Positions 1-64,000 of a stretch of DNA of 64,000 nt are shown here, in pieces. Location of the stretch: assembly GCA_030680835.1 (NCBI GenBank), contig JAUXUD010000062.1, positions 1 through 64,000 on the forward strand, given 5' to 3'. The translations under genes were made by a program, and so were the position numbers. The notes beneath the pieces are model-generated. The model worked only from the letters and a program-made list of their open reading frames with translations, was not told the DNA's origin and did not search any database. Positions within the stretch are counted from its first letter, which is position 1. Each line of letters opens with the position of its first letter. The stretch is from Bacteroidota bacterium. Its GTDB lineage: Bacteria; Bacteroidota; Bacteroidia; UKL13-3.

Positions 1-34
1 ACAATAACTGGCAAATGTAAAAAAGTTTGGCCTT

Positions 35-480
35 GGCCCGCATCCCAAGCCGCAAGGCCAATCGTTGCGACTAATAGGCCTTGCTCAAGGTCTGCTACAT
101 TTGTGTTCATTTGATTCATTATCTACAGGCCAATCTTTTAATATTTGCTGGCGTTATTGTAATAGGTCGGTCCTGAAGAATTCTAAATTTGAACACTTTT
201 CTTTAATCAATGCATGTATAAAACATATAATTATGTGCGAAGTGTCCAAAAATTATGTAAACCGTATTAATGGATTGAATAACATGTCAGTCTAGTTGTG
301 AATGAAAACTGCTATTAATGCTTCCTGAATTTTGCCTTTTAAAGCAAGGGAAATTAAGGACCGACCTATTTCGGTGCCGCATGCAATTGTTAAAAAGAAA
401 TGTGTGCGGCTGGCGTGTGTAAGCGGCCCTCGAGCAAGGCCTACCTTTCGCAAAAGTTGGCCTTGCGGCTTGGGCTGCGT
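35..480. repeat. Long imperfect inverted repeat in the 1-740 intergenic region
   Basis: Left arm 35-98 matches, as reverse complement, right arm 419-480: CAAGCCGCAAGGCCAA pairs with TTGGCCTTGCGGCTTG, and AGGCCTTGCTC with GAGCAAGGCCT. An inner pair, 161-174 and 356-369 (AATAGGTCGGTCCT and its complement), keeps the same order, so the whole block can fold back on itself. Short ORFs at 65-582 on both strands lie inside it and look like by-products. A further small hairpin (TTTCTTTTTG/CAAAAAGAAA, 537-562) follows. I see no convincing gene in 1-740. Possible readings are an interspersed repeat or a decayed miniature element; no terminal transposase sites were recognised. Confidence 0.55.
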
Positions 481-612
481 GGCAAAACATTTCTTTTTTA
501 CAAGTGCAAGGTGCTGAAATAAGTCTTGATTTTTTGTTTCTTTTTGATCAAGCAAAAAGAAAAAAACAATCAATTGTAACACATTATTAAGGGTAATCTA
601 ATGCATCCCCAA

Positions 613-669
613 AAGCTAACAATATCGCTATATTATTTTGTTAGCTTGACGCCAATTCGATAGCTATCG
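613..669. repeat. Hairpin (613-647) followed by the palindrome CGATAGCTATCG (658-669)
   Basis: AAGCTAACAA (613-622) pairs with TTGTTAGCTT (638-647), a 10-bp stem downstream of the minus-strand gene 741-1313, so it could act as that gene's terminator. Next to it is the perfect 12-bp palindrome CGATAGCTATCG, whose core recurs inside metG at 40775-40788. Confidence 0.45.
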
Positions 670-740
670 GGGGTGCTGGTGTACATGAGCATTTTTGTGA
701 ACGAGCATAACACCGCCAGAGGACATTATAGACAGACTCT

Positions 741-1313
741 TTAATCGGAAAATACCATCATCAATCCTTTAATCGGATTGCTTGAGTAATCTATTTCACG
801 GATAATGGCTTTTGCCTGCGATTTTTGCGGGGCATTTACTTCTACAATTTCTTCAAGTATTTTGGTAGCATCTTTTTCCATACCGGCTTTCAGATATGCG
901 AGGGCCAGGTACCATTTGCTCAATTGAATGCGATCAAAGCTGGTAAACAACTCTACCGACTGTAATAAATGTGTGATAGCCAGATTGTCAAAATCCGACT
1001 TCAGATAGCAAATACCGATATACAAATTGTATAACGCTTCCTCTTCCTGAGCAGGTTCAAACTGCTGGAAAGCCTCCAGAGCCAATGCAAATTCTCCGGC
1101 ATCATACAAACGCATGGCCATGGCCTGATGACTGTTGGTGTCGGTAAAATTTGGGTCCGTGGTCCAGTAATTCATGCACGGCGTTATGTTTTTTTTGTAA
1201 ATAGTATGTAAACTTTCTTCGGGCGCCCGCAGGCGTTCGGTGATGAACCAGGTACCAAAAAACAAAATAAACACCAATACCAGGGTCAATACTGTTTTTA
1301 TTATACGTTTCAT
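741..1313 (-). CDS. Membrane-anchored TPR-like protein
   Basis: A 190-aa protein of unknown specific role. Residues 7-27 form one hydrophobic membrane anchor after a short positive start (MKRIIK), with the rest probably facing the periplasm. From about residue 65 the chain is all-helical, with alternating small and aromatic residues typical of tetratricopeptide-type repeats (LYDAGEFALALEAFQQFEP, then LYIGICYLKSDFDNLAITHL, then WYLALAYLKAGMEKDATKIL), giving three or four helical hairpins. Such proteins usually scaffold protein-protein contacts. It stands alone: no close neighbour on its strand, over 700 bp of non-coding DNA upstream and the repeat block downstream. The ATG start is the first in frame and fits the membrane anchor. 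Function not inferred. Confidence 0.7.
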   Translation of the reverse strand: MKRIIKTVLTLVLVFILFFGTWFITERLRAPEESLHTIYKKNITPCMNYWTTDPNFTDTNSHQAMAMRLYDAGEFALALEAFQQFEPAQEEEALYNLYIGICYLKSDFDNLAITHLLQSVELFTSFDRIQLSKWYLALAYLKAGMEKDATKILEEIVEVNAPQKSQAKAIIREIDYSSNPIKGLMMVFSD

Positions 1314-1593
1314 TTTACCCGCAAGTTATATCGCTTTTTAATACTTGACAACCCATATTATATCAGTGCGCAATCTGCTTATGCAAGGGGCATCAAACAG
1401 TGCCTGACCGCCTTTTTTTAATGAGGATATCCACATTTATTATCAAAAAAACAGGTTCATACCCGCTTAATTTCCTTGGTTTTTTTGTTAAAACCGGCCT
1501 TTATTTTTATGTGAGTTGAATGTATCTAAAAAAAACAGATCATAAATATTGGTTATTATCAGCGGATTGGAAATTTCATATTTCATTTTGGGA

Positions 1594-1625
1594 AAATGTC
1601 GCAATCAAAGTTTATTGCGACATTT
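1594..1625. repeat. Perfect 12-bp hairpin in the gene-free stretch 1314-2067
   Basis: AAATGTCGCAAT (1594-1605) and its exact complement ATTGCGACATTT (1614-1625) flank an 8-nt loop. A third partial copy, TGCGACATTT, lies at 1879-1888. There is no T-run after either arm, so it does not look like a plain terminator; an operator or RNA structure ahead of carB is possible. Apart from this and the carB promoter candidate I see nothing in 1314-2067; the short ORFs there show no family features. Confidence 0.5.
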
Positions 1626-1985
1626 AAATAAAACCAATCGCTTTTTAACCCTAAATTGTGGAAAACTTATGGGGCCGCGCAATAAACCAAAATGGACCAT
1701 CCCATTTACTTTTTTAAATTTGTTAAATTCACTTTTGCTCTTATCGTAAAAACAACAAATAAAATCAATTTTTCTGCTCCCGGTACTTAATATTTATAAA
1801 AATGAATTTTCGATTCAAAATACTATAATTTAAGCCCAATTGTTTGCAGTTTATTGATATAACTAATAAAAACGTGAGTGCGACATTTTGATTTTTCTTC
1901 ATAAATTTGAATGTGACAGCTAGGCATTTCCGGATTTGAATATAAATAGTGAACAGTTTAATTAGCTTAGCTAAAAAATCTGTCC

Positions 1986-1993
1986 TACATTTG
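1986..1993 (+). promoter_or_regulatory. Candidate -7 element for carB
   Basis: TACATTTG matches the Bacteroidota -7 consensus TAnnTTTG, 74 nt before the carB ATG. The -33 region is weak (only AT-rich DNA about 25 nt upstream). Confidence 0.35.
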
Positions 1994-2067
1994 CTCAATT
2001 TATACCCCAAGGTAAGGTTTGTTCTGAACCCAACTGCTGGAAAATTAACAAGAATTAATACATAAAT

Positions 2068-4887
2068 ATGCCAAAAGACATCAGCATTAAATCGGTACTC
2101 ATTATTGGAAGCGGCCCCATTATAATTGGTCAGGCCTGTGAATTTGACTATAGCGGAACTCAGGCTGCCCGCTCGTTAAAGGAAGAAGGCGTGAAAGTGG
2201 TTTTGATTAACAGCAATCCGGCCACCATAATGACTGACCCGGTTACTGCAGATCATATTTATTTATTACCCCTTGAAACCGCGTCCATTGCACAAATATT
2301 AAGCGAACACCAGATTGATGCGGTATTGCCTACCATGGGCGGTCAAACTGCCCTGAACCTGGCCATTGAATGCGATGAAATTGGTCTTTGGGAAAAGCAT
2401 GGCGTACGTATGATTGGAGTGGATATTGCCGCTATTGAAACCACAGAAAACCGCGAAAAATTTCGTCAGAAAATGATTGATATCGGAGTGCCGGTTGCCG
2501 ATTCAAAAGTGGCCAACTCCTTTTTGGAAGGAAAAGAAATTGCACAGGATATTGGCTTTCCCCTGGTTATACGCCCTTCGTATACTTTAGGTGGAACCGG
2601 AGGCGGTTTTGTTTGGGTAAAGGAAGAATTGGATGCCGCCCTGCAACGTGGTTTATCTGCCTCTCCCACTCACGAGGTACTTGTTGAAAAAGCAGTTTTC
2701 GGGTGGAAAGAATATGAGCTGGAATTGCTTCGCGATCAAAACGACAGCGTAGCCATAATTTGTACCATCGAAAATTTTGACCCGATGGGCATTCATACCG
2801 GCGATTCGATAACGGTTGCTCCTGCCATGACATTAAGCGATACGGTGTTTCAGAGAATGCGCACCATGGGCATACATATGATGCGCAGTATCGGAAATTT
2901 TGCAGGCGGTTGCAATGTGCAGTTTGCGGTAAACCCCGAAGATGAATCGATAATAGCTGTAGAAATAAATCCCCGGGTTTCACGCTCATCAGCCCTGGCC
3001 AGTAAAGCTACCGGTTATCCCATTGCTAAAATTGCCGCCAAACTGGCTATCGGATATCACCTCGATGAATTAAAAAATCCGGTAACCAAAACCACTTCGG
3101 CCTATTTTGAACCGGCCATTGATTATGTAATTGTTAAAATGCCCCGCTGGAATTTTGATAAATTTAAAGGTGCCAACAAAACCCTGGGTTTACAAATGAA
3201 ATCGGTGGGCGAGGTAATGGGTATTGGCCGCACTTTTATTGAAGCCTTGCAGAAAGCAACCCAAAGTCTGGAAATTAAACGAAATGGTCTGGGTGCCGAT
3301 GGCTATCAGGACAGAAACCTCGAACGGATTGTAGACAAATTAAAGAACCCAAGCTGGGATCGTCTGTTTGCCATTAAAGATGCCCTGAGCCTGGGAATGC
3401 CCATTTCATCAGTCGAAAAAATTACCCGCATCGACAGGTGGTTTTTAACCCAGATTAATGATATGGTGAGACTGGAAGGCGATGCCAAGCGTTTTAACCT
3501 CAGTAACCTGCCCGAAGGTATGATGGTTGAACTGAAGCAAAAAGGATATAGCGATGTGCAAATTGCATACCTTCTTGGTGGCGATACCACTGAAGATGAG
3601 GTTTGGGACTTGCGCAAAAAAATGGGTATCCACCGCATTTACAAAACGGTAGATACCTGCAGTGCAGAATTCCCTTCGCCAACCAATTATTTTTACTCCA
3701 CTTTTGATGGTGAAAATGAAAGTATTGTTAGCGATAAAAAGAAAATAATTGTTTTGGGTTCAGGCCCCAACCGCATTGGCCAGGGCATTGAGTTCGACTA
3801 TAGCTGTGTGCATGGTTTGCTGGCAGCAAAAGAATGTGGTTACGAAGCCATTATGATTAACTGCAACCCCGAAACCGTAAGTACCGATTTTGATATGGCC
3901 GACAAGCTGTATTTTGAACCGGTTTTCTGGGAAACTTTAAGAGAGATTGTTGAACTCGAAAAACCTGAAGGTGTGATTGTGCAATTAGGCGGTCAGACTG
4001 CCCTTAAACTGGCCCGGAAATTACATGAGCTGGGCATTAAAATTATAGGCACCAGTTTCCCTGATATGGATTTATCGGAAGACCGCGGTTCCTTCTCAAA
4101 TTTACTGAAAGACCTCAATATTCCCTACCCCGATTTTGGTGTAGCCGAAGATGCCGACGAAGCCATTGCCGTAGCCAAAAAAATCGGTTATCCGGTATTG
4201 GTTCGCCCCAGCTATGTATTGGGCGGACAAGGCATGAAGATTGTGATTAACGACGAAGACCTGGAGCAGGCTGTAATTGATTTGCTGGGCGATTTACCCG
4301 GCAACCGGGTTTTGATTGACCACTTTTTGGACCGTGCCGAAGAAGCTGAAATTGATTTGATTTGCGACAGTGAAGAGGCCCATGTAATTGGTATGATGGA
4401 ACATATTGAACCGGCAGGAATTCATAGCGGCGACAGCAGCGCGGTTTTGCCACCATTCAGTTTGAGCCAGAAAGTTCAGGATACCATGGAAGCATATGCA
4501 AAAAGTCTGGCTGTAAATATGAATATTCTCGGGTTATTAAATATTCAGTTTGCCATAAAAGACGAAAAAGTATACGTTATTGAAGCCAATCCCCGCGCCA
4601 GCAGAACGGTTCCATTTATAGCCAAAGCATATCAGATTCCGTATATTAATATTGCCACCAAAGTAATGCTGGGAGCCAATAAAATTAAAGATTTCACCTT
4701 CGACAGAAAGCTGGTGGGTTATGCCATTAAAGAGCCTGTTTTCTCCTTCGATAAATTCCCCAATGTAAACAAGGAATTAGGCCCCGAAATGAAATCAACC
4801 GGCGAAGCCATCCGTTTCATCAAAGACCTGCAGGATCCAATTTTCCGCCATTTGGTAAAAGAAAAGAGTATGTATTTGTCACGGTAG
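2068..4887 (+). CDS. carB: Carbamoyl-phosphate synthase large subunit, lacking the MGS-like domain
   Basis: CarB makes carbamoyl phosphate from bicarbonate, ATP and glutamine-derived ammonia for arginine and pyrimidine synthesis, in complex with CarA (not in this window). The two halves are clear: the first ATP-grasp unit has LVIRPSYTLGGTGGG (about residue 167) and AVEINPRVSRSSA (about 297); the second has VLVRPSYVLGGQGMK (about 711) and VIEANPRASR (about 840). Both synthetase halves begin with the GSGP-(N/I)-x-IGQ-x-x-EFDYS motif. At 939 aa it is about 130 residues shorter than the roughly 1,070-aa enterobacterial enzyme and ends where the C-terminal MGS-like domain would begin, so UMP/ornithine-type allosteric control through that domain is absent. 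It converges on the toxin gene 4895-5188 with only 7 nt between stop codons. Confidence 0.96.
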   Translation: MPKDISIKSVLIIGSGPIIIGQACEFDYSGTQAARSLKEEGVKVVLINSNPATIMTDPVTADHIYLLPLETASIAQILSEHQIDAVLPTMGGQTALNLAIECDEIGLWEKHGVRMIGVDIAAIETTENREKFRQKMIDIGVPVADSKVANSFLEGKEIAQDIGFPLVIRPSYTLGGTGGGFVWVKEELDAALQRGLSASPTHEVLVEKAVFGWKEYELELLRDQNDSVAIICTIENFDPMGIHTGDSITVAPAMTLSDTVFQRMRTMGIHMMRSIGNFAGGCNVQFAVNPEDESIIAVEINPRVSRSSALASKATGYPIAKIAAKLAIGYHLDELKNPVTKTTSAYFEPAIDYVIVKMPRWNFDKFKGANKTLGLQMKSVGEVMGIGRTFIEALQKATQSLEIKRNGLGADGYQDRNLERIVDKLKNPSWDRLFAIKDALSLGMPISSVEKITRIDRWFLTQINDMVRLEGDAKRFNLSNLPEGMMVELKQKGYSDVQIAYLLGGDTTEDEVWDLRKKMGIHRIYKTVDTCSAEFPSPTNYFYSTFDGENESIVSDKKKIIVLGSGPNRIGQGIEFDYSCVHGLLAAKECGYEAIMINCNPETVSTDFDMADKLYFEPVFWETLREIVELEKPEGVIVQLGGQTALKLARKLHELGIKIIGTSFPDMDLSEDRGSFSNLLKDLNIPYPDFGVAEDADEAIAVAKKIGYPVLVRPSYVLGGQGMKIVINDEDLEQAVIDLLGDLPGNRVLIDHFLDRAEEAEIDLICDSEEAHVIGMMEHIEPAGIHSGDSSAVLPPFSLSQKVQDTMEAYAKSLAVNMNILGLLNIQFAIKDEKVYVIEANPRASRTVPFIAKAYQIPYINIATKVMLGANKIKDFTFDRKLVGYAIKEPVFSFDKFPNVNKELGPEMKSTGEAIRFIKDLQDPIFRHLVKEKSMYLSR

Positions 4888-4894
4888 GTGTATT

Positions 4895-5188
4895 TTAGAA
4901 TTTCTTTTTCTTTGGATTTTTTCGTGTATCCCAAAACATAATTAATTCAATTTGATCTGGCTTTATCCTGTATATTAACAGATTTTGTTTATTTATTAAT
5001 GCCTCGTGATAATTTTTTTTAATGGAGCTCCTGAATTGAACATTACCTTCGGACAAAAGGGCAAGCACGTTTGCAACATTTTCTGTAAAATGTGCTATTT
5101 CCTTTTCAGTCCAATTCTCTTCTAAATAATCAATTACCTTATCGTAACTTGAGATTGCCTCTTCTGTCCAAAAGATTTTTACCGCCAT
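4895..5188 (-). CDS. ParE/RelE-fold toxin of a type II toxin-antitoxin pair
   Basis: A 97-aa basic protein with the layout of the ParE/RelE superfamily: an N-terminal beta strand (VKIFWTEEAISSYDKVIDYL), two helices, then the strand-rich end with YRIKPDQIELIMFWDTRKNP, where the usual R-x(n)-D-x-R-x-NP pattern is visible. Relatives either cleave mRNA at the ribosome or poison gyrase; the sequence alone does not settle which. It is translated from the same minus-strand message as the antitoxin gene 5179-5406, overlapping it by 10 bp, the normal antitoxin-first order. The ATG start is supported by that overlap. Confidence 0.82.
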   Translation of the reverse strand: MAVKIFWTEEAISSYDKVIDYLEENWTEKEIAHFTENVANVLALLSEGNVQFRSSIKKNYHEALINKQNLLIYRIKPDQIELIMFWDTRKNPKKKKF

Positions 5189-5406
5189 CTTTTAATTCTT
5201 TTGATAGCTTCTTCATGTGGAATTAATTCTCCACGGTCGGCTTGTGCGAGACCGCGATCTACCGAGGCTTTAATTTCATCAGGATACTCATCCCAAATAT
5301 CCGGTACTTCAACAGAAATAAACTCTTTAATTCTTGTTATTAGATCTTCGCTTTCAATGTTGAATATCTTTTGTGCCAGTTTTATTTTCTCCAATTCTAT
5401 ATTCAT
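5179..5406 (-). CDS. Antitoxin of the ParE-like pair (addiction-module component type)
   Basis: A 75-aa acidic, helical protein. The N-terminal half (IKLAQKIFNIESEDLITRIKEFI) could dimerise or bind DNA, and the C-terminal half contains the phrase DRGLAQADRGELIPHEEAIKRI, which is characteristic of small antitoxins paired with RelE/ParE toxins and normally wraps the toxin. It lies directly upstream of the toxin gene on the same strand and overlaps it by 10 bp. It would repress its own promoter if it behaves like its relatives; I could not identify an operator. Confidence 0.8.
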   Translation of the reverse strand: MNIELEKIKLAQKIFNIESEDLITRIKEFISVEVPDIWDEYPDEIKASVDRGLAQADRGELIPHEEAIKRIKRWR

Positions 5407-5558
5407 AACAGAAATATTAGTATTTCAAAAATACAAATAATTTCGTTTTATATGATGTTTTTCAGCATTTATCAGGTGACAATTTTACCCCATCATTTTT
5501 AATTTCTTATTTTATTCTTACTATTGATTCAGGTTATTGGTTATATAATAGTATTTTT

Positions 5559-8342
5559 ATGAAAAATTCATTACTACTAATTGCTAGCTTTTTAATTAAT
5601 ACCGTTTCATTTGCAGGTATTAATTCCGGGAATAAACCAGCCCAACACAATTACTCAAAAATTATATCGGGGAACTATGGTTTTATTGAAAATAAAGGTC
5701 AGATTATTGACCAGAATAATCACCTGAATCCGGCTGTGAAATACCTGTTTAATGGCAATGGACTCAATATTCATTTACTTGAAAATAGCTTTAGTTATGA
5801 TACATACAGCATTGAACGAAAAACCAAAACAACAACTGAAAAGCTAAGTAAAAAGTTTGATATACCTGAGGAGGAAATTACCTATCATTTTCATCGGGTA
5901 GATATAACATTTATGGGTGCGAACAAAAATCCAAAACTGATTGCAGAATACCCATCCAGCGATTATACCAACTATTACACCACCGCAACACCCGAAGAAG
6001 GAGTATTGAATGTTCGAATGTTTGCTAAGGTGACGTACAAAGACCTATACAATGGAATTGACCTTGAATTTGTGTTGGATGAAAACAACAAACCAAAATA
6101 CAACTTTATTGTGCATGCCGGTGCCGACGCTTCTCAAATAAAATGGACATACAAGGGCGCTTTGAACGCTATTTTAAAAGATGAAAAGATTATATTGGTG
6201 TTGAAACAGGGCAATCTTGAAGAGAAGATTCCAACAAGTTATTTGTTGGGTAATTCACAGTCTGTGAAGCTTAACTATACTGTTGACAAGGAAAATGTAT
6301 ATGGATTTTTTGTGCCTGAATATAATACAATACAAACATTAATTATTGACCCCACTCCCTGGGCTACTTATTATGGGGGAAGCGGAGAAGATGTTGCCTC
6401 AGGAATAGTTACAGATGCAAATGGAAATGCATTTGTAAGCGGATATACCTCATCATCAGCAGCAATAGCTACCAGTGGGGCATATCAAAATACCCTAAGC
6501 GGAACTTATGATGCGTTTATCTCCGAATTTAGTGGTACAGGTATTCGTCAATGGGCTACCTATTTTGGAGGAACAGGCAATGATTATAGTTACGGCATTA
6601 CCAGCGATGGCAGCGGAAATCTCTTAATTACCGGAAGCACTTCATCGGGTTCAGGCATTGCCACATCAGGTTCATATCAAAGTTCAGGAAACGGCAATAA
6701 TGACGCTTTTGTTGCAAAATTTAATGCTTCAGGTTCCCGCTTATGGGGAACTTATTATGGTGGAAGCGCAAATGAACAGAGCAAAGGAATTGCCTGTGAT
6801 GCCAGTGGGAATGCGTATATCACAGGCTACACCTTATCACTAACCGGAATAGCCACTCCAGGAGCGTATCGAACCAATTTGTATTTTTATTATCTCATAA
6901 CTACTCCACATTATGTAAAAAATATTTTTATTGCTAAAATAAACTCCACCGGGACCGCTCTTTTATGGGGAACCTATTATGGAGGACATTCTGAGGATGA
7001 TGATAAAGGATTAGCGATTACAATTGATAACAACAACAGTGTTTTGGTTACCGGAATAACAAAGGCTGATACCGGTATAACAACCAGTGGCACCTATCAG
7101 CCTACTATTTCATGGACTAATATTGGAAATGCGTTTATTGTTAAATTTAATTCTTCTGGAGTTCGGCAATGGGGTACCTATTACGGTGGCCCGGATGCAA
7201 ATACAATTGGGAATGCAATAATAACCGATACGAGCGGAAATATTTTTATTGCCGGAAATGGCCCTCTTACCCTTTATGGAAGTGTTGGTTCCTACCAACC
7301 TGTTAATGGGTCTGGTTCTCCAACTATAAGTGGTGCTGATGCATTTGTTGCAAAGTTTAATTCATCGGGTACTGCAAGAATTTGGGGTACTTTTTATGGC
7401 GGTTCAGGTTCTGAATGGGCAAATGGAATTTCTTTTGATTCTTTGGGAAATATTATCATTACCGGTCAAACAAATTCAACATCTGCAATAGCAAGCACCG
7501 GGGCTTATCAAGCTTCGTTGGGAGGAACATCTGCTTATGATGCTTTTATTGCTAAATTAAATCCAACTGCAAGTGCGAGAATATGGGGAACCTATTTTGG
7601 CGGCTCAGGAAATGATTTTGCCAATGCAATAGCTGTAAGCAGTAATGGTAACATTTTTATTACAGGTCAATCGGCATCTTCATTAGGAATTGCTACATCA
7701 GGCGCACATCAAACCACTTTTGGAACTGGAGCCTATGATGCCTTTTTAGCTTCTTTAAGGAGTAATGGTTCTCTACCGGTAAAACTAATTTACTTTGAGG
7801 CAAAACTACTATACAACAAACAAGTTTTGTTAATCTGGGAATCAGCCAATGAAATAAACAATAATAATTTTACAGTGGAGCGCAGCAATGATTTGGAAAA
7901 CTTTGAAGATATTGGAATTGTTAAAGGTGCTGTAAATAGCGCGAACGCCCATTATTATGAGTTTTTAGATCAGGCACCTTTTGGTTCAGCAGCAATACCT
8001 GTTAAAGCCAAAACCCTATTCTACCGCCTGCGCCAAACCGATTTTGATGGAACCAATACCCTAAGTGAAATAAAAGCGGTTGAATTCGGAGACCTGACTA
8101 ATGACCAAATAAAATTGGTTTATGATAAAGAGCAATCTGTTTTACAAATCAATTCAGCCTCGGCTCAAAAAATCGTTGTCCAAATATTTAGTTTAAACGG
8201 TTCATTGCTGACTTCCTTCACGGAAAATTTGAAGGAAGGATATCAAATGATTCCCATTCAGGCAAATGTTTCCGCCGGGTTTTATTTGTTAAAAACTCAG
8301 GTTGGAGATGATGTGCAGTATTTTAAGGTTTGGATGCGGTGA
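5559..8342 (+). CDS. SBBP beta-propeller repeat protein with T9SS C-terminal sorting domain
   Basis: A 927-aa secreted protein. Residues 1-19 are a signal peptide (LLLIASFLINTVSFA). Residues about 40-270 match the DUF7948-type N-terminal domain often found before SBBP repeats (YGFIENKGQI start, NVRMFAKVTYKDLYNGIDLEF). From about 267 to 750 there are roughly nine repeats of the form W(A/G)TYYGG ... D-x-x-G-N-x-x-I-TG-x-T-x-S, the seven-bladed-propeller-type SBBP repeat. After about 755 comes a beta-sandwich linker and a C-terminal sorting region ending GFYLLKTQVGDDVQYFKVWMR. Expected fate: export by Sec, then T9SS release or surface anchoring. No enzyme motif is visible. It is a single-gene unit, with the opposing TA pair upstream. 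Confidence 0.9.
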   Translation: MKNSLLLIASFLINTVSFAGINSGNKPAQHNYSKIISGNYGFIENKGQIIDQNNHLNPAVKYLFNGNGLNIHLLENSFSYDTYSIERKTKTTTEKLSKKFDIPEEEITYHFHRVDITFMGANKNPKLIAEYPSSDYTNYYTTATPEEGVLNVRMFAKVTYKDLYNGIDLEFVLDENNKPKYNFIVHAGADASQIKWTYKGALNAILKDEKIILVLKQGNLEEKIPTSYLLGNSQSVKLNYTVDKENVYGFFVPEYNTIQTLIIDPTPWATYYGGSGEDVASGIVTDANGNAFVSGYTSSSAAIATSGAYQNTLSGTYDAFISEFSGTGIRQWATYFGGTGNDYSYGITSDGSGNLLITGSTSSGSGIATSGSYQSSGNGNNDAFVAKFNASGSRLWGTYYGGSANEQSKGIACDASGNAYITGYTLSLTGIATPGAYRTNLYFYYLITTPHYVKNIFIAKINSTGTALLWGTYYGGHSEDDDKGLAITIDNNNSVLVTGITKADTGITTSGTYQPTISWTNIGNAFIVKFNSSGVRQWGTYYGGPDANTIGNAIITDTSGNIFIAGNGPLTLYGSVGSYQPVNGSGSPTISGADAFVAKFNSSGTARIWGTFYGGSGSEWANGISFDSLGNIIITGQTNSTSAIASTGAYQASLGGTSAYDAFIAKLNPTASARIWGTYFGGSGNDFANAIAVSSNGNIFITGQSASSLGIATSGAHQTTFGTGAYDAFLASLRSNGSLPVKLIYFEAKLLYNKQVLLIWESANEINNNNFTVERSNDLENFEDIGIVKGAVNSANAHYYEFLDQAPFGSAAIPVKAKTLFYRLRQTDFDGTNTLSEIKAVEFGDLTNDQIKLVYDKEQSVLQINSASAQKIVVQIFSLNGSLLTSFTENLKEGYQMIPIQANVSAGFYLLKTQVGDDVQYFKVWMR

Positions 8343-8530
8343 GAATCCTATTTTTAACAACATAATTCGTTCTTCTCATCTTTCTCCTCCTTAAAGCCCT
8401 CTTTTTTCTCTGTGGTAAAATGGGAATTTTCGTTTTTAACTGAGATTTCCCTGCAAGTTGAAATTGCTTTGGTTTTCCAACTTTCATATCCTGCCCCTTC
8501 TGTAATACCAAAAATGTTGCATGTTGTATC

Positions 8531-8600
8531 CGACCCCGATGGGGTCGCAGGTTTATAGCGTGCGGCATTTGTCTATAATCATGCGACCCCATCGGGGTCG
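8531..8600. repeat. Palindromic interspersed element (BIME-like), copy 1
   Basis: Two 17-bp hairpins of the form CGACCCC-3 nt-GGGGTCG (8531-8547 and 8584-8600) face each other across about 36 bp. The element is homologous, in inverted orientation, to 16283-16357, including the central part (GCTATAAACCTG stretch), so it is a true dispersed repeat rather than a chance palindrome. Confidence 0.75.
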
Positions 8601-8610
8601 AACCTTGACT

Positions 8611-8822
8611 CTACACCCAGCCCATATTTTTTCCGCAAAGGGCTATATGTATCTACACTATGCCTATATTTTTTCTGCAATGGGCATCATGTATCTACAC
8701 TATGCCTATATTGATTTCTGCAATGGGCTATATATATCTACACCTAGCCTATATTTTTTCTGCAATGGGCATTATGTATCTGCACTATGCCTATATTGAT
8801 TTTCGCAATGAGCTATATGTAT
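8611..8822. repeat. Minisatellite, five tandem units of 42-43 bp
   Basis: Five units, each starting CTACAC or CTGCAC and ending TAT (lengths 42, 42, 43, 42, 43), fill the gap between two genes. Because two units are 43 bp, no reading frame runs through unchanged; the ORF-track proteins 8521-8799 and 8660-8857 are translations of the repeat. The rest of the gap 8343-8841 contains only the BIME-like element. Confidence 0.85.
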
Positions 8823-8841
8823 CTAAATTGGGTCAGCAAAA

Positions 8842-9360
8842 CTATTCGAACAAATGATCCGGTTCAGGCAATTTGAATACCAGTTTATTGGTTCCGATAA
8901 AGTTTAAAAAAATATTGATAAAAATGGCCAGCACATTGGATACCAGAGGTCCGTTTTTGAGCAGCCAGTTGCCGAGTTCGGCCTGGTTCATATTGTGTGC
9001 CACCGCAGCAAACCAGGTGTTTGGCAGCAAAAAATGGTCGAAAAAGAAGTTTAAAACCAGGTAAACGGCAAAGGTAATGCTATAAACCAAAATATACTTG
9101 AGCAAATACTTTTCGCCATCATCGGTTTGATCGATATAAGTCCAGAATTTATTGAAGGTAAAACCCACAAAAAAGCCCATGATATAACCAATTGCTTTCG
9201 ATATGAGGTTTAATGCAGGGTACTGAAGCGAAATTAACCAGAATACCCCCAAACTCACTCCTGCGCTGGTTGCACCTACAATGCCAAATTTCAAAAATTT
9301 TCGCATGGTGGGGTATTGGCGTAACCATAACCTGAATTGTTGAATGTATTTAAACTTCAT
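8842..9360 (-). CDS. GtrA-like family membrane protein
   Basis: A 172-aa protein with four hydrophobic segments and the two GtrA-family signature repeats: KFGIVGATSAGVSLGVFWL near the start, with FTFNKFWTY at the end of helix 2, and NFIGTNKLVF after helix 4. GtrA-like proteins are inner-membrane proteins thought to help move polyprenyl-phosphate-linked sugars for cell-envelope glycan synthesis; the substrate here is unknown. It is somewhat longer than many members (about 130 aa) because of an insert between helices 3 and 4 (residues about 115-140). It is monocistronic: the minisatellite lies downstream and radC ends 54 nt upstream. Confidence 0.85.
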   Translation of the reverse strand: MKFKYIQQFRLWLRQYPTMRKFLKFGIVGATSAGVSLGVFWLISLQYPALNLISKAIGYIMGFFVGFTFNKFWTYIDQTDDGEKYLLKYILVYSITFAVYLVLNFFFDHFLLPNTWFAAVAHNMNQAELGNWLLKNGPLVSNVLAIFINIFLNFIGTNKLVFKLPEPDHLFE

Positions 9361-9367
9361 TGCGTGT

Positions 9368-9375
9368 CAAAAATA
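9368..9375 (-). promoter_or_regulatory. Candidate -7 element for the GtrA-like gene
   Basis: Read on the minus strand this is TATTTTTG, a full match to TAnnTTTG, only 7 nt before the ATG, implying a very short leader. Confidence 0.4.
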
Positions 9376-9413
9376 GCAGATTTAAATTGAGAGCAGAAAA
9401 TTTAGTTTAACTA

Positions 9414-10130
9414 TTAACGATAAATTAAGCCGTTGTCGGCAAAACTATAATACTTTTTATGCCCGATAATAATATGATCGCTTACATAAATATCCAGAAA
9501 ACGGCCGGCATCCACCAGTTTGCGGGTTAGCTGAATATCCTGGGCACTGGGCGTGCAGCTTCCCGAAGGATGGTTGTGGCACAAAACGATTCCGCTTGCC
9601 ATGGCATCAATTGCATGTTTAAAAATTATTTTTGGATCGGCCACCGTACCGCTTACACCGCCTATACTAATATTTCGTTTGCCCATCACAGCGTTATTTC
9701 TCCCCAGAAACAAAATCCAGAACTCTTCATGCGGGAGGTCTTCCAAAATCGGTTCAAACTGTATATATGCCTCTAAACTGCAGGTAATCTTTACAACCTC
9801 CTGGGCAGCCTCCTCCTTTCGTCGGCGGCCCAGTTCAAGGGCGGCAATCATGGCTATTGCCTTGGCTTCGCCTATTCCTTTAATTGTTTTTAGTTCGCTT
9901 ACACTTAATTTACCCAGTTTGTTGAGGTTGTTGTTTGCCAATTGCAATACCCGCTTCCCCAGGTCAACGGCCGAATTATCTGTGGTTCCGGTACCAATTA
10001 AAATAGCCAGCAATTCGGCATTGCTTAAAAATTGCCTGCCCCTTAAAACCAGTTTCTCCCGGGGGCGATCGTCTTCGGCCAATTGCTTGATGCCAACATG
10101 ATTTTCGATATATGCAGCCTTTGTTTCCAT
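9414..10130 (-). CDS. radC: RadC family protein (JAB1/MPN/JAMM metalloprotease fold)
   Basis: A 238-aa RadC-like protein. The N-terminal part has the usual IKQLAEDDRPREKLVLRG opening and a helix-hairpin-helix (LSVSELKTIKGIGEAKAIAMIAALELGRR, about 65-95). The C-terminal JAMM domain shows the metal-binding set H-N-H-P-S-G-x(8)-D (HNHPSGSCTPSAQDIQ). The old DNA-repair role of RadC is unproven and its biochemical activity is unsettled. The ORF track starts 11 codons earlier at a TTG; I prefer the ATG at 10130 because family members begin close to this point. It sits between GtrA and rpsT on the same strand but is separated from rpsT by a terminator. Confidence 0.93.
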   Translation of the reverse strand: METKAAYIENHVGIKQLAEDDRPREKLVLRGRQFLSNAELLAILIGTGTTDNSAVDLGKRVLQLANNNLNKLGKLSVSELKTIKGIGEAKAIAMIAALELGRRRKEEAAQEVVKITCSLEAYIQFEPILEDLPHEEFWILFLGRNNAVMGKRNISIGGVSGTVADPKIIFKHAIDAMASGIVLCHNHPSGSCTPSAQDIQLTRKLVDAGRFLDIYVSDHIIIGHKKYYSFADNGLIYR

Positions 10131-10254
10131 TGCAGGCGCTAAGATACTTGTGGCGTATGGCAATAAAAAAGTTTTGAGGCAAAGTAAATCCCAGAATTGG
10201 GATAAATGTTAGGTGGTTAGCATTGTGTTAAAAAAATGATTTGGGAAATACGCT

Positions 10255-10282
10255 GGTAGAGACGCGATTTATCGCGTCTAAA
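10255..10282. repeat. GAGACGCGAT palindrome family, copy a
   Basis: Self-complementary AGACGCGAT-2 nt-ATCGCGTCT with flanking GGTAG. It is the inverted partner of copy b at 10441-10467; together they bracket the rpsT terminator region. The remaining DNA in 10131-10466 holds short imperfect repeats of ATTCG(T/C)TGTGAATC (about 10391-10440). Confidence 0.75.
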
Positions 10283-10309
10283 CATGCCCCACCCCATGTT
10301 TCCCCCCAC

Positions 10310-10341
10310 AAAAAAAGCCTTCCGTTGGGAAAGCCTTTTTT
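10310..10341 (-). terminator. Rho-independent terminator after rpsT
   Basis: On the minus strand GGCTTTCC and GGAAGGC form a stem (with one or two mismatches) around CAAC, followed by TTTTTTT. It lies 126 nt after the rpsT stop, the expected side. An A-run on the other side would let it work in both directions. Confidence 0.7.
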
Positions 10342-10440
10342 AATATGGGTTGAATTCAATCGTTTTGAATCGGGATTCGCGTTGAATTTAGATTCGTTGT
10401 GAATCATCATTCGCTGTGAATCACCATTCGTTGTGAATCT

Positions 10441-10467
10441 TTAGACGCGATGAATCGCGTCTCTACC
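10441..10467. repeat. GAGACGCGAT palindrome family, copy b
   Basis: TAGACGCGAT-2 nt-ATCGCGTCTCTACC, the reverse-complement copy of 10255-10282 with a single change in the centre. It touches the rpsT stop codon. Confidence 0.75.
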
Positions 10468-10772
10468 TATTTGCTGGTTTGTTTTTTCTTTATTGATCGT
10501 TTTACGATTACCTTTTCCATTCCTACTTTGGCTACTACTTTGGCCAGTTTTGATTTTTGGTTCGAAGCTTTATTTTTATGAATAATGCTGCGTTTGGCCA
10601 ATTTATCCAACATGGAGCTCACTTCTCTTAATAAGGTTTCGGCTTCGCTTTTTACTGTGCTGGTACGAATGCGCTTTGCCAGGGTACGTGTGCTTTTGGC
10701 CTGATAACGGTTGCGTAAACGCTTGGTAGCGTTATTTCTGATTCTCTTTTTTGATGATTTATGGTTTGCCAT
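10467..10772 (-). CDS. rpsT: 30S ribosomal protein S20
   Basis: A small basic helical protein of the 30S subunit that binds 16S rRNA early in assembly. The 101-aa sequence starts MANHKSSKKRIRNNATKRLR, the standard S20 N-terminus, and carries the family's IHKNKASNQKSKLAK stretch before a lysine-rich end. It is slightly longer than the typical 85-90 aa, because of a C-terminal extension (IVKRSIKKKQTSK). It is transcribed alone: a well-formed promoter (10819-10848) precedes it and a terminator follows. Confidence 0.95.
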   Translation of the reverse strand: MANHKSSKKRIRNNATKRLRNRYQAKSTRTLAKRIRTSTVKSEAETLLREVSSMLDKLAKRSIIHKNKASNQKSKLAKVVAKVGMEKVIVKRSIKKKQTSK

Positions 10773-10818
10773 TGTCTAATACTTATCTAATTACTTATGT
10801 ACCTTAAAAAAGGGATGG

Positions 10819-10848
10819 CAAAGATATGTTTTTGAAATTAAAATCAAA
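10819..10848 (-). promoter_or_regulatory. Promoter of rpsT
   Basis: On the minus strand TTTG (10848-10845), an 18-nt spacer and TATCTTTG (10826-10819): complete agreement with the Bacteroidota housekeeping promoter. The leader to the ATG is about 40 nt. Confidence 0.7.
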
Positions 10849-10868
10849 CCGCCAAATTAAAAAACTCT

Positions 10869-11195
10869 TTAAACCGCGAAACTTTCGCCGCAACTGCATG
10901 TACGAGAGGCGTTTGGATTGTTAAAGGTAAAGCCTTTTCCATTTAATCCGTCGCTAAAATCCAGCTCTGTGCCAAATAAATACAGCACACTGCGCTTATC
11001 GGTTACTACTCTTACCCCATTGTCATCAAAGGCTTCATCGCCCGATTTCAGGTTATTATCGAAGTCGAGTTTGTACGAAAGGCCCGAACATCCGCCACTA
11101 TCCACGCCTACGCGTAAAAAGTACGAGGCATCGTAATGTTTCTCATCTATTAATTGACTTATTCTCTTTTTTGCTTTTTCACTAACGGTAATCAT
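10869..11195 (-). CDS. A-type iron-sulfur carrier (IscA/ErpA/SufA family)
   Basis: A 108-aa HesB/IscA-fold protein that would carry Fe-S clusters from a scaffold to apo-enzymes. The three conserved cysteines are present: one in SGGCSGLSYKL (about residue 36) and two in the C-terminal SRTCSCGESF. Length is normal for the family. I do not assign a gene symbol because IscA, SufA and ErpA cannot be separated without a tree. Nothing else of Fe-S assembly is nearby. It is divergent from the hydroxyacyl-CoA dehydrogenase gene, with back-to-back promoters in the 105-bp gap. Confidence 0.92.
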   Translation of the reverse strand: MITVSEKAKKRISQLIDEKHYDASYFLRVGVDSGGCSGLSYKLDFDNNLKSGDEAFDDNGVRVVTDKRSVLYLFGTELDFSDGLNGKGFTFNNPNASRTCSCGESFAV

Positions 11196-11215
11196 TTCAA
11201 TAACGATTTAAGGTA

Positions 11216-11245
11216 CAAAAATAACGCTTTATTATCAGATAGCAA
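11216..11245 (-). promoter_or_regulatory. Promoter of the A-type Fe-S carrier gene
   Basis: Minus strand: TTG (11245-11243), 19 nt, TATTTTTG (11223-11216). Its -33 abuts the -33 of the divergent promoter at 11246-11275, so the two polymerase sites face away from a shared centre. Confidence 0.6.
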
Positions 11246-11275
11246 TTGATTGACCCAAATGTTTTGGTAAATTTG
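11246..11275 (+). promoter_or_regulatory. Promoter of the 3-hydroxyacyl-CoA dehydrogenase gene
   Basis: TTG (11246-11248), 19 nt, TAAATTTG (11268-11275); 25 nt before the ATG at 11301. Confidence 0.6.
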
Positions 11276-11300
11276 AACAGTTAAAGAAATTGAATAGAAT

Positions 11301-12152
11301 ATGACTCAACCAATACAAACCATCGCCATCGCGGGTGCAGGAACCATGGGTAGCGGCATTGCCCAGATAACTGCCGCAGCCGGGGTTAAGACTATTTTGT
11401 TTGATATCAGTAACGATATGCTTAAAAAGGCAGAGCTTGGCCTCAACACAACTTTGGCGGTTTTGGTTGAAAAACAAAAAATAAGTCCTGAAAAAAGGGA
11501 TTCTATCCTTGCAAATATTCAGTTCACAGATAAAATGGGAGAAGTGGTTGCCGATCTGATTATTGAGGCCATTGTGGAACGTTTGGATGCAAAACATGCG
11601 TTTTTTCAATCGGTGGCAACATTTAATACCCCTCAAACCATATTGGCAAGCAATACTTCATCCATACCCATTACCCAAATTGCGGCAAAAATTCCTTACC
11701 CCGAAAGAATGCTGGGCATCCACTTTTTTAACCCCGCCCCTTTAATGAAACTTGTTGAAATCATCAGTGGGGTTCAAACCGAAAATGCAATTGCACTAAG
11801 CTGCAAAACTTTAATAGAAGGAATGGGCAAAACCTGTGTTATGGTTAAAGATGCACCCGGATTTATTGTGAACCGTGTGGCCCGCCATTATTACGTGGAG
11901 GCCTTAAAAGTATTGGAGGAAAACATTGCCTCATTCGAAGATATTGATGCCCTGATGGAAAGCAGCGGTTTTAAAATGGGCCCCTTCCGCTTAATGGATT
12001 TAATTGGCGTGGATACCAATTTTTCGGTAACCTCCAGTGTTTTTAATTCGTTTTACCAGGATGCAAAATTCAGGCCCAGCCGCATTCAGCAGCAAAAGGT
12101 AGATGCCGGGTATTATGGTAAAAAATCGGGAAAGGGATTTTATGAGTATTAA
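11301..12152 (+). CDS. 3-hydroxyacyl-CoA (3-hydroxybutyryl-CoA) dehydrogenase
   Basis: A cytosolic NAD(P)-dependent enzyme that interconverts 3-hydroxyacyl-CoA and 3-oxoacyl-CoA. The 283-aa length is that of stand-alone Hbd/PaaH proteins. The N-terminal Rossmann motif is IAIAGAGTMGSGIAQ. The catalytic segment reads ASNTSSIPITQIA and then RMLGIHFFNPAPLMKLVEII, containing the active-site His and the conserved F-N-P. The C-terminal domain has VKDAPGFIVNRVARHYYVEA. Neighbours do not reveal whether it serves beta-oxidation, phenylacetate breakdown or butyryl-CoA formation. The GNAT gene starts inside its last codons, so they are co-transcribed. Confidence 0.93.
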   Translation: MTQPIQTIAIAGAGTMGSGIAQITAAAGVKTILFDISNDMLKKAELGLNTTLAVLVEKQKISPEKRDSILANIQFTDKMGEVVADLIIEAIVERLDAKHAFFQSVATFNTPQTILASNTSSIPITQIAAKIPYPERMLGIHFFNPAPLMKLVEIISGVQTENAIALSCKTLIEGMGKTCVMVKDAPGFIVNRVARHYYVEALKVLEENIASFEDIDALMESSGFKMGPFRLMDLIGVDTNFSVTSSVFNSFYQDAKFRPSRIQQQKVDAGYYGKKSGKGFYEY

Positions 12153-12651
12153 AGCGCATGAACTGGACATTAGAAATGCCAATTTGGTTGATATTGCTGC
12201 AATAACAGAAATATACAATGAAGCGGTTTTAAACGGGGTTGCCACTTTTGATACGGAACCCAAAAGCATTGAAAACCGGCTGGAATGGCTGAACCAACAC
12301 GATGCAAAACATCCGGTTTTGGTGGCTTGTCTCAACAATGAAGTAGTGGCCTGGGCTTCGTTAAGCAGGTGGAGCGACCGCTCTGCTTATGATGGCACCG
12401 CCGAGGTATCGGTTTATGTGCATCAGCATCACCGCTCAAGTGGAATTGGAAGTGTTTTGTTTGCCCATTTGGTAAAACAGGCCGAAACTCTGGGATTACA
12501 TTATCTGCTCTCGCGCATTTCGGAAGGCAATGAAACCAGTATACGAATGCACCTGAGAAACGGTTTTTCAACCATTGGGGTTATGCACCAGGTGGGGAAT
12601 AAATTTGGGCAGTATCTGGATGTAACTTTAATGGAAAAAGTATTGGTTTAA
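12142..12651 (+). CDS. GNAT family N-acetyltransferase, phosphinothricin-acetyltransferase-like
   Basis: A 169-aa acetyl-CoA-dependent acetyltransferase. It has the pattern of the PAT/YncA-like branch: IYNEAVLNGVATFDTEP near the start, the beta-bulge region AEVSVYVHQHHRSSGIGSVLF with the acetyl-CoA pyrophosphate loop (R-S-S-G-I-G-S), and LRNGFSTIGVMHQVGNKFGQYLDV at the end. The natural substrate (an amino acid such as methionine derivatives, or another amine) cannot be read from sequence. I moved the start from the ORF-track codon (12103) to the ATG at 12142, which overlaps the upstream stop by 11 nt and starts close to the family N-terminus. Confidence 0.88.
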   Translation: MSIKAHELDIRNANLVDIAAITEIYNEAVLNGVATFDTEPKSIENRLEWLNQHDAKHPVLVACLNNEVVAWASLSRWSDRSAYDGTAEVSVYVHQHHRSSGIGSVLFAHLVKQAETLGLHYLLSRISEGNETSIRMHLRNGFSTIGVMHQVGNKFGQYLDVTLMEKVLV

Positions 12652-12661
12652 ACTTGAACAA

Positions 12662-13159
12662 ATGACAAAATATAAAATTGGATTCATAGCGATCATCTTA
12701 TTATTGCAGCTCAACTGTAAAAAAAACAAAAACGCCATCAATGCCAATAACGATTTCTTTCCGCCGGTTTTGGTGGATTTTACCATCAATATGGATTTGC
12801 CTTCGGCATCGGATTTAAAGTTTGCCAACGGGCACTTTATTCAACCCGGTACCGGTTACAAACAAAGAGGGGTGATTGTGTATAATACCGGTTTTCAGGG
12901 GCCCGACCAGTATGTTGCCTTCGACCGTACCTGTCCGTATTTGCCGGATAGCGTTTGCAGTTATGTGAGCATGGATACCAGCTCCACCTTGTTTTTCAGG
13001 TGTGGCCAATACAATGGAACAAAATATACAGGTTGCTGCAATTCAAAATTTATGGCTCAAAATGGCGCTCAGGTTCAGGGCAAAGCCACCCGCGGTTTGC
13101 GGCAATATTATGTGGGAAATTTTGGAAGCCAGTTGCGGGTAACAAATACGCCACAATAA
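12662..13159 (+). CDS. Rieske-fold-like lipoprotein with degenerate cluster ligands
   Basis: A 165-aa exported protein. The N-terminus (MTKYKIGFIAIILLLQLNC) is a lipoprotein signal with Cys-19 as the likely lipidated residue. The second half follows the Rieske order: VAFDRTCPYL in place of the first ligand loop (normally C-x-H), then TGCCNSKFMAQNGAQVQGKA...LRQYYV in place of C-x-x-H-G-S-x-F-x-x-x-G. Cysteines remain but the two histidine ligands are missing, so a [2Fe-2S] Rieske centre is unlikely. The remaining cysteines could form disulfides. It lies 10 nt after the GNAT gene and probably ends that operon; a long hairpin follows. The family assignment is mine from motif spacing. Confidence 0.6.
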   Translation: MTKYKIGFIAIILLLQLNCKKNKNAINANNDFFPPVLVDFTINMDLPSASDLKFANGHFIQPGTGYKQRGVIVYNTGFQGPDQYVAFDRTCPYLPDSVCSYVSMDTSSTLFFRCGQYNGTKYTGCCNSKFMAQNGAQVQGKATRGLRQYYVGNFGSQLRVTNTPQ

Positions 13160-13167
13160 ATGTATTT

Positions 13168-13232
13168 TTTGTTCCTTTGTTTCTTTGTAGCCCTAATAAA
13201 CACAGCTTGCTACAAAGAAACAAAGGAACAAA
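13168..13232. terminator. Very long perfect hairpin (24-bp stem) after the lipoprotein gene
   Basis: 13168-13191 is the exact reverse complement of 13209-13232 (TTGTTCCTTTGTTTCTTTGT and so on), with a 17-nt loop. It begins 9 nt after the stop at 13159 and is preceded by a T-run. It may terminate transcription from the 11301-13159 operon and shield the serine hydrolase gene, or be a dispersed palindromic element. Confidence 0.5.
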
Positions 13233-13295
13233 GTTTAAACAAATTTAGAAGCTGGTTAAGCCCTTTGAATCAACTTATTTAATACAGATATTATT

Positions 13296-14813
13296 ATGAA
13301 AAAAACGATACTCATTTCATCTTTGTTCCTTTCTGGGTTCAGCCTTTTTGCGCAGCCTGCATTTATTAAAGATTCTTTAGATACTTATGTAAAACGCGAA
13401 ATGGAACGCTGGCAGGTGCCGGGTTTGGCCATTGCGGTAGTAAAAGACGGGAAAATTGTGGTTTGCAAAGGATATGGAGTAAAGGAAAACGGGAAAACAG
13501 ATCCGGTAAACGAATACACTTTGTTCCAAATTGCCAGTAACAGCAAGGCTTTTACCGGCACAGCCATTGCAATGCTAAACCAGGAAAAACGTTTATCACT
13601 AGATAATAAAGTTACCTCCTATCTGCCGTATTTTAAATTGTATGAACCCACTTCTACAGAACTTTGTACCGTTAGGGATTTGCTTTGTCATCGAATTGGC
13701 CTGTATACCTTTCAGGGTGATTTTTTGAATTGGGGAAGTACCTTAAGCCGGAGGGAAATTGTGGAACATATGCAGCTTACCAAACCCATACATCCTTTCA
13801 GGTATAAATACGGTTATTGTAACGCTGCTTTTATAACGGCCGGCGAAATTATTAAAGCAGTTACCGATACAAGCTGGGATGATTTTATTCACTATCGGTT
13901 TTTTGAACCGCTCGAAATGAAACATACCAACAGCTCCTACCTTACCATGCTTAACGATAAAAATGCCTGCAAACCTCATACGCTGGTTAAGGAAAAAATA
14001 GTTACGCTGCCATTGGCCAATATTGATAATATGGGTGCATCGGCAGCCATCAATTCATGTGCCCGCGATATGGCCAATTGGCTTTTGTTTCAACTCGACA
14101 GCGGCCGTTTTAATGGCAAACGCCTCATTCCCTTTTCGGTTTTGGCCGAAACCCGCAAATCTCAGATGATATCCAATGATGTAAGTTCGCGCACTTTTAA
14201 AACCAAACATTTCTCAAACTATGGACTGGGTTGGCAAAGTTATGATTACGAGGCCCGCAGAATCTGGGAACACAGCGGAGGTGCCAATGGTTTTGTGACA
14301 AAAACAGAGTTTATCCCCGAAGAAAATCTTGGGATTCTGGTGTACACCAATACCGATGCCAACGGACTTTACGATGCCCTGGTAAAACAGGTTATTGAAT
14401 CGTATTTTGGAATGCCATACCGCAACCTGAGTGAGAAGTATTTTATCCCCACACATGCCGGCAATATGGCCGAACAAAAGGATTTGGATAGCCTGGAGAA
14501 TTTGGCAAAAGCAACTATTAAAACACCCGTTGATTTGAAAAAATATGCAGGCATTTATCAAAACGAGTTGTACGGGAAGATTGAAATTAAAGCGGAAAAG
14601 AATAAGCTGAATGTATATTTCAGTCACCACCCGCAAAACATTGGCAGCATGGAATATTTGGGTAATAACAAGTTTTTATGTACCTATTCTGATCCGGTTT
14701 GCGGGGTGCAGATGATTCCGTTTGAGATTGCAAATGATGAAGTGGTTTCGGTAAAAGTTAAAGTAGCCGATTTTATCGATTACCAATCGTATGTGTTTAA
14801 ACGGTTGAAATAA
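13296..14813 (+). CDS. Secreted serine hydrolase, class C beta-lactamase-like fold, with C-terminal DUF3471-like domain
   Basis: A 505-aa protein with a cleavable signal peptide (residues 1-19, ending LFAQ). The beta-lactamase/penicillin-binding-protein fold is shown by S-x-x-K (IASNSKAFTG, about residue 82), Y-x-N (YGYCNAAFI, about 180) and the H-S-G-G loop (WEHSGGANGF, about 328). Serine is the expected nucleophile. Relatives hydrolyse esters, D-amino-acid peptides or amides; true beta-lactamase activity is not implied. Residues about 410-505 resemble the small beta-barrel domain often attached to such enzymes (KKYAGIYQNELYGKIEI). It is probably periplasmic and is monocistronic. Confidence 0.88.
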   Translation: MKKTILISSLFLSGFSLFAQPAFIKDSLDTYVKREMERWQVPGLAIAVVKDGKIVVCKGYGVKENGKTDPVNEYTLFQIASNSKAFTGTAIAMLNQEKRLSLDNKVTSYLPYFKLYEPTSTELCTVRDLLCHRIGLYTFQGDFLNWGSTLSRREIVEHMQLTKPIHPFRYKYGYCNAAFITAGEIIKAVTDTSWDDFIHYRFFEPLEMKHTNSSYLTMLNDKNACKPHTLVKEKIVTLPLANIDNMGASAAINSCARDMANWLLFQLDSGRFNGKRLIPFSVLAETRKSQMISNDVSSRTFKTKHFSNYGLGWQSYDYEARRIWEHSGGANGFVTKTEFIPEENLGILVYTNTDANGLYDALVKQVIESYFGMPYRNLSEKYFIPTHAGNMAEQKDLDSLENLAKATIKTPVDLKKYAGIYQNELYGKIEIKAEKNKLNVYFSHHPQNIGSMEYLGNNKFLCTYSDPVCGVQMIPFEIANDEVVSVKVKVADFIDYQSYVFKRLK

Positions 14814-14933
14814 TTAGTCATAGTTTCTGTTCTGAAATCAAAGGCAATTAATTTTTAATTTTTCCGTTTAAGAAATTATTGCCTGTTACTTGTATCAATT
14901 ATCTTCATTTTATACTTGTTTAATAATATGTTT

Positions 14934-15563
14934 ATGAAAAACAGTATTTTTATTATTGGAATTATTCTTATCATTTTCTCTTCATGTAGTAAAGAAAAGA
15001 CACCGATAACTACGCCTGATTCGGTATTGGATTATTTTCCTCTGAAAAAAGGGAATTATTGGGTTTATAAAGTTTCATATTTGGACAGTGCCGGTAATAC
15101 CATCTCTCAAAGTAGGGAAAATGATTCCATGGTAATTGGAAATGATATTTTAATTAATAACAAAACCTACATTACTGTAATCCATTATAACTATTTAGGT
15201 GCTACTAATTCAGATCCTTTCATAGTATATTACAGGGATTCATCTGATTGCATTGTTAACAATTATGGCAAGATTATTTTCAGTATAAATTCAGGAGTTT
15301 ATAAAGAAATTTTTCATGAGGATTCTAGTGCGTATATCAATTATTCATTTGTGAGCCAGGCTACTAATATAACTGTTCCCATAGGCACCTATAATTGTTT
15401 GGATTATAAAGGTGAATTATATAGAAAATCTGAGCAATATAAAATAGCCTTTTTAACACATAATTATTGTTATAAAAATATCGGTACTATCAGGAAAGTA
15501 ATGCTATATATAGGTTCCCTTGATAAGGTTAATTTAGATTTGATAAAATATCATATTCAATAA
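14934..15563 (+). CDS. Predicted lipoprotein, unknown function
   Basis: A 209-aa protein with a lipoprotein signal: MKNSIFIIGIILIIFSSC followed by a Ser/Lys/Thr/Pro linker. The mature part begins DYFPLKKGNYWVYKVSYLDS, a beginning I have seen on many Bacteroidota lipoproteins with a beta-rich fold; no enzymatic motif is apparent. The ORF track starts at a TTG (14916); the ATG at 14934 gives a correct signal peptide. TATACTTG at 14911-14918 is a one-mismatch -7 element with TTG 18 nt upstream, leaving a very short leader, which also argues for the later start. Confidence 0.7.
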   Translation: MKNSIFIIGIILIIFSSCSKEKTPITTPDSVLDYFPLKKGNYWVYKVSYLDSAGNTISQSRENDSMVIGNDILINNKTYITVIHYNYLGATNSDPFIVYYRDSSDCIVNNYGKIIFSINSGVYKEIFHEDSSAYINYSFVSQATNITVPIGTYNCLDYKGELYRKSEQYKIAFLTHNYCYKNIGTIRKVMLYIGSLDKVNLDLIKYHIQ

Positions 15564-15599
15564 TTAATTTGTGTTCAGCTCGAATTTGAATGGGTAAAA

Positions 15600-16151
15600 C
15601 TACCCAAGCAGAATCTTTAACTTCAACACAGCCGCAACAGTCATGGCATCTGTTATCTGACCGCTCATCACCATTTGAAACAGTTCTTCAAAGGGAATTT
15701 TCCTAATCTTTAATTCTTCGGTTTCCTCCGGTTCAGCCTTGGTAAAACTTAAATCGCGGGCTACATAAATAATGGCAAACTCATCGGTGGCCGAATTACT
15801 CAAATGAATTTCTATGAGTTTCTGCCAGTCGTTGGCAATAATTCCGCATTCTTCCAGCAACTCACGCTTGCCCGATTCAATGGGATCAATGCCTATTTTG
15901 CCGCCGCCTTCGGGAATTTCCCAGCTGTATTGTTTTAGCGGATAGCGGTACTGTCCAACAATCCAGGTATTGTTGTGCTCATCCAAAGGTATAATGCCAA
16001 TAGCCAGGTGTTTAAAATGCAACAGGCCATAGATGCCGGGCTTCCCCAGCGGGTTCAATACTTCCTCATGGTGTAATACAATCCACGGGTTTTCATAAAC
16101 AATTTTATCGCTAAGCTTTTTCCAGGGATTTGTATTTTGAGGTTCATTCAT
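15600..16151 (-). CDS. NUDIX hydrolase (ADP-ribose pyrophosphatase-like)
   Basis: A 183-aa cytosolic enzyme that would cleave a nucleoside diphosphate linked to another group, ADP-ribose being the likeliest. The Nudix box is visible as GGGKIGIDPIESGKRELLEECG, keeping R-E-x-x-E-E-x-G; the first conserved Glu is replaced in the spacing I see, as happens in some members. The preceding YSWEIPEGGG and the later ELKIRKIPFEELFQMV are typical of the ADP-ribose pyrophosphatase group. It ends 36 nt from the convergent lipoprotein gene; upstream lies a BIME-like repeat. Confidence 0.88.
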   Translation of the reverse strand: MNEPQNTNPWKKLSDKIVYENPWIVLHHEEVLNPLGKPGIYGLLHFKHLAIGIIPLDEHNNTWIVGQYRYPLKQYSWEIPEGGGKIGIDPIESGKRELLEECGIIANDWQKLIEIHLSNSATDEFAIIYVARDLSFTKAEPEETEELKIRKIPFEELFQMVMSGQITDAMTVAAVLKLKILLG

Positions 16152-16282
16152 GGTTTATCAAGGAATATACATCTATATTTAATTGCATCAATCATTTTTA
16201 CAAGGGTTATAATATCAATGATTATCTGCATTCTTTAAAATAACAATTCAATATTCAACAGTTATGAAAATTGCAAACTTAG

Positions 16283-16357
16283 TTCGACCCCGCTGGGGTC
16301 GTATGTTTATAGGAAATATGCCGCCTGCTATAAACCTGCGACCCCATCGGGGTCGAA
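16283..16357. repeat. Palindromic interspersed element (BIME-like), copy 2
   Basis: Hairpins CGACCCC-3 nt-GGGGTCG at 16285-16301 and 16339-16355 inside a larger GTTCGACCCC / GGGGTCGAAC inverted repeat. Same element as 8531-8600 in the opposite orientation; the 26 nt around TATAAACCTGCGACCCC are identical between copies. Confidence 0.75.
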
Positions 16358-16428
16358 CAAACCATTAACTATAGAATATTGAATACCAATCATCAATTTC
16401 ATTTTCAAAATCCGGCAGTAACCTTATG

Positions 16429-16665
16429 CTATATGCCATACTTTTCTTTTATGTGGTTTTTAAATTCAGCAAGTGAAATTGTGTTTTGAGGGTTTCTCTG
16501 ATAATCTTCAATCCTATCATTAAGAATGGAAATCTGATCTTCCGTTAAATCCGGATAAACTGAATTTTCAAGCTTTTCAACGTTAACATCCTTAAAATTA
16601 TTTAACATTTCAATTACAGTAGCTTCCTGACTTTCATCCATAATATTAACAAGCAATGTTTTCAT
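16429..16665 (-). CDS. Small antitoxin-like protein without a visible toxin partner
   Basis: A 78-aa acidic protein. Its second half (LTEDQISILNDRIEDYQRNP, then SLAEFKNHIKEKYGI) resembles the toxin-binding tail of addiction-module antitoxins paired with RelE/ParE-type toxins. No toxin-sized ORF adjoins it: menB starts 30 nt upstream on the same strand and a repeat element lies downstream. It may be an orphan antitoxin left after toxin loss, or a small regulator. Function not assigned. Confidence 0.55.
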   Translation of the reverse strand: MKTLLVNIMDESQEATVIEMLNNFKDVNVEKLENSVYPDLTEDQISILNDRIEDYQRNPQNTISLAEFKNHIKEKYGI

Positions 16666-16694
16666 AATTCGAATATACTGAAATTTTGTATAAA

Positions 16695-17519
16695 CTATGG
16701 GAATTTCGGAAACTTTTTAAAGTCGGGTTTGCGTTTTTCGAGGAATGAATTTTTGCCTTCTTTGGCTTCTTCGCTCAGGTAATAAAGCAAGGTAGCATTT
16801 CCTGCCAGGTCTTGTATACCGGCTTGTCCGTCGAGTTCTGCATTAAACGAACTTTTTATCATGCGCAGGGCAATCGGACTTTTTTCCATCATTTTGCGGC
16901 ACCATTCAATGGTGGTGTTTTCTAATTCGTCAAGCGGAACCACCTTATTAACCAATCCCATTTCAAGGGCTTCCTGCGCATTGTATTGTTCGCATAAAAA
17001 CCAGATCTCACGTGCTTTCTTTTGTCCCACCAAACGGGCCAGATAACCGGCCCCGAAACCGCCATCAAAACTGCCAACCTTTGGACCTGTTTGGCCAAAT
17101 TTTGCATTATCGGCAGCAATGGTTAAATCGCAAATAACGTGCAATACATGTCCGCCACCAATAGCATAACCGGCCACCATGGCAATTACCGGTTTTGGAA
17201 TACGGCGAATTTGCATTTGCAGATCGAGTACATTTAAACGGGGCACGCCATCATCGCCCACATACCCGCCATGTCCGCGTACGCTTTGATCGCCTCCGCT
17301 GCAAAAGGCCTTGCCGCCTTCGCCGGTTAAAATTACACAGTACACCTTTTCATCCTGCCGCGCCAATTCCATGGCTTCACTCATTTCCTTAACCGTTAAG
17401 GGTGTAAATGCATTGTGCTTTTTGGGGCGGTTAATACTTATTTTGGCAATCCCTTCATAAAACTGAAACAGTATTTCCTTGTATTCCTTCAGGGTTGTCC
17501 ACTTGTGTTTTGTTTGCAT
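16695..17519 (-). CDS. menB: 1,4-dihydroxy-2-naphthoyl-CoA synthase
   Basis: MenB closes the second ring of menaquinone by Dieckmann-type condensation of o-succinylbenzoyl-CoA. It is a crotonase-fold enzyme, normally a hexamer. The 274-aa protein carries the diagnostic loop [17 protein letters not shown] (about 78-94), the oxyanion region [20 protein letters not shown], the segment [21 protein letters not shown] containing the catalytic Asp, and [19 protein letters not shown]. The N-terminus is standard. menD is the next gene upstream on the same strand, 150 bp away, but menB has its own promoter-like sequence in that gap, so expression may be uncoupled. Confidence 0.97.
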
Positions 17520-17524
17520 GGCAG

Positions 17525-17532
17525 CAAAGGTA
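17525..17532 (-). promoter_or_regulatory. Candidate -7 element for menB
   Basis: TACCTTTG on the minus strand, 5 nt before the menB ATG. The -33 region upstream is occupied by the CGGTAAT heptamer array (17535-17567). Confidence 0.45.
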
Positions 17533-17534
17533 AG

Positions 17535-17567
17535 CGGTAATCGGTAATCGGTAATCGGTAATCGGTA
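17535..17567. repeat. Heptanucleotide tandem repeat (CGGTAAT), 4.7 copies
   Basis: Four exact CGGTAAT units plus CGGTA, immediately upstream of the menB -7 candidate and followed by a T-run. Related GGTAATCGGT sequence occurs near the palindrome at 32802. Confidence 0.85.
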
Positions 17568-17614
17568 TTTTTTTTTATTGAATGCGGTTTTTCAAGGGAA
17601 TACTGTTTACAACG

Positions 17615-17636
17615 GAGACGCGATAAATCGCGTCTC
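17615..17636. repeat. GAGACGCGAT palindrome family, copy c
   Basis: GAGACGCGAT-AA-ATCGCGTCTC, a perfect 22-bp palindrome between menB and menD. Identical to 32802-32823. Confidence 0.8.
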
Positions 17637-17669
17637 TACATGTTGTAACCGATAAGTCCGATTACCCTT

Positions 17670-19367
17670 TTATTCAACTTTCAGTTGTCTGAATTCTTTT
17701 ATCGCTTTTATATTTTCGTCATTAACAAACGGCAACTCCAGAATGGCTACATTATTATGCGGGGCATAAAACTTTTCGAGGGTTTTGCCCAGACTTTTCA
17801 AGTGGTTGCAGGTGTAATAATGCAGGTCGAATTGCCGTGCCAATAACTCAACGCTTTGATGCTGGGGTGTGGTAAAATAGTCCAATACTTCGGGGTGCTC
17901 AGAGGGGCCGTCAATCCATTCAAATATTTTACCTCCGAAGTTATTTAAAACAATAATGCGTAGATTATTCGGTATTTGTTTTTGCCAGAACGCATTGCGG
18001 TCGTAAAACAGCGATAAATCCCCTGTAATTAAGGTTACCGTTTTGTGCATTTGCATTTTTGCTGAACCCAAAGCGGTTGAAGTAGCTCCGTCAATACCAC
18101 TGGTTCCACGATTTCCGTATACATGCAGCGCCTTTAATGGAATTCCCAGCCAGCTGGCATACCTCACTACCGCACTGTTAGCAAGCTGCAATTGAGAATT
18201 CTCGGGTAAAGCACTCAGTAAATGCTGCATTACGATTGGTTCACACCAAATATTTTTAGCTACAAATTGTTTAATCGCAGCACTCACTTTTTTATTGTAC
18301 AGTTTCCAGTCGGAGGCATAAGGTTTCATAAACGTTTGCTTAAACCGGTTTATCGAAACAAAAGCTTCAAGGAAATTGAGTTCATGAGCGATAACAAAAT
18401 GGGAAACATTATTATAGGTATCAATTAAATTTACACTGCTTTGAACCCTGAAATGATACTTTGGTTTTTGGCTTTTCAGCCAGTTTTTTAATGATTTGGA
18501 AACCATCGGTCCGCCTAACGACAGAATAAAATCGGGCTCCAGGTCTTTAAGTTCTCCCGGGTGAACAAACTGGGTAATGCTGTCGAATAAAGGAATATTA
18601 CCCGATTCATGCTGGTTCGAAACCACGTCTGCAAATACAACTACATCATCGTGGTTTACACAAGCATTTAAAACCAGTTGCAGGCTTTTTGATACCGGTA
18701 ACTGCCCTACCAGGATCATGCGTTTTTTGCTTTTCTTCCAGGCGCCGGCCAGTTCATCCAACTGAAGTGTGGGCAAGGCAATAGGGGGATAATTTACTTC
18801 TTTAAGCGGACTTACTTTAGGAATTCCAGAGCTGCCTTTTACATCATATAATGGCTCGCGCATCGGGGCATTTATATGTACCGGTCCATAGCCCGAGGGT
18901 TGCATAGTTTCCTGAATGGCTGTGGTTACAATTCTTTCGGTGAGCTTGTAATCAATTTTATCTTCTTCAAAACAAAGCAATTCGTGACTTCCCAAAACGT
19001 GTTTGCCAAATACTCCTTTTTGCATAATCATTTGCCCGTCCTGTTGGTTCAGCAATTCGGGCGGACGATCGGCAGAAATAACCAATAGCGGAACTTTTTG
19101 ATAATAGGCCTCGGCTATGGCGGGGAAAAAATTGAGGCAGGCAGTGCCCGATGTACAAATTAATACAACAGGTTTTTGTAATTGCTGGGCCATTCCCAAA
19201 GCCATAAAGGCTGCGCTTCGTTCGTCGATGACAGAGTGACACTTAATTTTTTTGTTTTGTGAAAAGGCAAATACCAGCGGGGCCGAACGGCTTCCCGGAC
19301 AAATCACTGCATGTTCAATCCCGTAATGGCTGCATATCTTCGCAATTGTAAATACGTGTTGTTGCAC
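17670..19367 (-). CDS. menD: 2-succinyl-5-enolpyruvyl-6-hydroxy-3-cyclohexene-1-carboxylate (SEPHCHC) synthase
   Basis: MenD is the thiamine-diphosphate enzyme that joins 2-oxoglutarate to isochorismate in menaquinone synthesis. The 565-aa length is normal. The first domain has ICPGSRSAPLVFAF and the DERSAAFMALGMA segment with the cofactor-activating Glu; next comes TSGTACLNFFPAIAEAYYQ; the last domain has the thiamine-diphosphate/metal motif GDLSLFYDRNAF and VLNNFGGKIFEWI. The start codon is GTG (19365-19367). With menB next on the strand, it forms a partial men cluster; menC, menE, menA and menF are not in this window. Confidence 0.96.
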   Translation of the reverse strand: MQQHVFTIAKICSHYGIEHAVICPGSRSAPLVFAFSQNKKIKCHSVIDERSAAFMALGMAQQLQKPVVLICTSGTACLNFFPAIAEAYYQKVPLLVISADRPPELLNQQDGQMIMQKGVFGKHVLGSHELLCFEEDKIDYKLTERIVTTAIQETMQPSGYGPVHINAPMREPLYDVKGSSGIPKVSPLKEVNYPPIALPTLQLDELAGAWKKSKKRMILVGQLPVSKSLQLVLNACVNHDDVVVFADVVSNQHESGNIPLFDSITQFVHPGELKDLEPDFILSLGGPMVSKSLKNWLKSQKPKYHFRVQSSVNLIDTYNNVSHFVIAHELNFLEAFVSINRFKQTFMKPYASDWKLYNKKVSAAIKQFVAKNIWCEPIVMQHLLSALPENSQLQLANSAVVRYASWLGIPLKALHVYGNRGTSGIDGATSTALGSAKMQMHKTVTLITGDLSLFYDRNAFWQKQIPNNLRIIVLNNFGGKIFEWIDGPSEHPEVLDYFTTPQHQSVELLARQFDLHYYTCNHLKSLGKTLEKFYAPHNNVAILELPFVNDENIKAIKEFRQLKVE

Positions 19368-19467
19368 AAGTAGTTTTTTTGGCTGTAGGGTTCAATATTA
19401 ATAAAACAATCTGAAAGCCTGACTATGAAAAATTAACAAGCGTTTTAATTTAATTGCATTCTTCGGT

Positions 19468-20370
19468 TTATTGAATCAAGCGCATTTTCATTCTCACATT
19501 AACCAAAGGCCTGTTATCACTTTTACGGGTGGCAACAGCAGCAATTTTATCAATCACATTCCAACCGCTGATAACTTCTCCAAAAACGGTATAATCTCCA
19601 TCGAGCTGGGGTGTTCCACCCACTTTTACGTAATATTCAATCTGGTCCATATCAACATTTGTTGCATTGGGATATTTTTGTTCGTATTCTTTGTCGGCCG
19701 CCGGTTGCAAGCTTGAAATATATTTACGAAGCGCTTCTTTATCTCCTTTTGCATTTAATTCGTTTACCATTGCCTGAACCGAATCTCTTTGGTATAGGTT
19801 ATATAATATTTCCTGCTTGTGGGACATGTTTTTGCCATTGATAATTTGTTCGAGTTCCTTAGGGGTGTAGGACTTTCCCTGCACAATATAAAACTGGCAT
19901 CCACTGGAAGCTTTTGCCGGATTATTATCGCGGGCAGCAGCCAGGGCTCCTTTTCTGTGAAAAAGTTTTGGGTTAAATTCGGCAGGAATGGTATAGCCCA
20001 CATCACCATCGCCTAATGAAGCAGAAGTATCAGAATATTTTGATCCCGGATCACCTCCCTGAATCATGAACGTTTCGATTACTCTGTGAAATAACAAACT
20101 ATCATAAAAACCTGCTTTAACCAGTTTAATAAAGTTATCGCGGTGTTTGGGAGTTTCATTATAAAGTTTCATTACAATTACTCCATAATCGGTTGTTAAT
20201 TCAACTTTTTGTTCGATCGAAAAGGGAATTGGCCGGGTTACCGTTTTATGAATCGGCGCAGCTTTTTTTGCTTTGGGTTTTGGTTTAACTTGGTTGCTTT
20301 TATTAACCTGGGCTATGCTTGCAAAAGCCGAAGCAAGGAAAAGAAATGTGATGATAGCTGTTTTTTTCAT
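19468..20370 (-). CDS. Exported cyclophilin-type peptidyl-prolyl cis-trans isomerase
   Basis: A 300-aa protein with a signal peptide (MKKTAIITFLFLASAFASIAQ) and a lysine/proline linker, then a cyclophilin domain from about residue 55. Cyclophilin landmarks: TPKHRDNFIKLVKAGFYDSLLFHRVIETFMIQGGDP, ASSGCQFYIVQG and LDGDYTVFGEVISGWNVIDKIA. About 70 residues (KSYTPKELEQ to DMDQIEYYV) are inserted between the last two core strands, an insertion common in Bacteroidota homologues. It probably assists folding of exported proteins. It follows gmhA by 6 nt, the last gene of a four-gene minus-strand operon. Confidence 0.92.
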   Translation of the reverse strand: MKKTAIITFLFLASAFASIAQVNKSNQVKPKPKAKKAAPIHKTVTRPIPFSIEQKVELTTDYGVIVMKLYNETPKHRDNFIKLVKAGFYDSLLFHRVIETFMIQGGDPGSKYSDTSASLGDGDVGYTIPAEFNPKLFHRKGALAAARDNNPAKASSGCQFYIVQGKSYTPKELEQIINGKNMSHKQEILYNLYQRDSVQAMVNELNAKGDKEALRKYISSLQPAADKEYEQKYPNATNVDMDQIEYYVKVGGTPQLDGDYTVFGEVISGWNVIDKIAAVATRKSDNRPLVNVRMKMRLIQ

Positions 20371-20376
20371 TTTTGA

Positions 20377-20955
20377 TTATTTTTTGATTTCCAAATTACG
20401 CTCAATATAGTCGATTAGCGAATGAATTACCTTGATATGTATTTCCTGGGCTCTGTCGGCATAGGGGCTGTGTGGTGCACGAATTTCAACATCACATTGT
20501 CCGGCCATTTTACCTCCGTCTTTACCGGTTAAGCCAATAATTTTGATTCCTTTTTTACGGGCTGCATCCATTGCGTTCAGTACATTTTTGCTGTTACCGC
20601 TGGTTGAAATTCCCAGCAATACATCACCCTTATTTCCTAACGCTTCCAGGTAACGACTAAAAACAAAGTCGTAACCATAATCATTTGAAACGCATGCCAT
20701 ATGGCTCACATCGCTCATTGAAATGGCAGCAATGGCGGGTCTGTCGTTCCTGTATCTTCCGGTCAGTTCTTCGGCAAAATGCATGGCATCGCACATGCTG
20801 CCGCCATTGCCGCAACTCAATATTTTACCTCCGTTTTTAATGGATTCAACCATTATTTTTCCGGCAGCTTCTATATTGTTAAAATTTGTATCATCGGCCA
20901 GGAATTTACCCAGTATCTCCTGTGCCTCGCTGAAATGTTGCCTGATATGTTCCAT
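20377..20955 (-). CDS. gmhA: D-sedoheptulose 7-phosphate isomerase
   Basis: GmhA turns sedoheptulose 7-phosphate into D-glycero-D-manno-heptose 7-phosphate, the first step of ADP-heptose synthesis for lipopolysaccharide core. The 192-aa single SIS domain has [44 protein letters not shown] and the C-terminal [17 protein letters not shown] with the catalytic His region. It acts in the cytosol as a tetramer. It sits between the nucleotidyltransferase gene (7-nt gap) and the peptidyl-prolyl isomerase gene (6-nt gap). The other heptose genes are not nearby. Confidence 0.94.
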
Positions 20956-20962
20956 TAGGTGA

Positions 20963-21400
20963 TTACTTTAAATTATCAATATCGTCAAGGTCACGCAGTC
21001 TTCCTGATTCACGCTTATTTTTCAACAAATCATCATATCCAATAAAATTAACCATTAAACCTTCAATTTCAATTTCAATGCGATTTTTATAACATTCCTC
21101 AAATGTTACGCCATCAATTTGCGTTAAGAGGTCAATGCGCAATGGAGGATAACCGAGTTGAACAACATTCCCTGCTTTTGTAAAATCTGATACTGTAAGT
21201 CCATAAGAAGAAAAACCAAACTCATTAACGGTGCTTAAAATTCGTATGGAATTCTCATTTGTTGGGTTTAACCAGATATCTAAATCTCCTGTGTATCTGG
21301 GATGTCCATGAATTCCCACAGCATATCCTCCAACAATCAGATACTCAGCTTTGTTTTTGATTAATAACGCTACAAACTCTTTGAAGTCTTTGCTGAACAT
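20963..21400 (-). CDS. Nucleotidyltransferase-fold protein of a small conserved two-gene module
   Basis: A 145-aa protein with a polymerase-beta-like nucleotidyltransferase core: [25 protein letters not shown] contains the G-G motif, a conserved His and the D-x-D metal pair, with a third acidic residue in [13 protein letters not shown]. Members act as antitoxins or are of unknown use; the substrate is unknown. The first 56 bp of coding overlap the end of the 63-aa gene 21345-21536 in another frame, so the two are translationally linked. It reads into gmhA. Confidence 0.8.
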
Positions 21401-21536
21401 CCTTATTTTTAAATTTATTATATTGCTCTCGTAAAAACTCTATCGCATCTAACCGTTCGATATAAGTTTTTGAAACCCAGTACGTATAGTCTGAATGCTT
21501 ATCTTTTAATGAAATAATTTTCAGCACTTTATCCAT
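21345..21536 (-). CDS. Small conserved protein preceding the nucleotidyltransferase
   Basis: A 63-aa helical, basic protein without signal or membrane segment. Its wording, DYTYWVSKTYIERLDAIEFL followed by [14 protein letters not shown], is one I associate with a recurring Bacteroidota small protein encoded just ahead of nucleotidyltransferase-fold genes. Its 3' end overlaps the next gene by 56 bp. The arrangement resembles a toxin-antitoxin or RNA-modifying pair, but the function is unknown. Confidence 0.65.
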   Translation of the reverse strand: MDKVLKIISLKDKHSDYTYWVSKTYIERLDAIEFLREQYNKFKNKDVQQRLQRVCSVINQKQS

Positions 21537-21651
21537 AAAACAAATATAACACTACTGTATTAAATTTCATGCCATTCAGAATAATTTATTCCCTTTTATT
21601 TTCAATAAGATAATCTGTTTACACAAAAATATCAATTGTTTTTTCGACCGA

Positions 21652-23769
21652 TTACTTTGCTGCAAACGCCTTTTTTCCTGCATCCAAAAAGTTTATAAAA
21701 TTCTGAACATTCAGATCATAAGCTTTCGGTTCAGTAAGTAAATTCGCATCACCATCTATCAACACATAATAAGGTTGTGCATTGGCGTTGTACTTACTTA
21801 TTTGCAGATCGGCATTTTGCTTTCCAATGGTTTTCTTTTCCTTATTATCATAAGTGCTGGTATACCATTCGTTTTCGGGCAATTCGGTTTTATCATCCAC
21901 ATAAACGGCAAGTATTACATAATCATTTTGAAGCCGCTTTAACACTTCCGGGTCGTTCCATACATTGGCTTCCATTTCGCGGCAGTTTACACAACCATGT
22001 CCGGTAAAATCGATGAAAATGGGTTTATTTACTTTTTTTGCATAGGCAAGTGCCTGTTTATAGTCGAAAAACCCTTGTAAACCATGAGGTAGATGAAACA
22101 GGTTATTGAACCGAACTTCTCCCAGGTCGTTTTGCTTGTTCTCGTTTTGCGTATTTGAACCTTTATTATTTTTAGCAAGGTCAAAATCCAGACTTTCCTG
22201 TGGAGGCAAATAACCCGACAATGCTTTTAAAGGTGCTCCAAACAAACCCGGCAGCAGGTAAAGTACAAAGGTAAATGTAGCAATGGCCAGCATCATGCGA
22301 GGCACGCCCAGGTGGGGCAAATCGGTATCGTGACTTAATTTTAACTTACCCAGCAAATACATGCCCATCAGGAAGAAAATAACAATCCATATGGCGAGGT
22401 AAACATCTCTGTCGAGGATGCCCCAATGGTAGGTTTGATCGGGAATGGAAAGGAATTTAAAGGCGAAAGCCAGTTCTAAAAAGCCAAGCACCACTTTAAC
22501 CGAATTGAGCCAACCGCCCGATTTGGGCAAATTCTGTATCCATGAAGGGAATACTGCAAACAAGGTAAAGGGCAATGCCAATCCGGCACCAAAAGCGGCC
22601 ATACCCAGCAAGGGTTTCAAAAACTTTCCGCCAACGGCTTCAATCAATAAACTTCCTACAATAGGACCGGTGCAGCTAAATGAAACCAAAACCAAAGTAA
22701 AGGCCATAAAAAACACGCCCATAAAATTGCTCATGCTGCTTTTTGAGTCAACCGAATTTACAAACCGGTGCGGAAGGGTAATTTCGAACATGCCCAAAAA
22801 AGAAGCAGCAAACACAATAAAAATAATAAAAAACAAAATATTCGGAATCCAGTGCGTAGCGAGCAGATTGCCAAAATCGGCACCCAAATCAAAAAAGGCA
22901 AATACCAAACCCAGTGATGCATAAATACCAATAATGCTGAACCCAAATGTAAAGGCCCTGCGTAAAGCCAAACTGCGGGTTTCGCTGCGCTTGGTAAAAA
23001 AAGTTACCGTCATGGGCAACATAGGAAATACGCATGGAGTTATTACAGCAATTAATCCTCCCAAAAAAGCAAAAATTAGAAAGCCAAGCATCGATTTTTG
23101 ATCTCCGCCCGATACCGAACCTGTTGCAACAATGGCTTCTTTTTTAACCGTATCCTTTTCGGCTGCTGCCGATATTACCTGTTGCTCCAGGCTATCAATC
23201 TTTTTTTCTGTTTCTGCTAAAAGTATTGCCGTGTTAGCGGGAGTTGCCTTTTCGGGTTGAACCGATGAATTTTTTTCGGCAGATGCAATTACCTTTATAT
23301 TATTAAACTCAAAATCATAATCGTGCAAAACGCACATGCCTGTAATTTGTGAGCACTCCTGAATTTCGAGCGTAAGCTTAATCTTCGGATTTGCGGTGAG
23401 TATTTTTACCTTCTGACGAAATTCGGCCTTCCCTTCAAACGTTGAAACTTCACCCTCAAATACATCATCGAAATGCTTATGACTGCCAACCGGCTTTACC
23501 TTGCCAAGTAATTTATAGGAAGGGTCTTTTTTCCAGTCAAAAAATGCCACCACGGGTCCAACTTTATCGCTAAAGTCGCTGGAGTACATATACCAGTCTT
23601 TATCAATTTTGGCTTTAAAAATCAATTCAATTTCGTCACCTGGCTTTACTTCTGATTTGCTTACAGAAGTTTGAAAGACCGGTTTTGCTTTCATCTTAGG
23701 CTGAGCAAAGCCAAACAAACCAAAACAAACTAAAATTATTGAGAACGTGAAATGCGGAAATTTAAACAT
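21652..23769 (-). CDS. dsbD: Thiol:disulfide interchange protein DsbD-like
   Basis: DsbD carries electrons from cytosolic thioredoxin across the inner membrane to periplasmic reductants. The 705-aa protein has all three parts: a signal peptide and N-terminal alpha domain (residues about 24-165); a central CcdA-like domain of eight or so membrane helices (about 225-500) with PCVFPMLPMTV and SCTGPIVGSLL holding the paired cysteines; and a C-terminal thioredoxin domain with GHGCVNCREMEANVW (C-V-N-C). The N-terminal domain lacks a standard catalytic pair but keeps Cys residues (QECSQITGMC). A perfect palindrome TTTGGTTG-4 nt-CAACCAAA (23786-23805) lies in its leader region. Confidence 0.93.
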   Translation of the reverse strand: MFKFPHFTFSIILVCFGLFGFAQPKMKAKPVFQTSVSKSEVKPGDEIELIFKAKIDKDWYMYSSDFSDKVGPVVAFFDWKKDPSYKLLGKVKPVGSHKHFDDVFEGEVSTFEGKAEFRQKVKILTANPKIKLTLEIQECSQITGMCVLHDYDFEFNNIKVIASAEKNSSVQPEKATPANTAILLAETEKKIDSLEQQVISAAAEKDTVKKEAIVATGSVSGGDQKSMLGFLIFAFLGGLIAVITPCVFPMLPMTVTFFTKRSETRSLALRRAFTFGFSIIGIYASLGLVFAFFDLGADFGNLLATHWIPNILFFIIFIVFAASFLGMFEITLPHRFVNSVDSKSSMSNFMGVFFMAFTLVLVSFSCTGPIVGSLLIEAVGGKFLKPLLGMAAFGAGLALPFTLFAVFPSWIQNLPKSGGWLNSVKVVLGFLELAFAFKFLSIPDQTYHWGILDRDVYLAIWIVIFFLMGMYLLGKLKLSHDTDLPHLGVPRMMLAIATFTFVLYLLPGLFGAPLKALSGYLPPQESLDFDLAKNNKGSNTQNENKQNDLGEVRFNNLFHLPHGLQGFFDYKQALAYAKKVNKPIFIDFTGHGCVNCREMEANVWNDPEVLKRLQNDYVILAVYVDDKTELPENEWYTSTYDNKEKKTIGKQNADLQISKYNANAQPYYVLIDGDANLLTEPKAYDLNVQNFINFLDAGKKAFAAK

Positions 23770-23970
23770 ATTACTTTTACTTAAATTTGGTTGGGTTCAA
23801 CCAAAAACATGCCACAAAACGCTTGTGTACGGTTTTTTAAATTGATACTTGTTAAATTATTCATAAAAAGCAAAAGTAGAAATAAAAATTGAGAGTTCTG
23901 ACTGTTTAATATAATAAACAAGGCAGTTTAATTGTTGGCAATCAAAAAGCCAATGCATACAATTGCAACT

Positions 23971-23978
23971 TACTTTTG
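23971..23978 (+). promoter_or_regulatory. Candidate -7 element for the glucosaminidase gene
   Basis: TACTTTTG, 8 nt before the ATG at 23987. It lies downstream of the ORF-track TTG start (23963), which is one reason to prefer the ATG. Confidence 0.4.
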
Positions 23979-23986
23979 TTGGGTTC

Positions 23987-25615
23987 ATGCAAAAACCACT
24001 ACTGCTCGCATTATTATTTTGGCTGCCATTTTTAATAAATGCCCAATCACAGGAAACACCGCCTCCTTTAAAAATGACGGTGGAGCAATACGTTGAAAAA
24101 TACAGCAGTCTGGCTGTAGATGAGATGTTTAGAAGCAAAATACCCGCAAGCATCACACTGGCTCAGGGCATATTGGAAAGCGGAAACGGCAACAGCCGCC
24201 TGGCAACCGAAGCGAATAACCATTTTGGCATAAAATGCAAATCAACCTGGACGGGTAAAACGCTGTTTGAAGACGATGATGCCCCGCAGGAATGCTTCAG
24301 GAAATATGATGCCGCGATTGACAGTTACCGCGATCATTCTGATTTTTTGATGAAAAATGTGCGTTATGCCTTTTTGTTTGACCTTGCCCCAACGGATTAT
24401 GTGGCCTGGGCGCATGGCTTAAAAAAGGCGGGTTATGCCACCAATCCGCAGTATGCCGAATTGCTCATTACTTTTATTGAAAAGCATAAGCTGCACCGCT
24501 TTGATGGGGCAATAATAAGTGATGAAGAAAGTAAAGAGCTCAAAGAAGATAAAGCCGAAACCATGAAATCGCATGGTACTGAATTTATCAATAACGGCGT
24601 ACCGGGGATAATTGCCAGACCCGACGAAAGTTACGTTCAATTAGCCAATAACTACGGATTAAAAGTATTTCAACTATACCGCAACAACGATTTAACCAAA
24701 GATGCTGTTTGTAAGGTGGGTGATACCATTTACCTGAAACCGAAAAAAAATAAATCGGACATTTTGGTTCATCGGGTTCAGCCAAACCAAACCATGTATT
24801 GGATCAGCCAGCGATATGCTGTAAAACTTGAGAAACTGCTCGACCGCAACCAGATGCGTTTGGGGCAGGAACCTGCTGCCGGTGAATTGATTTACCTGCA
24901 CAACAAAAGCAAAAAGCAACCCTTGCTCGCCGATACTACAGGATATAAAACTGAAATAATATCGGTAGGTGCCGATTCGCTAAAGATGGATACTATTTAT
25001 AACCAAAAAGTATATGAAGATCCGCTTCTGAACCTGGAAACCAGCAAACCGGCAGAACCTTCCATTTTAACCGATAGCACCCATGAGTTTAAACAATGCC
25101 TGAGTTTTTTCCATACTGTGCAAAAAGGCGAAACTTTGTATGGCATCGGCAAGCGTTATGGAATACGGGTTGATGCCATTCAGTTTATCAATGCATTAAA
25201 CAGTGATAGTATTGGCATTGGCCAGCGACTGATCATAAATCCGGCAATATTAAGTGCCGATACCAAAGAGCCGCAAGCCATACCCGGACTGCATAAAGTG
25301 AAACAAGGGGAAACCCTTTACAGCATATCAAAAATGTACAATTTGAAAGTTGCTGATATAAAAGCAACCAATAATTTAAGCAGCGATACCATTATGTTGG
25401 GTCAGCAATTGGTAATTGTGCCGCCTGAACCCGGAAAAGAAGTGCTGAAAAGCAAGGATGAATCGGCTGAAGAATCTTATTTTCATAGCGTTGAAAAGGG
25501 AGAAAATATATACCTATTGGCCCGCAAATATGGGGTAACAGTCAAACAAATCAGGGAACTTAACCCTTCAATAAGTGATGTGCTGGCTATAGGGCAAAAA
25601 ATAAGAATTCGGTAA
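23987..25615 (+). CDS. Exported N-acetylglucosaminidase with LysM repeats
   Basis: A 542-aa peptidoglycan hydrolase candidate. Residues 1-18 are a signal peptide (LLLALLFWLPFLINAQ). Residues about 35-175 form a glucosaminidase (GH73-type) domain with IPASITLAQGILESGNGNSRLA (catalytic Glu in ILESG) and NNHFGIKCK. From about 255 to the end there are four LysM units, the first divergent: MYWISQRYAVKLEKLL, then KGETLYGIGKRYGI, QGETLYSISKMYNL and KGENIYLLARKYGV, which bind glycan strands. It probably helps cell-wall turnover or daughter-cell separation. The start was moved from the TTG at 23963 to the ATG at 23987. Confidence 0.9.
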   Translation: MQKPLLLALLFWLPFLINAQSQETPPPLKMTVEQYVEKYSSLAVDEMFRSKIPASITLAQGILESGNGNSRLATEANNHFGIKCKSTWTGKTLFEDDDAPQECFRKYDAAIDSYRDHSDFLMKNVRYAFLFDLAPTDYVAWAHGLKKAGYATNPQYAELLITFIEKHKLHRFDGAIISDEESKELKEDKAETMKSHGTEFINNGVPGIIARPDESYVQLANNYGLKVFQLYRNNDLTKDAVCKVGDTIYLKPKKNKSDILVHRVQPNQTMYWISQRYAVKLEKLLDRNQMRLGQEPAAGELIYLHNKSKKQPLLADTTGYKTEIISVGADSLKMDTIYNQKVYEDPLLNLETSKPAEPSILTDSTHEFKQCLSFFHTVQKGETLYGIGKRYGIRVDAIQFINALNSDSIGIGQRLIINPAILSADTKEPQAIPGLHKVKQGETLYSISKMYNLKVADIKATNNLSSDTIMLGQQLVIVPPEPGKEVLKSKDESAEESYFHSVEKGENIYLLARKYGVTVKQIRELNPSISDVLAIGQKIRIR

Positions 25616-25710
25616 ATGCAACGCTTTTTGATTTTTTCTAATCAAATTAATTAGTAAACTTGTAATTCTTTATTATTGAAAAAAGGAATTATTTATAAGG
25701 CTATTTGAAT

Positions 25711-26397
25711 ATGAAAAAGGTATTTTTAACAATGGGCATTTGCTTGTTAGGTTTGGTTTCTCAGGCGCAATTGCGCTATGGTTTTGCAGTGCCCTACGAT
25801 AATTTTAATGTAAACGATACCTCTGCTGCACTGGAGCTGGTACTTTTTACTGTAGATAACGACACGTTGAGAGACTCGGTAGGTGTGGGTTCAGACGTTA
25901 CGGCAATTGACGGAACTGCCCGTCATGGATTTGAATTTAACTTTCCCCCTGTAAAATTTATTTTTCCGATAGGAACAACTATTTACAACGGCAGCAACCG
26001 CCATAAAATTAAATACAACCTTACACCCAACCCAACCTTATGGGGTACCAGATACTTCTATATCAAATTAACTTCATTAATAGGTGTTACCGCTTCCGGC
26101 CTAATGTATGGCCAGGAACAAATTGTGGTTTATATTGATTATGATGGAACCAATGTGGGCATTCCCAAGTTATCTGTACATGATTACCGCCTGTATCCGG
26201 TTCCGGCTACCAACCAGTTATTTATTGAAGGCGTAAACAGCAGAAATTTTAAAATTTACGATTTGGCAGGTCGGTTTATTAAAGGTGGAGAAACCCTGCA
26301 AAACAGCATAGATATTAGCGAATTAAGCAATGGCTTATATGTTTTACATGCCATCAGCGATAAAGGTTTAATCGTTCAAAAATTCATTAAAGAATAA
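25711..26397 (+). CDS. Small secreted protein with T9SS C-terminal sorting domain
   Basis: A 228-aa protein. Signal peptide MKKVFLTMGICLLGLVSQAQ. The middle (about 25-150) is a beta sandwich with a Calx-beta-like feel (ALELVLFTVDNDTLRDSV, GTARHGFEF, IYIDYDG). Residues about 155-228 are a type A sorting domain: YRLYPVPATNQLFI, then GLYVLHAISDKGLIVQKFI. The ORF-track start is a TTG two codons upstream of the ATG used here. It stands 6 nt ahead of the SerB-SerA-like fusion, so the two share a transcript, an odd pairing of a surface protein and a serine-pathway enzyme. Confidence 0.82.
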   Translation: MKKVFLTMGICLLGLVSQAQLRYGFAVPYDNFNVNDTSAALELVLFTVDNDTLRDSVGVGSDVTAIDGTARHGFEFNFPPVKFIFPIGTTIYNGSNRHKIKYNLTPNPTLWGTRYFYIKLTSLIGVTASGLMYGQEQIVVYIDYDGTNVGIPKLSVHDYRLYPVPATNQLFIEGVNSRNFKIYDLAGRFIKGGETLQNSIDISELSNGLYVLHAISDKGLIVQKFIKE

Positions 26398-26403
26398 GGC
26401 ATT

Positions 26404-28227
26404 GTGCCTGGCGCTCCCAAAACATTTTTCATCATCGATTTCGACAGCACGTTTACCCAGGTGGAAGCCATGGAAGAACTGGCTGCCATTAGTCTGGAAA
26501 ACGATCCCGAAAAGGAAGACCTGATTTTAAAGATTAAGCAATTAACCGATCTGGCCATGGACGGTAAAATGCCTTTTGGCAAATCGCTCAAAGCCCGGAT
26601 AGCGCTTTTATCTGCCAAAAAATATCATGTCGGCATGCTTGTTAAGCGCTTGCGAAAACGCGTAAGCACTTCATTTGTGCGTAACAAAAAGTTTTTTAAA
26701 GATTATCAGGGTCAGATTTATATTATATCGGGTGGGTTCAGAGAATTTATTGTACCTGTGGTAAAGCCTTATTTTATTGATGATGCCCATGTTTTTGCCA
26801 ATACCTTTGTTTACGACAAAAAGAACAATATCACAGGTGCCGACGAACAAAATCCTTTGGCACAGGAAAACGGCAAAGTGAAACTGATAAAGCAGTTAAA
26901 ATTACATGGAGATATTATTGTTATCGGAGATGGATATACCGATTTCCAGATCTTTGAAGCCGGTTTGGCTACACAGTTTTTTGCATTTACAGAAAATGTT
27001 GTACGCGAAAATGTAGTTAAAAAAGCGCCTTTAACGGCACCCAGCCTCGATGAAATTCTCTATACCCAACGCCTGCCTATGGCCCTGTCGTACCCCAAAA
27101 CGCGCATAAAGGTTGTACTTTTGGGTGAACCCACTTTTTTGGCCGAAAAAGCCATGAAAGCAGAAGGCTACCAACTTATAAAACTACCCGAAAAAACAAA
27201 TACAAAATTGCTGAACCAACATTTGGAACAAAGCAATATTCTCTTGTTTTCAGGGGCTGTTGATCCAAATAAAATAGAAAAAGCAAACTTTTCAAAATTA
27301 TTAACAGTGGGTTATTGGGGCGAACTGCATCGGGAGGAAATTGCCGACACGCTGGTTAAAAAAGGCACAGCGGTGTTTGATGCCAATTTTGCGCACTCGC
27401 GCAGCAATGCCGAGCTTGCCCTGCTATTGTTATTGCAGTTGAACCGAAAACTGGGGCAGGAATTATCGGGCAAAAAACTGGGAATTATCGGTTATGGCCA
27501 CCGGGGTTCTATGATATCGGTACTGGCAGAGCATTTGGGAGTGGAAATTTTTTATTATGATATTGATGAAAAACCGGAACTGGGTAATACCAAACGTGTA
27601 AAACAATTACCCGAATTATTGCGCAAGGTAAATATGCTTGTGGTTACTGCAGGAAAGCGCTTTGAAGGCAAAACCATTTTAGGTTCAAAAGAAATAAAAG
27701 CCTTGCAAAATGATTGCATTTTAATAAACCTGAGTTACGATAATTGTTTGGATTTGAATGCTGTTCATGCAGCTCTCTATCAAAATAAGCTGGGTGGTTT
27801 TGCAATGGATTGTTTACAGGAAGAAACTTATAGATTAATAGCCTTTTGGCCAATGGCAATAATAAGTTTACAAAAACGATTTGCCACAGAACAAACCCAG
27901 CAAAATATTTCGGAAATGCTTTGTGAAAAAATAATCGCATACATAAATACCGGCAATACTGCAGGCAGTGTTAATTTCCCCGAACTCAACTTACCAGCAC
28001 AGCAACAATCGCAGCGGTTTATACATGTACATGAAAACAAACCAGGCGTATTGGCGCAAATCAATACCATATTGGCCCGGCATAAAATAAATATCAGCGG
28101 CCAGTATTTAAAAACCAACGCGAGTATTGGTTATGTAATTACCGATGTTGCCAAAGATTACCCAAAGCAGGCGCTTGAGGATTTGAAAGCCATCAAAGAA
28201 ACCATTCGGTTCAGGGTTTTGTATTGA
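26404..28227 (+). CDS. Phosphoserine phosphatase fused to a degenerate D-3-phosphoglycerate-dehydrogenase-like half with ACT domain
   Basis: A 607-aa cytosolic protein starting at GTG. Residues 1-225 are a complete HAD phosphoserine phosphatase: DFDSTF nucleophile motif, ISGG, the Lys of GKVKLIKQL and GDGYTDFQIFEAG. Residues about 235-530 follow a phosphoglycerate dehydrogenase (SerA) from end to end: HSRSNAELALLLLLQLNRKL, the Rossmann motif IGYGHRGSMISVLAEHLG, and NTAGSVNFPEL leading to the ACT domain (about 535-607, FIHVHENKPGVLAQINTIL). However, the strands that should hold the catalytic Arg (A-S-R-G) and His (P-H-I-G-G) read LINLSYDNC and MAIISLQKRFA. The phosphatase is probably active; the dehydrogenase half may be a serine-sensing scaffold. 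Confidence 0.85.
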   Translation: MPGAPKTFFIIDFDSTFTQVEAMEELAAISLENDPEKEDLILKIKQLTDLAMDGKMPFGKSLKARIALLSAKKYHVGMLVKRLRKRVSTSFVRNKKFFKDYQGQIYIISGGFREFIVPVVKPYFIDDAHVFANTFVYDKKNNITGADEQNPLAQENGKVKLIKQLKLHGDIIVIGDGYTDFQIFEAGLATQFFAFTENVVRENVVKKAPLTAPSLDEILYTQRLPMALSYPKTRIKVVLLGEPTFLAEKAMKAEGYQLIKLPEKTNTKLLNQHLEQSNILLFSGAVDPNKIEKANFSKLLTVGYWGELHREEIADTLVKKGTAVFDANFAHSRSNAELALLLLLQLNRKLGQELSGKKLGIIGYGHRGSMISVLAEHLGVEIFYYDIDEKPELGNTKRVKQLPELLRKVNMLVVTAGKRFEGKTILGSKEIKALQNDCILINLSYDNCLDLNAVHAALYQNKLGGFAMDCLQEETYRLIAFWPMAIISLQKRFATEQTQQNISEMLCEKIIAYINTGNTAGSVNFPELNLPAQQQSQRFIHVHENKPGVLAQINTILARHKINISGQYLKTNASIGYVITDVAKDYPKQALEDLKAIKETIRFRVLY

Positions 28228-28353
28228 AATAAAAAGATTGTTTCCAATACTTTCGCAGTGATTGAATATTTTCTGCCTTGGCATAAAAGACTCCATTTTG
28301 TGGCCATTCGAATGAGGTCATCATATACCAATGTTTTATAAGCTTGTTTGTAT

Positions 28354-28361
28354 TACATTTG
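28354..28361 (+). promoter_or_regulatory. Candidate -7 element for the T9SS gene 28391-30079
   Basis: TACATTTG, 29 nt before the ATG; a T-rich TGTTTT stretch lies about 17 nt further upstream. Confidence 0.4.
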
Positions 28362-28390
28362 ATAAGCCAAATTCTTAATAACAAGAATTT

Positions 28391-30079
28391 ATGAAAAACT
28401 CTATTTTATTCATTTTACTTTTTTGTATAACATGCGGTTTTACAAAAATACAAGCACAACCAAAATGTGTATTTGATACATTGTATCCAAATTTCGGTTA
28501 TTATGGATTCGTGGGAGAGAATGTTATTCAGTTAAAAGATGGAGGGTATGCTATAAGAGGATTTACATCTAAGTTTAACACTATGTTTTATCCGGATGAA
28601 GCATTTTCAACAGTATTAAAAATTGATAGATGTGGCAATAAAATCTGGCAATATGATGATACAGCAATATTTTTTTCTTATTCAACAACTGGACTTAACC
28701 TTATTGAAGAAGAAGACAATGGTATAACTTTTCTAAATGACACTCTGGACTTGATTAAACTCGATAAAAATGGGAATAGAAAATGGGTAATAAAAATTGA
28801 CAAAGATACTGTACGTTATAATAGTATTATAAAAGTTGCATCCAATCATTATTTATTAGCTGGTACTAAAAAGGTTGCTCCAAATAAAGGCCATGCCAGC
28901 ATTTTAATAATTGATTCTCTTGGCAATACTATCTCTCAAAAGAATTATTTTGTTAATTCCGGAAACAGTAGTTATTTAACAAGTTTATATAGAAAATCAT
29001 TAAATGAATTGATTCTTCTTGGTTTTGAAGATTCCGCATTGATGGTTATCAGCACTGATTTAAGTGGTAACATAAATAATATATATAAAAAATATATCCA
29101 TGATTCATTGATAGATCAATATAAGATTAGAAAGGCCTGTTTAAATTCTGATTTAGACGAGATTTTATATTCCACTTCATCCGCTCTGATGGAAAAAAAT
29201 AAATTATATTTAGCCAGATTAAATTTGAATAGTGTTATTATTAGTGACACTATTATTAGTGCCACTAATAATGATATAGCTGATTTTTTAGTTTCTCCTG
29301 GTCCTAATAAATCTCTTGTTTTTTTGACACGTAATAATTCATATTTTATTAATCATATTGATTCGAATTTTACCTTAATTAAAAGGGAACGCATTTCAAA
29401 TATCTGGGGCTTTGGCTATGAATTTCAAGCAAATCAATTTTTATATTCATCGGACGGCTCATTATTGACAATTGGATATACGACAATCTATGGTGGATCT
29501 TTCAGTGCACATTTCAATTTGTATGCAAAAAAGATATACCTTTATAAATACGTAGAATCTTTATTAATTACAGGGCCCGGTTCAATAGACACAAAAAATG
29601 GACAAATCCAATTAACGGCAGTCATAACTCCTATTGATGCACCCAATCAGCAAATATTTTGGGCAGTGAATGATACGAGCAAAGCAGTTATTACACAAAC
29701 CGGTTTGCTTACTGCAAAGTCGAATGGAACCGTAACCGTAACTGCCACTTCAATGGATAACTCTCTTGCCACAGTGTCAAAAAACATTTATATAACAAAT
29801 CAATCCATTGGCATGGGCGAACAACTAACTCATTTACAAATTTCAGTTTACCCAAATCCGGCAAACCAAAGCATCAATATTTCATTTCAATCAATCGTTA
29901 CTAACCCTGAATTCGAATTATTTGATGCAAAAGTAATGCATATTAAAAATGCCCGTATCGATAAAATAAATGAGCAGTTATACAAGCTTGATTTGATAAA
30001 TTTAACGGAAGGAATTTATATACTATCCATTGGTGTAAATGAAATGAAGCAGTACCAAAAAGTGATGGTGCTTAAATAG
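28391..30079 (+). CDS. Secreted protein with BIG2-type Ig-like domain and T9SS sorting domain (duplicate A)
   Basis: A 562-aa protein. Residues 1-22 are a signal peptide ending IQAQ. The main part (about 25-385) is beta-rich with repeated G-x-x-x-W/K-L-D-K-x-G-N phrases that suggest a propeller-type fold. About 390-475 is a bacterial Ig-like group 2 domain (LTAVITPIDAPNQQIFWAVND, then LLTAKSNGTVTVTATS). The end, VYPNPANQSINISF to IYILSIGVNEMKQYQKVMV, is a type A sorting domain. It is the first copy of a tandem duplication; the second copy (30344) is frameshifted. It is followed by a remnant of rlmB. Confidence 0.85.
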   Translation: MKNSILFILLFCITCGFTKIQAQPKCVFDTLYPNFGYYGFVGENVIQLKDGGYAIRGFTSKFNTMFYPDEAFSTVLKIDRCGNKIWQYDDTAIFFSYSTTGLNLIEEEDNGITFLNDTLDLIKLDKNGNRKWVIKIDKDTVRYNSIIKVASNHYLLAGTKKVAPNKGHASILIIDSLGNTISQKNYFVNSGNSSYLTSLYRKSLNELILLGFEDSALMVISTDLSGNINNIYKKYIHDSLIDQYKIRKACLNSDLDEILYSTSSALMEKNKLYLARLNLNSVIISDTIISATNNDIADFLVSPGPNKSLVFLTRNNSYFINHIDSNFTLIKRERISNIWGFGYEFQANQFLYSSDGSLLTIGYTTIYGGSFSAHFNLYAKKIYLYKYVESLLITGPGSIDTKNGQIQLTAVITPIDAPNQQIFWAVNDTSKAVITQTGLLTAKSNGTVTVTATSMDNSLATVSKNIYITNQSIGMGEQLTHLQISVYPNPANQSINISFQSIVTNPEFELFDAKVMHIKNARIDKINEQLYKLDLINLTEGIYILSIGVNEMKQYQKVMVLK

Positions 30080-30087
30080 CAAAAATG

Positions 30088-30260
30088 TTACCCGCGTTGT
30101 TTCATTGCCTCGTACATGGCAATGCCTGCGGCAACCGATACATTGAGCGATGATACCCCGAAACCCATGGGGATTTTTGCCTGATGGCTGCATTTGTTTA
30201 ATACATCGGTACCAATTCCGCTTTCTTCGTTACCATAATAATGGCCAATGGTCCGCTTAG
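30088..30260 (-). pseudogene. 3' remnant of a duplicated rlmB
   Basis: These 173 bp match 32004-32177 (the 3' end of intact rlmB, including the stop codon) with about eight substitutions and one missing base (TTACCATA against TTACCCATA). Similarity ends sharply at GTCCGCTTA. The piece lies in the same position relative to duplicate A as intact rlmB does to duplicate B, so it marks the right part of a tandem duplication. Confidence 0.9.
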
Positions 30261-30302
30261 GTATTTTTCTTCTAAATTAATAATTTTCAATTATTTATAC
30301 AT

Positions 30303-30310
30303 TATTTTTG
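30303..30310 (+). promoter_or_regulatory. Candidate -7 element for the T9SS gene at 30344
   Basis: TATTTTTG, 33 nt before the ATG, with no strong -33 match. Confidence 0.35.
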
Positions 30311-30343
30311 TATTTAAAAAATTCCATTATTTAAATTATCATT

Positions 30344-31995
30344 ATGAAAAAGTATATCAATGCTATATTAATGGTTTATCTAATTATCGGTTTAGTAAAA
30401 CTACATGCACAACCTTTATGTGAATTTGATACCGTTTATACTCCCAACAGTTTTATTAATTTAAATAGTGGAAGAAAAGTTATTCAATTAAATGATAAGA
30501 ACTTTTTTATTGTTGGTACCACAATAGAATTAACTAATACTCCACCTGATTATTTTTATTCAACATCATTTGCTAAAATAGGAGCTTGTGGGGGTATTAT
30601 GGGGACATTTAAAGACAGCGTTTCTTTAAATTATATTGCAGATACAAAGTTAATTGAAGAACAGGGTGCAAGTATTACAATACTGATTAATGGAAACCGG
30701 TTAATAAAACTGGATAGATATATGAATAAAAAATGGGAAGTAAAACTTGGAGATGCTGTCAATTATATAAGCACGAATAGTTTTATTAAATTAAGCAACA
30801 ATAAATATTTATTTGTTGGGAAAAAAGCCCGGGCCTGTATTTTAATGACGGATACACTTGGGAACGCAATTTTACAAAAACGCCTTTCTATAGATTCAAA
30901 TAGTAATAGTTATTTTCAAAAAGTCTATAAAAAATCATTAAATGAAATTAATTTGTTAGGGTTTGAAGATAGCAGCTTAATTATCCTGACAATTGATACA
31001 ATTGGAAATATTCAAAACAGTTATAAAACAGTACTTTTTAATGGTTCATCAACCTATAAACATGTTTGCTTTAATTACGATTCAACGGAAATAATATACT
31101 CATCTTTAGTTTCTTCTGCTCATAAAATATATTTGGCAAGATATACTTCAAGTGGAGTTAAAATTAAAGACACTATGACAAGTATAGATGGTATTGCTAA
31201 TATCAATGAATCTAATCTATCAGTTGCTCCTAATAAAACCATTGAATTACTTGCGCTATACTGTACTCTTTTAATTGATAAGGATTTTAATATAATTTGG
31301 AAGGATACGTTATTATTACGAAAGCCATATGAGGATTATGCATATCATAGTTCTATTTTTACAAAAGAAAACTCAGTAATTACTATAGGTGATAGGGTAC
31401 ATTGTCCTGGCATTTCCGGTACTTGTTATTGGGATTTACATATTAAAAAGTCCTTCACATATAAATACGTAAAATCATTAACGATAAGCGGCCAAAATTA
31501 TATAAATACCAATGGCGGTCAAACTCAATTAACCCCAATAATTACCCCTGCCGATGCGCTTAATAAAAAAATTTATTGGAATGTGAGTGATTGGAGCAAG
31601 GCAATAATTGATTCAAATGGATTGCTTACAGCCAAAGCCAATGGTATTGTAAAAGTTACCGCCACATCTGCAGATAACAGCCTTGCAACTGCATTTATGA
31701 ATATTACCATAAGTAACCAAAGCATTGGAATTGATGAAGCATTATCAAAATCATTCGCGTCGGTTTACCCGAACCCAAGCAGCCAAATCATAAATATTTC
31801 ATTTCAATCAAGCGTTACTAACCCTGAATTTGAATTATATGATACAAAGGAATGCTTATTAAAAATGTTCATTTTGATAAAATAAATGAGCATTTATACA
31901 AGCTTGATTTGATAAATTTAACCGAAGGGATGTATATTCTTTCTATCGGTATAAATGAAATGAAACAATACCAAAAAGTGATGGTGGTTAAATAG
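30344..31995 (+). pseudogene. BIG2/T9SS paralogue (duplicate B), frameshifted before the sorting signal
   Basis: The intact part (30344-31885, 513 aa) parallels duplicate A: a signal peptide ending LHAQ, a propeller-like body, a BIG2 domain (LTPIITPADALNKKIYW, LLTAKANGIVKVTATS) and the beginning of the sorting domain VYPNPSSQIINISF. After FELYDTK the frame breaks: the next +1 frame from ATGCTTATT onward reads through NLTEGMYILSIGINEM and QYQKVMVV to a TAG at 31993-31995, exactly as in copy A. One base is missing near 31850. Unless this is a sequencing error, the protein would be made without its T9SS signal and stay in the periplasm. Confidence 0.85.
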
Positions 31996-32003
31996 CAAAA
32001 ATG

Positions 32004-32735
32004 TTACCCGCGTTGTTTCATTGCCTCATACATGGCAATACCCGCGGCAACCGATACATTGAGCGATGACACTCCGAAATCCATGGGAATTTTTGCCTGG
32101 TGGCTGCATTTGTTTAATACATCGGTACCAATTCCGCTTTCTTCGTTACCCATAATAATGGCCAATGGTCCGCTTAAGTCGGTTTGATCCAGATTTTTTT
32201 TGGCTTTTTCGGTGCAGGCCAGGGTGGTAAATCCGCATTGGTTCAAAAATTCGATAGCTGTTTTAATATGGCGTTCGCGGCAAACGGGGATGTTTAAAAG
32301 TGCCCCCGCCGATGTTTTAACGGCATCGTCGTTTACGGGTGCTGCTTCGGTTAACGGAATAACAATGGCATGCACCCCGGCACATAAAGCAGTGCGTGCT
32401 ATAGCGCCGAGGTTGCGTACATCGGTTAGGCGATCCAGCACAATAACAAATGGCACTTTCCCCTCTTCAAACCATTGTGGCATCAGGTGTTCGAGATTGT
32501 AATACGTGATAGGCGAAATATAACCGCAAATTCCCTGATGGTTTTTGTTTTTGAACGAATAAAATTTCTCTTTGGGCACATACTGAACCGGGATCTGCAA
32601 TAATTTGCACTGTGCAATAATCTCATCCGCAGTTGGGTTCTGAAGGCCTTTGGTTACCTGCACTTTTATCAGCTCCTTACCGGCAGCCAGTGCTTCTTTT
32701 ACGGCATGCAATCCGTAAATCATTGTTTGACTCAT
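32004..32735 (-). CDS. rlmB: 23S rRNA (guanosine-2'-O-)-methyltransferase, TrmH/RlmB family
   Basis: A 243-aa SPOUT enzyme that 2'-O-methylates a guanosine of 23S rRNA (G2251 in E. coli). An N-terminal substrate-binding domain (MIYGLHAVKEAL, about 1-75) precedes the knot domain with its three family motifs: VLDRLTDVRNLGAIARTA (with the conserved N-x-G-x-x-x-R-x-A), AIIMGNEESGI and IPMDFGVSSLNVSVAAGIAMYE. Length and start are normal. It converges on the duplicated T9SS gene, and a 173-bp copy of its 3' end is left at 30088-30260. Confidence 0.94.
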   Translation of the reverse strand: MSQTMIYGLHAVKEALAAGKELIKVQVTKGLQNPTADEIIAQCKLLQIPVQYVPKEKFYSFKNKNHQGICGYISPITYYNLEHLMPQWFEEGKVPFVIVLDRLTDVRNLGAIARTALCAGVHAIVIPLTEAAPVNDDAVKTSAGALLNIPVCRERHIKTAIEFLNQCGFTTLACTEKAKKNLDQTDLSGPLAIIMGNEESGIGTDVLNKCSHQAKIPMDFGVSSLNVSVAAGIAMYEAMKQRG

Positions 32736-32766
32736 ATTTTAAAAAATCGGTGTTCGGTAGGTGGTA

Positions 32767-32823
32767 ATCGGTGGTATCCCAGAGATCGGTGGTATCCCGG
32801 GGAGACGCGATAAATCGCGTCTC
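32767..32823. repeat. Short direct repeats plus GAGACGCGAT palindrome, copy d
   Basis: ATCGGTGGTATCCC occurs at 32767-32780 and 32785-32798, followed by the perfect palindrome GAGACGCGAT-AA-ATCGCGTCTC (32802-32823). The flanks (GGTAATCGGT on one side, ACCGTTTACCGA on the other) form a further imperfect inverted repeat. Confidence 0.75.
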
Positions 32824-32858
32824 TACGCGTGGACCGTTTACCGAATACCGTTTACCGA

Positions 32859-35800
32859 TTACATCCCCGTTTGTGCGGCATCTATCTGCTTGCGCAGTTC
32901 TTTGGCCAATTCTATCTGCTGATTACCTTCGGTTATCTGTTGAATATAATTCAAAATCTGCATAATATCTTCGATATCATTTTTAACTGAGTTGCGTTTG
33001 GTTTTAAAACTCAGGTAATATTTCAGTTTCTCAGTATTTATATTCACCATTTCTTTAGCCAGTTTATTTGCTTTTTCGGGAGCACCGGCTATATAATAAC
33101 CTTCCACCAGGCGCACAACAAATACATCGTAGTTTACCTTATGATTTGGCATCACTTTTAAGCAATAATCAAGTACTTTAACGGCCGAATCTCTTTTGCC
33201 TTCCATAACCAATTGCTCAGCCAGGCGATAAAAAATATTTCGGAAATTCTTGGTCTGACGCAAAATGGTTTCATCCAGATAAACATCGGGTTCACTCATA
33301 TTTCCCCATTTAAATTTATTCATGATATTCTCATACAAAATATCAGAGTTAATTCGTCCTGTGGTTCCATCGCGTTGTACATTGCTGGTAATAGGCACCA
33401 AACGATAGGTTAAACCTTCAAGCTGGAAATACGATTGCAGGTTCATATATACATCATTGCCGGTTGTTATGGCCCAGCAAATCGGACGGGTGTTTATGTT
33501 TGAACAAATAATATCCAGCAGAATCAAATCGGCTTTCATTAAATTGGAGTTGCCAATTTCCCACTTGATGGTATCCACCATAAACGCGGCATCTTTTGGT
33601 TGAACCACTCCGTTTTTTAAACAGGCTGCGCGATCTACAATAATGCTGAACTTTTTGGTTGGATAATACCTTAAGGCATCGCCGCCCTGAGTTTGCACAG
33701 TACCCATCGGCTCATTGTCGTCGTTTATAAATGCCAGAATATTTTTTAACGGATAGTACTCATTCTTATTAATGCCATATCGTTTTTCCAGTTCCGGGTT
33801 TTCATAATACACCGCATAATCGCGTGTACCTTGTTTATACTGAGACGAAGCCATACTAAAATCAATCGGTCTGCTGTCAAATGCCGGCCGTTTCAATCCA
33901 TCGGCATACCAATCGGTATTTAACAAACTCATATTGATAACCCGAACATCGCTTCTTATATTTTCAACGTTTTGGGCATACCACAATGGGTAGGTGTCAT
34001 TATCGCCATTGGTAAACAAAATAGCGTCTTTGGCACAAGAGTTCAAATAGTCTTCAGCAAAATTTAAAGCAGTAAAACGATTGCTGCGGTCATGGTCATC
34101 CCAGTTTTGGGTACCCATTACCATGGGAACTGCCGCAAGCGACAATACTGTGGCTCCGGTTGCGGCCATGGTTTTGTTCAGTCGTTTCGAAAGCCAGTCA
34201 ACAATTGCCAGCACGCCCAAACCAATCCAAATAATAAAAGTTTGGTATGAACCTACATAGGCATAATCTCGTTCACGCGGCTGATGTGCCGGGAAGTTCA
34301 GATAAAGAATAATAAAGAATCCGGTAAAGAGGAAAAGGGTTAAAACAACCACGGCATCTTCTCTTGATTTTTTGAAATGATAGAAAAAGCCAAGGAGTCC
34401 GAGTAGAATTGGGAGGAAGAAATACGTATTGTGGGCTTTATTGCCTTTCATACTTTCGGGCATGTTTTTTTGCGGACCCAATCTCCATTCATCAATAAAG
34501 TTAATGCCGCTTAACCAGTTTCCGCGGGTAATATCTCCGTAGCCCTGCTCATCGTTTTGTCGTCCGATAAAGTTCCAGAAGAAATAGCGCCAGTACATAA
34601 AGCCCAGCTGATAGCTCAATAAAAAGTCGATATTCTTACCCATATTGGCTCTTTTGCCTTCCGGAATTTTTTCCCATTCGCGGTATGAATTTATGTAATC
34701 GGCCCGATCGGCCCACATGCGCGGAAAAAGTGTGCAATCCTTAGGATCATAAACCCGTTCAATTTTTTCTCCGGCTTCTTCATATTTTCCATCAGCACCT
34801 TTTGCATACTGCATATTTCCCTTTTTAAGGTCGATTACTTTTGCGTAAAAGTACTGGCCATATACCAGAGGATTTTCGCCATACTGCTCACGATTCAAAT
34901 AACTCAATAATGAAAAAGGCTGCTCCGGATCGTTCATATCAATAGGTGGATTTGCCAGGGAGCGGATAATAATCATGGAATAAGATGAATAACCGATCAC
35001 AACAAAGGAGAAACACAATACCACCAGGTTCACAATATCGAGGGCAACTTTACGCTGAAATAAAATAAAATACAGGACTCCGGTTATAATGCCCCACATA
35101 ATCAATCCGCCAATACTTGCATTGATTACAAAATAACTGAGCACCATTATTGCATAAGAACCTATAGCAACATATAGGCTTGTTTTGCTTTGCGTATGTG
35201 TATAATGAATAAATGAAGCGATGAGTGCAATCAATAAAAATATCAACACAACAGCACCTGTATTAAATGTCATTCCAAATGAATTAACCAAAAGGAAATC
35301 GAGTTTGGTTGCCAAACCCGGTAAGCCCGGGATGATACCGAACTGCACAATACCAATGGCTAAAATAGCTACAATTGAAGCCTGTATAAAGCCGGCCCGT
35401 GTAAATTTGAATTTTTTGAAATAATAAACATATACAATTGCAGGGATAACCAACAAATTCAGTAAATGGACGCCTATTGCCAGACCAATAAGATAGGCAA
35501 TCAATACCAGCCAACGGTTTGAATGTTTTTCGTTGGCTATATTTTCCCATTTTAAGATACACCAGAACGTGAGGGTGGTAAAAAAACTGGATGAAGCATA
35601 TACCTCTGCTTCAACGGCAGAAAACCAAAAGGTGTCGGAGAAATTTAAGGTAAGGGCACCCACCAAACCCGCGCCAATAATGGCTATGTTTTGCCAGTTT
35701 TCAAGGACTTCGTTTCCTTTGGCCAATATTTTTTTGGCCAGATGTGTAATGGTCCAAAACATAAACATTACCGTTAGCGCACTGGTAACGGCCGAAACCA

Positions 35801-36041
35801 TATTCACCCAAAAGGCTACTTTGCTCACATCAGCACCGGCCATCAGACTAAAAATCCTTCCAATCATTAAAAATAACGGGGCACCCGGAGGGTGGCAAAT
35901 TTGAAGTTTATAAGAAGCAGAGATAAACTCACCGCAATCCCAAAAACTCACAGAAGGCTCAATGGTAAGGGTGTAGGTGATTAGGGAGACTATAAAAATA
36001 AGCCATCCAAAAACAGTGTTTAACAGATTGTATTTACTCAT
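32859..36041 (-). CDS. DUF2723 multi-spanning membrane protein (putative glycosyltransferase-C-like)
   Basis: A 1,060-aa inner-membrane protein. The N-terminal DUF2723 domain shows YTLTIEPSVSFWDCGEFISASYKLQICHPPGAPLF with the acidic D-C-G-E loop typical of GT-C enzymes. About twelve membrane helices fill residues 5-640, and a large soluble C-terminal part ends with TPR-like helices. The animal relative TMEM260 is a protein O-mannosyltransferase, so a role in protein O-glycosylation is plausible but inferred. The ORF track starts 14 codons earlier at an ATG, but a perfect -7 promoter element lies across that codon (36077-36084), so I use the second ATG (MSKYNLL). Confidence 0.85.
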   Translation of the reverse strand: MSKYNLLNTVFGWLIFIVSLITYTLTIEPSVSFWDCGEFISASYKLQICHPPGAPLFLMIGRIFSLMAGADVSKVAFWVNMVSAVTSALTVMFMFWTITHLAKKILAKGNEVLENWQNIAIIGAGLVGALTLNFSDTFWFSAVEAEVYASSSFFTTLTFWCILKWENIANEKHSNRWLVLIAYLIGLAIGVHLLNLLVIPAIVYVYYFKKFKFTRAGFIQASIVAILAIGIVQFGIIPGLPGLATKLDFLLVNSFGMTFNTGAVVLIFLLIALIASFIHYTHTQSKTSLYVAIGSYAIMVLSYFVINASIGGLIMWGIITGVLYFILFQRKVALDIVNLVVLCFSFVVIGYSSYSMIIIRSLANPPIDMNDPEQPFSLLSYLNREQYGENPLVYGQYFYAKVIDLKKGNMQYAKGADGKYEEAGEKIERVYDPKDCTLFPRMWADRADYINSYREWEKIPEGKRANMGKNIDFLLSYQLGFMYWRYFFWNFIGRQNDEQGYGDITRGNWLSGINFIDEWRLGPQKNMPESMKGNKAHNTYFFLPILLGLLGFFYHFKKSREDAVVVLTLFLFTGFFIILYLNFPAHQPRERDYAYVGSYQTFIIWIGLGVLAIVDWLSKRLNKTMAATGATVLSLAAVPMVMGTQNWDDHDRSNRFTALNFAEDYLNSCAKDAILFTNGDNDTYPLWYAQNVENIRSDVRVINMSLLNTDWYADGLKRPAFDSRPIDFSMASSQYKQGTRDYAVYYENPELEKRYGINKNEYYPLKNILAFINDDNEPMGTVQTQGGDALRYYPTKKFSIIVDRAACLKNGVVQPKDAAFMVDTIKWEIGNSNLMKADLILLDIICSNINTRPICWAITTGNDVYMNLQSYFQLEGLTYRLVPITSNVQRDGTTGRINSDILYENIMNKFKWGNMSEPDVYLDETILRQTKNFRNIFYRLAEQLVMEGKRDSAVKVLDYCLKVMPNHKVNYDVFVVRLVEGYYIAGAPEKANKLAKEMVNINTEKLKYYLSFKTKRNSVKNDIEDIMQILNYIQQITEGNQQIELAKELRKQIDAAQTGM

Positions 36042-36076
36042 TATAAAACTATTTAATTTGGTATTAACGTGTGTGG

Positions 36077-36084
36077 CAAACATA
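36077..36084 (-). promoter_or_regulatory. Candidate -7 element for the DUF2723 gene
   Basis: TATGTTTG on the minus strand. It overlaps the first in-frame ATG of the ORF, which would therefore not be in the transcript. Confidence 0.45.
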
Positions 36085-36141
36085 AATTATTTTAGTATAG
36101 AATTCTAAAAAAATAAATGTTTTAAAAATTGCACAATTGCT

Positions 36142-36149
36142 TACTTTTG
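36142..36149 (+). promoter_or_regulatory. Candidate -7 element for the BaiN-like gene
   Basis: TACTTTTG, 30 nt before the GTG at 36179 and downstream of the ORF-track TTG (36137). Confidence 0.45.
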
Positions 36150-36178
36150 CGGATTGTTTAACCAGGAGAAAAAGCCAA

Positions 36179-37405
36179 GTGTCACATAAAGTAGTTGTAA
36201 TTGGAGGAGGTGCAGCAGGGTACTTTGCTGCCATTAATTGTGCGGAAGCCAATAATGATTTGGAGGTTTTACTCATTGAAAAATCATCCAAAGTACTGCA
36301 AAAGGTTAAGGTTTCGGGCGGCGGGCGCTGCAATGTAGGATATGCTTGTTTCGATTTAAAGCAGCTATCGCTGGCATACCCGCGTGGCGAGAAACAATTG
36401 AAAAGCGCATTTGCCCGCTTTAGTACCAAAGACACCATTGAGTGGTTTAACACAAGAAATATAACTTTAAAAACCGAAGCGGATGGCCGTATGTTTCCCG
36501 TATCCGACAACTCGCAAACCATTATAGATTGCCTTGAAAAAGCCGCAAAAAAGCTTAAAGTAAAGGTTGAACTCGAGAAAGGTGTAAAAAAAATTATTCC
36601 TAATTTTCACGGTGGTTTTGAATTGTTGCTCGATAGCGGCGATAAGATTGCCTGCCATAAAATAATTGTGGCCAGTGGCGGCAGTGCGAAAGAAGATGGA
36701 TTTAACTGGCTTAAAGACCTGGGCCATCGCATTGAACCGCCGGTTCCATCCCTGTTTACCTTTAATATTCCGCACAACCCCATTATTGAATTGCAGGGCA
36801 TAGCCATAAACCCGGCAAGGGTAAGAATATTGGATACCAAACTGGAAAACAGTGGTCCTTTGTTAATTACGCATTGGGGTTTTAGCGGTCCGGCTATATT
36901 AAAAACATCGTCGGTTGGGGCAAGGATACTCGCTGATAAAAACTACGAATTTGACGTGCAGATAAGCTGGCTCGATAATAAAAGAGAAGATTCGGTTCGC
37001 CAGGAATTGTTTAATTTAAAAGCTGCAAATCCAACCAAGAATATTGGAAAGTTATTTCCGTTTAACTTACCCAAACGCTTAAACTCCTTTTTGCTTGCCA
37101 AAGCAAAGGTTGACGAAGGCGCAAACTGGGCAGAAGTAAGTAAAGAGGCCGTAAACGATATCATCAACTGCCTGTTATACGATACCTATCATGTGGTGGG
37201 CAAAACCACTTTTAAAGAAGAGTTTGTAACCTGTGGTGGTGTTAATCTCGATGATGTAGATTTTAAAACCATGGAAAGCAAACGCATCAAGGGTTTGTAT
37301 TTTGCCGGCGAAGTGCTGGATATTGACGGCATTACAGGCGGCTTCAATTTTCAGGCGGCATGGACTACAGGGTTTATTGCCGGCAAAGCGGCAAGTGTTG
37401 CTTAA
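36179..37405 (+). CDS. NAD(P)/FAD-dependent oxidoreductase of the HI0933/BaiN family
   Basis: A 408-aa flavoprotein. The N-terminal dinucleotide-binding motif is VVVIGGGAAGYFAAI, followed by EKSSKVLQKVKVSGGGRCNV, the family hallmark that lies around the FAD. Near the C-terminus are VTCGGVNLDDVDFKTMESK and GLYFAGEVLDIDGITGGFNFQAAW, also diagnostic. Members are cytosolic; one (BaiN) reduces bile-acid intermediates, but most have unknown substrates. I use the GTG at 36179 rather than the upstream TTG because a -7 element lies between them and an AGGAG stretch precedes the GTG. The stop overlaps the convergent hicA-like gene by 4 nt. Confidence 0.9.
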   Translation: MSHKVVVIGGGAAGYFAAINCAEANNDLEVLLIEKSSKVLQKVKVSGGGRCNVGYACFDLKQLSLAYPRGEKQLKSAFARFSTKDTIEWFNTRNITLKTEADGRMFPVSDNSQTIIDCLEKAAKKLKVKVELEKGVKKIIPNFHGGFELLLDSGDKIACHKIIVASGGSAKEDGFNWLKDLGHRIEPPVPSLFTFNIPHNPIIELQGIAINPARVRILDTKLENSGPLLITHWGFSGPAILKTSSVGARILADKNYEFDVQISWLDNKREDSVRQELFNLKAANPTKNIGKLFPFNLPKRLNSFLLAKAKVDEGANWAEVSKEAVNDIINCLLYDTYHVVGKTTFKEEFVTCGGVNLDDVDFKTMESKRIKGLYFAGEVLDIDGITGGFNFQAAWTTGFIAGKAASVA

Positions 37406-37638
37406 CAGTTTTCTTGAGCCCAGGCATATAAAATATCAAGGGTAGTACCCATTGTGTTGCAGCTTGATTTTAAGTGCTGAGCAGGAATTTCTTTCTCATC
37501 GCCCCAAACAGGGATAGACCGTGGCGCATTTTTCTTTATCCAAATATCTTGACTTCCTTTTGTTCTTGAATATCTGTAGCCCATCATCAAGAGAAAACTT
37601 TCCCAGCATTTTGTGGGTAGCGGCCTGAAATTTCCCAT
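37402..37638 (-). CDS. HicA-like toxin, catalytic His apparently replaced
   Basis: A 78-aa protein of the HicA type (double-stranded-RNA-binding-like fold, mRNA interferase). The layout agrees: LPTKCWESFLLMMGYRYSRT then KGSQDIWIKKN and RSIPVWGDEKEIPA. In active HicA the strand after the arginine normally reads G-S-H; here it reads G-S-Q-D, so the usual catalytic histidine is not at its place. It is 5 nt downstream of the hicB-like gene. Either the toxin is weakened or this is a variant subfamily. Confidence 0.7.
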   Translation of the reverse strand: MGNFRPLPTKCWESFLLMMGYRYSRTKGSQDIWIKKNAPRSIPVWGDEKEIPAQHLKSSCNTMGTTLDILYAWAQENC

Positions 37639-37643
37639 AGAAG

Positions 37644-38051
37644 TTAAAATTCTATAAGTTCAATATCAACCTTATCTGCAACAGCATTAAACTCTTTGAG
37701 TTTACCATCCATATCCACATATGCCCTGGAGTAATCCTTATTTCGCAATTTATTATGCTTCCACCCTTTATCAGAGAGCTCCTGTGCCATTTTTTTGGGT
37801 GTAAGCGAAATCAAAAAATCAAAATAATTATCAAGAGAATACCTTAGCATTTCTTCCGCATTGGCATCAGTGGAACCATAACCGGTTATATCTAATGTTG
37901 GAATATAAACAACAATCTGCCGGGTGTCTCTATCACGGTATTTAACTCTATACAAAACAGCATCTATTTGACTGCCCGTTTTGAGCCGTTTAATATGCAG
38001 GCTTTCTTCTAATTTTCCGGATTTGCTTTTTTTGACTGAAAGTGTATCCAT
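37644..38051 (-). CDS. HicB-like antitoxin
   Basis: A 135-aa protein. Its centre has the partial RNase-H-like HicB core: VVYIPTLDITGYGSTDANAEEMLRYSLDNYFDFL, with the strand-turn-strand and helix expected. The C-terminal part (about 90-135) is not the usual helix-turn-helix or ribbon-helix-helix but a basic, charged segment (KGWKHNKLRNKDYSRAYV). It precedes the HicA-like gene, the common order being variable in this family. The ORF-track start is a TTG; I use the ATG four codons later. The upstream gap 38052-38198 is AT-rich with no clear promoter. Confidence 0.65.
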   Translation of the reverse strand: MDTLSVKKSKSGKLEESLHIKRLKTGSQIDAVLYRVKYRDRDTRQIVVYIPTLDITGYGSTDANAEEMLRYSLDNYFDFLISLTPKKMAQELSDKGWKHNKLRNKDYSRAYVDMDGKLKEFNAVADKVDIELIEF

Positions 38052-38198
38052 GGTTGTATTCAAGAGAAAATGATTTATTTAATTGGTGCTAAGTTAAGTG
38101 TTTTCTTATAAAACCAATATAAAAAAATATTTTCCTTATAATTAATAATTCTGTTTTATTTATAATTCTGCTATTTTAATAAAGCCTTATGTTCTTTT

Positions 38199-38369
38199 TT
38201 ACTTATTATTTTTAATTTTATTCCGCTTCGCATCCGTTAAAGCCTTGTTCAGCATCCACTCAATCTGGCCGTGCGTACTACGAAATTCGTCGGCAGCCCA
38301 TTTTTCTATGGCGGCCATCATTTCTTTGCTGAGCCTTAATGCAAAAGGTTTTTTTTCGTTCTCCGCCAT
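38199..38369 (-). CDS. Arc-type ribbon-helix-helix DNA-binding protein (too short for the ORF track)
   Basis: A 56-aa frame: starts MAENEKKPFALRLSKEMMAA and continues through IEKWAADEFRSTHGQIEWML. This is the Arc/MetJ pattern: a beta strand (PFALRLS) that reads DNA, a helix, and the second helix with S-x-x-x-x-I-E-x-x-L-x-x-A. Dimeric repressors of this type bind operators near their own genes. It begins 8 nt after the stop of the PH-like gene, which in turn follows the SPFH gene by 12 nt, so all three form one operon. Confidence 0.85.
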   Translation of the reverse strand: MAENEKKPFALRLSKEMMAAIEKWAADEFRSTHGQIEWMLNKALTDAKRNKIKNNK

Positions 38370-38377
38370 CTTCACAA

Positions 38378-38872
38378 TTATTTTATGCAGGCTATTGCAT
38401 TGCGTGCTTTTAACTCACTTAAATAACTTTGCATCCCCGTTTCATTTTGTGTTCCGATTAAAAACTTTTTGCCGCTTTTTAACACCAGTTGCAGACCCTT
38501 ATTGCCCCTTACATTATAGGCTTTACCGTTTCTAAATGTATAACGCAATCCCCAGCCTCCATATTCCATTATGGGTTTGTATTGCCTGATGTAGGCTTCT
38601 TCAATTTCATCCCAGCCTACAAAATAGTAATACCGCTGAAAGGGGAAATATCGCAGCGTAATGCCCTTTTCATCGATTCGGGTATCGAGTTTTGATAAAT
38701 AAAATAAGGCTGTTATGGCACCCAAAATCGCAAAGGATATAATGAGGTTTGTGGTTTGTGCCGAATTCGGCTCACCAAATACAATACTTCCGATTACGGT
38801 TACAAAAGGAATGATAATGACAAGTTTTAACCAAAGCTGGTTAAATTTCTGATTTTCGGTATAGGGTTCCAT
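38378..38872 (-). CDS. Membrane protein with PH-like C-terminal domain
   Basis: A 164-aa protein with two membrane helices (about 12-34 and 43-62), then a soluble part with a PH-domain-like strand pattern (TRIDEKGITLRYFPF, YYFVGWDEIEEAYIRQY, GLRYTFRNGKAYNVRG, GLQLVLKSGKKFLIGT). No catalytic motif. It lies between the SPFH protein and the Arc repressor with gaps of 12 and 8 nt, so it may work with the SPFH protein in a membrane complex. The family is not one I can name with certainty. Confidence 0.72.
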   Translation of the reverse strand: MEPYTENQKFNQLWLKLVIIIPFVTVIGSIVFGEPNSAQTTNLIISFAILGAITALFYLSKLDTRIDEKGITLRYFPFQRYYYFVGWDEIEEAYIRQYKPIMEYGGWGLRYTFRNGKAYNVRGNKGLQLVLKSGKKFLIGTQNETGMQSYLSELKARNAIACIK

Positions 38873-38884
38873 TTATGTTATTTA

Positions 38885-39736
38885 TTATTGGTTCAAAGTA
38901 CCTGTATTAATTACCGGGCTTACGCCCCCGCTGCATAAAACCACCATGAGGTTGCTTACCATGGCTGCCTTTTTATCTTCGTCTAAATCAATAATTTGTT
39001 TTTTAGATAGGGCATTCAAAGCCAGCTCAACCATGCCTACAGCACCTTCCACAATTTTGGTTCGGGCAGCCACAATAGCTGTTGCCTGCTGTCGTTGCAG
39101 CATGGCATGTGCAATTTCCTGCGCATAGGATAAGTTGCTTATACGGGCTTCCATTACTTCAATTCCGGCAATGCTTAAGCGTTCACTCAATTCTTTCACC
39201 AGCTCTTCATGCACTTCGTTCGTATTTGAACGCAATGAAATATCCTGCTGCTCATCATCGAAATTATCATACGGATACGTGCCTGCCAGTTTACGTATGG
39301 CCGACTCACTTTGAATCTTTACAAAACTTTCAAAATCGTTTACTTCAAAAGCTGCTTTAAACGTTTCGCTAACCCGCCAAACCAGCACAATTCCAATCAT
39401 AATCGGATTACCCAGCTTGTCGTTCACTTTAATCGGATGGCTGTCGAAGTTTCGTGCCCGCAATGAAATTTTACGCTTGGTAAAAAATGGGTTCACCCAA
39501 AAAAAGCCGTTTTCTTTTGCCGAACCTTTGTACTCTCCAAACAAAACCAAAACGCTCGATTCGTTGGGATTGATAATAATAAAACCACTCATCAGAAAAA
39601 ATGCAGCAGCGAGACAAACAGCCCCAACTACAATAACTTTAGTAACAATAGCCGCAATTCCCAGGAACAGCAAACCCAGACAAAGCATCAAAAAAACATA
39701 ACCCGATTGAGGTTTAATTAAATTTTCGTGTTTCAT
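38885..39736 (-). CDS. SPFH-domain (stomatin/prohibitin/flotillin) membrane protein
   Basis: A 283-aa protein. Two adjacent hydrophobic helices (about 13-55) anchor it; the SPFH domain runs from about 58 to 215: NESSVLVLFGEYKGSAKENGFFWVNPFF, then RNFDSHPIKVNDKLGNPIMI, then FVKIQSESAIRKLAGTYPYD, then ERLSIAGIEVMEARISNLSY. A coiled helical region with Ala/Gln-rich AHAMLQRQQATAIVAART follows. SPFH proteins oligomerise into ring- or cage-like membrane scaffolds that organise other proteins. It is the first gene of the SPFH / PH-like / Arc operon. Confidence 0.92.
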   Translation of the reverse strand: MKHENLIKPQSGYVFLMLCLGLLFLGIAAIVTKVIVVGAVCLAAAFFLMSGFIIINPNESSVLVLFGEYKGSAKENGFFWVNPFFTKRKISLRARNFDSHPIKVNDKLGNPIMIGIVLVWRVSETFKAAFEVNDFESFVKIQSESAIRKLAGTYPYDNFDDEQQDISLRSNTNEVHEELVKELSERLSIAGIEVMEARISNLSYAQEIAHAMLQRQQATAIVAARTKIVEGAVGMVELALNALSKKQIIDLDEDKKAAMVSNLMVVLCSGGVSPVINTGTLNQ

Positions 39737-39760
39737 GTGATTGATATTAAAATGATATCA

Positions 39761-39790
39761 CAAAGATATTATTAAAAAAATGAAATGCAA
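39761..39790 (-). promoter_or_regulatory. Promoter of the SPFH operon
   Basis: Minus strand: TTG (39790-39788), 19 nt, TATCTTTG (39768-39761), then a 24-nt leader to the ATG. Full match to the Bacteroidota consensus. Confidence 0.65.
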
Positions 39791-39913
39791 GAAAAAGTTG
39801 AAAAAGCTTTTGGCTATCAGCCTCTGGCTTCTAGCTTCTGGCCTCTGGCTAAATTTATTGAAAATTATAGTTTACCTGCAAAACACCAATAGCATAAACT
39901 CCCAATTTCCTTT

Positions 39914-39921
39914 TATCTTTG
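39914..39921 (+). promoter_or_regulatory. Candidate -7 element for metG
   Basis: TATCTTTG, 10 nt before the metG ATG. The region upstream (39805-39850) is a run of imperfect CTGGCTTCTGGC-type repeats. Confidence 0.45.
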
Positions 39922-39931
39922 CCTTGATTTT

Positions 39932-42049
39932 ATGCGTAAAGAACCAAAGAGATACTTAGTAACGGCAGCATTGCCTTATGCAAACGGACCTGTACATATT
40001 GGCCATTTGGCGGGATGTTATTTGCCGGCAGATATTTATGTGCGCTTTTTAAAGGCACAAGGGAAGGATGTAATTTTTATTTGTGGCAGCGATGAGCACG
40101 GCGTTCCCATAACCCTTAAAGCCAAAAACGAAGGAATTACCCCGCAGCAGGTAGTCGACAAATACGATGGCATCATGAAAAATGCCTTCAAAGACTTTGG
40201 AATTGATTTTACGTATTACGGCAGAACATCTTCAAAAACGCATCACGATACGGCTCAGGAATTTTTTAAAAACCTGTATGATAAAGGAATTTTTAAAGAA
40301 GAAATTACGCAGCAATATTATGATGTAGAAGCCAGTCAGTTTTTGGCCGACCGATATATTACCGGCACCTGCCCGCGTTGTGGTAACCCCGGCGCTTACG
40401 GCGATCAGTGCGAGAAATGCGGAACTGCTCTTAGTCCTACCGATTTAATCAATCCCAAATCAGCTTTAAGTGGCAATGTACCGGTATTAAAAGAAACCAA
40501 AAACTGGTTTTTACCCATGGGTGAAATTCAGCAAACTGAGCAGTTTCAAAACTATATCAAACGGTTCAGCCAATGGAAATCAAATATAAAAGGACAGTGT
40601 AACAGTTGGCTAACCGAAGGTTTGCAATCGCGGGCTATGACCCGCGATTTGGACTGGGGTGTGCCGGTGCCTATAGAGGGACCAGAGGCAAGCGGCAAAG
40701 TGCTGTATGTTTGGTTTGATGCACCCATCGGGTATATTTCTGCTACCAAGGAATATTTTGAAATAAATTCCAATCCGATAGCTATCGGATCCCAAATCCC
40801 AAATCCTAAATGGGAAACATATTGGCAAGACCAAGATACCGCTCTGATCCATTTTATAGGCAAAGATAATATTGTGTTTCATGCCATTATTTTTCCTATG
40901 ATGCTGATGGCACACGGTGATTTTATTTTACCAACCAACGTACCCGCCAATGAGTTTTTAAATCTTGAAGGGGATAAAATTTCAACTTCACGAAACTGGG
41001 CTGTTTGGCTGCATGAGTATTTAACAGATTTCCCCGATAAGCAGGATGAACTGCGTTATGTTTTAACCAGCATTGCACCCGAAACCAAGGATAGTGAATT
41101 TACCTGGAAAGATTTTCAAACCCGGGTAAACAGTGAGTTGGTAAGTATTTTTGGCAATTTTGTAAACCGGGTTCTGGTTTTATGCGAAAAATATTATGCA
41201 GGTTTGGTTCCTGAAATAAACATAAAATTAAAGGATGAAAAACTTATAAAAGCCAGGCAAACCTGCATGGATCATGTTGCTGAGAGTTTACAACAAATGC
41301 AGCTAAATCTGGAGGCCATTAAACTAAGGGATGCACAAGCAGAGTTTATCAATGTGGCGCGGGCAGGAAACAAATATCTGGCTGATACAGAACCCTGGAA
41401 GCTGATAAAAACAGATGCAGAAAGTGTGAAACAAATATTGATTGATGCCTTGCAAATTTGTGCTAAATTAGCTATTGCAGCCGAACCGTTTTTGCCGCAT
41501 ACTTCCGCAAAATTAAAGCTCATGCTGAACGCAAAAGACCTTGATTGGAAAGGATTGTTTAATGAAACTCTTATTGGTTCAAACCAACAGCTAAACAAAT
41601 CCGAAATATTATATAAACAAGTGGAAGACGAAGATATTCAGAAGCAGCTCGAACGTTTGGAACGCATTAAAAAAGCCAACCATCTTGAACCTAAACCCAA
41701 TGAAACTTTGCACGAAGTGAAGGCAGACATTAGCTATGAAGATTTTGATAAATTAGATTTGCGCGTAGGCAAAATTTTAGAGGCGATTAAAGTTCCCAAA
41801 GCCGATAAATTATTAAAGTTAACGGTAGATTTGGGTTTCGAAAAACGCACCATCCTTTCAGGCATTGCCGAGTATTACAAGCCCGAAGAACTGGTGGGCA
41901 AGTTGGTAACCGTTGTGGCCAATCTGGCACCACGCAAAATCCGCGGCATCGAAAGCCAGGGCATGTTGTTAATGGCCGGCAATGATTTTGGAAAATTGCT
42001 GAGCGTAGGTCCCGAAGCCGATATTGAATTGGGTAGCATTGTTAAATAG
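39932..42049 (+). CDS. metG: Methionyl-tRNA synthetase
   Basis: Charges initiator and elongator tRNA-Met. The 705-aa protein has the class I motifs [14 protein letters not shown] (HIGH) and DKISTSRNW (KMSKS variant), a four-cysteine zinc knuckle [18 protein letters not shown] (about 151-168), the anticodon-binding helices, and a C-terminal Trbp111-like tRNA-binding domain (about 605-705: [24 protein letters not shown]). Between EYFEIN and WETYW (about residues 279-293) is an insertion that I would not expect in the family, and its DNA contains the palindrome CCGATAGCTATCGG. The frame is kept, so the enzyme is probably functional. Confidence 0.96.
40775..40788. repeat. Palindrome CCGATAGCTATCGG inserted in the metG reading frame
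   Basis: A perfect 14-bp palindrome, followed by a short direct repeat CCCAAAT CCCAAAT. Its core also occurs at 658-669 in non-coding DNA. Confidence 0.7.
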
Positions 42050-42079
42050 GAAATTAATGCAAATAAACCGGCGCAATAT

Positions 42080-42553
42080 TTAATAAACCAAAACAAAATG
42101 GGTGGCATTACTCACAGTATTTAATCTGCGTAAACCGGGATTGATATAATATATAACATAAGGTACAACCACTGCGTTTCCGGCAATAAAAATACTTGCC
42201 GCCGTTATTCCAACATCTGCATCCCCTGAAATCATGGCTCCTATCAGGTTGAGTTCTGCCAGCGTAATAAATCCTGCCACGCTCCATGCTACCCAGGGCT
42301 TTTGTTGATTGCCAATACAGATCAGGGAATAAAATGGAATGAAACCCTGTGTAGCTGTGGTAAATCCCGAATCGCTTACACTAATTATTTTGTCAATAAG
42401 AAAGTCCTTTTGCAAACCTGTTTTAAATTTAACCAAATTACCAACCATAAATTTAGTTGAACGCGCTTTTACTTCGTCGTATAATTTAAATCCCTTTTGG
42501 GCATAGAGCAATTGTACATTTAAAAATAAGAACAATAACAGTAGTTTTCTCAT
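42080..42553 (-). CDS. Exported or membrane hypothetical protein
   Basis: A 157-aa protein of unknown function. Signal peptide MRKLLLLFLFLNVQLLYAQ; a beta-rich middle (VKFKTGLQKDFLIDKIISVSDSGFTT), then two or three hydrophobic segments (WVAWSVAGFITLAELNLIGAMI; ITAASIFIAGNAVVVPYVIYYI), so it is probably membrane-bound. The ORF-track start is a TTG inside the previous gene; the ATG at 42553 leaves one base after the upstream stop and gives a proper signal. It shares its architecture with the gene upstream and the two are co-transcribed. Confidence 0.68.
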   Translation of the reverse strand: MRKLLLLFLFLNVQLLYAQKGFKLYDEVKARSTKFMVGNLVKFKTGLQKDFLIDKIISVSDSGFTTATQGFIPFYSLICIGNQQKPWVAWSVAGFITLAELNLIGAMISGDADVGITAASIFIAGNAVVVPYVIYYINPGLRRLNTVSNATHFVLVY

Positions 42554-42554
42554 C

Positions 42555-43055
42555 TTATAAAGACTCTTCAGCAAGTGATAAATTAATGCCCCGGATGAGT
42601 TCTCTTTTTGGCGTAATCAGCCAAATCGGGATAGCTGCCGTTTCAATAAAAAAAGCACTTACAAGCATTCCTTCACCAAAATACTTCCATCTCATGGCAG
42701 AGGTAATTTCAATATCAGTAGGTTGAAAAGTGTATGCTATGGTTGAACTCATAAAAAGTCCAATCGTGTATAATATAGGTTTGCCATAGCGTTTAAATGC
42801 ATTTCGGGGTGTAAAGCGAATACTGTTGATGGAAGCCAGGGCTAAATGCTTTCCTCCGAATAAATATAAGGTATCGTTATGAACCGATTTAATATAAGCG
42901 GAGAATTCTTTGTTGTTTGAAACAGTTGTTAGCCATACATGGTGCATGAAACCTATTTTATAATGTTCGTGGCTTATCGTATTTGTAATTACCAGCTTTT
43001 GTGCAGACGCAGCAAAACATAATAAAAATAGCAAACAGCAAAACAGGATTTTCAT
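42555..43055 (-). CDS. Exported or membrane hypothetical protein, companion of 42080-42553
   Basis: A 166-aa protein with signal peptide MKILFCCLLFLLCFAASAQ. A beta-rich part (HEHYKIGFMHHVWLTTVSNN, IKSVHNDTLYLFGGKHLALASINSI) is followed by two hydrophobic stretches (GKPILYTIGLFMSSTIAY; GEGMLVSAFFIETAAIPIWLI). The plan (signal, small beta domain with a 'D-S/T-L' surface, two membrane segments) parallels its downstream neighbour, suggesting an ancient duplication. No family recognised. Confidence 0.68.
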   Translation of the reverse strand: MKILFCCLLFLLCFAASAQKLVITNTISHEHYKIGFMHHVWLTTVSNNKEFSAYIKSVHNDTLYLFGGKHLALASINSIRFTPRNAFKRYGKPILYTIGLFMSSTIAYTFQPTDIEITSAMRWKYFGEGMLVSAFFIETAAIPIWLITPKRELIRGINLSLAEESL

Positions 43056-43119
43056 AATTTAAAAATGTAAAACTACTGCGTTTTAAATTAATATTTTTAA
43101 AGAATTTCACCCGCCCCTT

Positions 43120-44028
43120 TCATTCCTCCTGCGGCACGTTCGCTCTGGGCCCCAGATAAATCTTTCTGCTTAGTGTGCTGCTTCTGCCTATCTGCAATTT
43201 AATTTCATATTCACCGATTGGAAATTCTGCCGAACTCAGGGTACAGGTTTTGCTATAGCTACCCGATTTGGTTTGGGTGGCAGGCATCAGTTCTTTTACA
43301 ATATCACCATTGCTGTTGTATAGAATTATACTTACTGTATTTGATTTCAATACCTCATATTCAAACCAGCAACTGATGCTGTAAATCTCACGGGTTTCGC
43401 GGGTGGCCATGCTGTTTCTGTTTTTTTGCGGCACTTCAGGTGGCAGCGGTTTCCCGGTGGCAGTACTTAAAAATTCTCTCAAAAACTTTTGTTGTAAGGG
43501 ATCATCACCGCTAACAGATGCAATATCTAAATTATCCGTTAATGCCCATACTGCGTTTTGAGCCATACTATTCTGGTATTTTTTTTCTTCAATGAGTTTC
43601 GCTAAATGAAATAAATTTCCGGTGCTCATGGGCCCAGGTTTAAAGGTTATATTGGGGTCGGGAGCATCGTCGTGTTTCTCACTGCACATGGCATATAACT
43701 TTACATTTCTTGACTGGTGCGGCTGAAGTTCGGTAATCGAATTTTGGGTTACCAGCATATTTTGAACCTCTGAACTATCAGCAGTTAAAAATCTGCCCGT
43801 TTCAAGGTTAACTTTCAGTACATTGCCTGTAAGGTTTGTAATTTTCATGCCCATGCATTTGCCATAATGCGAACTCGAATTCACGCCATCAATTGAGCCC
43901 AAACCCCGGATGTCGACTTTAATCATTTTTTTTTGAAGGGCTGTGTTTAAACTGATTGTTTGAACTGCCCGGGCGGCTTGGGTTGCCATTACCAACAGCA
44001 ATACCCAAAGGTAAATTACACTTTTCAT
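43120..44028 (-). CDS. Secreted hypothetical protein
   Basis: A 302-aa protein. Signal peptide to about residue 21 (WVLLLVMATQAARA). Residues about 45-180 include CMGMKITNLTGNVLKVNLETGRFL, ELQPHQSRNVKLYAMCSEKHDDAP and NSMAQNAVWALTDN, reading as a beta sandwich with a helical hairpin and four cysteines. The last third (YSISCWFEYEVLKSNTVSIILYN, then FPIGEYEIKLQIGRSSTLSRKIYL) looks like another beta sandwich. No T9SS sorting domain and no lipobox, so it is probably periplasmic. Function unknown. Confidence 0.68.
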   Translation of the reverse strand: MKSVIYLWVLLLVMATQAARAVQTISLNTALQKKMIKVDIRGLGSIDGVNSSSHYGKCMGMKITNLTGNVLKVNLETGRFLTADSSEVQNMLVTQNSITELQPHQSRNVKLYAMCSEKHDDAPDPNITFKPGPMSTGNLFHLAKLIEEKKYQNSMAQNAVWALTDNLDIASVSGDDPLQQKFLREFLSTATGKPLPPEVPQKNRNSMATRETREIYSISCWFEYEVLKSNTVSIILYNSNGDIVKELMPATQTKSGSYSKTCTLSSAEFPIGEYEIKLQIGRSSTLSRKIYLGPRANVPQEE

Positions 44029-44130
44029 TTTTATACAATTAAGGAACTATGAAAGTGTAATTTTCTAATACATATACTTGCGTATTTTATTGTACTAACG
44101 CAAGCCGGTCACAGTAAATTGTATAAACCC

Positions 44131-47100
44131 TTATCTGCTCCGGTTCAAAATAATTTTTACCGGATAACTTACTCCTTTATCAGTAAGTATCTGCAAGTGA
44201 TAAACCCCGTCAGCCAGACCTTCCATATCAACAATAGCTTCCTGACTCCGGTTGCCTGTTATTTGTATTTTTACGGTTGAGCCTAAAATATTTATTACTT
44301 CAATTGACTTCAGATATACACCCGGTTTTATAGCTGATACTTTTATGTTTCCGCTTGTTGGATTTGGATATACTTCAAATGCATTCGCTTCATCAATTTC
44401 AGTTATACCACTTGGCATAACATTCATTACATTTGATAAAATGCGAATGTTATTTCCTGTACCTGCTGTGCAATTTATGCTTTGGGTTAATTCAATTAAA
44501 TAACGAATGGCGCCGCTTGGTGGTAATGAATCAATATACGAAGTTGCGCTTATCGGGATTTGTTTTATTGAAACAAACGAACCGCCATTAACGCTTCTCA
44601 AAACAAGCTGGAAGTTCGCAAATACTGAACCCAAATAGGGAATCCACACTATTGAATTCATGCTGTTGCCCAAAGTAATTGCTGTTCCGCTAATCGCCCG
44701 GTGTACCTCACTTGCCGTTGATTCGTTTCCGCAACTGTCAACCGCTTTTATCAGGTAATAATAAGCTTGAGCAGGCATTGAGGTTATATCAATTACTGAA
44801 CTTTGGTTTGTAAATGAGGTGCTGTTAAATAAAATAAAAGGTCCGGCCATTGAGCTGCTTGTATATAACCTGAACAGAGCAACCCCAACATCCTGTCTCT
44901 TGTTCCATACAATTCTGTTGTGTCCGCTAATGGTATCAACGGTTACTGCGCAAATTTCCTGTCCGTTGTATATGGGTTTATAGTTTATTAATACCGAATC
45001 TTTAAGCATACACGCATTTGAATCAGTAACCGTTACTGTTGCATAACCCGGATGTAAATTGATGGCATTAAAACTTGTTTGAACCGGTATGGTATTCCAG
45101 CTATATTGGTAAGGTGGGGTTCCGCCTGTTAATATAATTCCGGCTGTACCATCATTACTTCCCAGGCATCTGGCATTGGTATAATGCATGCTCTTTATAA
45201 TCGTGGGGACATCATTAATGAGAATAGATGTTGTTGCCTGGCATCCGATTGAATCTATTGCAAAAAATGTTTTCGTTCCTGCATTTAAGTAATAGAATAC
45301 ATTATTTCCCTGATAAGATGAACCCGATAATTTGTATTGAAAAGGTGCGCTGCCATTGTTCACACTCAAGATTACAGTAGCGTTATAATCTCCGTGACAT
45401 AGAATCCCCGTGCTTAAGTTTGCGCTTAAAGCCATTGCGGTGGTAGGTTCGGTGATGGCGAGGCGGATTGAATCCATTTGGTTTAAACTGTCTTTTAAGG
45501 TAAACAAATATGATCCTGCCCCAAGGTTATTGAAGGTTGCACTGCTTTGGTAAGCTCCATTGTTAAATTTATATTGAACCGGACCGATGGTTCCACTTGA
45601 GGTAAACACAGCCTGTCCGCTTAGTTCCCCCTTGCATTTTACGTTATTAAACGACACCAGGGTTAATAATAATGAGATATCTATGGAATCATAAATAAGA
45701 TAAGATCCGCAAGCACCGCCTGATAAGTTCAGAATAATCTTATATCTTCCGCTTTGGATAAAGGAATATGATGAGATGCTATCTGCATTAATGGTTGTGA
45801 AGGCATTGCTGTTTGGTGATGTTTCTATTTGCCATTTCGTTTGGGCCGGGTTATTACTGATAGAATTCGTGCGGGTATATTTAAATTTACGTGTATGAGA
45901 CCCGGTAATAATTTTATTTATAATTGCTTCAGGACCCGGATTTACATAAATAACAATGGTTCTGGAGCTTTTAGCAGGGATCGGGCAAATGCGGTCTTTG
46001 GAGGTCAATACAAAGACATAAGGAGTGTTCCTGCCGGAATTTGAAGGTGCAGTCCAGCAAAATTTCATACTGTCCAACTTGGGTCCGTTTATTGCTCTGA
46101 GTAATGGATTATAAAGAGGTACAAATGTTGCACCGGGCATATTTGTCGGGTTGCTCCAGCTTAGGTCAGTGGTGTCGTAATCGGCATTTTTAAAGGCTGA
46201 ATAAATCCTGCAAAACCTTTGGTTCTCGCAAATTCTTATGGAATCACCGGTATAAATAAGGGAGCCAAGCGAGGCTCCGGTTGAATCATATTTTCGCACA
46301 GTTACTGATGAATTTGCTGCACAGATCTGGCTGTAGATCTGGTGATCTCTTCGCGTAATACCCATTAAAGTTGGCACTCCGCCAATGGTTTTCCATTGTT
46401 TTACTTCTATCACTAAATTCGCTACAAATACACCCAGAGGCCTGAAGCGTATATCACCGGTAAGTGGATTTATATTTATTCCAATTGGAGGTGAGTAAGG
46501 AGGACTTTGAAGAGGTGCGCCCAGGTATGGAAATGGAACAATTGGGCTGTATGGAGAAACGTATGGAGCAGAAGATCCCGGACCTGTTAATGAGTAACCA
46601 AAAGCATAGCTTAAAGAGTCTCCGTCTGGATCGCTTGCATTAGTGCTAATCTGTGCGTCCTGGCCGGCACACACCACAAATGATAAGGGATTATTAAATA
46701 TAGGAGAAGAATTACATGGAGAAGTGCATCTGTTAATGATGGCTACTGAGTAAAATATAAGACTCGACGGATTAGAGAGTGTGGTAATAGCCGCATTTCT
46801 ACAGCATTCTGAATAACTTATATTTACCATACAACAATTTGCAGGCAGATTGCCCAGGTTCACTAATCCTTTAAAAGTATAAACTTCAATTCCGGGTGAA
46901 AAAGAGCCGGGAGTACGTGAGCCGCAATTTGAACAAATTGAGATTGTACTATTGCATAATTGCACCACATCAAACCCGCTGGCCACAGTATCAATCAAGA
47001 GTGCCTGGCTGAAACTGCCTGAACAAGAGCCAGAAGCAATGTTGACGGTTCTTGAACAAGTATTACTTAGTGGTCCACTCGGACAATTTGAGCAAACAGA

Positions 47101-47274
47101 ACCACCGGAACAGTCTTGATAATATTTCAGGGTTACAAGATAAATGTTGGGTGTTGGAGTACAAGCATAAAATATTTCGCTTCCAATCATATGTGATGCG
47201 AAAGAAGGATTTGTAAAAGAAATTCCTAAACCTAAACAAACTGTAAATAAGAATTTATACATACAGTTTTTCAT
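44131..47274 (-). CDS. SprB-repeat secreted protein with T9SS sorting domain (paralogue 1)
   Basis: A 1,047-aa protein. Signal peptide to about residue 26. Residues about 27-540 are the N-terminal module shared by three paralogues in this window: CTPTPNIYLVTLKYYQDCSG, many paired cysteines, CSNCGSRTPGSFSPGIEVYTF, then DPDGDSLSYAF. Three SprB-type repeats follow (for example VKCKGELSGQAVFTSSGTIG ... GAGSYLFTLKDSLN), then two fibronectin-type sandwiches and the sorting domain VYPNPTSGNIKVSAIKPGVY. SprB is a gliding-motility adhesin in flavobacteria; here an adhesive surface role is inferred only. It has two fewer SprB repeats than the paralogues at 51430 and 55164. Confidence 0.9.
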   Translation of the reverse strand: MKNCMYKFLFTVCLGLGISFTNPSFASHMIGSEIFYACTPTPNIYLVTLKYYQDCSGGSVCSNCPSGPLSNTCSRTVNIASGSCSGSFSQALLIDTVASGFDVVQLCNSTISICSNCGSRTPGSFSPGIEVYTFKGLVNLGNLPANCCMVNISYSECCRNAAITTLSNPSSLIFYSVAIINRCTSPCNSSPIFNNPLSFVVCAGQDAQISTNASDPDGDSLSYAFGYSLTGPGSSAPYVSPYSPIVPFPYLGAPLQSPPYSPPIGININPLTGDIRFRPLGVFVANLVIEVKQWKTIGGVPTLMGITRRDHQIYSQICAANSSVTVRKYDSTGASLGSLIYTGDSIRICENQRFCRIYSAFKNADYDTTDLSWSNPTNMPGATFVPLYNPLLRAINGPKLDSMKFCWTAPSNSGRNTPYVFVLTSKDRICPIPAKSSRTIVIYVNPGPEAIINKIITGSHTRKFKYTRTNSISNNPAQTKWQIETSPNSNAFTTINADSISSYSFIQSGRYKIILNLSGGACGSYLIYDSIDISLLLTLVSFNNVKCKGELSGQAVFTSSGTIGPVQYKFNNGAYQSSATFNNLGAGSYLFTLKDSLNQMDSIRLAITEPTTAMALSANLSTGILCHGDYNATVILSVNNGSAPFQYKLSGSSYQGNNVFYYLNAGTKTFFAIDSIGCQATTSILINDVPTIIKSMHYTNARCLGSNDGTAGIILTGGTPPYQYSWNTIPVQTSFNAINLHPGYATVTVTDSNACMLKDSVLINYKPIYNGQEICAVTVDTISGHNRIVWNKRQDVGVALFRLYTSSSMAGPFILFNSTSFTNQSSVIDITSMPAQAYYYLIKAVDSCGNESTASEVHRAISGTAITLGNSMNSIVWIPYLGSVFANFQLVLRSVNGGSFVSIKQIPISATSYIDSLPPSGAIRYLIELTQSINCTAGTGNNIRILSNVMNVMPSGITEIDEANAFEVYPNPTSGNIKVSAIKPGVYLKSIEVINILGSTVKIQITGNRSQEAIVDMEGLADGVYHLQILTDKGVSYPVKIILNRSR

Positions 47275-47405
47275 GATTGATAAGAATTAGGGGATAAATA
47301 AATTAATTATCCAACTGCAAAGTGAAGTATAATTTATGTTTATAAATTCATAAAAAGCAGGGGATATATAAATATTTTCATAATATATTAAAGTCAGGCT
47401 TAATG

Positions 47406-47615
47406 GCTCAGGCTAAAAATCATCTCAACCGATGGTTCACAAAAATGACCCAGAATAAAAATCATCTCATCCATTGGTTCACGCAAGCGGCTCAGACTAA
47501 AAATCATCACATCCGAGGGTTCACGAAAATGACTCAGTTTAGAAATCATCTCATCCATCGGTTCAAAAAAATGACCCAGACTAAAAATCATCATATCCGG
47601 CGGTTCACGCAAGAG
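47406..47615. repeat. Array of five 42-bp (14-codon) tandem repeats, orientation 1
   Basis: Five units of exactly 42 bp, for example starting GCTCAGGCTAAAAATCATCT and ending TTCACAAAAATG. The period is a multiple of three, so both strands stay open: plus-strand ORF 47403-47666 (KNHLIHWFTQ-type repeats) and minus-strand ORF 47400-47660 (DEMIFSLSHFREP-type repeats). I regard neither as a proven gene. The minus-strand repeat peptide matches the plus-strand peptide of the second array (47805-47972). Confidence 0.85.
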
Positions 47616-47804
47616 GCATTGCGGATAAAAAACAGGGCCCGAGGTCACGTGTATTGCCATTTTTGAATGCTGTTATTCCATTTCCGGGAGCTGCAATGCC
47701 GTTTTTGCAATCCACCGGGAAATAAATAGGATATAATTTAATATAAACCAGATTGTGTAAACTCTTTAATTGTTGAGCCAGGCCACAAAAGTGAAATGCC
47801 ATAT

Positions 47805-47972
47805 GATGTAATTTTTGCGCTACGCCTTATAAAGATGGCGTTGGGTGATATAGTTTTTGCGTCAGAGCATTTTTTTGATTCGTTAGATGATGTAATTTTT
47901 GATCCAGATCATCTGATTATGCCGCCGGAACAAATAATTTTTGAGCCTTGCCATAGCGACATGCGGGTTAAT
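47805..47972. repeat. Second array of the same 42-bp family, opposite orientation, degenerate
   Basis: Units start GATGTAATTTTTG, GATATAGTTTTTG, GATGTAATTTTTG and CAAATAATTTTTG at a 42-bp spacing (47805, 47847, 47889, 47931); a weaker unit may precede them. Translation gives DDVIFDPDHL-type peptides, the same theme as DEMIFSLSHF on the minus strand of the first array. The remaining DNA of the gene-free stretch 47275-48113 holds the 8-bp hairpin TAACCCTG/CAGGGTTA at 48005-48028 and the boundary sequence at 48078. Confidence 0.7.
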
Positions 47973-48077
47973 TTTGCTAATTTAAAATAAAGCGGTAATC
48001 TTGTTAACCCTGCCACAAATCAGGGTTACTTACAAAACGGTTGCAAGTGACCCGGTAAAAGAAAGGGGGATAAAGAA

Positions 48078-48103
48078 GTTAGCCACAATATTAAAACGAC
48101 AAA
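48078..48103 (+). other. Cassette-boundary-like sequence 1
   Basis: GTTAGCCACAAT then ATTAAAACGACAA. It is almost the same as 48649-48674 (GTTAGGCACAATT then ATTAAGACGACAA). Each stands just before the start of a plus-strand gene. GTTAGGC fits the attC core GTTRRRY; GTTAGCC differs by one base. Confidence 0.5.
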
Positions 48104-48113
48104 ACCTAAGAAT

Positions 48114-48299
48114 ATGATTACAAAATGGACAATAAAAAATTTTAAATCAGTATCAAAAAAAACTGAACTAAAATTTGAACCTCTGACAATTTTTGCTGGT
48201 GCAAACAGCTCAGGTAAAAGTACAATAATTCAAAGCCTACTTTTAACAACTCAGACAATCCAAAATCCTGTTACTTCTGGAGAATACGCGCAAACTTAG
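48114..48299 (+). pseudogene. N-terminal fragment of an AAA-type ATPase
   Basis: Only 61 codons: ITKWTIKNFKSVSKKTELKF, then LTIFAGANSSGKSTIIQSLL with a perfect Walker A (G-A-N-S-S-G-K-S-T). This is the usual beginning of SMC-like/RecF-like ATPases of defence and phage-exclusion systems, which run to 350-600 aa. A stop follows after SGEYAQT, and the next ORF does not continue the ATPase, so more than 80 percent of the gene is missing. The likely history is deletion or cassette recombination. Confidence 0.8.
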
Positions 48300-48330
48300 G
48301 GCATTATACGAGGAAATTTTAAATATAAAC

Positions 48331-48516
48331 ATGAAAGAGGCACATGAGTTAAGAGAAGGAAAGAGTGGAGGAAGCAATCAGATATCTCATAAGGGGTATT
48401 TAGCATGGAGAAGAGATATTGATTATGAGTTTCATTTGCATTATTGGAAAAAAGGAAATGAACTAATTTTTACAGATGTGGTTCACCATAACGATTTTAA
48501 AATTACTAAAATATAA
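48331..48516 (+). pseudogene. C-terminal fragment of an unidentified gene joined to the ATPase fragment
   Basis: Sixty-one codons from the ATG (AHELREGKSGGSNQISHKGY, then YEFHLHYWKKGNELIFTDVV), and the frame is open upstream to at least 48289 (KLRALYEEILNIN), overlapping the end of the ATPase piece. The composition is protein-like and it looks like the end of a larger protein, but I do not recognise the family. It could belong to the same original gene as the ATPase after an internal deletion with frameshift, or to another cassette. Confidence 0.45.
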
Positions 48517-48523
48517 ATACTGT

Positions 48524-48655
48524 GGCCAACACATGATATAGTGCATGCGGGTTTCAGCGGGTTTCGAAAGTTCATGGCTCGTAAAAAAGGTCGGTGTAAA
48601 CAGATAGGAAATTGCTTCGTAATCCCACACGAAACCATACCATCAAACGTTAGGC
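48524..48655. other. attC-like recombination site candidate
   Basis: The gap between the fragment and the HEPN-like gene begins GTGGCCAACA and ends AACGTTAGGCAC; the reverse complement of the end, GTGCCTAACGTT, resembles the beginning. Inside, GGGTTTC near the left pairs with GAAACC near the right. The length (about 130 bp) and outer GTTAGGC fit an integron attC site. No integrase is in the window. Confidence 0.4.
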
Positions 48656-48674
48656 ACAATTATTAAGACGACAA
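48649..48674 (+). other. Cassette-boundary-like sequence 2
   Basis: GTTAGGCACAATT then ATTAAGACGACAA, directly before the ATG at 48676; near-identical to 48078-48103. Confidence 0.5.
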
Positions 48675-48675
48675 T

Positions 48676-49566
48676 ATGGAGACATTCGGAGACAAATTAT
48701 TTGGACGAGTAAATTCTGCAAGAAACGCACTTTTTTTGCAAGGAGAAATTGCACAATTGACATATCAGTCTTTTGACAAGTATGTGCAACTAATTGACGA
48801 ATCAAAAGAAACAGAAATTGAAGTTACATATCCAATTGGTTACCGACCTGACAATACACCAATCAATACGACACATAAATATACAAAAGAAAAATTAATC
48901 GGACGCTACCAGTACCTTGGACTTACACAACTACCTATTAACGGTATTTATCAATTAGTAACAACAATAGAAACATTGCTTGGTGAAATTCTAAGAGACA
49001 CTTTAATTGAATTTCCAGTTAAAATTTCAAACAAACGCAAGCTTGACTTTGAGATTGTACTTGAAGCAAAATCACTTGAAGAAATAAAAATTGTATTGGT
49101 AAACTCCATAATCAATGAGCTTTCTTACAAATCACCTAAAGACTTTGCTGAAGAGTTTTCAAAGTATGTTGGAATAAATCTTTTAGAGAAACCATCATTT
49201 CACAAATACATTGAGTTGAAAGCGACACGTGATATATTCATACACAATCAAGGTATTGCAAATGAAATATACTTATCAAAAGCTGACACATTAGCGAGAG
49301 TAAAATCTGGACAATATTTACATGTTGACATTCAATATTTTTTACAATCATATGAATGTTGTTTACAAATAACTGAAATATTAGACGAGGCTTTAAACAA
49401 GATATGGCCAAGTTTAGAATACAATAAAAGTAAGACACAAAATTTAGAAGGACAAAAAGCTGTCGCAATAGAACAAGCAATTGAGCAGGCTGAGTTAGTT
49501 GAGAAAGAAGAAAAAGTAAAACGCATTAAAAAGACAACCAAGAAAGTAACAACAAAAAAGAAATAA
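48676..49566 (+). CDS. HEPN-like domain protein
   Basis: A 296-aa soluble protein. Helices fill residues about 95-250, and within them IELKATRDIFIHNQGIANEIYL contains R-x4-H followed by N-x-G, the signature of HEPN RNases (RiboL-PSP-type). The N-terminal third is an unrecognised mixed fold; the tail is lysine-rich (VKRIKKTTKKVTTKKK), suiting nucleic-acid contact. HEPN proteins commonly act as toxins or anti-phage RNases. It stands alone behind an attC-like boundary and before the XRE-ImmA gene (52-nt gap, separate start region). Confidence 0.65.
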   Translation: METFGDKLFGRVNSARNALFLQGEIAQLTYQSFDKYVQLIDESKETEIEVTYPIGYRPDNTPINTTHKYTKEKLIGRYQYLGLTQLPINGIYQLVTTIETLLGEILRDTLIEFPVKISNKRKLDFEIVLEAKSLEEIKIVLVNSIINELSYKSPKDFAEEFSKYVGINLLEKPSFHKYIELKATRDIFIHNQGIANEIYLSKADTLARVKSGQYLHVDIQYFLQSYECCLQITEILDEALNKIWPSLEYNKSKTQNLEGQKAVAIEQAIEQAELVEKEEKVKRIKKTTKKVTTKKK

Positions 49567-49618
49567 CTGTTCATTTGTAAGCAAAAAACTTCTTTAATTC
49601 GTATCTTCGACAGTATAA

Positions 49619-50797
49619 ATGGCGGACAAAGCATATATAACACCAAATGTAATTAAGTGGGCAAGAGAATCGGCAAGAATGACCGAAGAGAGTGCTGCTG
49701 CCAAAGTTTTTGTATCTATTGACAAGCTTAAAAAGTGGGAGGAAGGTACAAGCCAGCCAACTATCAGACAAGCACAGACATTAGCTAAAGCATATAAAAG
49801 ACCTTTTGCTTTATTTTTTCTTCCAGAAATCCCAAGAGATTTTCAGCCTCTGCAGGATTTCAGAATAAGTGGTTCAAAACCATTAAGTACTTCTTCTATT
49901 TTTATAATTCGTGAAATTCAACAAAAGCAATCCTGGATTAGCAATATCAACCAAGAGAATAATGAGCGTAAACCACCTTTTGTTGGTAAATTCTCTTTAA
50001 AAGATAAACCTGAAATAGTTGCAGAAGACATATTAAATACATTAGGTATTACTCCTGCTGAATACAACAAAGAAAATCCTATTAAAGAATGGATAGACAA
50101 AGCAGAATCAAAAAGTATTTTCATATCACGTACAAGTTTTATTCATTCAAGACTTAAATTAGATTCCGATGAGATTCAAGGATTTGCTATTGCCGATCCT
50201 TTTGCTCCATTCGTGTTTATTAATTCTGATGATTGGAATGCGCCACAACTTTTTACTTTAGTTCATGAACTTGCACATATTTGGTTAGCAGAAACAGGTA
50301 TATCAAATGAAGTTGAACCTCATTTAAAAAGTAAAGATAAATTTCACCCTGTAGAATTGTTTTGCAATGAAGTTGCCGCTAATGCATTAATTCCAAAACA
50401 CTTAATAGAAAACCTTTCTGCCACGACTTTTGAAAATTCTAAAAACGTTTTTAAAGCTGCAAAAATTTTTGGAGTTAGTTCATTTTCTTTTTTGGTAAGA
50501 GCACTAAATTTAAATTTAATTACAAGCGCCGTTTATCAAAAACTAAAAAAGGAAGCTGACATTGATTATAATGTTTTTCTAAAAAAAGAAGCAGAAAAAA
50601 AATTACTCCAAAAAGAGAATGATAAAACGGGCGGACCAAATTATTTTCTATTACAACTTAATAGGAACAGTCGGCTATTTACACAAACAGTTTTAGATGC
50701 ATTTCGTGGTGGTTTCATAGAGCCCACACAAGCAAGTAATTTGCTAAATGTTCAGATTAATAAATTTCAAAAATTAGAAGCCCAATTATATAAATGA
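49619..50797 (+). CDS. XRE-family regulator fused to an ImmA/IrrE metallopeptidase
   Basis: A 392-aa protein. Residues about 8-65 form a helix-turn-helix (ARMTEESAAAKVFVSIDKLKKWEEG, TIRQAQTLAKAYKRP). The C-terminal ImmA/IrrE (COG2856) domain has the zinc protease motif FTLVHELAHIWLAETG (H-E-x-x-H) with a downstream acidic E (VELFCNEVAANALIP). ImmA-type proteins cleave or modulate repressors in mobile elements; in fused forms they act as antitoxins or regulators. Its stop overlaps the next gene by the ATGA junction, so it pairs with the PIN-like DUF4411 gene. Confidence 0.9.
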   Translation: MADKAYITPNVIKWARESARMTEESAAAKVFVSIDKLKKWEEGTSQPTIRQAQTLAKAYKRPFALFFLPEIPRDFQPLQDFRISGSKPLSTSSIFIIREIQQKQSWISNINQENNERKPPFVGKFSLKDKPEIVAEDILNTLGITPAEYNKENPIKEWIDKAESKSIFISRTSFIHSRLKLDSDEIQGFAIADPFAPFVFINSDDWNAPQLFTLVHELAHIWLAETGISNEVEPHLKSKDKFHPVELFCNEVAANALIPKHLIENLSATTFENSKNVFKAAKIFGVSSFSFLVRALNLNLITSAVYQKLKKEADIDYNVFLKKEAEKKLLQKENDKTGGPNYFLLQLNRNSRLFTQTVLDAFRGGFIEPTQASNLLNVQINKFQKLEAQLYK

Positions 50798-51300
50798 GTG
50801 CAAAGGCAGACAACTACTGTATCGACGCCAATGTACTTATTCAAGCCTGGCAAAAATATTATTCCCCAAAATTCTGTCCAGACTATTGGAATATTCTAAA
50901 TGAATTGGGACTTAAAAACAGAATTTTTATTCCGGAGCAAGTTTACGATGAAATCACCCGTACTGAAGACGACCTATCAAAATGGTTAAAAAAAAGTGAT
51001 ATACCAATCCGCAAAATCGAAGAACAGGTAATTAAATGTTTACAAGAGATTTATTCAAACAATCCATCGCATAAAAGTTTAGTCGACAATACCAAATCAA
51101 GATCATTAGCAGACCCTTGGGTTATTGCACATGCTATGAATGAAAAAGCGACTGTTGTGACCAAAGAAGAAAAGGTTACCGCTTTAAATTCAAACAAAGT
51201 AAAAATTCCAAATGTTTGTGATAATATGAATGTAAGGTGGATTAACGATTTTGATTTTATTAACGAACTTAACATTAAATTTTCATGTAATTTGAGGTAA
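50794..51300 (+). CDS. DUF4411 (PIN-like) protein, probable toxin partner
   Basis: A 168-aa protein of the DUF4411 family, which has a PIN-ribonuclease fold. Acidic residues at the expected places: YCIDANVLIQAW (first Asp), EQVYDEITRTEDDL, and SLADPWVIAHAM (third Asp). PIN toxins cut RNA. The gene begins with an ATGA overlap with the ImmA gene, and this ImmA-DUF4411 pair is a recurrent arrangement in bacterial accessory DNA. After its stop, 51301-51429 shows no gene. Confidence 0.85.
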   Translation: MSAKADNYCIDANVLIQAWQKYYSPKFCPDYWNILNELGLKNRIFIPEQVYDEITRTEDDLSKWLKKSDIPIRKIEEQVIKCLQEIYSNNPSHKSLVDNTKSRSLADPWVIAHAMNEKATVVTKEEKVTALNSNKVKIPNVCDNMNVRWINDFDFINELNIKFSCNLR

Positions 51301-51429
51301 CACGGCAGGTCAAAATAGCAACAGTTTAGTTGGACATGGCAATGTGCGGCCATACCACTAATGTATTAAAAAGAAATGGAATAACTTTTTAGTTCGGAAC
51401 AGTTTAGTCAGTTTGCCCAAAATCCCCAT

Positions 51430-54400
51430 TTACCGCCCCCGGTTCAAAATAACTTTTACCGGATATCTAACCCCAGTAGTTGATTTAATCAACAAATTAT
51501 AAACCCCATCGGCAAGCTCATTCATATTGATTGTGGTTTCGTGGTTCAAACCGCCCACAATTTGTGTAATTACTGTTGAACCCAATAAATTTATTACCTC
51601 AACCGATTCAATATTTATACCGGGTCTGATAGCATTTATTTTTATTGAACCATCCGTTGGGTTGGGATATACTTCAAAAGAATTGCGCTTATTTTCTGCT
51701 TCACTTATTCCCACCACACCCATATCCATCAAATTTGAATATACATGTATCGCACCTGCTTTGTTGCTTGTTGGGTTACAAGTAGCACTAAATACAAGTT
51801 CAATTAAATAACGCATCGTCCCGTTTGGTGCCAACGAATCTGTGAATGAGGTTGCACTCAATGGCAGCTGTTTTATATTTATAAACGGACCTTTGTTTGC
51901 ACTGCGCAAAATATTGTAGCCGCTGGCTGATGATGCACCCGAATAAACATTCCAGTATATGGCATTTCGGTTTGCTTTTATTGCGGTTGCGGTTGCATAT
52001 ATAGTGCGGTGCGTATTGCTTGCCGCTGATTCATTTCCGCACGAATCAATAACCTTTAATTGATAAAAATACGATTGTTTTAACGGTGTAGAAACATTGT
52101 CGGTAAAAGAGCTATAACTATTATAACTCTGGCTGTCGACCAAACTAAACGGGCCGGCAGAATTTGTACTTGCATAAATCTTATAGGATGCAATGCCAAC
52201 CCCTGATGTTTTATTCCATATCACCGTGTTTTTTCCGCTAAAAGTATCAACGGTTACCGCACAAATCTGCTCATTGTTGAATAAGGATTTACTGCCTATG
52301 GTTGCAGAGTCGCTAATACTGCATAAATTACTGTCGCTTACAATAACTTTTATAAAGCCCGGAGCCAAATTACTTAGCGAACTTGTTGTTTGAACCGGAA
52401 TCGTATTCCAGTTATAGGCATAAGGCAAAATGCCTCCCGTTACCGTTATAGATGCAGTTCCATTATTGGCTCCCAGGCAGGATGCGTTGCTGTAATGAAA
52501 TACTTTAGTGAGCAAAGCCGGCTGGCCAATAGCAATATTGCTGGTAACCATACAACCTGTAGAATCCTTGCTTGTAAAGTTATAATTGCCTGCTGTTAAA
52601 TTGGCAAATACATTCGTTGTCAGCCAGGGTCCCGTTCCCATTTTATACTGATACGGGGGTATGGCTCCGCTCGCTGTAATTGTAACATTGCCATCTGCAA
52701 ACCCATAACAAGTCACATCTTTTTTGCTTTCATTTACAAACATTTGAGAAGGTTCTGTTATTGTACCTGTAAAAGTGAGTTCGCAGGCATTCCAGTCTTT
52801 AATGGTAAAAGTATATGCTTTGGGAACAAGATTGTAAAAGGTATTCTGCAAATTATAACTCCCTGCATCCATGCGGTATTGGTATGGAGTATTTCCACCG
52901 GAGGCATACAATATTGCCGAACCATAACTACCATAACAAGCTGCATTTGATAGCTGTAAACTGCCAATCAGTTTGTAATTGGGTTCAGTAATAATAACAC
53001 TGGTACTTGCAGCACAATTGTGCGAATCCAATGCAGAAAAAATATAATTGCCCGCTTTTAAATTTATAAAAACAGCATTGCTCTGAAAACCCGAACCTGC
53101 AATTTTATATAGAAACGGCGGCGTACCATAGTTAACCGCTAAGGTTACCTGAGCGCTCGAATCGCCTTTGCATTTTATGTTTGTATGGCTTGTACTGCTT
53201 AACCCAAAGCTATTTGCCGGTTCTGTTATTGTAAAACTTAAAGTGTCAATGGTATTAAAACTATCCATTACCGTTACCAGATAATTGCCGGCTAAAAGAT
53301 TACTGAATGTACTGTTGTTTTGAAAGGCTCCACTGTTTAACTGATACTGAATAGTTCCCACCCCGCCGGTACTTGTAAAAACAGCTGAACCCGATGAATC
53401 TCCCTTACAGCCAATATTGGTTTTAGTAACCATGCTTAATATAACAAATCGAATGCTTATTGAATCTTCAATAGTGGTTATACCGCAAGACGGGTTGTTT
53501 AGCATCAGCTTAATTTTGTAATTACCACTTGCCGGAAATGTATAACTGTAAATACTGTCGGAATTAAACGTGTTATAAATGCCGCTGCCTGCAATGCTTT
53601 CAATTTTCCATTGAGTTAGTGAGGTTGTATTTGGACTGCTATTGGTTTTTATATATTTAAACCGAACTGAATTTTTTGAAAGGATTGTTTTGTTGATGGT
53701 TGCCTCTGGCAAAACGCTAACATATACAGACACCGAACGAAGCACTTTGGCCGGCAAACTGCAAAACCGGTCTTTGCCCGTTACCGTAAATACATATGGG
53801 GTTAAACTTCCTGCCGTTATGGGAGCCGTCCAGCAAAATTTAAAGCTATCCTGGCGCGGACCATTGGCCTTTCGTGTTGCTGTATTATAAAGCGCCGTAA
53901 ACGTTGCTCCGGGCATGTTTAAATGGGTACTCCAGCTGATGTCGGTGGTATCGCTTATAGTGGCATCTGTTGCAACATAAATTCTGCAAAATCTTGCACC
54001 CGGGCAAATTCTTACTGTGTCGCCGGGATAGCCAAAGCTGCCCAGTAAGACTCCGGTTGAATCGTATTTTTTAAGTGTTACCGCAGAATTGGCCGGACAG
54101 TTTTGACTGTAAATGGTAAAGTCTCTGCGACTTGTTCCCAATAAAGTAGTTACGCCACTTACCTTATTCCATTGTTTCACTTCAATGGCAAGCGGTGCAA
54201 TAAATGTGGTGGTGGGTCTGAATTGAATATCTCCGGTTACTTTGTTAACCCGCATCCCTGTAGGCAATACAGCCGGAGGCGACTGGAGTGGAATACCCAG
54301 ATACGGAAAGGGAGTAGTTGCTCCATAAGGTGAAATATAGGGAACCGTATTCCCATAGCTCGTAAGCGCAGGAGCCAATGCATAGCTTAACGAATCTCCG

Positions 54401-55068
54401 TCGGGATCAACCCCTGCCACGTTTATCGTTTGATCGATTCCATTACAAATTACAAAATCAACCGGGTTGTTAAAAACAGGAGATGAATTACAAGGAGCGG
54501 CACAACGGTTAATGATAATATCTGAATAAAAATTTACGATTGCCGGGTTGCTAACCGTTGTAATATTGGCATTCCGCACGCCTCCGCTATACGCCAGGCG
54601 AACCTGACAGCAATTGGGACTGCTTATGGCAAGCGCAGCCAGACTAATATTTCCTTTAAAGGTATATACTTCAACGCCCGGGGCGAAAGTTCCCGGTGTT
54701 CGGGTGCCGCAGTTGGTACATACCGTTTTTTGAATGCTGCATAATTGCACCACATCAAATGCACTTTGTGCAACCGCTATGCCAAGGCTTTGTACTCCAA
54801 AATTGGTACCACTGCATGGATTGGCAATACCAATGATGCTGAGTGAAATCATGCATGAAGGCGATAAACTGGTAGGGCAATTGGCACAAAGCTGAGCTCC
54901 TGAACAGTCGCGGTAAATTTTTACTGTTACAAAATATACGTTCGGCGTAGCCGTGCATTGATACGACATGTCTACTCCTAGAATGGGAGCATTGAAAGCC
55001 TTTTTAGGAAATAAAAAACAAACTGAAATGCAAGATGCAAGAATCAGATTTTGAATAAAGTTGTTCAT
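51430..55068 (-). CDS. SprB-repeat secreted protein with T9SS sorting domain (paralogue 2)
   Basis: A 1,212-aa protein. Signal peptide of about 27 residues, then the Cys-rich N-terminal module (about 30-545: SYQCTATPNVYFVTVKIYRDCSG, CTNCGTRTPGTFAPGVEVYTF, DPDGDSLSYAL). Five SprB-type repeats fill about 547-920 (NIGCKGDSSGSAVFTSTGG, IKCKGDSSAQVTL, AACYGSYGSAILYASGG, VTCYGFADGNVTI, ASCLGANNGTASI). Two fibronectin-like domains and the sorting domain (VYPNPTDGSIKINAIRPGI) complete it. I replaced the ORF-track GTG start with the ATG (MNNFIQNL) 14 codons later. A likely -7 element (TATATTTG) is at 55091-55098. Confidence 0.9.
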   Translation of the reverse strand: MNNFIQNLILASCISVCFLFPKKAFNAPILGVDMSYQCTATPNVYFVTVKIYRDCSGAQLCANCPTSLSPSCMISLSIIGIANPCSGTNFGVQSLGIAVAQSAFDVVQLCSIQKTVCTNCGTRTPGTFAPGVEVYTFKGNISLAALAISSPNCCQVRLAYSGGVRNANITTVSNPAIVNFYSDIIINRCAAPCNSSPVFNNPVDFVICNGIDQTINVAGVDPDGDSLSYALAPALTSYGNTVPYISPYGATTPFPYLGIPLQSPPAVLPTGMRVNKVTGDIQFRPTTTFIAPLAIEVKQWNKVSGVTTLLGTSRRDFTIYSQNCPANSAVTLKKYDSTGVLLGSFGYPGDTVRICPGARFCRIYVATDATISDTTDISWSTHLNMPGATFTALYNTATRKANGPRQDSFKFCWTAPITAGSLTPYVFTVTGKDRFCSLPAKVLRSVSVYVSVLPEATINKTILSKNSVRFKYIKTNSSPNTTSLTQWKIESIAGSGIYNTFNSDSIYSYTFPASGNYKIKLMLNNPSCGITTIEDSISIRFVILSMVTKTNIGCKGDSSGSAVFTSTGGVGTIQYQLNSGAFQNNSTFSNLLAGNYLVTVMDSFNTIDTLSFTITEPANSFGLSSTSHTNIKCKGDSSAQVTLAVNYGTPPFLYKIAGSGFQSNAVFINLKAGNYIFSALDSHNCAASTSVIITEPNYKLIGSLQLSNAACYGSYGSAILYASGGNTPYQYRMDAGSYNLQNTFYNLVPKAYTFTIKDWNACELTFTGTITEPSQMFVNESKKDVTCYGFADGNVTITASGAIPPYQYKMGTGPWLTTNVFANLTAGNYNFTSKDSTGCMVTSNIAIGQPALLTKVFHYSNASCLGANNGTASITVTGGILPYAYNWNTIPVQTTSSLSNLAPGFIKVIVSDSNLCSISDSATIGSKSLFNNEQICAVTVDTFSGKNTVIWNKTSGVGIASYKIYASTNSAGPFSLVDSQSYNSYSSFTDNVSTPLKQSYFYQLKVIDSCGNESAASNTHRTIYATATAIKANRNAIYWNVYSGASSASGYNILRSANKGPFINIKQLPLSATSFTDSLAPNGTMRYLIELVFSATCNPTSNKAGAIHVYSNLMDMGVVGISEAENKRNSFEVYPNPTDGSIKINAIRPGINIESVEVINLLGSTVITQIVGGLNHETTINMNELADGVYNLLIKSTTGVRYPVKVILNRGR

Positions 55069-55090
55069 AAAAAGAATTAACCCGCAAAAA

Positions 55091-55098
55091 CAAATATA
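55091..55098 (-). promoter_or_regulatory. Candidate -7 element for SprB-like paralogue 2
   Basis: TATATTTG on the minus strand, 22 nt before the ATG at 55068; it overlaps the region of the earlier GTG, supporting the later start. Confidence 0.4.
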
Positions 55099-55163
55099 AT
55101 CACAATCCACTAAAATTTGCGAATTTCACAAAAATTCCTGCAGCTGCTTGTTTCCTGAGTCAA

Positions 55164-58100
55164 TTATCTCCCACGGTTCAGCAATATTTTAACAGGAACC
55201 CGTACACCCGTTTTTGTTTGAATCAGCAAATGATAAACGCCATCAGCCAGTTCATTCATATCAATGTTCGTTTCCCGGTTCAGGCCTTGTACCTTTTGTG
55301 TAATTACCGTTGAACCCAACATGTTTAATACATCTACCGATTCAATATACATACCCGATTTCAAAGCATTTATTGTTATTGATCCCCAGCTCGGATTGGG
55401 ATATACTTCAAATGAATTGAACCTGCTTTCTTCTTCAAAAATTCCCACTACGCCCATATCCATCAAATTGGAATAAACGTGTATCGCACCTGCCTTGTTG
55501 CTTGTTGGATTACAAACCGCACTAAATAGGAGTTCAATTAAATAACGCATGGTTCCATTTGGTGCCAGTGAATCTGTAAATGCAAATGCACTCATTGGCA
55601 ACTGTTTTATGTTTATAAACGGACCTTTGTTTGCACTACGCAATATGATGTATCCGCTTGCCGATACTGCTCCCGAATAGCTATTCCAGGAGAGTGCATT
55701 GGTATTTGGTTTAACTGCAATTGCCGTTGCATAAATTGTGCGGTGCGTAGTACTTGCGGTTGATTCATTTCGGCATGAATCCTGAACTTTTAACTGGTAA
55801 TAATACGATTGTTTTAAAGGTGCTGAAACATTGTCGGTATACGAACTGTATGCATTATAACTCTGACTGTCAACCAAATTAAAAGGGCCAATTACATTTT
55901 CACTTGCATAAATTTTATAAGCTGCTATTCCAACTCCTGAAGTTTTATTCCATATCACTACATTTTTACCGCTAACTGTATCAACAGTAACCGCACAAAT
56001 TTGCTCATTATTATACAGAGGTTTATAGCTAATATTTGCAGAGTCGCTGAGCGTACATAAATTGCTGTCAACCGTCACTACTTTTATTAAGCCGGGTGCC
56101 AGATTACTCACCGAGCTGCTTGTTTGAACCGGTATTGTATTCCAGCTATAGGTATAAGGCAATACGCCCCCCGATAAAATAATGGAAGCCGTTCCGTTAT
56201 TGGCCCCCAAACACCTTGCATTTGAATAGGTAAACTTTTTTGTAAGCGGTGTTGCCGGTCCACTAATGTTCACATTGGTTATAACAGTACATGCATTTGA
56301 ATCGCGGGTGGTAAACGTATAATTACCCGCTGTTAAATTTCCGAAAACATTATTGCTTATAAAAGCCCCTGTTCCCTTTTTATATTGATACGGAGGTATG
56401 GCACCGCTGGCATTCAGCGTTACTTTTCCATCGGTAAATCCGTAACAGGTGATATTATTTTTTATTGCATTTACAATGAGTTGGGTTGGCGAGGTAATGG
56501 TTCCGTAATAGGTGAGTTCGCAATTGTTCCAGTCCTTCAGGGTAAACGTGTAAGCCTTGGGAATGAGGTTGCTAAAACTGTTTACCAAATTATAACTTCC
56601 CCCGTCAATCCTATAGTAGTAAGGTGTGTTTCCGCCCGATGCATATAATGTGGCTGATCCGGTTCCGCCATAACATAAAGGATTTGTTAGTTGCAGACTT
56701 CCATTCAGTTTGTTAGCCGGTTCAGTAATTACCACTACCGTACTGGCTTGGCAATTGTTCGAATCGGCTACAATAAGTGTATTGTTGCCTCCTCTTAAAT
56801 TGGTGAAAATATTGCTGCTCTGGTAGCCTGAACCGACTATCTTATACTGAAAAGGAGGCGTTCCGTTACTTACTGTCAATGTAGCCTGCCCTACAGAATC
56901 TCCCTTGCATTTTAAATTCACAATATTTGAACTCGTTAATCCAATTGCCGTAGCCGGTTCAGTAATGATAAAACTTAAAGTATCTATTGTGTTAAAACTA
57001 TCTCTAACTGTTGCCAGGTAATTTCCGGCAGTTAATTTATCGAACATGCCACTGTTTTGATAAGCTCCGTTGTTTAATTTATACTGAACCGAACCTGCAC
57101 CGCCAACACTTGTTAATTCAACACTTCCACCCGAATCTCCTTTGCATATAATATTTGTTTTGGAAACCAGACTGAGGGTTAAAAAACGCATGTACACAGA
57201 ATCCAGAATTGTTATCAAACCACAATTGGGATTGCTTAATGTTAATCGTATTTTGTAATTGCCACTTACCGGAAATGTATAACTGTTTATGCTGTCCGAA
57301 TTAAATGTGGTATACACATTGCTGCCCTGGGAAGTTTCAATTTGCCATTGGGTGAGCGAAGGGGTATTGGGAATTGTATTTGTTTTTACATATTTAAATT
57401 TTATTGTATTTTTTGATATCAGGATTTTGGAAATCGTAGCCTGTAGCAATTGGTTTACATACACCGCCACCGACCTTAATACTTTTGCGGGCAGGTTGCA
57501 AAAGCGGTCTCTGCCCATTACTGTAAATACATAAGGATTCAAGCTTCCTGCATTGACTGGAGCTGTCCAGCAAAATTTAAAACTATCCAGGCGCGGACCA
57601 TTGGCACTTCGGGTTGCGGTATTATACAGTGCGGTAAAAGAGGCTCCGGTCATACTGGAATTGGTACTCCAGCTTAAATCAGTACTATCACTTTGGGTAG
57701 TATCTGCAGCAACAAAAATGCGGCAAAACCGTTCACCCGGGCATATTCTTACCGAATCGCCCGCGTAACCATAAGTACCCAATGCAATACCCGAAGAATC
57801 ATATTTTAATAATGTTACCGGCGAATTGGCCGGGCAACTTTGACTGTATAGTGTGTAATCCCTTCGGGTAACTCCCATAAGTGTTGCCACCCCGCTCACC
57901 TTTTTCCATTGTCTTACTTCAATTACAAAGGGTGCCATAAAATTACCCGATGGCCTGAACTGTACATCTCCTGTTACGCTGTTAACGCTCATTCCTGAAG
58001 GCAACGTTGCAGGAGGCGATTGGGAGGGAGCCCCCAAATAAGGGAAAGGAGCAATGGCTGTATAAGGGCTCGAATAGGGTACCGATGTATTGTTAAACAT

Positions 58101-58817
58101 AAGTGCCGCAGCCAAAGCATAACTTAATGAATCTCCGTCGGGATCAACAGCAGCCAGGTTAATATTCTGATCCACTCCGTTACAAACAATCACATCCAAT
58201 GGATTATTAAATTGGGGCGAAGAATTGCAGGGTGATGCACAACGGTTAATGCGCAATTCGGTGAAATAATTAACATTACCCGGATTGCTAACTGTAGTAA
58301 TATTGGTACTTCGGGCCTGACCTGTACCATAGATAAGTTTTATCTGACAACAGTTTGGATAATTGGTGGCTAGGGTAACAAAACTCACATTGCCTTCAAA
58401 AGTAAAAACTTCAACTCCCGGCGAAAAAGTACCAGGCGTTCTTGTTCCGCAATTGCTGCAAATTGTTTTTTGCGTATTGCATAACTGAACAATATCATAC
58501 CCGCTTTGTGCCACCAAAAGCGTAATGCCCACGGTGCCAAAATTGGTTCCATTGCACGGACTGGCACCCCCTATAATGTTCAGGTTAATGGAACAGGTTG
58601 CAGGCAAACTCGTGGGGCAGGTAGAACAAATCTGTGTACCCGAAGTACAATCGCGGTAAATTTTTACCCGCACCAGATACACATTTGGCGTGGCCGTACA
58701 CTGATACGACATATCAACTCCAAGTTGATGTCCGCCATAGGTTTTTTGAGGAATGAAACAGAGAAAAGAAACAGAAAGAGAAATCGTGAAAACTGCTTTT
58801 TGTAAAAATCGTTTCAT
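55164..58817 (-). CDS. SprB-repeat secreted protein with T9SS sorting domain (paralogue 3)
   Basis: A 1,217-aa protein, the closest relative of 51430-55068 along its whole length (same module order, five SprB repeats, two fibronectin-like domains and VYPNPSWGSITINALKSGMY in the sorting domain). Signal peptide to about residue 28 (TISLSVSFLCFIPQKTYG). The N-terminal cysteines are conserved, pointing to a disulfide-stabilised domain. The 95-bp gap to paralogue 2 suggests separate transcription from an upstream -7 candidate for each. Together with 44131 it forms a three-member family that arose by local duplication. Confidence 0.9.
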   Translation of the reverse strand: MKRFLQKAVFTISLSVSFLCFIPQKTYGGHQLGVDMSYQCTATPNVYLVRVKIYRDCTSGTQICSTCPTSLPATCSINLNIIGGASPCNGTNFGTVGITLLVAQSGYDIVQLCNTQKTICSNCGTRTPGTFSPGVEVFTFEGNVSFVTLATNYPNCCQIKLIYGTGQARSTNITTVSNPGNVNYFTELRINRCASPCNSSPQFNNPLDVIVCNGVDQNINLAAVDPDGDSLSYALAAALMFNNTSVPYSSPYTAIAPFPYLGAPSQSPPATLPSGMSVNSVTGDVQFRPSGNFMAPFVIEVRQWKKVSGVATLMGVTRRDYTLYSQSCPANSPVTLLKYDSSGIALGTYGYAGDSVRICPGERFCRIFVAADTTQSDSTDLSWSTNSSMTGASFTALYNTATRSANGPRLDSFKFCWTAPVNAGSLNPYVFTVMGRDRFCNLPAKVLRSVAVYVNQLLQATISKILISKNTIKFKYVKTNTIPNTPSLTQWQIETSQGSNVYTTFNSDSINSYTFPVSGNYKIRLTLSNPNCGLITILDSVYMRFLTLSLVSKTNIICKGDSGGSVELTSVGGAGSVQYKLNNGAYQNSGMFDKLTAGNYLATVRDSFNTIDTLSFIITEPATAIGLTSSNIVNLKCKGDSVGQATLTVSNGTPPFQYKIVGSGYQSSNIFTNLRGGNNTLIVADSNNCQASTVVVITEPANKLNGSLQLTNPLCYGGTGSATLYASGGNTPYYYRIDGGSYNLVNSFSNLIPKAYTFTLKDWNNCELTYYGTITSPTQLIVNAIKNNITCYGFTDGKVTLNASGAIPPYQYKKGTGAFISNNVFGNLTAGNYTFTTRDSNACTVITNVNISGPATPLTKKFTYSNARCLGANNGTASIILSGGVLPYTYSWNTIPVQTSSSVSNLAPGLIKVVTVDSNLCTLSDSANISYKPLYNNEQICAVTVDTVSGKNVVIWNKTSGVGIAAYKIYASENVIGPFNLVDSQSYNAYSSYTDNVSAPLKQSYYYQLKVQDSCRNESTASTTHRTIYATAIAVKPNTNALSWNSYSGAVSASGYIILRSANKGPFINIKQLPMSAFAFTDSLAPNGTMRYLIELLFSAVCNPTSNKAGAIHVYSNLMDMGVVGIFEEESRFNSFEVYPNPSWGSITINALKSGMYIESVDVLNMLGSTVITQKVQGLNRETNIDMNELADGVYHLLIQTKTGVRVPVKILLNRGR

Positions 58818-58839
58818 AATCAGATTACATCAGGTCAAA

Positions 58840-58847
58840 CAAAATTA
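58840..58847 (-). promoter_or_regulatory. Candidate -7 element for SprB-like paralogue 3
   Basis: TAATTTTG on the minus strand, 22 nt before the ATG, the same distance as in paralogue 2. Confidence 0.4.
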
Positions 58848-59095
58848 AGTACTATATCCGAATTCCCATGAAAACTTTGAAGATAAAAAGCCTCTTAACC
58901 AAAGTCTTACAATTTTGGATAAGCCCAGGCCGCTTCAAAACCTATAAAACGAATAATCAAAGTATTTGAATCCGCTTTTATAAAAATTCATTTCCGTTCT
59001 TATACTTAACAGCATAAAAACACAGCACAAACCCCTCATGCCAATTAATAATTTGAGATATAGTTTTCAAACCCTTAAATTCGCAGTCCCAAACT

Positions 59096-59167
59096 GGTCT
59101 CGTAGTTCAATGGATAGAATAGATGTTTCCTAAACATTTGATATGAGTTCGATTCTCGTCGAGACTA
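59096..59167 (+). tRNA. tRNA-Arg, anticodon CCT
   Basis: Cloverleaf read by eye: acceptor GGTCTCG with CGAGACT (one G-U pair), D arm GTTC/GAAT, anticodon stem GATGT/ACATT with loop TTCCTAA giving anticodon CCT (reads AGG), T arm ATGAG-TTCGATT-CTCGT, discriminator A. CCA is not encoded. Confidence 0.9.
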
Positions 59168-59183
59168 CAAGTAAAGAAAGAGT

Positions 59184-59230
59184 AACAGAGCGGAGAAAGA
59201 GTGCGAAAGTTCCTGTTGCTCCGCTCTGTT
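59184..59230 (+). terminator. Hairpin downstream of the tRNA
   Basis: AACAGAGCGGAG (59184-59195) pairs exactly with CTCCGCTCTGTT (59219-59230), followed by a T-rich stretch. It probably ends the tRNA transcript. The loop is long (23 nt). Confidence 0.55.
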
Positions 59231-59367
59231 TCTGTTTCTCACCCCTAGTATTCTCTTCGAAAAAATATTATTACTGATAGATTAAACCTGATTTATTTAT
59301 CAGTGACCGGGCATATATTAGGATTCATAGAAATATCTTAATTAAAATTTATTCTTATATTGCAGAA

Positions 59368-59658
59368 ATGTTACAGGCCAAGGATATAGAAAATCGAATT
59401 AGAGACATTAAACCAGTTTTAGAAGCCAGGTTTCATGTAAACAGGATTGGTTATTTTGGGTCATTTGCAAATAATAACAACAATGATGAAAGCGACCTTG
59501 ACTTGCTGGTTGAATTTTCAAAACCTGTTGGATGGGATTTTTTCACCCTTGAAAAATTTCTGGAAGAAAAATTGGGGATTCCAATTGATCTGGTTACTAA
59601 AAATGCACTGAAGGAAAGAATTAAGGAACAAATATTAAATCAGGTAATATACGTTTGA
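59368..59658 (+). CDS. mntA: MNT-type nucleotidyltransferase antitoxin
   Basis: A 96-aa minimal nucleotidyltransferase. The signature is GYFGSFANNNNNDESDLDLLVEF (G-S-x(n)-S-D-x-D), with a third acidic residue in IPIDLVTK. MntA antitoxins AMPylate the partner HEPN RNase to silence it. It overlaps the partner gene by the 4-nt TTGA junction, the standard operon form. Length and start are normal. Confidence 0.88.
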   Translation: MLQAKDIENRIRDIKPVLEARFHVNRIGYFGSFANNNNNDESDLDLLVEFSKPVGWDFFTLEKFLEEKLGIPIDLVTKNALKERIKEQILNQVIYV

Positions 59659-60007
59659 AACCATCAGAAAGAGATCCGGTATTGTTTTTGGAGGATATTG
59701 AACTTTGCATCAGAAGGGTTCAGGAGTATATTGCTGGGCTTTCTTTTCAACAGTTTAAATATGACTATAAAACAGTAGATGCGGTGATTAGGAATTTTGA
59801 AATCATAGGAGAAGCTTCAAAAAATATTCCTAATAGCTTGAAGGAAAAATATTCTGGAGTTCCTGGGATGAAATGTATAGACTCAGAAACAGGATTTCTC
59901 ATGAATATTTTGGAATAGATTATCGAATTATTTGGGAAATTGCCACTACTTACCTTCCCAAAAATCATGAAGAAATTAAAATGATTCTTGGCAAAGAAAA
60001 AAAATAA
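59655..60007 (+). pseudogene. HEPN (DUF86) toxin gene, frameshifted
   Basis: The ORF starts at TTG and reads as a typical HEPN toxin for 72 codons (DPVLFLEDIELCIRRVQEYI, AVIRNFEIIGEASKNIPNSL). At GTTCCTGGGATG one base seems missing (expected CCT-TGG-GAT). In the +1 frame the family continues: DEMYRLRNRISHEYFGIDYR, including the catalytic R-x4-H-x-Y, and ends at a TAA (60005-60007) at the expected length. As written the product stops at 87 aa without its active site. Its antitoxin gene upstream is intact. Confidence 0.85.
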
Positions 60008-60021
60008 GTTTTTATTTTGGA

Positions 60022-60495
60022 TTACGCCTTTTCTGAATTTCCGGAATTGAAAACTAATGGAATTATATTTTCGATAAGTAAAATCTTAATGCCTGTTTCC
60101 CTATAATAAAAATTATGCAGTTCATGAAAGACTTTAATAGTTTTTATTTCATTTTTTAAATAGAAACATTTAAAATGGTTAAAAGAACTAAATCTAATTG
60201 ATAGGTCTCTAAGCTTATAAATTTCAAAAGTCCTTTTAGAAATTATTTTAATAAAACCGGTAGCCAATAAAATACCTTTCCAAATTGGTATTGGTTTATA
60301 TTTACTAAGTGAGACAAAATTATCTACATCATAATCATTATTGGATTTAGTTACTTCACCCATTTCGTTTGCACCGGAATTTTTTTCAGGAATTAACTGT
60401 AAATAATTACCGATTTTTAATTGAAAAAAATCATTTGAGTTCCCTTTTTTGAAATTTAAATTTTTCCATTCAATATTTGACATTTTATTTTTCAT
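60022..60495 (-). CDS. Conserved hypothetical protein of a Bacteroidota family
   Basis: A 157-aa soluble protein without signal or membrane segment. Pieces such as LKIGNYLQLIPE, YKPIPIWKGILLATGFIK and IKVFHELHNFYYRETGIKI resemble a Bacteroidota-restricted group whose members carry a 'IPLTxExLxxxGF ... VHQLQNLYFALTG' pattern and often lie in prophages or accessory regions; this one is a divergent member (His-Glu-Leu-His in place of V-H-Q-L-Q). Function unknown. A second ATG four codons downstream (MSNIEW) is possible. Confidence 0.55.
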   Translation of the reverse strand: MKNKMSNIEWKNLNFKKGNSNDFFQLKIGNYLQLIPEKNSGANEMGEVTKSNNDYDVDNFVSLSKYKPIPIWKGILLATGFIKIISKRTFEIYKLRDLSIRFSSFNHFKCFYLKNEIKTIKVFHELHNFYYRETGIKILLIENIIPLVFNSGNSEKA

Positions 60496-60739
60496 CTTTT
60501 TTCATACGAATTTTAAAACTAATTGGGGCTAATACAATTTTAGTTGTCAATACGCTTGAATAAAATAATTTTGTTGATTGTTTTAAAAGTTGTATCTTGA
60601 TAATTTATAATTAATAATTATAAATGCACAGGTTATGATGTTTTCAAACTTTTTAATCAATCGAATATATTGTTTGGTCCGCCACTACTAATCTCAAACT
60701 TTCAACTCTACAAAAAAAAGTTTACCTACGATATTATAG

Positions 60740-60769
60740 TTTGTCATTATAATTTTTTATTTAGGTTTG
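60740..60769 (+). promoter_or_regulatory. Promoter of the broken gene 60797-61421
   Basis: TTTG (60740-60743), 18 nt, TAGGTTTG (60762-60769), then a 27-nt leader. A full consensus match; otherwise 60496-60796 is empty. Confidence 0.6.
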
Positions 60770-60796
60770 TGCTGCTGTTCTTTTAAAACAAAAGCT

Positions 60797-61421
60797 ATGA
60801 AAAAATTGTTCAGTTCTATCTGCATTGCAGTAATGGCATTGCATGGCTATTCACAAAACATCGGTATTGGTAATACTACACCACAATCCAAACTATCCGT
60901 TGGAGCAAGTTCTCAATTTCAAATTGATAGCATTGGCAACATTAAAAAGATCAATAATATCCCATATTCATTTCCTGCATCTCAAGGAAGCAGTGATCAA
61001 ATATTGACAAATAATGGCAGTGGAAGCTTGAACTGGACTTCAACTAGCGGAACTGCATGGGGTTTAAGTGGCAATACTGGTACAAGTTCAACTACTAATT
61101 TTATTGGAATAAACGATAGTGTTGCTTTGACATTTAAAGTAAATAATAGTCGTGCAGGTTTCATAGACTCGAGTACATATTCTACTTTTTACGGAATTCG
61201 ATCCGGCAATTCTAACACAGGAAACTATAATACTTTAATCGGGTATCAATCACTTTGGATGAACACTTTTGGAATTCACAACACTGGGCTATTTAAATGA
61301 TGGTAAACGATTTGGTTATTATTTTCCAACACTTAGTGTTCAAACTAACACTTATTATTATTTATTCAGGAAAAATTAATGCACGTGTTTTTAGCAGTGA
61401 AAAGGAGGTGTTTATAAGTTA
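60797..61421 (+). pseudogene. Truncated endosialidase/tail-fibre-type secreted protein
   Basis: The frame 60797-61300 encodes 167 aa: signal peptide (LFSSICIAVMALHGYS), then IGIGNTTPQSKLSVGASSQF, FKVNNSRAGFIDSSTYSTF and NYNTLIGYQSLWMNTFGIHN, a pattern of large secreted proteins with 'GxxAL/ xIGYxxL' repeats whose C-terminus is an S74 intramolecular chaperone. It stops just where the repeats should multiply. Up to about 61421 another frame reads KINARVFSSEKEVFIS, phrases usually found shortly before the S74 chaperone. So the middle has been deleted and the end is missing. The ORF-track start was moved to the ATG that begins the signal peptide. Confidence 0.75.
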
Positions 61422-61459
61422 AATTGTGAAACGACCTTGTATCTTCTGTTTTAATCGCC

Positions 61460-62311
61460 TTACTTTTTACCTTTATTTGGTTTTGATTTATTTCCTTTAA
61501 CTATTACTTTGATGCTATCAGCAACTGGCAAGTTTTCGGGCATGGTTCCACCAATTTCTTCAATGGTTTTACGCACCTTTTTACCAATTTCAAAATGAGT
61601 TTTATTTGCTTGTTGCTTCCCTTTAATTTGTTCTTTTCTAAGTTTTTCTTCTGTTTGAGTAGCACGAAACAAATTGGCGGCTAATTCGGTACTTCCCATA
61701 TGGTCAAGTAGATTCTCGCTTTTCTTTAATCCTTTGTTTTTATGAATTCCTTTGGCATCCAGTCCGCCATACAAACCCATGTACCCATGATTTTGGAAGA
61801 TTGCATAATCAAGAGGTTCAATAACTCCCGCCTCTTTTGCTGCATCGGCCAATTGAATATTATGTCTTTTCATCTCGTCACGCAAAAACAAACGCTTCTC
61901 TGCTTCACTTTTTAAACGGTTGTATTCGTCCATCTGCCTTATTTCCTGTAAGCGGGTCTGCATGGCAAAATAGGTTTGCCCTTGCGCCACAACCTCCTTA
62001 GATGGATCTGCGTTCTGAACAATTAAATAGCAGGCATATCGCGATAATTTTACACCGTCTTCCATTGGCCTTTGAGCACCCGACCCAATTGAAACCATCT
62101 CGAGGAAGTCCTCGAAATGGTCTTCGACCCTATGGCCACTGTTTAAACAAGCTTCCTTTGCCTTGTCTATAACCGGTTTAAAGTGTCTGTATTCAGAGTA
62201 TTCTAAAATCTTGCCAAGCAAACGTGCAGACCACCACTCATTGCCATTTTCGTCAACCTGCTTGATTTTTTCAAATTCAGTTTCATTGGGACCACCTAAT
62301 TTTTTTCTCAT
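61460..62311 (-). CDS. dinD: DNA damage-inducible protein D (BRO-N-type domain)
   Basis: A 283-aa protein matching DinD over its length: NEWWSARLLGKILEYSEYRHFKPVIDKA is the BRO-N-like N-terminal domain; VSIGSGAQRPMEDGVKLSRYACYLIVQNADPSKEVVA and YFAMQTRLQEI continue it; the C-terminal part is GYMGLYGGLDAKGIHKNKGL and STELAANLFRATQTEEKL. DinD is induced by DNA damage in E. coli and inhibits RecA-filament functions there; it is commonly spread on mobile DNA. The tail is very basic (NKSKPNKGKK). No LexA-type operator was recognised; a -7 candidate TATATTTG is at 62381-62388 (minus). Broken genes lie on both sides. Confidence 0.92.
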   Translation of the reverse strand: MRKKLGGPNETEFEKIKQVDENGNEWWSARLLGKILEYSEYRHFKPVIDKAKEACLNSGHRVEDHFEDFLEMVSIGSGAQRPMEDGVKLSRYACYLIVQNADPSKEVVAQGQTYFAMQTRLQEIRQMDEYNRLKSEAEKRLFLRDEMKRHNIQLADAAKEAGVIEPLDYAIFQNHGYMGLYGGLDAKGIHKNKGLKKSENLLDHMGSTELAANLFRATQTEEKLRKEQIKGKQQANKTHFEIGKKVRKTIEEIGGTMPENLPVADSIKVIVKGNKSKPNKGKK

Positions 62312-62510
62312 GTTTAATTTATTAATTCTGGTCTATTCTCTTTTTTATTAACCTTATTATTACAACCTTATTCATATTATCAAATATACATAATAACTCA
62401 ACTTATATTATTTTACAAAACTACTGTTATTATTCCCGGGGTTTCAAACTGCAAAAACCTTTTCCGCATCGAATGTTAAATGCTCGCTAAATTTTACACA
62501 TCCTAACTGA

Positions 62511-63042
62511 TTGGTATGCATATGGGTATGTCTGCCTCTTCAAGACTCAGAGAGTTCCCTTTCACCGTCTGTTGAACCCGCTGCAGCCTTAACACTTTCA
62601 GCATGGATTGCTCACGACCATAAAACTACAGGATGGCAGCCGGCAATTATAAAAAGACTTACCCTTGCTTCCGTTGTATTTCGGTTGCAGCTCACCAGGA
62701 GGAGATTATTTTAAAGGTAAAATTGATGAAATCAGTATTTATAACCGTGCTTTAACTGCAGGTGAAATTTCCTTAATGTATAGCAGTGCAGCTCCGGTTG
62801 AAAGCTTGAATAAGCCTGATAGCCGAATGGAGATTTATCCAAACCCCTTTTCAAATGAGATTACTATTTTAAATCATTCAAACAAAGCCATTCAAGCGGC
62901 CGTTTTTGATCTCATGGGCAGTAAAATTTTTGAGCAAATCATTGAGCCCGATAATGCTAAACTTGATTTAACCATCATAAATGGCACTGGCGTTTTTCTA
63001 TTACAATTGAATCATTTCTTCTATAAAATAATCAAGCTATAG
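62511..63042 (+). pseudogene. Remnant of a LamG-domain T9SS protein
   Basis: The 3' part, frame 62665-63042, reads FKGKIDEISIYNRALTAGEI (end of a LamG/concanavalin-like domain) and then the sorting domain EIYPNPFSNEITILN to the stop. The frame before it, 62511-62650, carries LTLSAWIAHDHKTTGWQPAI, an earlier part of the LamG fold, so a frameshift separates them near 62650-62690. No start codon with a signal peptide is present: the 5' part is lost. Confidence 0.75.
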
Positions 63043-63142
63043 TTCCTTATAAGCGATAATAGTTAATTATTCAAAGTCAGAAACAATACGGAGAAACAGT
63101 GCGGAAAATTCTCAGAATGGTTCAAGGACAATAATATGCAAC

Positions 63143-63178
63143 AAAAAAACCAAACGATGCATCAAAGTTTGGTTTTTT
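63143..63178 (+). terminator. Strong stem with T-run
   Basis: AAAAAACCAAAC and GTTTGGTTTTTT form a 12-bp stem around a short loop, ending in a T-run. About 100 nt after the LamG remnant on the plus strand. The rest of the gap 63043-63448 holds a small ACCCCC/GGGGGT hairpin (63232-63247) and no gene. Confidence 0.75.
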
Positions 63179-63395
63179 GTTGGGTAAAGGATATGCTGGA
63201 GTTCCAGTAGTTTGTTTCTGTATTTATAAATACCCCCTTTTGGGGGTCAGTGCGTTTGCCATTTATTAATAGATTGTAAACATTGTTAAATACCGATTAT
63301 TTCTATATGTCCAATTAATAAACGTGTATGTGTTTTTATTAAACGTGTACTATTTTTAATAAATGCATGTTTATAAGTGTTCCATAAAATTCCGA

Positions 63396-63432
63396 TAAAC
63401 GAGACTGCCTCCCATTGAACCAGTCTCGTTTA
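63396..63432 (-). terminator. Hairpin after the S74-type gene
   Basis: TAAACGAGACTG (63396-63407) pairs with CAGTCTCGTTTA (63421-63432). It lies 17 nt downstream of the stop of the minus-strand gene 63449-64000; on that strand the stem is followed by a short T-run. Confidence 0.6.
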
Positions 63433-63448
63433 AACTGTATTTTTTAAA

Positions 63449-64000
63449 TTAATTTTTTACAATAATCATCGTTTTGGTTTCAACCAATTGCTCATCGGCA
63501 AGCAGGGAATAATGATAAGTACCACTTACTAAATTCTTGCAGTCGAGTTCCAGTTGTCCAAAACCGGTTTTATTGAGCGGAAATGCTTGCACAAGTTTGC
63601 CATTATTGTCAATTACTTTAATAAATGCCGACTTCACAGTTTCGGGTAAGTAGTAATCAATAAAAGTTACATCGTTTAAAGGATTGGGAATATTTTGGAA
63701 CAGTTCGGCAGTTTTGCTAATCTCTGCTTTTACTTTTGGATCAGTTCCACTTATAGAACCGCTGGTTTTGTTTATTACAGGTGTAGTAGCATCTAATTTT
63801 GCTTTGAGTTCTTCTATTTGTTTTTGCTGCTCTTTAATGGCTTGAGTTAAAACAGGAATCAACATATCATAGTTTACTGAATAAAACCCTTCTTCATCTT
63901 TTTTAGTGGCTTCAGGTATTACTTGCTCCAATTCTTGTGCAATAAATCCATATTTATATCCTTCACTAAATTTCAAATCTGTAAATTCTTCTTTTCTGAA
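63449..64000 (-). CDS. S74 chaperone-domain T9SS protein, C-terminal part (runs off the window)
   Basis: The frame is open to the right edge (reading FRKEEFTDLK before the ORF-track start, which is an internal Leu codon), so only the last 183 codons are present. YGFIAQELEQVIPEATKK is the endosialidase-type intramolecular chaperone (peptidase S74), with IKEQQKQIEELKAKLD as its helix. After a linker comes the sorting domain FQNIPNPLNDVTFIDYYLPE and SGTYHYSLLADEQLVETKTMIIV. The chaperone trimerises and then cleaves itself from the fibre in phage homologues. It is the same family as the truncated gene at 60797, which lacks this end. Confidence 0.88.
   Translation of the reverse strand, partial: FRKEEFTDLKFSEGYKYGFIAQELEQVIPEATKKDEEGFYSVNYDMLIPVLTQAIKEQQKQIEELKAKLDATTPVINKTSGSISGTDPKVKAEISKTAELFQNIPNPLNDVTFIDYYLPETVKSAFIKVIDNNGKLVQAFPLNKTGFGQLELDCKNLVSGTYHYSLLADEQLVETKTMIIVKN

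Follow-up and report, generated by a model that had tools for sequence, protein, structure and literature searches.

A phosphoserine phosphatase fused to an apparently inactivated phosphoglycerate dehydrogenase in uncultured Bacteroidia

Domain organization of the fusion protein

The window (the 64,000-nucleotide stretch of a Bacteroidota genome, contig JAUXUD010000062.1 of the assembly GCA_030680835.1, that was analysed) contains on the forward strand, at 26404-28227, an uninterrupted frame encoding a 607-aa protein. Domain searches identify HAD/SerB matches in the N-terminal part of this protein and 2-Hacid_dh_C and ACT matches in the C-terminal part, and the phosphoglycerate dehydrogenase (PGDH) SerA of Escherichia coli aligns end to end with residues 229-607, so that the original prediction of an open SerB-SerA fusion with these boundaries was right. 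The GTG codon at 26404 is the sole plausible start; the upstream gene ends with a TAA in the same frame, 6 nt before it. The genomic context shows no ser operon around the fusion; the neighbors encode a glucosaminidase/LysM protein and type IX-secreted proteins. One of the latter is the product of the upstream gene, whose stop codon shares the frame of the GTG of the fusion at a distance of 6 nt (26395-26404). Downstream, two consecutive ORFs with Big_2 domains (28391-31885; 562 and 513 aa) are similar enough to suggest a tandem duplication; in one of them, a type IX sorting tail is recognised. The features of the fusion are as follows (unless stated otherwise, counts refer to aligned sequences; f1 denotes the family of this bacterium, and other f numbers denote other families).

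26404..28227, + strand, whole SerB/pseudo-SerA/ACT fusion; 607 aa, GTG start, TGA stop, uninterrupted
26404..27075, + strand, phosphoserine phosphatase half, residues 1-224, HAD-IB; matches NCBIfam serB (71 bits) and the human and Methanocaldococcus PSP structures
26437..26451, + strand, HAD motif I, DFDST (D12, D14, T16); all three invariant, 87/87
26464..26466, + strand, Glu21, matching E29, the substrate Glu of human PSP, in the alignment
26596..26598, + strand, Arg65, matching R65, the substrate Arg of human PSP, in the alignment
26728..26730, + strand, HAD motif II, Ser109; invariant, 89/89
26875..26877, + strand, HAD motif III, Lys158; invariant, 89/89
26926..26943, + strand, HAD motif IV, GDGYTD (D176, D180); both invariant, 90/90
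27088..27393, + strand, first half of the SerA substrate-binding domain, R60/R62 lost (alignment); mean within-family identity 33%, against 71% for SerB
27394..27879, + strand, Rossmann (NAD-binding) domain, predicted to be catalytically dead; excised in relatives from f39 and f13 (alignments)
27453..27454, + strand, site of an 18-residue deletion that removed the W139/K141 loop; gap in 17/17 family members, W and K in 45/45 intact fusions
27490..27507, + strand, dinucleotide loop G363-Y-G-H-R-G368, kept; glycines in 16-17 of 17 family members
27559..27561, + strand, Asp386 (E. coli D181, NAD ribose), kept; 16/17 in the family, 45/45 in intact fusions
27736..27741, + strand, Tyr445-Asp446 in place of catalytic Arg240-Gly241; R240 in 45/45 intact and 0/17 family fusions, D446 newly fixed (16/17)
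27828..27829, + strand, site of a 7-residue deletion after the E269 position (alignment)
27871..27879, + strand, Gln490-Lys-Arg492 in place of catalytic His292-Ile-Gly294; H292 in 45/45 intact and 0/17 family fusions, R492 newly fixed (16/17)
27880..28008, + strand, end of the substrate-binding domain and hinge (NTGNTAGSVNFPELNLP) (alignment)
28009..28224, + strand, ACT domain; Pfam ACT_AHAS_ss, 8.9e-14; 65% within-family identity
28030..28038, + strand, His543 and Asn545 (E. coli H344 and N346, serine-binding; PMC6300728); invariant, 99/99
28090..28092, + strand, Asn563 (E. coli N364, serine-binding from the partner subunit; PMC6300728); invariant, 99/99

The phosphatase and ACT domains

The phosphatase half contains all four HAD motifs, as predicted originally, and the catalytic residues D12, D14, T16, S109, K158, D176 and D180 are invariant in all aligned rows. 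E21 and R65 align with the Glu and the Arg by which human PSP recognizes phosphoserine. The 71-bit match to the NCBIfam serB equivalog model, TIGR00338, falls below the cut-off of 144, but this model is strict, given that a match above the cut-off was found in just 7 of 14 control genomes. A search of the same genome for a second SerB-family gene yields no convincing match, and the fusion likely encodes the phosphoserine phosphatase of the cell.

In E. coli SerA, serine is bound by H344, N346 and N364 (PMC6300728). The corresponding ACT residues are invariant in 99 of 99 ACT-carrying sequences, regardless of whether the dehydrogenase half is intact, decayed or excised. A point against serine control is that an ACT domain can lose serine sensitivity, as in mammalian PGDHs, although the binding residues are altered there (PMC6300728).

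The dehydrogenase half

In the alignment of the fusion with E. coli SerA, six functional residues of the SerA half are missing, namely R60, R62, W139, K141, R240 and H292 (E. coli numbering). At the position of R240, the fusion contains Tyr445 (LINLSYDNC, compared to LINASRGTV in E. coli), and at the position of H292, it contains Gln490 (SLQKRFA, compared to TPHIGGS); both motifs had been quoted correctly in the original prediction, which recognized the loss of the Arg and the His and understated its extent: R60/R62, the 18-residue stretch with W139/K141 and the 7 residues after E269 are gone as well. What the prediction listed as kept, namely the Rossmann loop, the hinge and the ACT domain, does align with E. 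coli SerA (G363/G365/G368, the hinge and the ACT residues), and D386 and D469 are also retained. In terms of type II PGDH, the protein therefore possesses the GxGxxG loop with the counterpart of Asp181 and the C-terminal ACT serine residues, and lacks R240, the H292/Glu269 pair and the phosphate-binding residues (R60, R62 and the W139/K141 loop). The NCBIfam PGDH model NF008759 scores 271 bits over the entire C-terminal part, below its cut-off of 404, and PF02826 scores above its own cut-off.

The search covered 60 relatives, 64 family genomes, 396 genomes from the class and 393 from the phylum. The sample from the family itself, which consists of uncultured Bacteroidia, includes 17 fusions, 16 of them full length. 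R60, W139, K141, R240 and H292 are absent from all 17; E269 is not conserved (Glu in 6 of 17), and the SerA cores of these fusions contain neither a conserved His nor a substitute general acid. In the 45 intact Bacteroidota fusions from other families, R60, K62, W139, K141, R240, E269 and H292 are all present (45/45). The occurrence of the same losses in 17 of 17 separately assembled family genomes, and in none of the 45 intact fusions, is incompatible with a chance event or an assembly error. Judging from these alignments, it is nearly certain that the dehydrogenase activity has been lost.

The AlphaFold2 model of the SerA half (four-sequence input; pLDDT 66, pTM 0.54) is of moderate quality and too poor to place D446 and R492, and the full-length model, also built from four sequences, is poor (pLDDT 54). 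A Foldseek search started with the SerA-half model identifies E. coli PGDH with an E value of 2.6e-31 but a TM score of 0.38.

Constraint on the dehydrogenase half

The dN/dS values for the dead core are 0.09 (dS 0.39) and 0.11 (dS 0.11) in two unsaturated pairs and range from 0.08 to 0.18 in three other pairs; for intact fusions, the values are 0.014-0.024, which is a rough estimate because those pairs have high dS. When f1 pairs share 71% identity in SerB, the identity is 33% in the substrate domain, 42% in the Rossmann domain and 65% in ACT; for intact pairs with 70% SerB identity, it is 75% in each of the three domains. This difference indicates that constraint has eased in the catalytic domains and hardly at all in SerB and ACT. 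Thus, in the dead half, purifying selection is relaxed, not removed. The selection for a non-catalytic partner that had been proposed originally is borne out to the extent that the dead half evolves with dN/dS of about 0.1, has acquired lineage-specific fixed residues and keeps the ACT serine site invariant; near-normal constraint, however, is confined to SerB and ACT. Given the clear relaxation of both the substrate and the Rossmann domain, part of the SerA half may be scarcely more than a spacer that the protein tolerates.

The residues fixed in f1 only include G241, W305, G306, D446 and R492. Of these, D446 stands in place of the Gly adjoining R240, and R492, located two residues from the former position of His292, replaces G294 of the PHIGG motif. 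One family member (L028) has lost the NAD glycines and the Asp as well. None of the 16 full-length family fusions contains an internal stop. A pseudogene or a sequencing error was considered and is ruled out by the family-wide occurrence, the open frame and the purifying selection.

Distribution and evolution of the fusion

Among the relatives, the SerA half is found in several states. In f11 (three genomes), serB and serA are separate, adjacent genes. In one fusion (G059), R240 is replaced (R240G) with H292 and the loop kept; in another genome (G103), the SerA half decayed separately. The latter locus (L094; G103:C12:29294-34087) is a 732-aa open frame in which the strand with Arg240 is mostly missing. 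In f39 (18 genomes) and f35 (one genome), the Rossmann domain is deleted and the protein comprises SerB, half of the substrate domain (the first) and ACT; f13 (two genomes, one with a frame break) shows the same Rossmann-less arrangement with different junctions. In the single-contig genome G116, the SerB-ACT gene and the short serA are each split over two frames (L116), possibly through assembly frame errors. Some members of f1 lack the fusion gene altogether. Three genomes without a full fusion contain SerB-like fragments with stop codons and 53-76% identity (L038 in G027, L053 in G078 and G012:C2:8381-8500), which look like remnants of the lost gene.

In the tree built from the SerB and ACT columns (83 rows), f1 forms a single clade (support 100) that is a sister group to f39 with modest support (83). 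The excised SerB-ACT form of f35 (L113; G393:C1:14347-18630) is nested inside f39, which suggests acquisition by horizontal transfer. Parsimony yields 3 state changes, or 4 if G059 is counted. The AU test rejects a single origin for all dead forms (p 0.0016), as it does a grouping of f1 and G103 (p 0.001). It does not reject a common clade for the excised forms found in f39 and f13 (p 0.215), which is disfavored only by their differing junctions. Loss in f1 and f39 may go back to a shared initial event. Overall, repeated loss here stands for a minimum of two or three events rather than for many.

A second, intact SerA

The presence of a second intact serA, on which the original prediction had called for a check, is confirmed. 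On another contig of the same genome (L002; C22:144047-147595), serC (363 aa), an intact serA without an ACT domain (321 aa) and a 412-aa ORF are encoded on the same strand. The short SerA contains the NCSRGG and SPHIGG motifs, and this locus is the probable source of the working PGDH of the organism. Elsewhere in the genome (L001, contig C82), a 341-aa 2-hydroxyacid dehydrogenase with intact NLSRG and PHIGG motifs is encoded just downstream of a ksgA-like gene.

An ortholog of the short SerA is present in 16 of the 17 genomes with the decayed fusion; in the exception (G034), serC is also absent, as if the locus were missing from the assembly. The ortholog is also present in all 18 f39 genomes and in G048, G116 and G103, and G393 lacks it and encodes a separate 389-aa SerA-like protein. 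Among the genomes with intact fusions, 18 (from f2, f14, f48 and f67) lack the ortholog and 11 have it, as does G059. Over the rows of the tree, the backup SerA accompanies decay in 35 of 37 cases, against 12 of 30 (Fisher p 1.3e-6). An independent-pairs test of this link is not significant, there being just 2-3 independent contrasts, with which significance cannot be reached. The link between decay and a backup SerA is consistent with the data, not proven.

In eight siblings without the fusion (G004, G013, G015, G021, G028, G060, G072 and G086), no SerB-family match was found at 1e-6, and serC is kept, together with serA where it was searched for. Another phosphatase can evidently catalyze the step in these organisms, given that serC-serA persists with no SerB-family match, and this counts against the reading favored below.

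Comparison with known systems

Several types of PGDH and ACT-bearing phosphatases are known, and fusion of enzymes of one pathway is ordinary. Among the systems most similar to the protein described here are the intact Bacteroidota SerB-SerA fusions (about 630-650 aa), which have the same domain order, 39-46% full-length identity and the same HAD and ACT residues; unlike the window protein, they retain the catalytic residues, and many are likely to be the PGDH of a genome in which no short SerA ortholog was found. The excised proteins of f39 and f13 (frames of 424-501 aa) share with it the phosphatase and ACT domains, the coexistence with a short SerA and the lack of a PGDH active site, and differ in that their NAD-binding domain was deleted rather than decayed. 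E. coli SerA (type II PGDH; 1PSD, 1YBA) has a common fold with the C-terminal part by sequence and by Foldseek, along with the NAD loop, the hinge and the serine-binding residues, whereas the window protein lacks the catalytic Arg and His, carries two active-site deletions and is fused behind SerB. The short ACT-less SerA next to serC (type III PGDH) is a separate gene of the same genome with all catalytic motifs and is the likely working PGDH.

The mycobacterial SerB2 (MtSerB2; ACT-ACT-PSP) is an ACT-bearing phosphatase that is inhibited by serine (PMC10564941). Its two ACT domains are N-terminal and differ in their serine site, and it carries no SerA remnant, whereas the window protein has a single C-terminal ACT domain of SerA descent. 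The serine-pathway fusions of oomycetes and stramenopiles are PGDH-PSAT, not PSP-PGDH (PMC2705460, PMC5715807). A search of the open-access literature turned up no paper describing SerB-SerA fusions or the loss of one of their activities.

Functional interpretation

The protein is probably a serine-regulated phosphoserine phosphatase in which the former dehydrogenase half serves as a regulatory or oligomerization module. The phosphatase activity, the binding of serine, the direction of regulation and the oligomeric state are predictions from the sequence, and so is the serine-sensing role of the SerA half, which we infer as the original prediction did. Under the proposed scenario, the ancestor would have been a bifunctional SerB-SerA fusion in genomes that also held the serC-linked ACT-less short SerA, which would have made the fused dehydrogenase (type II SerA) dispensable and led to the loss of its active site. 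The fusion would have been retained because the ACT domain and the dimer and tetramer interfaces of the SerA half let L-serine control the phosphatase: serine bound at the ACT-ACT interface would alter the oligomer or access to SerB, and so inhibit SerB. The outcome would be feedback on the last step of the pathway, the first step being run by the short SerA without ACT. Besides the loss of the catalytic residues, the purifying selection, the backup SerA and the excised relatives, this reading is favored because ACT is kept in every state and because MtSerB2, which also bears ACT domains, is inhibited by serine (PMC10564941). A point against it is that the Rossmann domain is under selection in f1, which is unexplained if ACT alone is needed; by default, we consider this domain a scaffold.

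It seems unlikely that the SerA half is a passive relic in the course of decay, with SerB alone being of importance, perhaps along with ACT-ACT dimerization for stability, and the remainder persisting because a C-terminal ACT is hard to keep without it. The far lower conservation of the substrate and Rossmann domains than of SerB and ACT, the additional loss of the NAD glycines and Asp in L028, the deletion of the Rossmann domain in relatives and the loss of the whole gene in some family members, with SerB-like fragments in G027, G078 and G012, all fit such a decay, but the dN/dS of about 0.1 in unsaturated pairs, the GxGxxG loop and D386 kept in 16 of 17 proteins, the lineage-specific fixation of W305, G306, D446 and R492 and the lack of internal stops in 16 full-length fusions do not. 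Somewhat less probable again is a repurposed ligand sensor, in which the Rossmann domain would bind NAD(H) or another ligand in a remodelled cleft (D446/R492) and report the redox or metabolite state to the phosphatase, much as a dehydrogenase fold is employed by CtBP-type proteins. The retention of GxGxxG and of the ribose-binding Asp in 16 of 17 family members and the fixation of D446 and R492 at former active-site positions are compatible with a sensor, but L028 dispenses with the NAD loop residues, the excised relatives live without the Rossmann domain and the structural model is too poor to place D446/R492.

The retention of the Rossmann domain would also be explained if the dead half paired with the ACT-less, 321-aa short SerA via the Rossmann dimer surface and so conferred serine feedback on it, and the two proteins do coexist in 16 of 17 genomes. 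Such a partnership is improbable, however, because the short SerA has only about a third of its residues in common with the fusions, even the intact ones, the loop with W139/K141, which extends to the partner subunit, has been deleted and f39 entirely lacks the Rossmann domain. Finally, an enzyme that is still a dehydrogenase, with the Arg and the general acid supplied from shifted positions or with another substrate, could draw on the kept NAD loop and on the new conserved Arg492, two residues from the position of His292; this is hardly credible, given that the SerA core contains no conserved His, E269 is not conserved and the phosphate-binding R60/R62 and W139/K141 are gone. The original prediction had allowed for an Arg and a His from shifted positions, and no such pair is apparent: there is no conserved His, and the new R492 is not accompanied by a general acid.

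Implications

Beyond the regulated phosphatase favored here, a broader scheme can be put forward tentatively, at somewhat less than even chances: a bifunctional enzyme would have been turned more than once into a regulated single enzyme by inactivation of one half. In f1, the dead dehydrogenase would have gained a conserved site of its own (D446/R492 and the NAD loop) and would act as an allosteric module for the phosphatase, and at least one relative family would have arrived at the same result by excision of the nested Rossmann domain.

Within one phylum, these genes form a graded series, from adjacent genes to the intact fusion, R240G alone (G059), full decay of the active site and excision of the domain. 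With the serine-binding residues fixed throughout the series, the change of a catalytic domain into a purely regulatory one becomes testable. The series is also a warning for annotation pipelines, given that proteins of this kind score well with PGDH models and can be tallied as SerA, even though another gene must supply the activity. Taken together, the findings suggest that a used-up enzyme has been kept as the control arm of its neighbor.
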